A stretch of 35,231 bases of DNA, from the IMG/VR virus record IMGVR_UViG_3300047476_000816, positions 1 to 35,231 of that record. One strand, given 5' to 3'. The stretch is from a virus. The position numbers and the translations under genes are program-made. A model generated the notes under the pieces. That model was given only the letters and a program-made list of their open reading frames with translations. It made no database searches and had not been told where the DNA came from. Shown in pieces: positions 1 to 35,231 of the stretch (its first letter is position 1; each line of letters opens with the position of its first letter).

Positions 1-73
1 ACAACTCGTTACCAAATACGAGAGCCTAAGCAAGATTGAACGCCGTAGATTCTTGACACAAATTGGTCAGTAA
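1..73 (+). CDS. C-terminal end of a gene that starts before the window
   Basis: An open frame enters at the left edge (first full codon at 2) and ends with TAA at 71-73, giving the last 23 residues, QLVTKYESLSKIERRRFLTQ followed by IGQ. The tail is basic and probably helical, but too short to assign a family. It lies on the same strand as everything up to 23.9 kb, so the early operon extends to the left of the window. The frame could be fortuitous; the absence of stops and the following intergenic structure support it modestly. Confidence 0.45.
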   Translation, partial: QLVTKYESLSKIERRRFLTQIGQ

Positions 74-81
74 GGCGAGAG

Positions 82-128
82 GGTGAGGCTTTACTGCGAT
101 TCGTTATTCTGTCAAGTCTAGCCTCACC
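82..128. promoter_or_regulatory. Long-loop inverted repeat between genes
   Basis: GGTGAGGCT (82-90) and AGCCTCACC (120-128) are perfect 9-bp inverted repeats around a 29-nt loop. They lie between the stop of the first gene (73) and the ATG of the next (167). No T-run follows, so this is not an obvious intrinsic terminator. It could be an RNA structure, a weak terminator or a two-site operator. Confidence 0.4.
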
Positions 129-139
129 TAACCTATTCA

Positions 140-148
140 CTCACAAAC
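140..148 (+). repeat. CTCACAAAC intergenic motif, copy 1
   Basis: This 9-mer sits 27 bases before the ATG at 167, just upstream of the AAGGAG ribosome site. The same 9-mer occurs in the gaps before the genes at 472, 1817 and 4998, and once inside a coding sequence (4766-4774). Confidence 0.4.
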
Positions 149-166
149 ACACTAAGGAGAACTGCT

Positions 167-235
167 ATGGATATAGCGACAACCTTGCTTCAAATCTTTT
201 TACTTGCCTTCGTCGTATGGCTTTACCTCAACTGA
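167..235 (+). CDS. 22-residue single-pass membrane peptide
   Basis: ATG at 167 is preceded by a strong AAGGAG site (154-159) at good spacing. The product begins MDIATTLLQIFLLAFVVWLY and ends LN. Almost the whole peptide is one hydrophobic helix with no charged residue after Asp2, so it probably inserts in the inner membrane. The function cannot be told from sequence; phages encode many such peptides, some of which affect lysis timing or host membrane processes. The gene at 249 follows closely with its own ribosome site, so the two are probably cotranscribed. The strong ribosome site is the main reason to believe such a short gene. Confidence 0.5.
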   Translation: MDIATTLLQIFLLAFVVWLYLN

Positions 236-248
236 AAGGAACTACATC

Positions 249-431
249 ATGACTAGAGAACTAACCCACACAGGTGCTTTCATTGTTTACGAGCTACACA
301 GTAAACGCATCATCAAGATACACAACCATTACCCCACCGCTATCAACCAAGTGCGTAAGCTAGGCAAGGACAAGACCGCCATCAAGCCTGTGGCTGATAG
401 GATTTATTACGAGGTCGGTGGCTTTGTGTGA
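249..431 (+). CDS. Small hypothetical phage protein, 60 aa
   Basis: I chose ATG 249 because AAAGGA lies just before it (235-240); the in-frame ATG at 204 has no such site and would overlap the membrane peptide upstream. The product begins MTRELTHTGAFIVYELHSKR and looks like a small alternating beta/alpha fold with a basic middle (HSKR, RKLGKDK). There are no cysteines, membrane segments or recognisable catalytic residues. I do not recognise the family. It belongs to the string of small early genes. Confidence 0.6.
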   Translation: MTRELTHTGAFIVYELHSKRIIKIHNHYPTAINQVRKLGKDKTAIKPVADRIYYEVGGFV

Positions 432-445
432 ACTCACACAAACTT

Positions 446-454
446 CTCACAAAC
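446..454 (+). repeat. CTCACAAAC intergenic motif, copy 2
   Basis: It lies 26 bases before the ATG at 472. The identity with the coding copy at 4766 extends to 14 bases (CTCACAAACATGTT). Confidence 0.4.
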
Positions 455-471
455 ATGTTAAGGAGTGATTC

Positions 472-588
472 ATGAAGTATCCAAGGTATCCACCTATTTC
501 ACAACCGCAAGACAAGCACAGGACACCCCAAACCCCTTGTGTTTATTGGCAACGACCAAAGACAGGTATCATCTATCTATATCTATAA
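472..588 (+). CDS. Small Pro-rich hypothetical protein, 38 aa
   Basis: ATG 472 has AAGGAG (460-465) at good spacing. The product begins MKYPRYPPISQPQDKHRTPQ and ends in a hydrophobic GIIYLYL. It is rich in proline and basic residues and is probably disordered. No family is recognised. The stop lies in the (TATC)n/(TAT)n AT-rich tract, so the C-terminal residues are encoded by simple repeat. A different frame that opens with GTG at 465 would start inside the ribosome site and is less likely. The ribosome site is the main support. Confidence 0.4.
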   Translation: MKYPRYPPISQPQDKHRTPQTPCVYWQRPKTGIIYLYL

Positions 589-640
589 ATATATTTAATA
601 TATTATTATTATTATCTCTCTATGTATCTTCGTTTAAGTT
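567..640. repeat. AT-rich simple-repeat tract
   Basis: Short TATC and TAT units followed by A/T-rich sequence (for example ATATATTTAATATATTATTA) form the most AT-rich stretch of the left half. The gene-free gap runs from 589 to 826. Such a tract could be a DNA-unwinding or promoter element, but I find no clear -35/-10 pair, iterons or RNA gene in it. A small hairpin, ATAGGT (680-685) with ACCTAT (694-699), lies just downstream. Confidence 0.45.
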
Positions 641-826
641 TAAAAAAGTTTTGGTCTTTGTTCTTCCCAAAAAACATGGATAGGTGCTACCTTACCTATT
701 CAAAGCCAAGCCACATAAGGGTTTGCAGGTGTCCTCATAGGAGTATCTTTTGGTGTGAATTGCTAGACACCACCAAGCACATAGATTACACTAGCATCAC
801 CCCAACAAACCTAATAGGAGTAAGCC

Positions 827-1546
827 ATGCAAGACGATACTGAAATAGACTATGCCCTGAAACCCCTCGGCAATCCCAAGAACCCAACACACGCACAGTG
901 CACATCATGCAACGAGGTCAAGCCAATCAAAGACTTCAAAACCATGAGCACAAATGCACAAGCGATAGCGTGGGGATACAAGAAAGCCATTGAAATCGTG
1001 AGTAAGAAATGTGGCAAGTGCCGTAAGCCACGCAAGAAAATCAAAGACCTCACACTCAAAGAGATACACAACAAGATTGCAACAGGCGACATCAAAGGTG
1101 GTGCGTATGGTGAGATGGTTAAAGAAGACCGAATCGCCGAAGGCAAACGCAAGAAACGCTTGGGTGTTGAGAACAGATGGCGTGTGGTGCGTGAGAAGTT
1201 TTGGAATGACCTGCTGAATGAGGCAACCAAAGAGCAGACACGCATACGCAAGGCGGTGCATAAGGCATACAACCCGACCACACCCAAACCATACAACGAA
1301 CACCTAGCCAACTTCAATACCGCATACCACGAGGCACTCAAGAATGTGCGTGCCTTGTTCATAGTGGAGAAAAGGCTGGGCAGAACCACACCTGATAAGA
1401 ACAAGCAATGGCATGACTACATAGGCAAGGACACCCTTGCGGAACTGCTGACTTTGTGGCGTGCCATACCACCTGAGCACAAGCTGTATATAAAAGCACC
1501 ACCCATACTACATACATTAACACCAACCGAAGGAGAAGAAGCATGA
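827..1546 (+). CDS. Zinc-binding protein of unknown function, 239 aa
   Basis: ATG 827 follows AGGAG (816-820). The N-terminus carries CTSC (Cys25, Cys28) and CGKC (Cys62, Cys65) on either side of a K-P-I-K-D-F segment, the layout of the small zinc-binding modules found at the front of many phage HNH-type proteins. No HNH catalytic His-Asn-His follows. The remaining 170 residues are helical and very basic (EGKRKKRLGVENRW), which suits nucleic-acid binding. The next gene begins in the ATGA overlap at its stop. Several long antisense frames occur here, but none has a ribosome site. The role is unknown; DNA or RNA binding is an inference. Confidence 0.75.
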   Translation: MQDDTEIDYALKPLGNPKNPTHAQCTSCNEVKPIKDFKTMSTNAQAIAWGYKKAIEIVSKKCGKCRKPRKKIKDLTLKEIHNKIATGDIKGGAYGEMVKEDRIAEGKRKKRLGVENRWRVVREKFWNDLLNEATKEQTRIRKAVHKAYNPTTPKPYNEHLANFNTAYHEALKNVRALFIVEKRLGRTTPDKNKQWHDYIGKDTLAELLTLWRAIPPEHKLYIKAPPILHTLTPTEGEEA

Positions 1547-1746
1547 AGGTCTTGCATAAAACAGGCAGAGAAGTAGTGGTCGGAGATTTCTTAGCGGTCA
1601 AAGACTACAAGGGCAGGACTCACCGATATGAGGTGACTGAGTTTGAGCCGTTGATGGTGCGAGTCATTGAACACCACAACGACATGAAGTTCTTATGGGC
1701 AATCCCATATCACAAGCTCAACTTGAGAACCCCATACGTAGAATGA
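1543..1746 (+). CDS. Small hypothetical protein, 67 aa
   Basis: The start overlaps the previous stop (ATGA), with AAGGAG a few bases upstream. The product starts MKVLHKTGREVVVGDFLAVK and seems to be a small all-beta barrel: alternating hydrophobic strands, a conserved-looking VGDFLAVKDYKGR turn and a closing beta strand. Short barrel proteins of this kind occur in many phages without known function. It is translationally coupled to the zinc protein upstream. Confidence 0.7.
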   Translation: MKVLHKTGREVVVGDFLAVKDYKGRTHRYEVTEFEPLMVRVIEHHNDMKFLWAIPYHKLNLRTPYVE

Positions 1747-1755
1747 ATAAACCAA

Positions 1756-1772
1756 GTGGACAAGCTGTCCAC
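1756..1772. promoter_or_regulatory. 17-bp palindrome GTGGACA-AGC-TGTCCAC, copy 1
   Basis: Perfect 7-bp arms with a 3-base centre lie in the gap between stop 1746 and ATG 1817. The same arms with a GCG centre recur at 2747-2763. The size and symmetry fit a dimeric repressor operator or a short RNA hairpin. No T-run follows. Confidence 0.5.
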
Positions 1773-1773
1773 A

Positions 1774-1782
1774 CTCACAAAC
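1774..1782 (+). repeat. CTCACAAAC intergenic motif, copy 3
   Basis: It lies directly after the palindrome and 43 bases before ATG 1817. Confidence 0.4.
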
Positions 1783-1816
1783 ATCTTAACGTAAACACTA
1801 GACAAAGGAGTAACAG

Positions 1817-1963
1817 ATGGAAAGCGTAATAGATAAAGTCATAGCACAGATACAGCTTGACCTTGAGAACGGCGACACGACGGCGATTGAAGAACTACTC
1901 AACGCCACGCCTATTGAGAACCTAGTTGCATATCTACCTGAAGGGGTAACACATGAATCTTGA
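1817..1963 (+). CDS. Small acidic helical phage protein, 48 aa
   Basis: ATG 1817 follows AAAGGAG at good spacing. The sequence includes LDLENGDTTAIEELLNATP and ends with YLPEGVTHES. Small proteins of the form 'L..D...GD.TAIEELL....P...L..YLPE' are common in phages of Gram-negative bacteria, but I know of no function. It is probably two or three helices with no cysteine or membrane segment. Its last codons overlap the start of the next gene (1953), which indicates coupling. Confidence 0.7.
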   Translation: MESVIDKVIAQIQLDLENGDTTAIEELLNATPIENLVAYLPEGVTHES

Positions 1964-2150
1964 AGACATAAAAACCATTGACGGCGTGCCTGTTAAATAC
2001 ATTGGCACATTAAAAGATGATGTGTTCAGCGAGTGTATGCGGTGCGGTCATGAGAGTGATACACACGCTGAGTTTGAGGTTGAGGGTGCCGAAGAAGCAG
2101 AGGTCGTGTGTCCTAACTGTGGCAGTTTGGCTTATTTTGTAAAGGAGTAA
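1953..2150 (+). CDS. Small zinc-ribbon protein, 65 aa
   Basis: Two CxxC knuckles, CMRC (Cys28, Cys31) and CPNC (Cys53, Cys56), are separated by an acidic linker and form a plausible zinc ribbon. The ribosome site is the GGGG of the preceding gene, which overlaps by 11 bases. The product is very acidic (about residues 38-50), so it is more likely to contact protein than DNA. The partner and role are unknown. Stand-alone zinc ribbons are frequent in phage early regions and some modify host transcription. Confidence 0.7.
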   Translation: MNLEDIKTIDGVPVKYIGTLKDDVFSECMRCGHESDTHAEFEVEGAEEAEVVCPNCGSLAYFVKE

Positions 2151-2154
2151 CAAC

Positions 2155-2610
2155 ATGGGATATAGAAGTGAAGTGGCGTATCGCATACGCTTTGATGACT
2201 CACATACATTGGGTCAGTTTATTAACCACGTCTTTGGGTCAGAAGATGCACACATGATTGACGCATTGAAGGAGTGCGAGGTGGACTTTGACGAGTGCAT
2301 GATTAACTTCCACGCATATGACGTCAAGTGGTATGAGAGCTATGAAGATGTGCAAGGGCATACCAAACTATACGAGCTCGTTGATAAAGAGGACACGCAG
2401 TTCCATGAGAAGTGTGGCTATGTGTTCTTCAGGGTGGGCGAGGAATCAGGCGACATTCAAGATGACTCAGGCGGTATTGACCCCCCATATGACGATTTCT
2501 ATACGCAAACCTCAATAGAGATACCCTTCTCAACCAACTACACCTCATACGGCGACGAGCTAGACAAACTAACCAAGCAACAACCAACCGAAGGAGAAAC
2601 AAATGTTTAA
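2155..2610 (+). CDS. Conserved-looking phage protein (MGYRSEV-type), 151 aa
   Basis: ATG 2155 has AAAGGAG at good spacing. The opening MGYRSEVAYRIRF is typical of a widespread phage protein type that starts MGYRS(D/E)V and has no known function. The product is acidic with a predicted mixed alpha/beta fold, and several aromatic residues lie in the central YDVKWYESYEDV stretch. The C-terminal 25 residues are polar and probably disordered. The next gene starts inside its last codons (2603). Confidence 0.65.
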   Translation: MGYRSEVAYRIRFDDSHTLGQFINHVFGSEDAHMIDALKECEVDFDECMINFHAYDVKWYESYEDVQGHTKLYELVDKEDTQFHEKCGYVFFRVGEESGDIQDDSGGIDPPYDDFYTQTSIEIPFSTNYTSYGDELDKLTKQQPTEGETNV

Positions 2611-3232
2611 AACCCTAGCAGACCCAGTATTTAACAGCATCATTAACAAAGGAGAACTAACCATGAACGACATCATCTGCGACACAACCGAAGAACACAA
2701 CCACGCACCCCAACCCTCTACTACGCTCATCACTTCTTCACCTCATGTGGACAGCGTGTCCACAGTTCAGGGCGTAAGCGGTGCAACCTACGCACCCATG
2801 GATACATCACCCAAAACCCCTGAGCAAGACCAAAACGCAAGGGTGAAGATGCTCATGGATATGCTAACCACAACCCTGAACCAACTCGTGAAGGAACTAC
2901 AAACACCAAGCCAACCACAGACAGACCTTGAAGAAGCCGTATCAACCACGCTGGAACAGGCGGATTGGTTCAGAGAACGCTTGAATGATGAGGTGCTTGA
3001 GGCTGTTGATGAGAAAGACTTTGACTACGAGATTGGCAACCACATTGAACGCTACTTCCGCAACCAGTTTGACCCAAGCGACCACTTTGATATTGAAGAA
3101 GCGGTTAAAGACAGGGTGGTTGATGAGGTTGAGTCAATCATTGACGGCTTGGTTGAAGAAGCAGTTGAAGCACGCCTAGCAGACTTACTTGAGGAGAAAT
3201 TACAAAATGCAAACATCAGCATCAGTTTCTGA
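2603..3232 (+). CDS. Acidic coiled-coil/helical protein with two possible starts, 209 or 189 aa
   Basis: Two in-frame ATGs (2603 and 2663) each have their own ribosome site (AAGGAG before the first, AAAGGAG before the second), so two forms differing by 20 residues are possible. The N-terminal third is Thr/Ser/Pro-rich and looks disordered. From about residue 75 the chain is highly acidic and helical, ending in VEEAVEARLADLLEEKLQ. No family is recognised. The second palindrome (2747-2763) is embedded in this gene. The stop overlaps the start region of the next gene. Confidence 0.65.
   Translation: MFKTLADPVFNSIINKGELTMNDIICDTTEEHNHAPQPSTTLITSSPHVDSVSTVQGVSGATYAPMDTSPKTPEQDQNARVKMLMDMLTTTLNQLVKELQTPSQPQTDLEEAVSTTLEQADWFRERLNDEVLEAVDEKDFDYEIGNHIERYFRNQFDPSDHFDIEEAVKDRVVDEVESIIDGLVEEAVEARLADLLEEKLQNANISISF
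2747..2763. promoter_or_regulatory. 17-bp palindrome GTGGACA-GCG-TGTCCAC, copy 2
   Basis: It has the same arms as 1756-1772 but lies inside the coding sequence (codons for HVDSVST). Conservation of both arms in an unrelated context favours a protein-binding site over chance. Confidence 0.45.
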
Positions 3233-3884
3233 AGAACAAAGCACCTACCACTACAACGAACTGCCCGACAGGGCTAAAGAGGTGGCACGCAACCATTACA
3301 TAGAGCACTGGCTACATGACGATTGGTATGACTATATCTACGCAGATGCCAAAGACGGCGGTGCAGTCAAGGGTTTTGAGATTGAGGACATCAACTTCTC
3401 AGGCTTTTGGTCACAGGGTGATGGTGCTATGTGGATAGGTGATGTCAATTTACCTGAGTTCATCGAGTGCCATTTAGATGAGTCTATTGGTCGTGAGTGT
3501 TGGTTGTGGCTCATTGAAGATGGGTGGGTTTACGACAGGGTATCAATACACCGCACCTCACACCACTACGCACACTCAAACACCATGGGGGTAACGAGCA
3601 TTGAACCTGCCGCATACGACGAGGAAGATAAGCTCAATGTGGACTGCATACTGAAAGGTGCACCAGTTGAAACGCTTTACAACCTCATAGTGGCAGACAC
3701 CGCCTGCCCAATCAAAGACATATCAGACTTGGAGGAACTGGTATTAGATGCGGCACGAGCTTACGCCAACACCATTTATGACAGGCTCAGAGATGGTTAC
3801 GAGCACGAGTGTAGTGAAGAGCAGATTAGCGAGTGCTATGACGCAAACAACATTTTATTCAACGAAGAAGGGAAAGTAATATGA
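3207..3884 (+). CDS. Phage protein with FSGFWSQGDGA signature, 225 aa
   Basis: I chose ATG 3207, which has GAGGAG upstream, over a TTG at 3189 that lies inside that site. The product has an N-terminal helical part (YNELPDRAKEVARNHYIEHW, about 16-35) and the signature FSGFWSQGDGA at 64-74. That signature marks a common family in phages of Gram-negative bacteria, usually annotated only as hypothetical. It is acidic, with no membrane segment or recognisable catalytic motif. It shares an ATGA junction with the next gene. The function is unknown. Confidence 0.75.
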   Translation: MQTSASVSEEQSTYHYNELPDRAKEVARNHYIEHWLHDDWYDYIYADAKDGGAVKGFEIEDINFSGFWSQGDGAMWIGDVNLPEFIECHLDESIGRECWLWLIEDGWVYDRVSIHRTSHHYAHSNTMGVTSIEPAAYDEEDKLNVDCILKGAPVETLYNLIVADTACPIKDISDLEELVLDAARAYANTIYDRLRDGYEHECSEEQISECYDANNILFNEEGKVI

Positions 3885-4867
3885 TTAGCTACAACCAAGC
3901 ACTAGAGCATTACAACAGCATCAACAAGCCACCACGTGCCAAGTATTGGACACAAGGTGCGGGCAAGCAAGACAACGGCAAGCCACTACGCAGAACGGCT
4001 GAGAGCCACATGGGTATTTACATGACTGACAAGGGGGTGATTTACTACAAGCTCTACGACACACACGTGGCTACGTTCTACCCACCTGAGGCTGACGGCT
4101 CATACAGAGTTGATGCCAAGTATGTGCCAACCCAAACCACAACGGCGTTCATGCAAGAGTATCGCCTGCACTTTTACACACAGACCACAACCACAGGCGA
4201 AACAGTTTGTATCCCGTATGTGCAGAACGGCGGTTGGCGTGAGAACGATAAGGTAACGGCGACCCTGTATTACGACGCCAATCATGCACTCATCAAAGAG
4301 CGCAGTTCTCACAAAGATGTTTACACAATGGTGTCCAATGATGATGACAAAGCCAAGCGTAAGGAGTTACGAGATAAAGTTGAGCATCTCATCACGCTGT
4401 CCCTGTTCAAGCTACCTCAGCTCAAGGAAGATGCAACAGTTGAGGAGTCATGGGGTCAGCCATTCGGCACGTCATACCGCAACGCACCACGTGAGGTTGA
4501 GCATCTCAAGACATACCTACAAACCCACGAGCTAGACATAAATAACAACACCTTTATCACCCTCTTTATGGACAGCTTACAGAGCGCGTTCAATCTGTAT
4601 GCTAGCAAGGTGTGCTATGACGCCAACTTGTTCAGATGGAAAAGCTTTTGGGATATTAAAGACCCGACCGAACGTCAGCAAGCTGAGCGCCAGTTCAAGA
4701 TGGAACAACAGGAACAACGCTTTGCCAAGGTCGCTGACATTGACGAGAAGGCGTTTAAGAAATCACTCACAAACATGTTGCTGAGTGCTTGCAATATCAA
4801 GACTGGCTCGGTGCGTAAGCCATGGGGTCAGTTCATGCCCAAGCTACCACGCAAGTGGATAGCCTAA
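3881..4867 (+). CDS. Hypothetical protein, 328 aa
   Basis: The start overlaps the previous stop (ATGA). The N-terminal half (to about residue 135) is rich in Thr, Tyr and Gln and looks beta-rich, with GIYMTDKGVIYYKLYDTHVA as a clear strand pattern. The C-terminal half is helical with a charged segment (PTERQQAERQFKMEQQEQRF, about 262-281). No known domain or catalytic motif is recognised. It is the last gene before a 130-base gap with a hairpin and a candidate promoter, so it may close the first transcription unit. Confidence 0.7.
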   Translation: MISYNQALEHYNSINKPPRAKYWTQGAGKQDNGKPLRRTAESHMGIYMTDKGVIYYKLYDTHVATFYPPEADGSYRVDAKYVPTQTTTAFMQEYRLHFYTQTTTTGETVCIPYVQNGGWRENDKVTATLYYDANHALIKERSSHKDVYTMVSNDDDKAKRKELRDKVEHLITLSLFKLPQLKEDATVEESWGQPFGTSYRNAPREVEHLKTYLQTHELDINNNTFITLFMDSLQSAFNLYASKVCYDANLFRWKSFWDIKDPTERQQAERQFKMEQQEQRFAKVADIDEKAFKKSLTNMLLSACNIKTGSVRKPWGQFMPKLPRKWIA

Positions 4868-4871
4868 CGAT

Positions 4872-4887
4872 TAGGGGGAAACCCCTA
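4872..4887 (+). other. GC-rich hairpin after gene 3881-4867
   Basis: TAGGGG (4872-4877) pairs with CCCCTA (4882-4887) across a GAAA loop, 5 bases after the stop codon. No T-run follows, so termination would have to be factor-assisted. It could instead protect the 3' end of the mRNA. Right after it, AGGAG is followed by ATG TAA (4901-4906), a start codon directly followed by a stop. Confidence 0.45.
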
Positions 4888-4909
4888 GAAAGGAGAATAG
4901 ATGTAACAG

Positions 4910-4938
4910 TTGTAACCAATATAAAAACCATGTAAAAT
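4910..4938 (+). promoter_or_regulatory. Candidate sigma70-type promoter for the AAA+/VWA module
   Basis: TTGTAA (4910-4915) and TAAAAT (4933-4938) are separated by exactly 17 bases, with TG just before the -10 box. The matches to consensus are 4/6 and 5/6. Transcription would start near 4945, upstream of the ATG at 4998, in one of the few real gaps on this strand. Confidence 0.45.
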
Positions 4939-4963
4939 CTTTAACAAGTAGTAAGTAGTATCT

Positions 4964-4972
4964 CTCACAAAC
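4964..4972 (+). repeat. CTCACAAAC intergenic motif, copy 4
   Basis: It lies 34 bases before ATG 4998, inside the expected 5' untranslated leader of the AAA+ module. That position suggests it acts in the mRNA if it acts at all. Confidence 0.4.
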
Positions 4973-4997
4973 GTAGTAACTAACTAAAGGAACACAT

Positions 4998-6119
4998 ATG
5001 AAATTGCTTTCATTCAAACAAGTATCAAACCTAATCAAGAACGTAGGTCATAAGCGCACAATCATTGTGCAAGGCGAGAACGGCATTGGCAAGACGGCTT
5101 TGTTCCACGCACTAGCTCGTGACCCACAATTCACCAATCACATTCACGTTGACCCTATTGACTGCACGCAGTTATCTGACGGCTCAGTATGGATGCCTGA
5201 CATTGACCGAGAGTTGGGCGTATCACGTGAGCTACCTAACGAACGCTTCGGTGTTCACAAGACCAATCAGAAGGGTATCAATGGTGCTCGCCCTGCATTG
5301 GTGTTCTTAGACGAGATTGCCAAGGCTCGTCAGTATATTAAAGATGTGCTCGCACCAATCGTTTACGAGCGACGTGTTGGTAACTACCACATGCCTGAGG
5401 GTAGCGTGGTGTTCTGTGCTACCAACCTAGCAACCGAGGGACTCGGCGATTCTATTCAAGCTCACTTACGTAACCGCTTGGTGTTCGTCAATATGCGCAA
5501 GCCAACCAAAGACGAGTGGGTCGCATGGGGTTCTGAGCGTGGCATTGAGTCAGAGGTGCTAGCGTTTGCCGAGGAATACCCGAAACTCTTTGACAGCTTT
5601 TTGGATTATGAATCTTTTGGTAAGTTCTCAGGCAAAGAGCAAGAGAAAGACAACTCATTCATCTTCAACCCACGCATCAGTCAGCAAGCGTATGCCACAC
5701 CACGTTCACTACAAGCGGCGAGCGACATCGTCAGTATCAAGGACAGCATTGACGACGACACACTACAAGCCACACTTGAGGGCACACTAGGCGTAGCCAC
5801 AGCAGACGCCCTCGGTGCTTATATTAGGTTCGGTCGTGACAACCCTGACTTCTCAGAGGTTATCGCCAACCCAGCCAAGGCACGTGTTGCTCAATCGCCT
5901 GTTGCACAAATCGTTATGACATTCAAGCTCATCACCAACACCGAGAATCGTGAGCATGCCGAGGCGGTGACTGAGTATGTATCACGTATGCGTAACGAGA
6001 TGCAGTCATTGTTCTGCAACAGTATTGCTAACAGCGTTACTAAGATTAACTACTTTGTGACTGTCAAGCCATTCCAACAGATGCTTGCCGAGAACAAAAT
6101 CTACTTCTCAACTAAGTAA
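4998..6119 (+). CDS. MoxR/CobS-like AAA+ ATPase
   Basis: A 373-residue AAA+ ATPase. It shows a Walker A motif GENGIGKT (26-33), a Walker B motif ALVFLDEI (100-107), a sensor-1 type segment VVFCATN (around 140), and downstream HLRNRLVFVNM resembling the arginine-finger region of the MoxR/CobS group. Members of this group act as ATP-driven rings with a VWA-domain partner, remodelling target proteins or helping insert metal ions. Here the VWA partner (6129-7391) follows at 9 bases, which supports that reading. ATG 4998 has AAAGGA upstream. The substrate is unknown; a role in phage virion maturation, host takeover or metallo-enzyme handling would all be guesses. Confidence 0.85.
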   Translation: MKLLSFKQVSNLIKNVGHKRTIIVQGENGIGKTALFHALARDPQFTNHIHVDPIDCTQLSDGSVWMPDIDRELGVSRELPNERFGVHKTNQKGINGARPALVFLDEIAKARQYIKDVLAPIVYERRVGNYHMPEGSVVFCATNLATEGLGDSIQAHLRNRLVFVNMRKPTKDEWVAWGSERGIESEVLAFAEEYPKLFDSFLDYESFGKFSGKEQEKDNSFIFNPRISQQAYATPRSLQAASDIVSIKDSIDDDTLQATLEGTLGVATADALGAYIRFGRDNPDFSEVIANPAKARVAQSPVAQIVMTFKLITNTENREHAEAVTEYVSRMRNEMQSLFCNSIANSVTKINYFVTVKPFQQMLAENKIYFSTK

Positions 6120-6128
6120 GGGGGTTAC

Positions 6129-7391
6129 ATGACTAGCTTATCTACATACGACAAGATGACCGCCGAGCAACGCTTGACTGCGGTCAACGTTGACTTAGCC
6201 AACAACAAGACATTCGCCACACTCTCAGGCGTTGCCTGTGTTGGCACTAACTTCATTGATGACAACATGCCAACTGCGGCGACCAATGGTCGTGACTGCT
6301 ACTATGGTCGTGCGTTCTTGATGGCACAGACACGCAAGCAACTACGCTACGTCGTGCTACATGAGTCACTACACAAGGCGTTACGTCATTGCTCTGAATA
6401 CAACGACATCTGCAAGCGTGAGCCCAAGGCTAGCAACATGGCTATGGACTACGTGGTCAATGCGTTCATTGAAGAGTCTGACCCTGAGTTCACATTCATT
6501 GAGCGCCCAACTATTGAGCCACTTGTTCACCCTAAGTATTTCGGGTGGTCATTCGTGCAGGTGCTACGTGACCTACTCAAGAACGCTAAGCCTATCCAAC
6601 AACCGCAAGATGGCAAGGGTGATGGGCAAGGTGGTAGCCAAGGTGACAAGCAAGTCGGCAAGGTATTCGTTGACCCTGATGGCAAGCCTATTGATGCTGA
6701 GTTTGACGAGCACATGATGGGTGAGCTGACTGACGACGAGCTCAAAGATGCTGACAAGCAGATTGAAGATGCCAAGCAACAAGGTCAGATACTTGCACAG
6801 AAGCTAGCAGGTAAAGGCTCACGTGGTGGTGCATTGGATAACATCATGGCTAAGCGTGACACCAACTGGCGTGAGCATCTTCGTGAGTTCATCGCTGAGA
6901 TATGTGAGGGTGACGAGCAGTCACGATTCGCACCGCCTAACAAGCGCTTGCTACCTCAGGGCATCATCATGCCGTCGCACTTCACAGAATCAACAGGCGA
7001 AATTATCGTAGCGTGTGATACGTCAGGCTCTATGACTGGTCTATACCCTACTGTGTTCGGTGAGATTGCACGCATCTGTGAGAACGTCAACCCTGAGTCT
7101 GTGCGTGTGATTTGGTGGGAGTGTGAGGTAGTCGGTGAGCAAGTGTTCAAGCCTATTGACTATCCAAACATTGCCAAGCTCATGAAGCCTGTGGGTGGCG
7201 GTGGCACACGTGTGTCATGCGTAGCTGAACACATTGAGGAGAAGAAGCTCAAGCCTAAGTGCGTTATCTACTTGACTGACGGCTACATTGAGTCTGACTA
7301 CAAGTTGCCTGAGCTACCTACATTGTTCGGTGCTGTTGACAATGACCAGTTCGTTGCATCACGTGGCAAGACCTTGCGTATCTACTCATGA
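6129..7391 (+). CDS. HExxH metallopeptidase-like and VWA-domain protein (DUF2201-like)
   Basis: A 420-residue two-part protein. The N-terminal part has VVLHESLHKALRH with HExxH at His78-Glu79-His82, followed by MAMDYVVNAF, matching the DUF2201 N-terminal 'putative metallopeptidase' pattern. A Gly/Gln/Asp-rich linker (about 158-178) and an acidic helical segment precede a VWA domain starting GEIIVACDTSGSMTG, whose DxSxS metal site is Asp297, Ser299, Ser301. VWA proteins of this type partner with MoxR/CobS AAA+ ATPases, and the ATPase gene is directly upstream. Whether the HExxH is catalytically active cannot be told from sequence. The next gene starts in the ATGA overlap. Confidence 0.85.
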   Translation: MTSLSTYDKMTAEQRLTAVNVDLANNKTFATLSGVACVGTNFIDDNMPTAATNGRDCYYGRAFLMAQTRKQLRYVVLHESLHKALRHCSEYNDICKREPKASNMAMDYVVNAFIEESDPEFTFIERPTIEPLVHPKYFGWSFVQVLRDLLKNAKPIQQPQDGKGDGQGGSQGDKQVGKVFVDPDGKPIDAEFDEHMMGELTDDELKDADKQIEDAKQQGQILAQKLAGKGSRGGALDNIMAKRDTNWREHLREFIAEICEGDEQSRFAPPNKRLLPQGIIMPSHFTESTGEIIVACDTSGSMTGLYPTVFGEIARICENVNPESVRVIWWECEVVGEQVFKPIDYPNIAKLMKPVGGGGTRVSCVAEHIEEKKLKPKCVIYLTDGYIESDYKLPELPTLFGAVDNDQFVASRGKTLRIYS

Positions 7392-7660
7392 TTATTTGGA
7401 AGAACCTTGGTATGGATTCGGGTGCGCCTACATTTAACTTCCCCAAAGACTTAACTGCGTATGAGGTTGATGCGTATAGCTATGGGGATAACCAACTGTG
7501 GTGCGCATCCATTACTAAGCATGGATTTCCAGTAGCACGTGACCATTTCTTAACAGGAGAAGAAGCCTATGAATTTATTGAAGTTGTTGTAAACATGTTG
7601 GACTTGAAGTATCCCAATGCAGTATGTAGTAACTTTTCTTTTTTAACTAAACAGGAGTAA
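7388..7660 (+). CDS. Small hypothetical protein in the AAA+/VWA module, 90 aa
   Basis: The start is coupled to the VWA gene stop by an ATGA overlap. The product starts MIIWKNLGMDSGAPTFNFPK and seems to be alpha/beta with aromatic residues, ending in a polar tail. There are no metal-binding clusters or membrane segments. I do not recognise it. The tight coupling suggests a product needed with the VWA protein, but this is inference from position only. Confidence 0.65.
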   Translation: MIIWKNLGMDSGAPTFNFPKDLTAYEVDAYSYGDNQLWCASITKHGFPVARDHFLTGEEAYEFIEVVVNMLDLKYPNAVCSNFSFLTKQE

Positions 7661-7665
7661 CACAA

Positions 7666-8160
7666 ATGACACCTATTGAATCTCAAGTATTATCAAAAGT
7701 AACAGCAGTATTATCTAACCTAGGTCTAGAGTGGGCTATCAAGACTAGCGATGGCGAAATCCATGGCAACCTCAAGATTGAACCACCTAAAGGAGCCAAG
7801 AAGAAAAAGCCTTCAATCTACGGCTATGGTGTATTGAAAGCACACCTTGAAGCACAAGGTATTAGCAGTATTGCAATCAACACACATAAAGTTATCTCAG
7901 CAGGCAATATGGATGCCGAGGTGGTGCGCCGTTCTATCTGCTCTTATGGTTCACAACATTGGGGTAACGGCACATACAAGACATCAATTACTGCCGACCG
8001 CAAGGGCGTAGAGGTGACACGCTTTGATAAACAGACAGCTAAGTTCATGAAGGAAGACCCACTAGCTGAGTTGTTATCAGGACTTGAAGCACCGCAAGAG
8101 CCAAAGAAAAGCTTTATTGATGCTTTGCGTTTGCCACCAAACTTCCGCCAATCTAGATAA
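7666..8160 (+). CDS. Hypothetical protein in the AAA+/VWA module, 164 aa
   Basis: ATG 7666 follows AGGAG five bases after the previous stop. Around residues 42-50 is a basic patch (PPKGAKKKKPSIYGYG), followed by alternating beta/alpha segments and a Pro-rich C-terminus. The basic patch could bind nucleic acid, but no known domain is recognised. It sits between the VWA protein and the DUF3150-like gene, so it may be part of the same functional unit. Confidence 0.65.
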   Translation: MTPIESQVLSKVTAVLSNLGLEWAIKTSDGEIHGNLKIEPPKGAKKKKPSIYGYGVLKAHLEAQGISSIAINTHKVISAGNMDAEVVRRSICSYGSQHWGNGTYKTSITADRKGVEVTRFDKQTAKFMKEDPLAELLSGLEAPQEPKKSFIDALRLPPNFRQSR

Positions 8161-8204
8161 GCTTTACTACGCTCATCATTTCTCTCACACATAAAGGAAC
8201 TAAT

Positions 8205-9077
8205 ATGACACGCTATAACATTGACACTTGCGCCATGCTTGTGGAGTTCAACGCTTCACAATGGACTGCACGCAAGCTAGACAAAGGTGCAACCGACGAG
8301 ATTGTGCATAACAAAAATGCGCAAGACAAAGGTGCGGCTCGGGTTAACAAGAACTTACTCGCAGGTCGCAAGGAGTTGGAAGTTATTAACAAGCATGTGG
8401 GTGCTGTCCGCACTTACGTGTATACCAATACACTTCCATGGTCTGATGCAGGCATACGCCTGCTACCTTCATCTCGGTTCTTTGAGTTCAACAAACGCAT
8501 GGAAGACTTTGAACACCAGTTCAACGACCTCGTGACCGACTTTGTTAACGTATATCCAACGCTGATTACTGCGCAAGCTATGGCACTTGGTGATATGTTT
8601 AACAGAGATGACTTCCCTAGCCCTAGCGACGTAGCTCACCGCTTTGACTTCCGACTCAACTACATGCCTGTGCCAACGGCAGGTGACTTTCGCATTGACG
8701 TAGGTAATGATGCTGAGAAAGAACTCAAAGCCAAGCTATCTAAGCTAGCTGACGAGCGTATTGATCACGCCATGCGTGATGTTAAACAACGACTCAAAGA
8801 ACACCTTGACCGCATGTCCGACCGCTTGGGTAGCGACGTTGTTAACAAAGAGATTAAGACACGCAAGTTTCACGACTCTTTGTTGGAAACCGCACACGAG
8901 CTATGCGACCTAGTCAAGGCACTCAACATCACCAACGACCAAGACTTAGAAGGCGCTCGCAAGGCGCTAAGCGAGGCGTTACTAGGTGTTGACCTTAAGG
9001 AGTTACGCACTAACATGCCTGTGCGTAATGATGTCAAAGCAAGTGTTGATGCTATTCGTAGCAAGTTTTCTTTCTAA
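8205..9077 (+). CDS. DUF3150-like helical protein
   Basis: A 290-residue, mostly helical protein. Its opening, with FNASQWTARKLDKGATDEIV at about residues 15-34, then KELEVINKHVGAVRTYVY, resembles DUF3150 proteins as I know them, which are found beside MoxR-type ATPase and VWA genes in phages and bacteria. The middle and C-terminus are long charged helices (about 165-260), likely coiled coil. ATG 8205 has AAAGGA upstream. The family function is unknown. Location after the ATPase and VWA genes supports a shared complex. The family assignment is from memory of the pattern, not from a search. Confidence 0.65.
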   Translation: MTRYNIDTCAMLVEFNASQWTARKLDKGATDEIVHNKNAQDKGAARVNKNLLAGRKELEVINKHVGAVRTYVYTNTLPWSDAGIRLLPSSRFFEFNKRMEDFEHQFNDLVTDFVNVYPTLITAQAMALGDMFNRDDFPSPSDVAHRFDFRLNYMPVPTAGDFRIDVGNDAEKELKAKLSKLADERIDHAMRDVKQRLKEHLDRMSDRLGSDVVNKEIKTRKFHDSLLETAHELCDLVKALNITNDQDLEGARKALSEALLGVDLKELRTNMPVRNDVKASVDAIRSKFSF

Positions 9078-9086
9078 GGGGGATAC

Positions 9087-9332
9087 ATGAACTTATTTGA
9101 ACAACGTGGTCCTAACATACTACAAATCATGAAGAAACCGAAAGGCTCTACTCAGAAACGCGTTACAGACAAGCACTCAAAGTTACGCGGTGTCATCACC
9201 GACGACATACTAGATGAGCTTGACAAGCGCAACCAAGAACGTGCCAAGAACCTTATCAAGGCGATGGGCAACAAGTGGGCACACCACCCTGATAACTATG
9301 TTAAACGCAAAGACGGAAAGGTATACAAATGA
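9087..9332 (+). CDS. Small basic protein, 81 aa
   Basis: ATG 9087 follows GGGGG, in the same style as the VWA gene start. The product is strongly basic (MKKPKGSTQKRVTDKHSKLR, about 15-34) with a helical middle (ILDELDKRNQERAKNLIKAM) and a Lys-rich tail. It may bind nucleic acid, but no family is recognised. It may be the tail end of the AAA+/VWA unit or the first of the small-gene string. The next gene overlaps its stop (ATGA). Confidence 0.65.
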   Translation: MNLFEQRGPNILQIMKKPKGSTQKRVTDKHSKLRGVITDDILDELDKRNQERAKNLIKAMGNKWAHHPDNYVKRKDGKVYK

Positions 9333-9607
9333 ACAACGAACAACAACTAAAAGTAACAGAGAAGACTAGCGCAGGACTGTGCGAGGCTTTGTTTGAGGAG
9401 TTTGACTTATTGCGTAATGGGTTAAGCGATTCACACAGGGCGTCAGCCGTGTCCAAACTAGCTGTGCAGATTATCAATACCAAGAAGCTAGAGATTGAAG
9501 CGGCCGCTTTCCACAAGGCAGGCTTACGTTTTGTTCCATTGGCTCTGACTGCCAAGGGTATTCCTATTGGGGGCGTATATGACGAATCGTCTGATTCAAG
9601 CAGTTGA
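9329..9607 (+). CDS. Small helical hypothetical protein, 92 aa
   Basis: It is coupled to the previous gene by ATGA. The product is a mostly helical chain (LCEALFEEFDLLRNGLSD) with a Ser-rich end (DESSDSSS). Similar short helical proteins in phage early regions are uncharacterised. Its last 29 bases overlap the start of the next gene. There is no motif to suggest a role. Confidence 0.65.
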   Translation: MNNEQQLKVTEKTSAGLCEALFEEFDLLRNGLSDSHRASAVSKLAVQIINTKKLEIEAAAFHKAGLRFVPLALTAKGIPIGGVYDESSDSSS

Positions 9608-10046
9608 TTTTGCAAGGGAGTCTGACAGACCCCATGTGTATGGTGAAGCACGTGCCAAGATACTAGAACTTGTTGGTGAGATTAACAAGGTGTATCGAAC
9701 GCACATGCTACGTAGCACAGGTAAGGTGTGCGACATCTGTGGTAAAGGCGACACCAATGAAAAGTATAAGGTGAAAGATGTTATGGCTGGCTACCACCAC
9801 AGAGAAGCCGACTCACCTGTCCTTTGCTATGGGCACGCTAGCGGTTGGACGTTATCTTATTGCACGTTAAGAAATAAACGCCTAGCAGATATGTTTGCCA
9901 CATCTAAGTATGACCATCGTGTGACTAACTACGTAGGGGATGTTTTGTCAGATGAGGAAGTTGACCTGCACTTTGCACACTACTTAGCAAAACAACTTTG
10001 TAAACAAGTAAATGAAACAAGGAAATTTAAAAATGAACGAAATTAG
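9579..10046 (+). CDS. Hypothetical protein with Cys/His cluster, 155 aa
   Basis: I chose ATG 9579 because GGGGGC lies just upstream; a TTG 12 bases earlier lies inside the same G-run. CDICG (Cys52, Cys55) and a downstream CYGH form a possible zinc site. The N-terminus (MTNRLIQAVDFARESDRPHV) is helical. The protein is not recognised. It overlaps the preceding gene by 29 bases and the following one by 14, as is usual in this dense stretch. Confidence 0.6.
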   Translation: MTNRLIQAVDFARESDRPHVYGEARAKILELVGEINKVYRTHMLRSTGKVCDICGKGDTNEKYKVKDVMAGYHHREADSPVLCYGHASGWTLSYCTLRNKRLADMFATSKYDHRVTNYVGDVLSDEEVDLHFAHYLAKQLCKQVNETRKFKNERN

Positions 10047-10257
10047 ACCAGGGTCAGCGATGGATAAGCGAGCGCCCTTTATGTTCTTGCACCGTGTGCA
10101 GAACGAGAACGTTATTGAAATCAAGGCAGGCATGGACAGCTTGCTAGAAGTGCTACGCCACTTCGTTGATATGACGGCAGACATCAGCACATCAGAGGAC
10201 AGAGATGGTGTTCACACAGACATCAAGATTGTTATTCAAATCAAGGGGGTCAAATGA
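10033..10257 (+). CDS. Small hypothetical protein, 74 aa
   Basis: ATG 10033 has AAGGA nine bases upstream and is preferred to ATG 10012, which has none. The product, starting MNEIRPGSAMDKRAPFMFLH, appears alpha/beta with two hydrophobic strands and a central helix (MDSLLEVLRHFVDM). No family is recognised. Its stop overlaps the start of the next gene (ATGA). Confidence 0.6.
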   Translation: MNEIRPGSAMDKRAPFMFLHRVQNENVIEIKAGMDSLLEVLRHFVDMTADISTSEDRDGVHTDIKIVIQIKGVK

Positions 10258-10427
10258 AAGATGTGTGGATAGATAAACTGCGCAACTTCCTGACTGTGCT
10301 ACTCATTGGCTTCGCCTTGGGTAGCATCGTTACCAACACCACATTCACGTATACGCTGATGAAAGACTGCGAACTGATGAAACAGTTTCGTGTTAACAAC
10401 TTGGCATACACGTGCATGGTGAAGTGA
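10254..10427 (+). CDS. Single-pass membrane protein, 57 aa
   Basis: The start overlaps the previous stop. After a short charged N-terminus (MKDVWIDKLR) comes one hydrophobic segment (about 12-26, NFLTVLLIGFALGSI). The C-terminal part carries two cysteines (Cys39 and Cys54), in a C-x14-C arrangement that would allow a disulphide if the domain faces the periplasm. This layout is common among small phage membrane proteins of unknown role. It is not a convincing spanin, since there is no lipobox and no lysis gene nearby. Confidence 0.6.
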   Translation: MKDVWIDKLRNFLTVLLIGFALGSIVTNTTFTYTLMKDCELMKQFRVNNLAYTCMVK

Positions 10428-10504
10428 TGGACTGGGCTTTCTTGGTGTGTCTAGTTGTAATCATTTACAGGCTTGAATGTATCTTGAAAGAGCTACGTAA
10501 ATGA
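10427..10504 (+). CDS. 25-residue membrane peptide
   Basis: The start sits in the TGATG overlap with the preceding membrane protein. The product is MDWAFLVCLVVIIYRLECIL followed by KELRK. It is a single hydrophobic helix with a basic C-terminus, so it probably lies N-out/C-in. The next gene starts in its ATGA stop, so translation is coupled on both sides, which is the main evidence that it is real. The function is unknown. Confidence 0.5.
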   Translation: MDWAFLVCLVVIIYRLECILKELRK

Positions 10505-10770
10505 GCCTAGCTAGACACCACAGGTTGCGCATAACGATGGGCATTAGTTGGCGTGCTGAATACATTATTGGGGTTCTTGGTGACGAGGGTGAAGTAAAGC
10601 TGTCATACCTTCGCCACATCGGCCTCAACTATGACATACGTGCGCTGATAAAAAGCCTTGTTGATAAAGGGCTCGTCAGCATGCGCAGACCTGACGACAA
10701 GATGAAGTTAGTTAAGCTCACCGACTATGGTCGTGAGTATTTAGAACAAGTAAAGGAGTTATACAAGTGA
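10501..10770 (+). CDS. Winged-helix DNA-binding protein 1, 89 aa
   Basis: The layout is typical of a MarR-type winged helix: an N-terminal helix (GISWRAEYIIGVL), a recognition-helix region (NYDIRALIKSLVDKGLVSMR) and a wing with charged hairpin (DDKMKLVKLTDYGREYL). It is much shorter than a full MarR protein, so it is a wing-only regulator. The following gene encodes a paralogue that shares the (G)(I/M)SWxxEYI(I/L)G block. It is probably a phage transcription factor, but no operator can be assigned. Confidence 0.7.
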   Translation: MSLARHHRLRITMGISWRAEYIIGVLGDEGEVKLSYLRHIGLNYDIRALIKSLVDKGLVSMRRPDDKMKLVKLTDYGREYLEQVKELYK

Positions 10771-11060
10771 ACATTTATATGACACAGCCAGTGCGTAAAA
10801 AGCATGGCATGAGTTGGGAAGAGGAGTATATTCTCGGCTTGGTCGACCACGCTGAAAACGTTACTGTATCCAAAGTTTTGGAGCTAGCGAAGGAAGCAAT
10901 GACGCAAGCAACCACTCACAAATATCTTACACAGCTCATAGACAAGCGCATGCTAGAACACATCGTTGGTGACGACAGGCGTATCAAAGTTCTTGGGCTG
11001 ACTAAGGCAGGCATCAGGTATCTAAACGAGTTGTCAAATGTTAGTGTATCTGTGTCTTGA
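10767..11060 (+). CDS. Winged-helix DNA-binding protein 2, 97 aa
   Basis: The start is GTG 10767, eight bases after AAAGGAG; the ATG at 10779 would be too far from it. GMSWEEEYILG corresponds to the opening block of the preceding protein, followed by a helix-turn-helix (ATTHKYLTQLIDKRMLEHIV) and a wing (DDRRIKVLGLTKAGIRYL). The tandem pair probably arose by duplication and may form a heterodimer or have split targets; that part is inference. The final residues overlap the next gene. Confidence 0.7.
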   Translation: MNIYMTQPVRKKHGMSWEEEYILGLVDHAENVTVSKVLELAKEAMTQATTHKYLTQLIDKRMLEHIVGDDRRIKVLGLTKAGIRYLNELSNVSVSVS

Positions 11061-11202
11061 TGAGTGCGGTGAGCTCATGCGTTCGTTTGGTCGTAAAGAA
11101 GAAGCACAGTCTTGGATAGCGATACGCCAAGGCTGGACTATACAATGTAAACGTATTGAGAAACCCAAACCAACTTTTATACCTGAGGAGGCACCATTTT
11201 GA
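11038..11202 (+). CDS. Small hypothetical protein, 54 aa
   Basis: ATG 11038 lies inside the end of the preceding gene in another frame. The product begins MLVYLCLDECGELMRSFGRK and contains AQSWIAIRQGWTIQ, a common short phage pattern (beta strand, helix, GWT turn, beta strand). It ends with TFIPEEAPF, whose codons supply the GAGGAGG ribosome site for the next gene. The function is unknown. Confidence 0.6.
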   Translation: MLVYLCLDECGELMRSFGRKEEAQSWIAIRQGWTIQCKRIEKPKPTFIPEEAPF

Positions 11203-11399
11203 AAACCGAAGAAATCGTAGCATTGATGCGTGAACACGCCGCACTTGTGAACCTAGAAGCTGAAGTAGTAATAGCTTTGAAGGCGTATCAGGTAGGGCAT
11301 GAAGGCTTGATGCAAGACCAAGTAAACAAAATCATCGTGAGTCTTCAGCGCATTGAAGACGTACGCAAACGTAACCAAGCACAACTAGGAGAAGAATGA
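11199..11399 (+). CDS. Small helical protein with TTG start, 66 aa
   Basis: The only well-placed start is TTG 11199, seven bases after GAGGAGG (11185-11191) and overlapping the previous stop. The protein is predicted to be all helical (EEIVALMREHAALVNLEAEV) with heptad-like spacing and may be a coiled coil. A rare start here may lower its output. No family is recognised. Confidence 0.55.
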   Translation: MKTEEIVALMREHAALVNLEAEVVIALKAYQVGHEGLMQDQVNKIIVSLQRIEDVRKRNQAQLGEE

Positions 11400-11554
11400 T
11401 GGATGCAAATGAAATTCGTAAGGCACTATTCCCACATGAAGAAACAATCAAGCGCTTGCAAGAAGAGAACGAAGCGCTAAGAGCTAGGGTAGCAGAGCTT
11501 GAGTCAGCGAAGCCTGCTGAGAAACCTAAGGAGAAGAAACGTGAAAGCACTTAA
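11399..11554 (+). CDS. Short coiled-coil protein, 51 aa
   Basis: Two adjacent ATGs (11396, 11399) follow AGGAG; the second has the better spacing. Residues about 10-36 carry a leucine-zipper pattern (IKRLQEENEALRARVAELES), followed by a Lys/Pro-rich tail (KPAEKPKEKKREST). It probably forms a dimer. Such short zipper proteins are frequent in phages, with no general function. A 10-bp inverted repeat begins just after its stop. Confidence 0.6.
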   Translation: MDANEIRKALFPHEETIKRLQEENEALRARVAELESAKPAEKPKEKKREST

Positions 11555-11556
11555 CT

Positions 11557-11585
11557 AAGAATCAGGTATACTACTCCTGATTCTT
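11557..11585 (+). promoter_or_regulatory. Perfect 10-bp hairpin abutting the homing endonuclease ribosome site
   Basis: AAGAATCAGG (11557-11566) and CCTGATTCTT (11576-11585) are perfect arms with a 9-nt loop. The right arm ends immediately before GGAGA, the ribosome site for ATG 11596. The loop contains TATACT, a -10-like box, but no good -35 lies 17 bases upstream. The hairpin could terminate read-through or limit ribosome access to the endonuclease gene. Confidence 0.55.
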
Positions 11586-11595
11586 GGAGAAAAAT

Positions 11596-12072
11596 ATGAC
11601 ACCTGAGCAAAGAAAAAAGTGGATGGCGGCGCGTGTTAAACATGGCGCTTACATGGATGGCGGAGAAACACCTGAGCATTATGTGTGGAGAGCTATGGTG
11701 GCTAGATGTAATACGCCTACACATAAAGCGTTTCATTTCTACGGTGGGCGCGGTATTAAGGTGTGTAAACGATGGCTTAACTATGAAAACTTTTTAGCGG
11801 ACATGGGTATCCGACCATCAGCTTTGCACAGCCTTGACCGCATAAACAACAACAAGGGGTATTCACCTAGCAACTGCCGATGGGCTACAAGAAGTGAACA
11901 ACAAAAGAACAAACGTACAACCCGTATATTCACAAACGGTAAGTTTGTTGGGACACTTAGTGAGTGCGCTTCAAAAATAGGCATCAGTAAAGAGCTAGCG
12001 TTTTACCGTTTTAAAAATTGGGGTACATTTGAGAAAGGGAAAACATGGCAAAAACTCCCGAAGGGCGGGTAA
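11596..12072 (+). CDS. HNH homing endonuclease (free-standing)
   Basis: A 158-residue protein with the pattern of phage HNH homing endonucleases: YVWRAMVARCNTP (about 29-41), YGGRGIKVCKRW (49-60), then the catalytic block SLDRINNNKGYSPSNCRWAT (79-98), with the conserved R-W after NC. C-terminal residues 112-158 form a small DNA-binding domain of the NUMOD/AP2 kind (a guess). I chose ATG 11596 because GGAG precedes it; a TTG at 11584 lies inside the upstream hairpin arm. It is probably a mobile insertion, since its 3' end overlaps the VRR-NUC gene by 28 bases and a hairpin controls its 5' side. Confidence 0.85.
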   Translation: MTPEQRKKWMAARVKHGAYMDGGETPEHYVWRAMVARCNTPTHKAFHFYGGRGIKVCKRWLNYENFLADMGIRPSALHSLDRINNNKGYSPSNCRWATRSEQQKNKRTTRIFTNGKFVGTLSECASKIGISKELAFYRFKNWGTFEKGKTWQKLPKGG

Positions 12073-12365
12073 AAGATGCTGTTGTTAAAGTTCTTAAGCA
12101 ATACGGCGTTTATCATTTCTTTCCTGTTACTGGCGGTTTTGGTCGCAGTGGGATACCTGATATTGTCGGTTGCCACAAGGGCAATTTTTTGGCTATTGAA
12201 TGTAAGGCGGGCAAGAACAAGACGACCGCACTACAAGACGCAGAGATAGCCAAGATAAACACAGCAGGCGGTGTAGCCATAGTCGTTAGTGAGAAGAACA
12301 TTGATGACGTAGCCAAACTGCTTGACACAATAGACTACATGCGAGAACTCGCAGAAAGAAACTAA
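12045..12365 (+). CDS. VRR-NUC domain nuclease
   Basis: A 106-residue stand-alone VRR-NUC protein of the PD-(D/E)xK nuclease superfamily. The motifs are visible: SGIPDIVG (catalytic Asp39), AIECKAG (Glu52 and Lys54) and the Gln at 64 in the following helix (TTALQDAEIAKI). Related phage proteins are thought to cut branched or junction DNA during replication and recombination, and they occur beside SNF2 helicases and family A polymerases, as here. The start lies inside the end of the homing endonuclease gene. Confidence 0.85.
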   Translation: MAKTPEGRVKDAVVKVLKQYGVYHFFPVTGGFGRSGIPDIVGCHKGNFLAIECKAGKNKTTALQDAEIAKINTAGGVAIVVSEKNIDDVAKLLDTIDYMRELAERN

Positions 12366-12366
12366 C

Positions 12367-12597
12367 ATGGAACACGACAAGGAATCAGCAATTGAAGCGG
12401 CTATCAAATACATACGTGAAGGTATGGGCGATGACAACACAGAGATGTGTTTGGTAATAGCCAACACCGAAACAGGCAACATGCGCATCATTGGCATGAA
12501 CATGCCTGAGGAAGAAGTGCCATTGTTATTGACTGCGGCGGCTGAAGAAATGGCTGAAGCAGTTATCAACATGTATAACAACCGCACGGTGAATTAA
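12367..12597 (+). CDS. Small acidic hypothetical protein, 76 aa
   Basis: ATG 12367 lies one base after the VRR-NUC stop. The product starts MEHDKESAIEAAIKYIREGM and continues with MCLVIANTETGNMRIIGM, two beta strands with a tight turn, then a C-terminal helix (LLLTAAAEEMAEAVINM). It is not recognised. It probably belongs to the same unit as the nuclease. Confidence 0.65.
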   Translation: MEHDKESAIEAAIKYIREGMGDDNTEMCLVIANTETGNMRIIGMNMPEEEVPLLLTAAAEEMAEAVINMYNNRTVN

Positions 12598-12759
12598 ATG
12601 AACCAAGAATGGCAATACCTAACAGACGACGAGATTAAAGAAATTATTGGCGGTTATGGTAGCGAAGGCGGTATTGGTGCCTACACTCGTTCGTTGATTG
12701 ACAAGCTAGAATCCAAGATAAGAGAGAAAAATGATAAAAGAGAAACGCTATTGCCCTGA
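12598..12759 (+). CDS. Small hypothetical protein, 53 aa
   Basis: The start directly follows the preceding stop codon (TAA then ATG). The N-terminal MNQEWQYLTDDEIKEIIGGY resembles the short 'YLTDDEI' proteins common in phage early regions. It ends with a charged helix (LIDKLESKIREKNDKRETLL). No function is known. It overlaps the next gene by 29 bases. Confidence 0.6.
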   Translation: MNQEWQYLTDDEIKEIIGGYGSEGGIGAYTRSLIDKLESKIREKNDKRETLLP

Positions 12760-12970
12760 CTGTGGTGAAGGCGTTTGGATGACTGAGGCTGGCTGGACTA
12801 CTTGGCCTTGGGCTACTCACGCATGTTTAAAGGATATGGAAATGACACCTGATGAAGTAATAGCTATGATTGCCACGCTTGAGCAAGAGAACATGCAACT
12901 GCGTGCACGCAACGAACGACTACAAGAAGTGATTGACAGGATTGTTGAGTTGGTGGAGGCAAACAAATGA
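12731..12970 (+). CDS. Zinc-knuckle plus coiled-coil protein, 79 aa
   Basis: The N-terminus has CPDCG (Cys8, Cys11) and THAC (His30, Cys32), a plausible C2HC zinc knuckle. The C-terminal half is a charged coiled coil (LEQENMQLRARNERLQEVID). ATG 12731 has only a weak ribosome site. An alternative start near 12842, with AAAGGA upstream, would give a 42-residue coiled-coil peptide without the zinc part. I prefer the longer form because of the intact metal motif. Confidence 0.55.
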   Translation: MIKEKRYCPDCGEGVWMTEAGWTTWPWATHACLKDMEMTPDEVIAMIATLEQENMQLRARNERLQEVIDRIVELVEANK

Positions 12971-13179
12971 AACCTGTTGCATGGATTGATTACATAGAGG
13001 ACAGCAATCTGTATGACCTTAATGTAAGTGGCAGAGGTGTGCCACTCTACACCGCACCAAGAGAGTTAAGTGATGAGGAAATAATTGAAATAGGTAATGC
13101 AGTTGTAAACCTTATTGATTCCAATGAAGGATGGATTGAATTTGCTAAAGCAATACTAAAGAAAGCGAGTGAGAAATGA
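12967..13179 (+). CDS. Small hypothetical phage protein (MKPVAW-type), 70 aa
   Basis: It is coupled to the previous gene by ATGA. The opening MKPVAWIDY and the VSGRGVPLYTAPRELSDEE block are typical of a group of short, usually uncharacterised phage proteins. The C-terminal helix ends in a Lys-rich stretch. No enzymatic motif is seen. Confidence 0.65.
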   Translation: MKPVAWIDYIEDSNLYDLNVSGRGVPLYTAPRELSDEEIIEIGNAVVNLIDSNEGWIEFAKAILKKASEK

Positions 13180-13328
13180 ACTTGACAATACCTCAAGGAT
13201 GGCAATGTCCTGTATGTAATAAGGTATATAGCCCTAATACACCAATGTGCTTAACTTGCCCACAAACAACGAAGGCACAAAAAGATACAAGCGGATTAAC
13301 CCCTAGTCCATATCAGCCAACTTACTAA
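13176..13328 (+). CDS. Small zinc-ribbon protein, 50 aa
   Basis: The start overlaps the previous stop (ATGA). The product contains GWQCPVCNKVYSP (Cys11, Cys14) and CLTC (Cys25, Cys28), a compact treble-clef or ribbon-like zinc site, followed by a polar Pro/Ser tail. Proteins with 'W.CP.C..VYSP....C..C' are frequent small phage products. The role is unknown; single zinc knuckles of this size usually act by protein contact. Confidence 0.65.
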   Translation: MNLTIPQGWQCPVCNKVYSPNTPMCLTCPQTTKAQKDTSGLTPSPYQPTY

Positions 13329-13340
13329 AGAAAGAAAATA

Positions 13341-13574
13341 ATGGCTAAGTTTAAAAACCATGTTGTTGAGAAGGATGGCGACTGGACTGAATGGGTTTAC
13401 CCAAACAGAAAGCTATACAAGATGGCTTGTTGTGATTGCGGTCTTGTCCATGATATGCAGTTTGCTTTAGTTAAAAGAGGTATAGGTAAAGCGATTGTAT
13501 TCAGAGCAAGACGAAATAATAAATCAACTGGTCAGGTTCGTAGAGCAATACTAAAGAAAGCACAAAACAAATGA
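13341..13574 (+). CDS. Small zinc-binding phage protein (CCDCGLVH-type), 77 aa
   Basis: The pattern WTEWVYP, then CCDCGLVHDMQFAL (about 29-42), then IVFRARRNNKSTGQVRR marks a family common in phages of Gram-negative bacteria and otherwise unannotated. Cys29/30, Cys32 and His36 may bind zinc, and the basic RARRNNKSTGQVRR segment may bind nucleic acid. It shares its stop with the start of the polymerase gene (ATGA), which hints at a replication-linked role. Confidence 0.7.
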   Translation: MAKFKNHVVEKDGDWTEWVYPNRKLYKMACCDCGLVHDMQFALVKRGIGKAIVFRARRNNKSTGQVRRAILKKAQNK

Positions 13575-15541
13575 AAATACTAGTGGTCGATTTCGAGACC
13601 CGATGGGACAGCAAAGAATACACGCTCTCAAAACTAACGACTGAATCATACATACGTGACCCTAGGTTCAAAGCCTTCGGCATCGGTGTTAAGGAGTTTG
13701 GCTCCACTGAGCCTGCGGTATGGATAAGCCACGACGATATTCAAGCGTGGGTTGATTCGGTTGACTGGGCAAACACAGGTGTGTTGGCGCATAACGCACA
13801 GTTTGATGTGGCTATCCTTGCTTGGGTGTATGGCGCGCGTCCTAAGCTCATACTAGACTCGCTATCAATGGCTCGTGCTTTGCGTGGCGTTGAGGTGGGT
13901 AACAGCTTGTCGTTACTGGCTGAGGAGTATGGGCTACCTGCCAAGGGTAAAGCAGTCAACAGCACTAATGGGTTGGCTGAAATATCTTATGAGATAGAGC
14001 AGGAGCTAGCCGACTACTGTTTGCATGACGTGTTCCTGTGTGAAGAAGTGTTTAAGCGCTTGAACAACGAGGTGGATGGTGGGTTCCCTAAGAGCGAGCT
14101 ACGGTTGATTGACCTGACGCTTAAGATGTTCTGTTACCCAACGCTTGAGTTAGATGAGGAGATGTTACATGAGGCGATTGCCGAAGAAAAAGAAAAGCGT
14201 GAAGCGCTCTTGGCTAAAATTGGGGTTGAAGAAGTTGCGCTTGCTAGCAACGACAAATTTGCAGATGTCTTGCTTAGCCTTGGAGTTACGCCACCGAAGA
14301 AAATTAGCAAGACGACAGGTAAAGAGGCATATGCGCTTGCCAAGAACGACGCCCTATTTCAAGCGCTACTCAACTCAGATAATGAAGATGTATCGCTCCT
14401 CTGTGAGGCGCGCCTTAAAGTTAAAAGCACGCTTGAGCGCACACGAGCGCAGAGATTTGTTGAGATTGCGGGGCGAGGTACGCTCCCTGTTCCACTTAAC
14501 TACTACGGCGCACACACAGGTCGTTGGTCGGCATCGAAGGGCTCGGGGCTTAATCTGCAAAACCTCAAGCGGGGTTCCTTCCTACGTAAGTCTATCAAGG
14601 CGCCGAGTGGTTACTCGCTCGTGGTTTGCGACCTGTCGCAGATTGAACCGAGAGTCCTCGCACACCTCGCAGACCATCAAGGGCTCTTGGACATCTTCTC
14701 TTCGGGACAGGATGCTTATTCGGCTTTCGGGGCGCAGATGTTCGGTATCCCAGGGCTCAACAAGAAAGACCATCCTGATTTAAGACAGTCAGCCAAGTCA
14801 GCACTACTCGGTTGCGGGTACGGTATGGGGTGGGCTTCATTCGCCGCACAACTATTGACGGGCTTCCTCGGTGCACCGCCGACCATGTATGACAGAGCGT
14901 TTGCTAACACGTTGCACGTAACTAAGATGGATGCTAACGACTTCGCTGAGAACGAAGACTACATGAAGAAGCTAGCTGACATACCCCACACATGCACAGA
15001 CCAAGAGTTGTTTATCCACGCACTGTGCGCCAAGAAAATCATTGGTAAGTATCGTGAGGCTTCTCAACCTGTTGTGGAGTTTTGGAACCTGTGCGGTCAG
15101 CTTATTGAATACAGCCTGTCTAAGGGTAAACCCTATGAATATAAGTGTCTAACTTTTGACAAAGAGCGTATAATCTTACCAAGCGGTTTATGGTTGCGCT
15201 ACCCAAATCTAGAGTTCAGACCTTATGCCGAGGGTGAAAAGCCGAGCTGGTGCTACCAAGACGGCAAGAAAACCAAGCGCTTGTATGGTGGGAAGCTAGT
15301 AGAAAACATCGTGCAAGCGGTGGCTAGGTGCGTCATGACTGACGGCATGCTACGGATACAGAAGCGCTATCCATGCGTGTTAACAGTTCACGACGAGGTT
15401 GTAGTGCTTGTGCCTGATGCCGAGGCGCAAGAAGCAGAGAAGTGGGTCTATGACCAAATGGTCATGAATCCAAGCTATCTTGATGGGATACCACTAGATG
15501 CTGAAGCAAGTACCGCTAAAAGATATGGAGATGCAAAATGA
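13571..15541 (+). CDS. Family A DNA polymerase with 3'-5' exonuclease
   Basis: A 656-residue T7/Pol I-type replicative polymerase. The exonuclease has DFET (Asp7, Glu9), HNAQFD (Asp79) and YCLHD (Tyr149, Asp153), all intact. The polymerase motif A is DLSQIEPR (354-361, Asp354), motif B is RQSAKSALLGCGYG (405-418, Arg405, Lys409) and motif C is VHDEV (606-610). There is no 5' nuclease domain, so it is a compact replicative polymerase. Counting from Lys409, position 413, equivalent to Phe762 of E. coli Pol I and Tyr526 of T7, is Leu; this alignment was done by eye. No DnaJ-like zinc insertion is seen. The start is coupled to the preceding gene. Confidence 0.93.
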   Translation: MKILVVDFETRWDSKEYTLSKLTTESYIRDPRFKAFGIGVKEFGSTEPAVWISHDDIQAWVDSVDWANTGVLAHNAQFDVAILAWVYGARPKLILDSLSMARALRGVEVGNSLSLLAEEYGLPAKGKAVNSTNGLAEISYEIEQELADYCLHDVFLCEEVFKRLNNEVDGGFPKSELRLIDLTLKMFCYPTLELDEEMLHEAIAEEKEKREALLAKIGVEEVALASNDKFADVLLSLGVTPPKKISKTTGKEAYALAKNDALFQALLNSDNEDVSLLCEARLKVKSTLERTRAQRFVEIAGRGTLPVPLNYYGAHTGRWSASKGSGLNLQNLKRGSFLRKSIKAPSGYSLVVCDLSQIEPRVLAHLADHQGLLDIFSSGQDAYSAFGAQMFGIPGLNKKDHPDLRQSAKSALLGCGYGMGWASFAAQLLTGFLGAPPTMYDRAFANTLHVTKMDANDFAENEDYMKKLADIPHTCTDQELFIHALCAKKIIGKYREASQPVVEFWNLCGQLIEYSLSKGKPYEYKCLTFDKERIILPSGLWLRYPNLEFRPYAEGEKPSWCYQDGKKTKRLYGGKLVENIVQAVARCVMTDGMLRIQKRYPCVLTVHDEVVVLVPDAEAQEAEKWVYDQMVMNPSYLDGIPLDAEASTAKRYGDAK

Positions 15542-15855
15542 CAAAGAAAAAGGTGGAACGTATGCCAATACCAGTCAAGATTAAGGTCGGCGATAAGTGG
15601 TACAAGATTGAGCGTGTTGAGGTCATTGCAGGTTGTAAGGGTGACGTCACATACGAGGACAAGACCATCCGTATCGCATCACGTAGCGCCAACTATGCCT
15701 ATACTGCCGACGAACAAATTAATACGTTCTGGCATGAACTCACGCACACTATTCTCAAAGACATGGACAGCAAGCTAGAGGCTGACGAGTTGTTTGTTAC
15801 AGCGTTTGCTGACAGGTTACACAATGCCGTTAAGAGCGCCAAATTTGACGAGTGA
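15538..15855 (+). CDS. HExxH zincin-like protein, 105 aa
   Basis: It starts in the ATGA overlap of the polymerase stop. Residues 65-74 read WHELTHTILK, with HExxH at His66-Glu67-His70, and Glu84 (in DELFVTAFA) could be the third zinc ligand. The N-terminal part is beta-rich. Similar small zincin-like proteins follow polymerase genes in many phages and are annotated only as hypothetical. Possible roles are a protease or a metal-binding scaffold; catalysis cannot be judged from sequence. Confidence 0.75.
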   Translation: MTKKKVERMPIPVKIKVGDKWYKIERVEVIAGCKGDVTYEDKTIRIASRSANYAYTADEQINTFWHELTHTILKDMDSKLEADELFVTAFADRLHNAVKSAKFDE

Positions 15856-15865
15856 AACCCAAGCT

Positions 15866-16060
15866 ATGCTGACCATTATGCAGATGCGTGGGGTACAGCT
15901 TGAGTTTGAATACTATGAAGGTTCGGGGTGGTCGGTGCTGATTGAGTTTAATGAAGAAGAACCGTCAGGACTAGGGTTCACAACTTTCTTTGATGCGCCA
16001 ACCGCAGACGAATGCGTTGAAAAGGCGTACGAATATTTTTTAGGAGTTATTGGTGGCTAA
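15866..16060 (+). CDS. Small acidic hypothetical protein, 64 aa
   Basis: The start is uncertain: ATG 15866 or a TTG at 15845, overlapping the previous gene by 11 bases, which is also usual here. Neither has a strong ribosome site. The product (MLTIMQMRGVQLEFEYYEGS onward) is acidic with a central beta hairpin, then GLGFTTFFDAPTADECVEKA. No family is recognised. Its last bases overlap the start of the nuclease gene. Confidence 0.55.
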   Translation: MLTIMQMRGVQLEFEYYEGSGWSVLIEFNEEEPSGLGFTTFFDAPTADECVEKAYEYFLGVIGG

Positions 16061-16718
16061 AATTAAATGGTCGCACTCAGGTCTAAAAGACTACGAGGGC
16101 TGTGCAAGACGTTACCACGAAGTGAAGGTGTTGAAGAACTACCCTTTCACCGATACACAGGCGACGATTTATGGTAAAGAAGTGCATGAAGCGTTTGAGC
16201 TTTATATTAAAGAAGGCAAGCCTTTGCCCGACTACTTACTTGAGCACAAGCCTTTGCTTGACTCTCTCAACGCCAAAACTGGTCGCAAACTACCTGAGCT
16301 TGAGATGGGTGTGAAAGAAGACCTAAGTCCATGCAGTTTTACAGATGCCGACGTGTGGGCACGTGGCGTGGCTGACTTGGTGATTGTGAACGATGATGAC
16401 CTGACCGCTTGGGTGATTGACTACAAGACAGGCAACGACAAGTACCCTGACCGTGACCAGTTAATCCTCATGTCCTTGATGGTGTTCGCCCACTTCCCAC
16501 ATGTGCGCCAAGTTAAGTCAGCCTTGCTCTTTGTGATAAAAGACTCTATAGTTAAACATAAGATGACTCGTGAAGAGGCTGAGTTTCATTGGTGGAGATA
16601 CCGTGAACGTGTTGCTGTACTCGCACAGTCAATGGAAGCTAATGTATGGAATCCAACACAAACACCGCTTTGTGGATGGTGCCCTGTCAAGAGCTGTGAA
16701 CATAACCGCAACCACTAG
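16053..16718 (+). CDS. Fe-S PD-(D/E)xK nuclease (Cas4/RecB/AddB-like)
   Basis: GTG 16053, six bases after AGGAG, is the best start, giving 221 residues. Motifs: GKEVHEA (His45), RGVADLV (Asp108), VIDYKTG (Asp123, Lys125) and a following QL helix. Cysteines Cys17, Cys207, Cys210 and Cys215 (in LCGWCPVKSC) match the one-plus-three layout that holds an Fe-S cluster in Cas4 and AddB nucleases. It probably acts as a 5' or 3' exonuclease on DNA ends during phage replication or recombination. No cas genes are near, so it is a phage recombination nuclease rather than a CRISPR adaptation gene. Family known; precise role inferred. Confidence 0.88.
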   Translation: MAKIKWSHSGLKDYEGCARRYHEVKVLKNYPFTDTQATIYGKEVHEAFELYIKEGKPLPDYLLEHKPLLDSLNAKTGRKLPELEMGVKEDLSPCSFTDADVWARGVADLVIVNDDDLTAWVIDYKTGNDKYPDRDQLILMSLMVFAHFPHVRQVKSALLFVIKDSIVKHKMTREEAEFHWWRYRERVAVLAQSMEANVWNPTQTPLCGWCPVKSCEHNRNH

Positions 16719-16732
16719 GACTTACTACGATC

Positions 16733-17002
16733 ATGCCTTCTTCTCCAAACTACAAACGTGATTATCGTCAAGAATACGATTCATACCAAGGCACAGAAGA
16801 CGCCAAGAAAAAACGTGCTCAACGCAACAAAGCTAGACGCATGCTTGAGCGTGAAGGCGTGGTGCACAAGGGCGACGGCAAAGACGTTGACCACAAGAAA
16901 CCACTAAGCAAAGGCGGCACAACCACACGAAGTAACTTAAAGGCTAAACCTGCTAGCGCCAATCGTTCATACAAGCGCAAGGCAGATGGTTCGATGAAGT
17001 AA
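16733..17002 (+). CDS. Small HNH-fold protein, 89 aa
   Basis: The sequence KARRMLEREGVVHKGDGKDV (about 33-52) then DHKKPLSKGGTTTRSNLKAK shows the central DHxxP...GG...N pattern of a compact HNH (treble-clef) nuclease, ending SANRSYKRKADGSM. Short HNH proteins of this type occur in many phages between replication genes and their cutting activity is uncertain. It is strongly basic. The ribosome site is weak (ACTACGATC before ATG), so output may be low. Confidence 0.75.
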   Translation: MPSSPNYKRDYRQEYDSYQGTEDAKKKRAQRNKARRMLEREGVVHKGDGKDVDHKKPLSKGGTTTRSNLKAKPASANRSYKRKADGSMK

Positions 17003-17018
17003 ACGAAAGGACTAACAA

Positions 17019-17429
17019 ATGACTCTCTCACACACATCAGGATTAACAAAAGAAGCGATGGACAAGCTAAAAGCTGAGTACATGAAAACACAGCTTCAAA
17101 TGGCACAGCAACAGCAGGCGCACATTAACGCCCACCAACAAGCACTAGGCGCATACACAACAACCACAACATCCCCAAGTTGGACAACGCTTGGCATGCA
17201 GTCGTCGCCCATACCGATTGAAGTGCCTGTACACAAACTAGACGAAGGCGCATGGGATATACCTATTTCACAACTCGTTGACCTATGGACTGTTAGATAC
17301 GGCAGTAAGTGGGTTAATGAAGATGAGCTAGATGAGTTTTATAAAATTACCGCAAAAAGATTAAGAGCCCTACATAAAGTTGAATCACATTACGTTAATG
17401 GAAATGATGTATTTAGAATTGTTGAATAA
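17019..17429 (+). CDS. Hypothetical protein, 136 aa
   Basis: ATG 17019 has AAAGGA upstream. The N-terminal 40 residues are Gln-rich (QLQMAQQQQAHINAHQQALG) and probably helical, followed by a Thr/Ser-rich linker. The C-terminal half (PIPIEVPVHKLDEGAWDIPI then SQLVDLWTVRYGSKWV) looks like a folded unit with a small helical bundle. It ends 2 bases before the SNF2 helicase gene, so the two are probably cotranscribed and may cooperate, but nothing in the sequence shows how. Confidence 0.65.
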   Translation: MTLSHTSGLTKEAMDKLKAEYMKTQLQMAQQQQAHINAHQQALGAYTTTTTSPSWTTLGMQSSPIPIEVPVHKLDEGAWDIPISQLVDLWTVRYGSKWVNEDELDEFYKITAKRLRALHKVESHYVNGNDVFRIVE

Positions 17430-17431
17430 CC

Positions 17432-18988
17432 ATGCAAATAATTGATAACAAAGCACTAATATTTAAAACAAGAGACCCCGATAAATACAGCGTAATACCT
17501 AAAAGCCAAGTAGTAGCAGAGAACGATGGCGTTTATGAAGTAGCCGTTTACTGGGGTCTTGATGAAACGCGTGTCTTGCGCAACCTAGGTGTTAAGAACG
17601 TGGTATCGCCTATTACGGCACGCTACGATTGGCCGGGTCGCTATAAGCCATTCGCTCACCAAGTTGATACTGCATCTTTCCTCACGCTCAACAGGCGTGC
17701 GTTTGTGTTTAATGACCCCGGTACGGGTAAGACAATGTCTGCTCTATGGGCGGCTGACTATCTCATGAAGCTCAAGCAAGTGCGTCGCTGTCTCATACTA
17801 TGTCCATTGTCAATCATGCACGACGCTTGGATGAGTGGTATTTCTAAAAGCGTGATTCACCGTACTGCCATCGCTGCCCACCATAGCCAAGCATCACGTC
17901 GTATTGAGATGGTGCAGGGTGACTATGAGTTCGTGGTGGTGAACTACGACGGCTTGAACCTAATCGCTGAAGAAATCATTAACGACGGCAGGTTTGACCT
18001 AGTGATTGTGGATGAAGCTAACGCCTACAAGAACGTGTCAACCAAGCGTTGGAAGACCTTGGCTAAGATACTGAAGCCTGAGACAATGTTGTGGATGATG
18101 ACTGGTACGCCTGCTTCACAGTCACCGCTAGATGCGTATGGTTTAGCTAAACTTGTTAACCCAAACAACGTACCTAAGTTCGCTACCTCATGGCGTGACA
18201 AGGTGATGAACAAGGTCAGCATGTTTAAGTGGGTGCCAAAGCTAGGCTCTAGCGAGGTGGTGTTTTCAGCCCTACAGCCTGCGATACGCTACACAAAAGA
18301 AGAATGTACCGACCTACCGCCAGTGCTTACAGAGACTCGTGACATACCTTTGACGCCACAGCAGAAGAAATACTACATGCTGTTGAAAGAGCAGATGCTG
18401 ATTACCGCATCAGGCGAGACGATTACCGCAGTCAATGCGGCGGCTAGTGTTAATAAGTTGCTACAAATTTCAGCAGGTGCGGCATACACAGACGGACAAG
18501 AAGTTGTTGAGTTTGACTGTGCGCCACGCTTGAACGTACTACTTGAAGTTCTTGAAGAGACCAACCGCAAGGTCATTGTGTTCGCCCCATACAGGCACAG
18601 CATTGAGAAGATAGCTGACCACTTGGAGAAGCATGGTGTGAAGGCGGCGTGTATTCATGGTGACATCAGTGTTTCCAAACGTACTGCCATATTCAAGAAC
18701 TTCCAAGAAACACCTGACCCAAGGGTGTTAGTGATTCAACCGCAGGCGGCTTCTCACGGCGTTACGCTGACTGCGGCTGATACTGTGGTGTTCTATGGTC
18801 CTGTGATGTCTGTTGAAACTTACGTGCAGTGTATCGCTCGTTCTGACCGTATTGGTCAAGATTCAACAAAAGTCACTGTGATACACTTACAGGGCAGTGA
18901 AATCGAACGCAAGATGTTTAAGCGCTTAGAAGACCGAGTAGAAGACCATAATTTGTTATTGCAGTTATACGAAGAAGTTATTAAGTGA
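17432..18988 (+). CDS. SNF2-family DNA helicase/translocase
   Basis: A 518-residue SF2 motor. The helicase core starts around residue 72 with KPFAHQVDTASFLTLNRRAF, Walker A DPGTGKT (95-101), DEAN as the Walker B box (194-197, the usual box being DEAH), a MTGTP motif near 225, then the C-terminal lobe with motif VI QCIARSDRIGQ near residue 470. RIGQ plus the long spacing identify SNF2 rather than RecQ or DEAD types. Phage SNF2 proteins are thought to move along DNA and help replication or recombination, and they are found with VRR-NUC nucleases and family A polymerases, as here. Start ATG 17432 has no clear ribosome site. Confidence 0.92.
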   Translation: MQIIDNKALIFKTRDPDKYSVIPKSQVVAENDGVYEVAVYWGLDETRVLRNLGVKNVVSPITARYDWPGRYKPFAHQVDTASFLTLNRRAFVFNDPGTGKTMSALWAADYLMKLKQVRRCLILCPLSIMHDAWMSGISKSVIHRTAIAAHHSQASRRIEMVQGDYEFVVVNYDGLNLIAEEIINDGRFDLVIVDEANAYKNVSTKRWKTLAKILKPETMLWMMTGTPASQSPLDAYGLAKLVNPNNVPKFATSWRDKVMNKVSMFKWVPKLGSSEVVFSALQPAIRYTKEECTDLPPVLTETRDIPLTPQQKKYYMLLKEQMLITASGETITAVNAAASVNKLLQISAGAAYTDGQEVVEFDCAPRLNVLLEVLEETNRKVIVFAPYRHSIEKIADHLEKHGVKAACIHGDISVSKRTAIFKNFQETPDPRVLVIQPQAASHGVTLTAADTVVFYGPVMSVETYVQCIARSDRIGQDSTKVTVIHLQGSEIERKMFKRLEDRVEDHNLLLQLYEEVIK

Positions 18989-19012
18989 TTTAAGTTTATT
19001 TAAGTGAAAACC
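18986..19012 (+). repeat. 26-27-base direct repeat, copy 1
   Basis: The stop codon of the SNF2 gene opens this repeat: TTTAAGTTTATTTAAG then TGAAAACC. A near-identical copy starts at the stop codon of the next gene (19489). The gene at 19072-19491 is thus bracketed by the repeats. The element contains several TTTAAG units at roughly 9-base spacing. Confidence 0.5.
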
Positions 19013-19071
19013 CTAGTTTGGGTTGTATTTCTATTTTTATTGATGTAAAGTATTTGACAAGGAGAACTAAC

Positions 19072-19491
19072 ATGACTGAAGTTGATGACACACCTGAGGT
19101 GATACCTCTTGACAAGCTAGCTCGTGTTTACAGAAAGATGCGAGCCAAGATTGATGCGCTAACCAAAGAGTACGACTCACAAGTTGAGGAGCTCAAGGCG
19201 CAACAAGACGAAATCAAAATGGCGATGAAAGACCAAATGCGAGCGCTTGGCTTGACCTCTGTGCGCACGCCTGAAGGCACAATCATTATGTCTGAGAAGA
19301 CACGCTATACAACAAACGACTGGGATTCATTCAAAGCCTTCGTGGTGGAGCATGACGCCCTTGACCTATTTGAGAAACGCATCCATCAAACAAACATGGT
19401 TACGTTTCTTGATGAGAACCCTGGTATCGTACCGCCGGGTTTGAACTCCATGACGGAGTACGATGTTTCGGTACGAAAACCATCTAAATGA
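19072..19491 (+). CDS. Coiled-coil hypothetical phage protein, 139 aa
   Basis: ATG 19072 has AAGGAG upstream. Residues about 10-55 form a charged coiled coil (KMRAKIDALTKEYDSQVEEL), followed by VRTPEGTIIMSEKTRYTTND, a beta strand pair, then WDSFKAFVVEHDALDLFEKR and IHQTNMVTFLDENPGIVPPG. This overall layout (coiled coil, TPEG strands, WDSF helix, H-N-FL-EN-P) is that of a conserved phage family lying just before the next protein's family in several phage replication modules, to my memory. The function is not known. It is flanked by the direct repeats. Confidence 0.7.
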   Translation: MTEVDDTPEVIPLDKLARVYRKMRAKIDALTKEYDSQVEELKAQQDEIKMAMKDQMRALGLTSVRTPEGTIIMSEKTRYTTNDWDSFKAFVVEHDALDLFEKRIHQTNMVTFLDENPGIVPPGLNSMTEYDVSVRKPSK

Positions 19492-19514
19492 TTTAAGTCT
19501 ATTTAAGGAAAACC
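19489..19514 (+). repeat. 26-27-base direct repeat, copy 2
   Basis: It starts at the stop codon of the 139-residue gene: TTTAAGTCTATTTAAG then GAAAACC, differing from copy 1 by one substitution and one base. Here AAGGA inside the repeat is the ribosome site of the gene at 19517. Confidence 0.5.
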
Positions 19515-19516
19515 AT

Positions 19517-20194
19517 ATGTCTAATTTAACTACATTTAATCCATCTCAACTACCTGCATTTGCTCGTAAGGGCGAACTTTCTGAAATTGCTAAAGCTCTC
19601 ACAGGCGGTGGCACTGGCACTTCAATGAAGCGCATCTCTACCAAAGGCGGCGTGTTTCGCTTGATCGCTGGCGGTAAAGAAGTTGCTGCAATTGATGACC
19701 GTCACTTGGATGTTGTGATTGTCAACGCCGCACCGAAAGTAAGTCGTACGTTTTATGCGGGGCAGTTTGTTGAAGGACAAGCGACTGCTCCTAGTTGTTG
19801 GTCTGCCGATGGTGATTTGCCTGACTCAAGTATTAAAGAACCACAATCTAAGTCATGCGCAACTTGCCCACAGAACATCAAAGGTTCAGGTCAGGGTGAT
19901 TCACGTGCCTGCCGTTTCTCTCAACGTCTTGCTGTAGTCTTGGCAAACGACATTGAAGGCGATGTCATGCAGTTAACCCTAGCGGCAACATCAATCTTCG
20001 GTAAAGAAGATGGTGACAAGCGCCCTCTACAAGCATACGCAAGATACTTGGCGGCACAAAGCATTAGCCCTGAGACACTTGTTACACGCTTGAAGTTTGA
20101 TACTAAGGCGGCAGTACCCAAGTTGTTCTTCCAACCAGTGCGTTGGTTAGACGATACGGAGTTTGAGACTGTTACTGCCAAAGGTCAGACTTAA
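19517..20194 (+). CDS. Probable replication/ssDNA-binding-like protein, N-terminal 225 aa, cut by in-frame TAA
   Basis: ATG 19517 has AAGGA at good spacing. The sequence (FNPSQLPAFARKGELSEIAK then RISTKGGVFRLIAGGKEV) matches a conserved phage protein pattern from replication modules. Cys94, Cys114, Cys117 and Cys132 could bind zinc. The frame is closed by TAA at 20192-20194, but immediately continues in frame for 71 more residues, starting DAKRAVTMTVAQTDGVK, and ending VVDNWDADDE, an acidic tail resembling those of ssDNA-binding proteins. The homologous family, as I recall it, runs through this point. So the stop is either a mutation, a readthrough site or an artefact. The ssDNA-binding role is inference. 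Confidence 0.75.
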   Translation: MSNLTTFNPSQLPAFARKGELSEIAKALTGGGTGTSMKRISTKGGVFRLIAGGKEVAAIDDRHLDVVIVNAAPKVSRTFYAGQFVEGQATAPSCWSADGDLPDSSIKEPQSKSCATCPQNIKGSGQGDSRACRFSQRLAVVLANDIEGDVMQLTLAATSIFGKEDGDKRPLQAYARYLAAQSISPETLVTRLKFDTKAAVPKLFFQPVRWLDDTEFETVTAKGQT

Positions 20195-20410
20195 GACGCT
20201 AAGCGTGCCGTTACAATGACGGTCGCCCAAACTGATGGTGTTAAGCCATTAGCGTTGGAAGGCAAAAAGCCTGAAGCTAAAGCAGTAGAAGCTGAGGAAG
20301 TTGACGAGCCTGAAGTTCGTAAAGAAACAAAGGCAAAGCCAACAGCCGTACCAAAGAAAGCCGGCAACCTAGCATCCGTAGTGGATAACTGGGACGCTGA
20401 CGACGAGTAA
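20195..20410 (+). pseudogene. C-terminal part of the preceding gene beyond the in-frame stop
   Basis: Frame and sequence continue from 19517-20194 for 71 codons to TAA at 20408-20410. Contents: a helix-like VTMTVAQTDGVKPLALEGKK, an Ala/Glu/Lys-rich disordered linker, and the acidic terminus NWDADDE. An ATG at 20216 could allow reinitiation, but no ribosome site precedes it. If translated by readthrough, the full protein would have 297 residues counting the stop position. If not, the tail is lost. Confidence 0.7.
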
Positions 20411-20471
20411 TCAGTATCGGGGGAAAGCGGACTACCGACGTTAGTACCCCACCTTAATTCGGAAACACTTA

Positions 20472-20738
20472 ATGCCATATTCAGAAACAGTAAGAGCCAA
20501 AGCCGCAACCGCACCGAAGACGCTCGGTAATCAGTTGGGTCGTTGGGCTATTCACTTGGATTTCCCAGTCATCCAAATCTCACAATACACTGGTGCAACG
20601 CGTCAAACAATCTATAACTGGTTTAGCGGTACTGATGTGACCCCTGCGTATCGTGACAGGGTTAAGTCATTGCTAAACATCTTACAAACAAGTACAACCG
20701 CAGAAGAGGCGTTGAGAAAATGTGCCCTGAACAAATAG
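20472..20738 (+). CDS. Helix-turn-helix DNA-binding protein, 88 aa
   Basis: ATG 20472 follows CGGAAA, a weak ribosome site. Residues 33-52 (VIQISQYTGATRQTIYNWFS) form a clear helix-turn-helix, with recognition helix around TRQTIYNWF, followed by SGTDVTPAYRDRVKSLLNIL. The N-terminal 20 residues are basic and Ala-rich. It may regulate phage genes or recognise the replication origin; neither can be shown. The next gene starts inside its last codons. Confidence 0.8.
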   Translation: MPYSETVRAKAATAPKTLGNQLGRWAIHLDFPVIQISQYTGATRQTIYNWFSGTDVTPAYRDRVKSLLNILQTSTTAEEALRKCALNK

Positions 20739-20884
20739 AAACAAGGACTACTCCTTTACCGAATTCATTAACCGACCAAGAACTTGTTGTGTTTGCTGAC
20801 CGTTACATCCACACCAGTGGATTGCCAAGCGACTACCAGCGTGAGCTTTTAAAACGTTTTGAAAACAAAATAAACAACAAGTAA
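20720..20884 (+). CDS. Small hypothetical protein, 54 aa
   Basis: ATG 20720 overlaps the HTH gene by 19 bases in another frame. The product (MCPEQIETRTTPLPNSLTDQ then ELVVFADRYIHTSGLPSDYQ) has a helical LTDQELVVFADRY block followed by LPSDYQRELLKRFE. This is similar to short phage proteins without known role. It ends 14 bases before the primase-helicase gene, whose ribosome site (GGGGAG) lies in that gap. Confidence 0.6.
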   Translation: MCPEQIETRTTPLPNSLTDQELVVFADRYIHTSGLPSDYQRELLKRFENKINNK

Positions 20885-20898
20885 CTTGGGGAGATAAC

Positions 20899-23739
20899 AT
20901 GACGTCGCAGGAGTTCCTAGCGATTGTGCTTCCGTCTTCAGGTTATTACTGTGCCTGTGAAGTAAGTACATCAAACAAAACCCACGTATTCGTGGAAACG
21001 ACAGATGAGGTGTATAACGCCGCCATGTCGTTTAGCCATCTCGGCTACGAGTCATACTATGCACTAGCTAGCTTTACAGAGCAGGGCAAGCGTACTGCCG
21101 CCAATACGAGCAAGATGCGCTCTTTGTTCGTAGATATTGATTGTGGCGTCGGAAAGGACTACGATAACAAACAGGCGGCTGCGGCGGCATTGGATAGCTT
21201 TTTGTCCGACACAACGCTTGGCGACCTTGGAAGCCCTTACATTTTATCTAGTGGCGGTGGGCTACACGTTTACTGGCCGTTTGAAGAAGACCTAGCCATT
21301 GACGTATGGAAACCTGTTGCTGAGAACTTTAAGCGCTTAGCCAAGCTACACAACTTTAATATCGACTTCGGTGTGACTGCCGATGCGGCACGTATCCTGC
21401 GTGTGCCTGATACATACAATTACAAAAAAGATAAACCAAGACTCGTCAAGATTATGGTCGAAGGTCAGACCTTTGACTTTGAAACAGTTAAAAATTTAAT
21501 CAAAGAAAAGCTAGGTAGCTCATCCTATGAGCCACTGGTACGTCAGGAGATAGATATTCCGGGTGTGCCGTTACAGTCAACCAACAACGGCGTGAAGCTG
21601 ATTGAGAACACTGTTAACAAGCTAGAGCTGATTGAAGAGAAGTGCTTGCAGTTCCAACACTACAAAGATAACGCTAGCGATGATGGCATGGAGCCGTTGT
21701 GGTACGCCATGATTTCTGTGGCTAAGAAGTGTGAAGATGGTTGGGAGCGCATGCGTGAGCTTAGCGAGATGCACCCTTATGATGACAACCGCTTACTGTC
21801 TAAATGGAATCAGTCCAAGGGTCACAGCCCTTGCATCAAGTTTGATAGCGTCAATCCGGGCGTGTGTGTTAACTGCCCTAAATGGCAGAAGATTACTACT
21901 CCGCTACAGCTTGGCACAGAGTTCAAGACCAACGAAGAGGCTAAAGAATTGGTGTTGTTGGAAGAAGACCAAGTCCACCAAATCACGGTTACACGCCCAA
22001 TCCCACCCAAGGACTATAGCTACGGCGACAAAGGTGGTGTGTTTGTTAGCAAGTATGTAGAAGATGCGGATGGCGAGAAGGTCAAGAAGAACATGATGCT
22101 TCTAAGCTACGACCTGTTTGTTGTTGACTTGTTGCTACAGGAAGAAGAGCACTATGTCCACATGATGGCTGTAAGACCAAACGGCACTACCGATATTATG
22201 TTGCCTCAGAAAGCCGTTATCAGCAAGGATGAGACGCTCAAGAACTTGGCTAGTCAGAACGTGTTGGCTGCTCATGGTAGCTTGGATAAGGATTTGTTCT
22301 ACTACGTGCGTGGTTGTGTGGAATACGCTAGTACAAACAAGACGCCAGTTAAAGTTCCTGCTAGCTATGGTTGGCAAGATGATGGCACGTTTGTATTTAA
22401 CAGCCGCATCTACACGGCTGACGGCAAGAAGATATTTGTGCCGATGCACAACCTGACCAACATCAACAACGCCTGTAAGCCTAGCGGTAGCTTTACCGAG
22501 TGGAAGAAGGTGTATGAGTTCCTGATTGCTAGGCAGCTTTGGGACATCATGACGCTCAGTTTGATCGGACCGGCATCTATTCTTATGGAGTTCACAGGCT
22601 TTAATGGCGTGACGTACCATACTGGCTCAGACAAATCAGGCACAGGTAAAACGCTTAGCCAAGCGATTGCGGCAAGTTGGTGGGGTAATCCTGAGAAATA
22701 CATGATTAGTGCAGGCACATCTGTTGTAGCAATACAACACCGTCAGGGTTTGTTTAACAGCTTGCCTGTGATTGTGGATGAGACCACGCAGAAACAGCGT
22801 GAGACTTTAGAGTGGTTGCCTGAGTATTTGCTAGCCAAGACTCGTGGTAAGGGCAAAGAACGTATGGAGTCAGGCTCAAACAAAGAGCGTATCAACGACA
22901 CCTCATGGCGCTCTATTGACTTGTTCTCATCTAACACCAGTGCTCACGACATCCTAACAACGCGTGCTCACGCTTCACGTGCTGAAATGCTCCGTATCTT
23001 GGACATCGAGATGCACGATGTTCTTAAGCTGAGTGATGACGAAGCAATTATTTTGAAGGGTATGGGCGACCACCACGGCGTAGCAGGCGACAAGCTAGTC
23101 GAATGGATTGTAGCCAACAAAGAGACTGCCAAAGCTGTTTTAAAAGAGACAGAAGAAGCGCTAAAGAAAGAGTTTGACTGCAACAATGACGAGCGCTTTT
23201 GGACTGCGGGTAACAGTTGCGTGGTAGCCATGGCTGTGTTGTTGGGTAAGAAATACGCAAACATCTTGGATGTACCTATCAAGCCAATCATCGGCGTTCT
23301 TAAAGGCATGGTTGAGTCAGGTCGTAAAGCGATTTACGGTAACGTGCGTACAGCAGAAGACGTGCTCAATGCTTATACTAGAGAGAACTACGGCAAGTTT
23401 GTGGTGCTTGAAGATGTGGAAGGCAAGCTGACAGCTTCGCTTGGCGGTCAAGGGGTTATTGATAAATCTATTACCCGAACCATGGTCGCTGGGCGTGTTG
23501 AGCACAACCTAACGCCGGGGCATATTGACTACTTTATTGAGGAGCAACAGCTTAAAGCGCACTGTGTAACGATGAGTTTTGTTTACTCTGAGTTCAAGCG
23601 TCAGCTAGAAGCGATGCCAAACTATAAGATTCAGTACATGCCTAAGAAGGACATGCTAGCCAAGACTCGTGGACCGGCTATGCGTGTCAGAGCTATGAGA
23701 ATAACCGTGCCTAGGGTACAGACGCAGGATGAAGATTAA
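20899..23739 (+). CDS. PrimPol-DUF927 primase-helicase
   Basis: A 946-residue fusion. The N-terminal archaeo-eukaryotic primase (PrimPol) domain has SLFVDID (Asp79, Asp81), SSGGGLHVYW (His123) and RILRVPDTYNYK (165-176), matching the three AEP catalytic motifs. A Cys cluster (Cys312, Cys323, Cys326) lies at about 311-328. From about 370 follows a DUF927-type helicase with GWQDDGTFVF (491-500), Walker A GSDKSGTGKT (576-585) and Walker B LPVIVDET (622-629). It primes DNA synthesis and unwinds duplex DNA for the family A polymerase upstream. Start ATG 20899 has GGGGAG. The last 11 bases overlap the next gene. Confidence 0.93.
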   Translation: MTSQEFLAIVLPSSGYYCACEVSTSNKTHVFVETTDEVYNAAMSFSHLGYESYYALASFTEQGKRTAANTSKMRSLFVDIDCGVGKDYDNKQAAAAALDSFLSDTTLGDLGSPYILSSGGGLHVYWPFEEDLAIDVWKPVAENFKRLAKLHNFNIDFGVTADAARILRVPDTYNYKKDKPRLVKIMVEGQTFDFETVKNLIKEKLGSSSYEPLVRQEIDIPGVPLQSTNNGVKLIENTVNKLELIEEKCLQFQHYKDNASDDGMEPLWYAMISVAKKCEDGWERMRELSEMHPYDDNRLLSKWNQSKGHSPCIKFDSVNPGVCVNCPKWQKITTPLQLGTEFKTNEEAKELVLLEEDQVHQITVTRPIPPKDYSYGDKGGVFVSKYVEDADGEKVKKNMMLLSYDLFVVDLLLQEEEHYVHMMAVRPNGTTDIMLPQKAVISKDETLKNLASQNVLAAHGSLDKDLFYYVRGCVEYASTNKTPVKVPASYGWQDDGTFVFNSRIYTADGKKIFVPMHNLTNINNACKPSGSFTEWKKVYEFLIARQLWDIMTLSLIGPASILMEFTGFNGVTYHTGSDKSGTGKTLSQAIAASWWGNPEKYMISAGTSVVAIQHRQGLFNSLPVIVDETTQKQRETLEWLPEYLLAKTRGKGKERMESGSNKERINDTSWRSIDLFSSNTSAHDILTTRAHASRAEMLRILDIEMHDVLKLSDDEAIILKGMGDHHGVAGDKLVEWIVANKETAKAVLKETEEALKKEFDCNNDERFWTAGNSCVVAMAVLLGKKYANILDVPIKPIIGVLKGMVESGRKAIYGNVRTAEDVLNAYTRENYGKFVVLEDVEGKLTASLGGQGVIDKSITRTMVAGRVEHNLTPGHIDYFIEEQQLKAHCVTMSFVYSEFKRQLEAMPNYKIQYMPKKDMLAKTRGPAMRVRAMRITVPRVQTQDED

Positions 23740-23917
23740 CGTGCATTTTCCTTGGATTGATACCCCCGTCAAAGGGGGTTTTTTTGTACCTACGTTGCAG
23801 CTTGAGGAGACCCGCTTACTTGGTCTCCGAGCTGCTGTTTACCATAAGGTAAGAGCCAAAGCCGACTTCGGTACTAAAGACGGCAAGCTCGGAGTTTGGT
23901 TTACCCGCGTTCGCTAG
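23729..23917 (+). CDS. Small phage protein with an intrinsic terminator in its coding sequence, 62 aa
   Basis: ATG 23729 lies inside the end of the primase-helicase gene. The product MKINVHFPWIDTPVKGGFFV then PTLQLEETRLLGLRAAVYHK and GKLGVWFTRVR resembles a small family I recall from phages of Gram-negative bacteria, with no known role. Its codons 12-19 (TPVKGGFF) also form a perfect terminator hairpin with a T-tract (23762-23785), and codons 23-36 form a second hairpin. If the terminator works, only a fraction of transcripts would encode the whole protein. It overlaps the giant late gene tail to tail by 17 bases. Confidence 0.65.
   Translation: MKINVHFPWIDTPVKGGFFVPTLQLEETRLLGLRAAVYHKVRAKADFGTKDGKLGVWFTRVR
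23762..23785 (+). terminator. Intrinsic terminator at the end of the early block
   Basis: ACCCCC (23762-23767) and GGGGGT (23774-23779) form a perfect 6-bp stem around GTCAAA, followed by a run of seven T (23779-23785). This is the strongest rho-independent terminator in the window and suits the end of the plus-strand operon. On the opposite strand the T-run lies before the hairpin, so it works only rightward. Confidence 0.8.
23797..23835. other. Second stem-loop at the convergent junction
   Basis: GGAGACC (23806-23812) pairs with GGTCTCC (23822-23828) over a 9-nt loop, extended by GCAGCT (23797-23802) with AGCTGC (23830-23835) across a small internal loop. There are 13 base pairs in all. 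No T-run follows on either strand, so it may shield a 3' end or assist termination. Confidence 0.6.
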
Positions 23918-26900
23918 ATAAATCTTTTGCTAGATTAATTTTTTCTTGGCGAATCTCATCCAAAGCCTGACGCTTTTCTTTTGCTGACATTGTTGGGTCT
24001 GCTTTAATTTGACGCTCTTCTTTTGTTAGCTCGCCCATACGTTGACGGAACCTACCAGCCAAAGACGCAAGCCCGATAACGTCAGCTTCAGCGTCTAACA
24101 ACGCATCCGCTTCTTTATAGCGACCCTCTTCTTCCATCTTCTTCCAAGTTTCTTTTGTTCGGTTGATTTCCTGAACATCTTTGTAAGCCTTGTTAACAAG
24201 GCCTTGCGCATCCGTAGGCTGGAAGAACGAACCAAATAACGGCAATTCACTTGGGCGACCTTCAGGCTTTTCACCACCTTCACCGCTACGAAGAACTGGG
24301 TTAGCTAAAGAACCGATTGCTAAAGGTATGCCACCCATATATCCACGAATCAAGTATTCAATCTTAACTGGGCTAATGTTAGTTGCTTGACCGATAGCTT
24401 TTACAAGCTCAGTAGTTCTGTCGTTGTAGCGCTCACCCGGCTCAAAACGCTGTAATCTGTCAGACTCAATCTCACGACCTGTGTAGAAAGAATAGTTTAT
24501 TGCGGTCTCAAGCAATGGTTTAACGCCCTGTGGACCACTAATAGGTACAGCGTTCCAAGCAAGTTTGCCAAGCGCTGACAATGTGTCACGAGCTTTGTCA
24601 TCCCCAAATGCGGTATTTACTACAGCCTCAGGAAGCGCTTTAAATAGTAAGCCTAATTCAAACGGAATCGGTACTCGTACTGGCTCGTCAACACCCGGAA
24701 CATACACAAACCAGTTGTTTAATTTCTCTTCATCGTTAGCGTTTTTGTATGCCTCGTCATCCTGCATCATGGCTGCATACAACATTGTGAAACCAGTCAT
24801 CATGGCAGCACGTTGGAATAACTTCTTCTTAATTTGAAGTTTCTCGCTAAACGGCATCTTTCCTGTAAACGCGCTATAGAGAACGTTCAAACCTTGAATC
24901 TGCGCGTTCATGAACGGCACCATGGTAGACAAGGCAAATAAGCTAGGAGAGATACCACGCTTGCTAAAGTTCATCGCTTCAAGCGTAGCTAAGGTGGCTT
25001 CCATCTCAGACAAACCTTGTTTCAAGAAGCTGTTGTACATAACAACACGAGTAGCCGCATCACCTTGAATAGCTAGTTGATCAGCTCTTGCCCACACAGA
25101 ATCCCACCCAGCTTTACCTGAGGTAATTTGAGTAAGAATTTGTTTTTGGTCTTCTGAAGTTCCTGTTAAAACTTGACCACCTAAAATACCCTTAGAGCGT
25201 AACTCGTTTTGAACTTCTTCGCCTTTAATAATCTTAGGAAATACCTTAGCAATTTCTTTAAGTGAGCTAACCACTGGGAACGTGTTAACACCTGAAACCA
25301 TCACGGCATTCATTGGGTCACGAATAACCTGACGAAGAGCATACGCTGGGTTACGAGTCACCCATTTACGTAATAGGTTTGCAGGAATATTCATCATCTT
25401 AACAGCGTTAGGAAGCGCTGTATTGACACCCTCTAGACCACGCACCAACAACTCAGAATCTACGCCTGCTGCATCAGTGTCAACAATTACATGCTTCTCT
25501 TCGCCGTCAACCTTAAAGCGAATTGTTTTGTGGGCACCTGGTTTATTGGCAGGACCGTCGCCTGGGCGGATACCAATACCTTTTTCGTTCTCGTTAACTT
25601 TTAACAAGCCCATTTCACCAAGCGTGAAAGCCACGTTACGTGCGGCTAAGTTACGCAAAGCCATATCAGTCATCATGGCGGTGTTCTGTAACGAGCTAGT
25701 AAAGAAGTCCAACACAGCTTCGTCGCCACCAATAAGCTCATGCAAATACGGTTGTTCTGCTACGTTACCAATCTTAATCGGAGGAGCACCGCCAATCTCA
25801 AGCACAACTGTGCCATCAGATTTCTCACGGTAGAACGGCACGTAATCCTCAGAAGCAAGCATCAAACGGCCAAGCTCTTTACTGATGGCGCCTGTTTGTA
25901 TTGCAAAATTTACAAGACCTTTGTTGTACTCGTTGTATATGCCGGCAGCTTTTTCAAACGCAGCTTTAGTCTCTTTGCTGTTTTCTACCGCACGGATGGC
26001 GGCATCTAGCATCGGCTGAGTAACTTTACCGCTAAAATTTAACTTATCAATACCAACACGCTTAGCACGCTTAGCTAACAAATACAGCGTAAACATACGG
26101 TTAGTGTCTTCAGGTGTGCCAACTTTAGCGGTGCGTAATGCTTCCGCAATCTGCTTTAGGTTAGCGCCGTCTTTGCTTTCAATGATTAAACCTTTACCGT
26201 CTTTAGCGGCTCTAAGTACAGCAGCTCCATGTGACGCAATCTCAGAAGTCCAAGCCATGCGCTGGTCGTGCATGCGCAAGAAGTACATTAACTGCGTGGC
26301 TTTTAAAGAGTTTCTTGTTTTCTCAAGCACTTTTTGTACAGGAGCAAAACGGTCTAAATACTTGGTCTGGAATGTAAGACCAGTTAATTCCCCAAACAAA
26401 CGGTCATGCCATGGTTTTTGCTGAGCAACAATTCTGCCAGCAGAACGTAACACGCTAGCAAACTCACCAGTAGCTGTTGATGGCTTACTGCTAAATAAAA
26501 TATCGCCGTCTTTGTTTACGTATGCGCCGGGTACTACTGCATCAAAATCTTTACGAGCATCACGTAATAGCTTAAATATATCGGAAGTGCTAATGTCTAA
26601 GTCAATACCTATCTTACGCAACGCCGCGCGTACTGCACCCACCATGGCTTTAATAAACTCGCCAGCCTTAGCCAAGAAGTTTTTATCAGGGCGGGCTTCT
26701 TCAGTATGCGCAATCATTTCACGTACTGCGGTTGCAAGAGCTTGCGCGTCAGTCTTACCAATACGTTTAGCAGCATTAAACGCTGCCAAAGCATCTTCAC
26801 CAACACCTAACTGGTCGGCTAACTTAAACACACTGCCATACTGGCTAGTAATCTTCTTGATCAAAGCGTTCATGCCAGCTTCACCAAGAACACCCTCAAC

Positions 26901-29759
26901 GCCTAAGTGACCTGTAATCTCGTGGGCTAACGTGCGCTGTAAATCTTTAGCGTCTGTATGGTTTTCAGCAACGATAAACACAACGCCGTTTGGCATTACG
27001 CCGCCACGAACATTGTCAGGATTCATACCCTGCGCTTCTACCGCATCACGTAGATTTCCCTGCAACTTGTTAACAACAACAATTTTTAAGCCTTTAGGTA
27101 CTTTAACCTTGGCAATTACAGCGTCAGCATCTTGTTTGCTTAGCCCTTCTCCGGTCTTGGCGGCTTCTACACGAGCTTTAAATCCAAACTCAAGACCTTG
27201 CTTAACAAACATGTAGTCGTCATAACGTACGCCATGCGCAACTGCGTCCTCATCAAAGTCAACCTTGGCTTTCTTAGCGCTGGTCGGTTTTGCAGCGCCA
27301 GTTTTCATTCTTGGGGGCTGCGCTTTAGCAGTTTCTTTTACGCCACGCATAGCCATGCGGGCTACATCCATCTTGCTCTTAAGTTCTTTCTCAAGACGTT
27401 TAGCAGAAGCTTCTTGGCGTTTAGCCGCGGCTTCATTACCTTTTTTACGGCTTATTTCAGCTTGTTCTTTAAACTCTTTAATTACTTTTTCAAGTTGCTG
27501 CGGCGTTAAGCCTCTATTAGTTTGTTCACGGAACGCTTTACGCTCCTCAGCAAGTTCTTTTTCTTTAGCCAGTAATGCTTTACGCTTTTGCTCAGCTGTA
27601 AGTGGGTTAACAACGGTAGCAATTTTTCCTGGCTCACGCTTTACTTCTACCACAGAAGCGCGTTTTTCTTCTTTTAGCTTAGCTAACTCACGTGCAACTT
27701 TGTTATAGGCGCTTGTACCTTCTTTAAGACCGTTTAAAGTTTCTTCTTTGGCACGGATTTCTTTGTTTAAATTTAGGTATCTTTCTGTTTTAGCTTCTAC
27801 GTTTGTGTCAATCATAGGCAAGCTAACAACTTTACGCTGTTGCGCAGCTACCTCTAGCGCTTTTTGTTCTGCAATACGTCTAGCTTTTGCTTGGTCTTCA
27901 AGCATTTTGGTTTGCGTAGCTTCTGACTTAGCGTGGTCTTCACGAGCTTTGCGTAGTTTATTTTGTAGCTGTAAAGCCGCTTCAGACGCTTTAGGGGCTC
28001 TTTCAAGCTTTTTCTCTAAGCCTTTCAAAATAGCGCGTTCAAACGCTAAGTCTGCGGTCATCAAATCATTAGCTTGCTCATGCAACGCGTCAATTTCAGA
28101 TAATACTTTTTGCCTAAACTCAGGGGCTAAGACTTCTTTAATCTCGTCTTGAAGCTGCTTAATCTTGTCAAGAGCTTTTTCACGCTGCTTTTCTGTAGCG
28201 CCTGACTTAGAAATATCTTGTTTCCACAAAGCTATAGCGTACTTTAAACGCAACACTTCTTTTTCGGCTGTTTTTTCCCATAGCTGGGCTGCGCTAGCGC
28301 GTAACTGAGCGACTAGAAAATCGGCACCTTGAACTGCGTTTACATAATCTCTTTGTTCGCGTATCTGTTGCAACAAATCTGCATCAACTTGAGGTGTTTT
28401 TGTAGAGAGTTCTTTTCTTTTTGCTTGAGCAGTTAACGCTTTTAGTTTCTCTCTTACTTTGTTTACTTCTTTAGAGTTTAAAAACTTTAAGAACCCAGCA
28501 GGCGTAGCGCGTGTTATGGCTAGGCTAGGTGTCTCTGACGGTTTAGCTTCTTTAGTTTCTTTAAGCTCGGCTTTCTTTTCTTCAAGTTGTTTGCGTGCTT
28601 CTACAGCGGCTTTAATATTTTTACCTGAATTTGCGGCTTTAAACTTTTTCTCAAGGTCAGCAACTTCTTTTTCAAGCGCCTCTACGTTTGTTTTCTTAAC
28701 GGCTTTTTGGTTAGCTTCGCCAAACAACTCGCCTTGCTCAATGTTGCCAACGTTAGATACGTCAACCTTTTTACCAGCTTCTTTTTCACGAGGTGTTAGA
28801 GCAGCTTGCTCAACGACGCGGTACCCATCTTTTGTTTTCTCAACTTTAGAAGTGCCTTTAGTAGCTTCTGCGCGTTCTTCACGAGTCTCAGGGCTAGGTT
28901 GGCCAAACTGCTGTTTAAGCATGAACTCTTCTTCGCCCTGCACAAACTGCTGCTTGATGTCCTCAAGCTGTTTAGCCAACGGGCTTAGACCAGTAACACG
29001 TCTGCCTTCTTGTGGGTACATCAACATGCCGGTGCTCTTATTGGCTAGCACAGGTGCAAATGCCCTACGTAATTCTTGTACAAAACCAAGCACTTGCTGG
29101 TCGCTTAAACGGCCCATATCTTGTTTAGCACGCTGAGCATCCAACTCTTCAAGCGCTAACATAATGTAGTCTTGTGATGCTTTATCTGCAAGATTAGTTA
29201 GGGTTGTATCGTTTGGCGCTTCGCTAGACTGCTCAAGGCGTGTTAACAACTCATCAAGTTTGGCTCTTTGTTCTTGCTGAATGCCGGCGACAGGGCGTAC
29301 AGGTTCGCCTTTAGCTTGCGCTGCTACAGTTGTAGCTAGTTTAGGCTGAATTTCTTGGATTAAACGCTCAACTTCAGCAAGACGGCCTTTAGCGTACCAA
29401 GGTTCACCAGACTTTTGTAATCTAGCTTTTTCATCTTTTAGCGCTTTCATTTGAGCTTTTAGCTCATCCGCGGTCGGCAAACGCATGTACTGTTCAGCAA
29501 TACCGCGGGACTTCTCAATCTCTTCCTGTATAGCTTCAGCATCAAGGACTTCTTGTGACCGCGCGCCGAGTGCTTGCTCTTGTGCAGCGCGCTGCGCTTC
29601 CGTTCTAGCTGCACCTTCAAACAAGCTAGGCTGTGTTGGCTCAGTTACGTTCTTTAGCTTTTCCTGAACGACATCTATTTTTTCAGCAATCTTATCTAAC
29701 TTATCTTTATCAAACGCTTCGCCAGTATATTTTTTAAATTGGCTTTGTAGTTTAGACAA
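23901..29759 (-). CDS. Giant virion-associated polyvalent protein with zincin-like motif, 1952 aa
   Basis: The last gene of the late block. The first 830 residues are largely charged coiled coil (Lys/Glu/Ala-rich). Around 890-960 is a zincin-like domain with LAHEITGHLG (His946, Glu947, His950), then a region rich in Ala-Leu helices. The C-terminal part contains NPAYALRQVIRDPMNAVMVS and a hydrophobic FTMLYAAMM segment, and resembles the large polyvalent-protein domains (LPD38-like, from memory) of phage ejected proteins. Such proteins are thought to enter the cell with the DNA and act on host or genome-protection targets. The only in-frame start after the previous gene's stop is TTG 29759, with a weak ribosome site. 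Confidence 0.85.
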   Translation of the reverse strand: MSKLQSQFKKYTGEAFDKDKLDKIAEKIDVVQEKLKNVTEPTQPSLFEGAARTEAQRAAQEQALGARSQEVLDAEAIQEEIEKSRGIAEQYMRLPTADELKAQMKALKDEKARLQKSGEPWYAKGRLAEVERLIQEIQPKLATTVAAQAKGEPVRPVAGIQQEQRAKLDELLTRLEQSSEAPNDTTLTNLADKASQDYIMLALEELDAQRAKQDMGRLSDQQVLGFVQELRRAFAPVLANKSTGMLMYPQEGRRVTGLSPLAKQLEDIKQQFVQGEEEFMLKQQFGQPSPETREERAEATKGTSKVEKTKDGYRVVEQAALTPREKEAGKKVDVSNVGNIEQGELFGEANQKAVKKTNVEALEKEVADLEKKFKAANSGKNIKAAVEARKQLEEKKAELKETKEAKPSETPSLAITRATPAGFLKFLNSKEVNKVREKLKALTAQAKRKELSTKTPQVDADLLQQIREQRDYVNAVQGADFLVAQLRASAAQLWEKTAEKEVLRLKYAIALWKQDISKSGATEKQREKALDKIKQLQDEIKEVLAPEFRQKVLSEIDALHEQANDLMTADLAFERAILKGLEKKLERAPKASEAALQLQNKLRKAREDHAKSEATQTKMLEDQAKARRIAEQKALEVAAQQRKVVSLPMIDTNVEAKTERYLNLNKEIRAKEETLNGLKEGTSAYNKVARELAKLKEEKRASVVEVKREPGKIATVVNPLTAEQKRKALLAKEKELAEERKAFREQTNRGLTPQQLEKVIKEFKEQAEISRKKGNEAAAKRQEASAKRLEKELKSKMDVARMAMRGVKETAKAQPPRMKTGAAKPTSAKKAKVDFDEDAVAHGVRYDDYMFVKQGLEFGFKARVEAAKTGEGLSKQDADAVIAKVKVPKGLKIVVVNKLQGNLRDAVEAQGMNPDNVRGGVMPNGVVFIVAENHTDAKDLQRTLAHEITGHLGVEGVLGEAGMNALIKKITSQYGSVFKLADQLGVGEDALAAFNAAKRIGKTDAQALATAVREMIAHTEEARPDKNFLAKAGEFIKAMVGAVRAALRKIGIDLDISTSDIFKLLRDARKDFDAVVPGAYVNKDGDILFSSKPSTATGEFASVLRSAGRIVAQQKPWHDRLFGELTGLTFQTKYLDRFAPVQKVLEKTRNSLKATQLMYFLRMHDQRMAWTSEIASHGAAVLRAAKDGKGLIIESKDGANLKQIAEALRTAKVGTPEDTNRMFTLYLLAKRAKRVGIDKLNFSGKVTQPMLDAAIRAVENSKETKAAFEKAAGIYNEYNKGLVNFAIQTGAISKELGRLMLASEDYVPFYREKSDGTVVLEIGGAPPIKIGNVAEQPYLHELIGGDEAVLDFFTSSLQNTAMMTDMALRNLAARNVAFTLGEMGLLKVNENEKGIGIRPGDGPANKPGAHKTIRFKVDGEEKHVIVDTDAAGVDSELLVRGLEGVNTALPNAVKMMNIPANLLRKWVTRNPAYALRQVIRDPMNAVMVSGVNTFPVVSSLKEIAKVFPKIIKGEEVQNELRSKGILGGQVLTGTSEDQKQILTQITSGKAGWDSVWARADQLAIQGDAATRVVMYNSFLKQGLSEMEATLATLEAMNFSKRGISPSLFALSTMVPFMNAQIQGLNVLYSAFTGKMPFSEKLQIKKKLFQRAAMMTGFTMLYAAMMQDDEAYKNANDEEKLNNWFVYVPGVDEPVRVPIPFELGLLFKALPEAVVNTAFGDDKARDTLSALGKLAWNAVPISGPQGVKPLLETAINYSFYTGREIESDRLQRFEPGERYNDRTTELVKAIGQATNISPVKIEYLIRGYMGGIPLAIGSLANPVLRSGEGGEKPEGRPSELPLFGSFFQPTDAQGLVNKAYKDVQEINRTKETWKKMEEEGRYKEADALLDAEADVIGLASLAGRFRQRMGELTKEERQIKADPTMSAKEKRQALDEIRQEKINLAKDLSSERG

Positions 29760-29767
29760 CTCTGCTT

Positions 29768-31174
29768 CTAGACGCGGTCCTCAGCCTTTTGCGGTTGGGG
29801 CATAGCCTTCAGTTGTTTGTCGGTTGCGTCAAGCGCTAATCGAATGTTCTCAAGCTGTGGGGCTATTTTTCTGTAAGCTTCTGTGTTGCCACTTTCAATT
29901 GCAGCATTTAGTTGTTTTGTAGTTTGGTCAGCCAAAGCTGCTAGTTGGGTACGGGTGCGCGCAACATCCGCATAGGTAGGCATCTCAACGCCAGCTTCTT
30001 GAGCAGCCCGTTCTCTTTCTCTAACAGTAGTCGTAGGCGCGCCTGTAAGTGCAAACTCCGGAACCTTACTTGTATCTGTAGCATCTAAGCGCTCGTCTGC
30101 GGTACGCGAACGCTCGCCTGTTTTTGTAAGCGTCTCTGGAAGAGCACTTGCTTTGCCGGCCACATCACCAAATATATCGCCGGTTTTTTGTTGTTGTGCA
30201 ACAAGTTTAGCCACTTCTTTAGCGTCAATAGCTGCTTGTTTTTCTTGTTCAGCTTTAGCGTCTGCTTCATCTTGTAGGCGTTGTTCTTCTGCTCTAGCTA
30301 ACTGTTTGGCACCGCCGCGCTCCATAAACTTGCCAGGAACTGACAACGTGCCACCAAGAACTGCACCACCAATAAAGCTTTCAAAATACTCATCACGTGC
30401 TGCTGGGTCTGCAATTTCTAAGCCAGCTTGCAAACGCTCTAAGAATTGCTGCGCAACTTCTGTTGTACCTTCAATACCAGCGGTCTTAGCACCTTGAAGT
30501 GCGTACGCGCCAGCTGTCTTCAGCATGCCTTGCTGGGCAATCTCTTTAGCCATTTCAGGCGTAATCTTCTTACCCGCCGCACCAAAGATACGACCAACAC
30601 CAGGTATCATGCGCAAGGAAAGCGTGTCGAGTGCGGCTTGAGGAATAGCGGCTGCACCAGCAGCCAGCAAATCTGTATCTCTAAGGGCTCTGCCTTCGTC
30701 CATCTGACGACCAAGGTTTGTAGCAGTGTATTGCGCAGCACCAGCACCAAAACCAGCACCAAGAGCAGCAAGACCGGCAGCAGGTGCGGCAACTTTAGCA
30801 GCGCCAGCAGCCACAACAGGGGCTACAACATATGGTAATGAACCACCAAGTAATTCACGCGCTTTTAAAAACGGCGCATCCGCCCAACCTTCTTCAGTTG
30901 GCGCAAATATATCTTGTGCTTTTTGTTTTTGAGCTTTAGCGTATTCTTCGGCTTTTGCCTCATCCATCAAGCCAGTACGGCCTAGTAACGCGGCAACATC
31001 ACCTTTAAGTTCTTCTGTAGATGCTTTAAGTGCACCGGTGAATCCGGTGTCTTTTGGTTTAGGCGGCTCAAACGCCTCTGGATACTTTTGTCTGGCTATT
31101 GCAAACGCTTCTTGCGGTGACTTTCCTTCAGGGATTGTGAAGTAGCTGTTATCAGGTAAGCGTAGGTATGCCAT
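29768..31174 (-). CDS. Probable internal virion/ejection protein, 468 aa
   Basis: ATG 31174 has only a weak AAAG site. The N-terminal MAYLRLPDNSYFTIPEGKSP followed by QEAFAIARQKYPEAF is a short domain seen at the front of phage virion proteins. Residues about 110-150 are Ala/Gly-rich and hydrophobic (VVAPVVAAGAAKVAAPAAGL), as in proteins that must cross or line a membrane channel. The C-terminal half is Gln/Glu/Lys-rich coiled coil. It lies directly upstream of the giant protein, so the two may be packaged and ejected together. The role is inference from position and composition. Confidence 0.7.
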   Translation of the reverse strand: MAYLRLPDNSYFTIPEGKSPQEAFAIARQKYPEAFEPPKPKDTGFTGALKASTEELKGDVAALLGRTGLMDEAKAEEYAKAQKQKAQDIFAPTEEGWADAPFLKARELLGGSLPYVVAPVVAAGAAKVAAPAAGLAALGAGFGAGAAQYTATNLGRQMDEGRALRDTDLLAAGAAAIPQAALDTLSLRMIPGVGRIFGAAGKKITPEMAKEIAQQGMLKTAGAYALQGAKTAGIEGTTEVAQQFLERLQAGLEIADPAARDEYFESFIGGAVLGGTLSVPGKFMERGGAKQLARAEEQRLQDEADAKAEQEKQAAIDAKEVAKLVAQQQKTGDIFGDVAGKASALPETLTKTGERSRTADERLDATDTSKVPEFALTGAPTTTVRERERAAQEAGVEMPTYADVARTRTQLAALADQTTKQLNAAIESGNTEAYRKIAPQLENIRLALDATDKQLKAMPQPQKAEDRV

Positions 31175-31214
31175 AGACTTTAATCAAATTGTATTCAGCG
31201 GGCGTTGCTGAGGG

Positions 31215-32591
31215 TTATGAACGAGTTTTAGCGCCTTCCGGTACTGTAGCAGAAACAACATTATTAGACAATCCATTTATAACAAACTGACGATACGACA
31301 ATGGATCTCTAACCCCCATATCCGCAAGTGATCTAGCGTATTTGGGGTTCTTTTCAAGGATGTCGTTAAACGCTTTTGTAGCAGCTTCAACTGAGTACAG
31401 CTCACCTTTGTTAGCGCCTTTATAAATGCCAGCTAATGTTGGGTCATTTGCGACGGCACGAAGCGTGCGTAACTCGCCAGGTTCTTGCGCCAAGCTAGCC
31501 ATACGGTATCTATTAATGTTAGCAGCTTCTGTGTATTTAAGACCAAGTTCGTCTTGACCCTGCTCAAATGCAGCTTCAGCTCTTGCACGGTTAAGGTCGT
31601 AGTCTCTAGCATCTTTCTTAAGAGCATTAGTTTCTTTACGTGTAAGTCCGGCTTGTTCTGCAAGCCCAGCAATACCAGCACTGACACCTTTAGCGCCTGG
31701 GGCAGACAATAACCCAGCGCTTAAACGCATTAAACCTTCGCCAAGACCGCGGCTCTTTAAACCCTCAACGTCTACTTTTTCCGCAGACATTTCGCCAAAC
31801 GGATTAGCACGACGCTCAAATGTAGTTGGCTGGCTTAAGTTAATCGCTGAGTTAGAAGCAGCAGCCGGCGCAGCTGCAGCCGGTGCAGCAGCGGAAGGTT
31901 TTGCTTTTTTGTTGGGGTCATACAAATCGTAGTCCAAAGGGCTATCTTGCGTTTGAATATCTTTAACGCTGTATAGTGCCGCAGCTTCTTTAGCGCCTAT
32001 GTTTTTCTCTTTCATAAGCTTGGCAATTCCTTCTTTCTGCACATCAGCAGCTGCAGCTTTATCCCAAGGAGCAGTAAAGAAACGTTTAAGTGGGTCTACA
32101 ACATCGCTTCTAAATTCTTCAACTGAATACGGTTTACCGCTATCTGCAACGCTTTTCCATGCGTCCGCTTGGCGTTTTTGACGCGCGTACTTCTCAGGGT
32201 CCATAGCTTCTAAAATAGCGGGATCAACATAACTACCGTCTTTTCCGGAAAACGCAACAATACCGCCGGCTGCCATGCCCTCGCCCATGGCTTCCATATT
32301 AGGAGCAGGCAATTGGTCAATCCCAGCAATGGCTTGTGGCGCGCTTTGTTCGGCTAGTAGTCTGTCTTTAAGACTAGGCTGTTGCGCTTGTTGTTGAGCT
32401 TGCGCACCATCAACTGCTTGGCGTAATTGTTTACGGCCCATAGCTTCAGTCATAGCAACGTATTGTGGAATAGATACGTCTTTACCCGCGAGTACATCTG
32501 CTAAGCGCGAATCACTGTACGCTCTAGCTTTTTCCATAATGGCTGCCATGTCTGACATAGCGTTGTTTGATCTCATTGGTGCGAGTGCCAT
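31215..32591 (-). CDS. Late structural protein, Ala-rich, 458 aa
   Basis: ATG 32591 has AAGGAAT upstream. The N-terminal MEKARAYSDSRLADVLAGKD and the MAAGGIVAFSG segment (about 106-116) are typical of virion proteins of podovirus-like phages in environmental genomes. The centre has a long Ala/Pro-rich linker (AAAPAAAAPAAA) and the C-terminal 200 residues are helical. There are no enzyme motifs. It may be part of the internal core or the portal-proximal tail; I cannot decide. Confidence 0.7.
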   Translation of the reverse strand: MALAPMRSNNAMSDMAAIMEKARAYSDSRLADVLAGKDVSIPQYVAMTEAMGRKQLRQAVDGAQAQQQAQQPSLKDRLLAEQSAPQAIAGIDQLPAPNMEAMGEGMAAGGIVAFSGKDGSYVDPAILEAMDPEKYARQKRQADAWKSVADSGKPYSVEEFRSDVVDPLKRFFTAPWDKAAAADVQKEGIAKLMKEKNIGAKEAAALYSVKDIQTQDSPLDYDLYDPNKKAKPSAAAPAAAAPAAASNSAINLSQPTTFERRANPFGEMSAEKVDVEGLKSRGLGEGLMRLSAGLLSAPGAKGVSAGIAGLAEQAGLTRKETNALKKDARDYDLNRARAEAAFEQGQDELGLKYTEAANINRYRMASLAQEPGELRTLRAVANDPTLAGIYKGANKGELYSVEAATKAFNDILEKNPKYARSLADMGVRDPLSYRQFVINGLSNNVVSATVPEGAKTRS

Positions 32592-32600
32592 ATTTATTCC

Positions 32601-33605
32601 TTAACTAAATGCTTTATAAGCGCCTAGTGCGCCAAGACCCATACCAAGAGCTTGCTGCGCTCCAGATGGTTGTGCCTGATACATCTGTGTACTTGACGAC
32701 TGCATAGGCAAACCACGCAATAAGTTAGACATAACGCCCAACTGCATAATTGGATACTGTTGTTGTGTGGCGTAGTCTTGAATTGCTTGGTTAATGATGC
32801 CTTGCTGATACTGCTGTTGTTGCTGGCCAAGTTGATTCTGTAAGCCTAAACGTGCAATGTCAGATTGTTGTTCTGCGCCTGATAACTGACCTAATGCAGA
32901 AGCCGCAGATGTAGCTTGACCTAAACCTTGTAAGCCTAGCGTTGAACCAAACTGCATGTTCTGCATGGCTTTATCATACGCAGATTGCGTACCCCTGGCC
33001 TGAATCTCACCAAGACGTGAACCTAGCGCACGCTGGGCTTCTGAACGCTCAATAGCTGAACGAGAACCACCAAACGCACCTTGACGTACGGCTTGAGCTG
33101 CAAGAGTCGGCATAGCCTTTTCGTAATCACGAATGGCTGCAGCTTTCTCAACATCGGTAACAGACTGCTGATACGGAGACATGTAAGACTGAACCGCAAA
33201 TGGATTAGTCGCCATACGCTGGTAATTTGTTCCTGCTGATAAGCCACCCAAACCAGACATAGCTGCAGTCATTTGCGCTGGAGCATAACCGCCTGGAGTT
33301 TGCATACCAGCCGCTTCGTTGTATGAAGAAGTCTGTAAGCTTGATGGGCCCGCGAAGTATTTAGTTGGGTCTGTTGAATATGGTTGGTATTCGCGGAAAC
33401 CAGTTATCTTGTCGCCTTCAGTTTGAAATAGCTGGCGCTGACCAGCCTCAAGCATGTTCTCAACATAGGGACGCGCGTACTCAGGTACGTTTGTGTTTAC
33501 GTTTGTTGTTTGTGTTGGTTGACCACCACCGCCACCACCGCCAGTAAATGGGGTGCGTCTACCTTCCCATGTCCAACCGCTGTGCTTAGATTTTAAAATG
33601 CTCAT
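32601..33605 (-). CDS. Late structural protein, Gly/Gln-rich, 334 aa
   Basis: The start overlaps the GNAT-like gene's stop (ATGA). After a basic N-terminus comes TGGGGGGGQ, then a Tyr/Pro/Thr region, and from about residue 180 a long Ala/Gln-rich helical part (LGQLSGAEQQSDIARLGLQN and LGQQQQQYQQG). This composition is typical of podovirus internal core or ejection proteins such as T7 gp14-like ones, but the match is by composition and position only. It ends in a short hydrophobic Gly/Ala stretch that could touch the membrane. Confidence 0.7.
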   Translation of the reverse strand: MSILKSKHSGWTWEGRRTPFTGGGGGGGQPTQTTNVNTNVPEYARPYVENMLEAGQRQLFQTEGDKITGFREYQPYSTDPTKYFAGPSSLQTSSYNEAAGMQTPGGYAPAQMTAAMSGLGGLSAGTNYQRMATNPFAVQSYMSPYQQSVTDVEKAAAIRDYEKAMPTLAAQAVRQGAFGGSRSAIERSEAQRALGSRLGEIQARGTQSAYDKAMQNMQFGSTLGLQGLGQATSAASALGQLSGAEQQSDIARLGLQNQLGQQQQQYQQGIINQAIQDYATQQQYPIMQLGVMSNLLRGLPMQSSSTQMYQAQPSGAQQALGMGLGALGAYKAFS

Positions 33606-34015
33606 AATTTGGTTTCCATAATAACGTGGCGTTCTTCCATACCAACCTGTTTGTACAGTCTAGCAGCTGATTCTCTAGCGGCACATTGGACTCTTGTAGC
33701 GCCGTTAGCTTTTAATATTTGACAAACCTGCCCATAAACATCTTCGTTAACAATTGCTTTACCGGCCATAGCGGTTATAAAACCTACACGATAGTTTGGC
33801 ATATTGTAAAAGTTTATTGAAGCCGTGCCATGTATTTTATTTTCTTCATCAACCGCTACAAGAAGCAACCAACTACCGCTGGCTAAACAAGCTTTAATCT
33901 GCTCTAGTGTGTAATCGCCGGCATCATATTTATTTGCTTTTTCAAACAGTTCTTCCACCAACGGCCATGTCTGATGTACCGCATTTGGCGAGACAGGAAG
34001 CACTGTTAATTTCAT
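33602..34015 (-). CDS. GNAT-like acetyltransferase fold protein, 137 aa
   Basis: The start overlaps the preceding gene's stop (ATGA). The order of segments, LVEELFEKANKYDAGDYTLE, WLLLVAVDEENKIHGTASIN, FYNMPNYRVGFITAMAGK, and RESAARLYKQVGMEERHVIM, follows the GNAT acyltransferase fold. The usual acetyl-CoA loop R/Q-x-x-G-x-G/A is not clear, so activity is doubtful. Similar small GNAT-fold proteins (DUF2833/T7 gp13-like, from memory) sit among internal virion proteins of podoviruses, as here, so a structural or assembly role is more likely than metabolism. Confidence 0.7.
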   Translation of the reverse strand: MKLTVLPVSPNAVHQTWPLVEELFEKANKYDAGDYTLEQIKACLASGSWLLLVAVDEENKIHGTASINFYNMPNYRVGFITAMAGKAIVNEDVYGQVCQILKANGATRVQCAARESAARLYKQVGMEERHVIMETKL

Positions 34016-35231
34016 GCAGGCATGTACTTATCTGTTTTAACAGCAGGCGCTTGTTTCTTTTTACCTGTGCGAGCAACGCGTACTTTGTCCATCATGGCGT
34101 ATAAGCGTTTGGCACCTGCGTCAGAAGAACCGTTGCCTAAATGAGACACAACGTCTGCTGGAACTACAAACTCACCGTCAGCTAGCCGCGCTGGCTGTTT
34201 ACCGTTAATTGTTGCTGGGATGCTGTCAGACATGCCGTCGCCATCACCTTTTAAGTAACGACCTTTAGCGGCATTGATAACACCCATGTCTTCTACACTG
34301 CGCTTAGGTAGCGCTACATTACCGCGCATCTGTGCCATGGCACGTGCATTATTTAGTTCTGCTAAACCAGCCTCAAGTGGGTCCATGGCGGCAACTTTAG
34401 CTGCGCTTGTACGAGTAGCTTTTTTAGGCATACCACCTGCGGCAAACTGGGCAACATCTCCACCAGCAGTCATCATGGCACCATATCCATCACGCGCGCC
34501 TTGCAGAGCGGCTAAACCACCATTAGGCATGTCTTGGAAACCAACAGTACCACCTTGTGCATAACCGCCGTAGCCTAAGCCGCGTGGGGTGTAGTATGGA
34601 TTTGGTCTTTGCGGTGTGTAACCACGGAAATTTTCAGCAAGTGCTAATTCAGGGTATCTACGTTCGTAGTCGTCTCCAGCTGGGACATTGTTCTTAGGCT
34701 CTAAAGCACCTGATACTAACGGAGCGGCCAAGCCAACTGCAGAACCTGTTGGCATTGCGTTATATATTGCTGTTGGGCCTGCTTTTAGACCAGCGCCAAC
34801 TGTTTGCATGCCTGAAGCGCCTGCAGTAGCGTTTTGTGCGCCCGCTGCGCGAACTACGTCTGTAGGGTTATACGCGCCTGAAGCTAGTGTGTCGTTATAC
34901 GCTTGAAGCTGTGAAGCATTTAAATTAGGTAAGTTTTGTGCACCAATAAAGTTTTGTGCGCCAGCAGAAGTATTAGCGGCATTTGCAGTTTTTAATACAT
35001 CAGCAGGATTATATGCACCAGAATTAGAAACGCTTTGAAGTCCTTGTAACTGTTCAGCGCTTAAGTTACCTAGTTGGTCAGCGCTTAATGTGTTTGCCTG
35101 TGCCCCTAATTGATTTACTGCTGACTGACCCCCGGCTTCGGCGATAGAAGAAGTTCCAGCCGCGCCAATACCGCTAGCTAAACCAGCACCACCATAAGCA
35201 CCTAAGCCAGCCATAAGGCCTTTACTAATAT
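34012..35231 (-). CDS. Gly/Ala-rich late virion protein, probably extending beyond the window
   Basis: The frame stays open to the right edge, so the true start may lie outside; ATG 35214 (400 aa) has AAAGG upstream and is a possible internal start. With ATG 35214 as residue 1, residues about 48-87 and 95-133 are two imperfect repeats around SGAYNPADV and SGAYNPTDV. The C-terminal part contains DSIPATINGKQPARLADGEF then VVPADVVSHLGNGSSDAGAK, a segment seen in phage structural proteins. There are no enzyme motifs. It is likely a tail or portal-associated component; the assignment is by composition and neighbours. Confidence 0.7.
   Translation of the reverse strand, partial: ISKGLMAGLGAYGGAGLASGIGAAGTSSIAEAGGQSAVNQLGAQANTLSADQLGNLSAEQLQGLQSVSNSGAYNPADVLKTANAANTSAGAQNFIGAQNLPNLNASQLQAYNDTLASGAYNPTDVVRAAGAQNATAGASGMQTVGAGLKAGPTAIYNAMPTGSAVGLAAPLVSGALEPKNNVPAGDDYERRYPELALAENFRGYTPQRPNPYYTPRGLGYGGYAQGGTVGFQDMPNGGLAALQGARDGYGAMMTAGGDVAQFAAGGMPKKATRTSAAKVAAMDPLEAGLAELNNARAMAQMRGNVALPKRSVEDMGVINAAKGRYLKGDGDGMSDSIPATINGKQPARLADGEFVVPADVVSHLGNGSSDAGAKRLYAMMDKVRVARTGKKKQAPAVKTDKYMPA

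Follow-up and report, generated by a model that had tools for sequence, protein, structure and literature searches.

An in-frame TAA private to one viral contig interrupts a conserved phage gene for a probable SSB-like protein

The gp32 proteins of phages T4 and RB69 (PDB 2a1k, 8gme) have an OB fold, an insertion that carries a metal site, and a C-terminal region that is acidic. Phage T7 does not tolerate deletion of the tail of its protein gp2.5. ORF6 of phage Enc34 belongs with gp2.5 to the acidic-tailed single-stranded DNA-binding proteins (SSBs); deprived of its acidic tail it still binds ssDNA, gains dsDNA binding and loses its selectivity for ssDNA (PMC5686142). The end of the Enc34 protein, as implied by a quoted cloning primer, is WDEDEV (PMC5686142). 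Gp3 of phage phiC31 is a recombination directionality factor, and Gp3 of phiC31 and phiBT1 is seemingly needed for phage DNA replication besides excision (PMC3836970).

Here we analyse a gene in an IMG/VR virus record, a linear fragment of 35,231 bp which is referred to as the window. As the original prediction described, the frame from ATG 19517 comprises 225 codons, is closed by TAA at 20192-20194 and then stays open for 71 sense codons up to TAA at 20408-20410. These 71 codons translate as DAKRAVTMTVAQTDGVK ... DNWDADDE. With uniform codons such a run has a chance of about 3% of being open, (61/64)^71, but chance is not the explanation, because the same codons align to the C-termini of homologues. 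ATG 19517 is preferred as start over ATG 19463 because an AAGGA motif lies at the right distance; in the alignment, the homologues start at the same ATG. The features discussed below are the following.

19505-19509, plus strand: AAGGA, Shine-Dalgarno-like, 5' of ATG 19517
19517-20191, plus strand: N-terminal 225 amino acids, SSB-like (phrog_27714), predicted OB-fold core with an inserted loop carrying four invariant cysteines
20192-20194, plus strand: the in-frame stop codon TAA, seen in this contig alone; all 80 homologues compared (best 80 of 591) have a sense codon here
20195-20407, plus strand: 71-codon continuation with the end of the last core helix, a low-complexity linker and the conserved tip DNWDADDE
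20216-20218, plus strand: internal ATG suggested as a reinitiation site; in the protein an ordinary Met/Leu position, with no Shine-Dalgarno motif upstream
29759-29785, minus strand: second private lesion, a frame change splitting a large late gene that is a single ORF in 4 of 4 comparable relatives

A scan of viral contigs confirmed 591 relatives; the analysis was continued with the best 80, whose core identity is 67-87%. Every one of these 80 carries a sense codon at the stop column (E 24, D 24, T 13, P 9, A 6, I 4). Seven of them leave the contig end only beyond this column and 73 are complete; none of the 80 ends at it. Three copies from genome bins are likewise read through, which brings the related copies to 83, none with the stop. 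The statement in the original prediction that homologues run on through this point thus proved right once they were aligned across residue 226, and the downstream codons, being conserved, belong to the gene. The closest relative, L001, has GAA (Glu) at the stop column, one base away from TAA. In all 73 complete homologues a Trp is found within the last eight residues, inside the acidic tip. Homologues L114, L115 and L116 come from contigs that binning had assigned to Chitinophagales, Armatimonadetes and Gammaproteobacteria genomes; this taxonomic spread suggests misbinned phage contigs rather than indicators of the host.

Between the window and L001, the 71 tail codons show 26.5 changes that are synonymous against 6.5 that are nonsynonymous (dN/dS 0.044), a ratio equally low as that between intact relatives (0.057-0.142). 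Judged from these codon changes, selection at the protein level has acted on the tail over most, if not all, of the period since the window and L001 diverged, so that the stop is either very young or not real. The tail changes assigned to the window branch itself (3 synonymous, 2 nonsynonymous, 24 ambiguous) are uninformative. The synonymous divergence between the two sequences (dS) is 0.21 in the core and 0.93 in the tail. About 460 bp of the gene (window 19650-20110, L001 approximately 640-1100) are nearly identical with a handful of mismatches, while the flanks are far more diverged; this stretch is likely a recent recombination tract.

Comparison of these sequences leads us to conclude that TAA 20192 is very probably a single-base nonsense change private to the contig, either an assembly or sequencing error or a recent dead-end mutation, in an otherwise intact and constrained gene. 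Such a change explains all observations except one, a slightly better RNA folding downstream of the stop than in shuffled sequences. A second copy of the stop-bearing sequence was not found in viral_contigs with exact and degenerate patterns across the stop, exact patterns from either side of it retrieved no other contig of the same phage, and the phage collection held no near-identical isolates. Since no other contig of the same phage was found, it is the relatives, and no replicate genomes, that show the stop to be private.

For window genes that have relatives among the fetched loci, no in-frame stop other than 20192 breaks up a real gene; a search of the window with the ORFs of relatives gave many in-frame stops, but all except this one lay in shadow frames or upstream of starts and were rejected. 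The contig carries a second private lesion of another kind. A late gene on the minus strand, extending from 31174 down to 23901, shifts frame near 29780 and is thereby split into ORFs of 468 and 1,952 amino acids. In relatives this gene is one ORF, of 2,810 codons in G002, 2,882 in G003 and about 2,550 in G006 and G007. Because two private gene-breaking lesions lie within 35 kb, a base error in the metagenome assembly is favoured over a real, recent and probably deleterious mutation. A generally poor assembly would predict otherwise than what is seen, as the contig is clean outside both lesions wherever relatives exist; a degenerate real variant could conceivably lie behind both. A plain nonsense mutation or sequencing error, which the original prediction had named among its readings, is accordingly the best-supported one, and the private frameshift in the second gene adds strength to it.

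Translated without the stop, the normal gene product would be one protein of about 297 amino acids, in which an ssDNA-binding-like domain with an OB fold and a zinc site is followed by an unstructured linker and, at the end, a tip of Trp and acidic residues. The core may coat ssDNA, and by analogy with T7 gp2.5, T4/RB69 gp32 and Enc34 ORF6 the tip would attract partners in replication and hold DNA binding in check. Linker and tip, together with the last helix, would be missing from the truncated product of 225 amino acids. It had been suggested that the stop removes an acidic tail. This holds for the tip WDADDE, in which the acid is concentrated; the post-stop part as a whole is only mildly acidic (net -4 over 71 residues, net -3 over the final 20), and TAA 20192 also removes the last predicted core helix (L001 residues 223-229, block pLDDT 84). 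The loss therefore exceeds a tail and reaches into the folded domain, and with core helix and tail missing the 225-amino acid product, if made, is probably impaired.

It is improbable, then, that the truncation is real and tolerated, with a phage that lives with the tailless 225-amino acid protein and tail codons that are a fresh, not yet decayed relic. The stop is clean and in frame and the core ORF is intact, as this explanation asks for; yet the last predicted core helix is lost as well, the tip is kept in 73 of 73 complete homologues, the stop occurs in no other contig, and in T7 the tail of gp2.5 is indispensable to the phage. The Enc34 protein can be quoted on both sides, as the tailless SSB keeps its ssDNA binding but pays with its ssDNA selectivity (PMC5686142).

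The original prediction had further proposed that readthrough, or reinitiation at 20216, would make a tailed and a tailless form; with a leaky UAA or such reinitiation, separate tail products are another conceivable outcome. In its fullest version the UAA would be real and leaky in one phage lineage, and the level of readthrough would tune partner recruitment and DNA binding through tailed and tailless SSB-like forms. The tail is indeed open, conserved in sequence and devoid of other lesions. However, a stop shared among relatives, the mark of programmed readthrough, is seen in 0 of 80 homologues (best 80 of 591), and ATG 20216 is not preceded by a Shine-Dalgarno-like motif in the window. The codons in the 20216 column of the same 80 homologues are ATG 64, CTG 8, TTG 2, CTC 2, CAG 2, ACA 1 and CTT 1, that is, a non-start codon (CTG, CTC, CAG, ACA or CTT) in 14 of 80 and TTG in two more. 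This mixture marks 20216 as a protein position that takes Met or Leu, not as a conserved start. A structure following the stop, which had been named as a sign to look for, was found in part. In the window, the 120 nt after the stop (20195-20314) fold better than shuffled sequences (z -2.5 to -2.7), but the same stretch has a z of -0.41 in L001, the nearest relative, and across 26 homologues the average z is -0.49. With 14 gene stretches examined, the excess in the window is within reach of chance. The search for a tRNA that reads TAA turned up no tRNA of any kind, either in the window or in two relatives with genomes of about 67 kb, no Rfam element was matched, a scan for promoters and terminators around the stop scored no higher than on shuffled sequences, and a literature search on phage readthrough returned nothing bearing on this case. 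Expression of two programmed forms, whether by readthrough or reinitiation, is thus very unlikely. As the claim of readthrough fails, this gene does not belong in catalogues of phage genes with recoding or two product forms.

That this phage reads TAA as a sense codon can hardly be credited. With such a reading the frame would be open, but TAA is the normally placed terminator of many conserved window genes, and inside conserved genes it occurs nowhere else, which argues against recoding, as the original prediction had correctly judged. The window and the two relatives of about 67 kb are also without a suppressor tRNA.

With the private nonsense base as the preferred reading, the analysis yields a lead to the function of the interrupted gene. 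Its core matches phrog_27714 (E 8.8e-35, residues 31-213), a family of unknown function present in hundreds of phage contigs. The same family also matches Xp15 gp40, KPP25 gp70 and proteins of Pseudomonas phage Rollin, Rhizobium phage TM3_14A and Acinetobacter phage Effie. These named phages share the four invariant cysteines, and several have a gene for a SNF2-type helicase or a Gam-like protein nearby; in contrast to the window, their proteins, at about 27-33% identity, have another linker length and another tip (GWDD, GNW, NKW) and are without the internal stop. The cysteines C91, C111, C114 and C129 (L001 numbering) do not vary among 29 sequences, the most distant at 29% identity, and are present in the window. 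For the window core there was no Pfam match at E 0.001, NCBIfam gave no match, and a sequence search against solved structures returned nothing meaningful, at E 0.8 only. Weak matches to Pfam Gp3-like (PF18897) occur in 18 of 39 homologues, with a best E of 0.00098.

A first model of the full-length protein reached pLDDT 56. As this model was weak, a core model was built with distant relatives (pLDDT 69.8, pTM 0.62). The top match in four structure searches, with both models, was phiC31 Gp3 (PDB 9teh, 9teh_I), with a Foldseek probability of 0.84-0.97 (E 0.037-0.014) and Z 7.3-7.5 over 139-144 residues at an rmsd of 4.1-4.8; for the core model the probability is 0.97 and Z 7.3. The weak PF18897 matches agree with this likeness; on the other hand, sequence identity to Gp3 is 10-13%, and no serine integrase was noted beside the window gene. 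The core model aligns also with the RB69 gp32 core (Z 7.2, 160 residues, rmsd 4.1) despite 6% identity, where a Z below 8 may reflect a common arrangement only. OB folds of BRCA2, RPA and SSB follow at Z 3-6. Because the Z values are middling, an OB fold is likely, not proven, and the models likewise suggest that proteins of this family are likely to play an SSB-like role. The acidic-tailed SSBs Enc34 ORF6 and T7 gp2.5 resemble the window protein in their disordered acidic C-terminus with a similar end, WDEDEV of Enc34 being close to WDADDE, which in the window is encoded behind the stop; they differ in that no match to them was found by sequence or structure, and the tail in the window is far less acidic.

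The upstream part of the replication module comprises a polA-like polymerase (recognised from its translation), an exonuclease, a SNF2-type helicase and a Gam-like protein, and a primase/helicase lies downstream. The description of a conserved replication gene is well founded in this module, the SSB-like predicted fold and the conserved acidic tip. The models thus point to a probable ssDNA-binding protein with an OB fold, a zinc site and a conserved tip of Trp and acidic residues as a function for this family of unknown function. The apparent need for Gp3 in phage replication (PMC3836970) fits a replication role for the shared fold. Structural closeness to both gp32 and phiC31 Gp3 would fit a recruitment of Gp3 from a replication protein.

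Two annotations in the window deserve comment. The ORF at 19018-19491 matches phrog_13900, 'minor head protein', a name used in Xp15 and KPP25 too, and it also matches the Mu Gam-like family; with its position in the replication module and the Mu Gam-like match, the name is probably wrong. At 4998-7391, an ATPase (phrog_1297) is followed by an 'HNH endonuclease' (phrog_1314) with HESLH and DTSGSM motifs. Going by its motifs, the phrog_1314 product appears more like a metallopeptidase and VWA partner of a MoxR-type ATPase than an HNH endonuclease.
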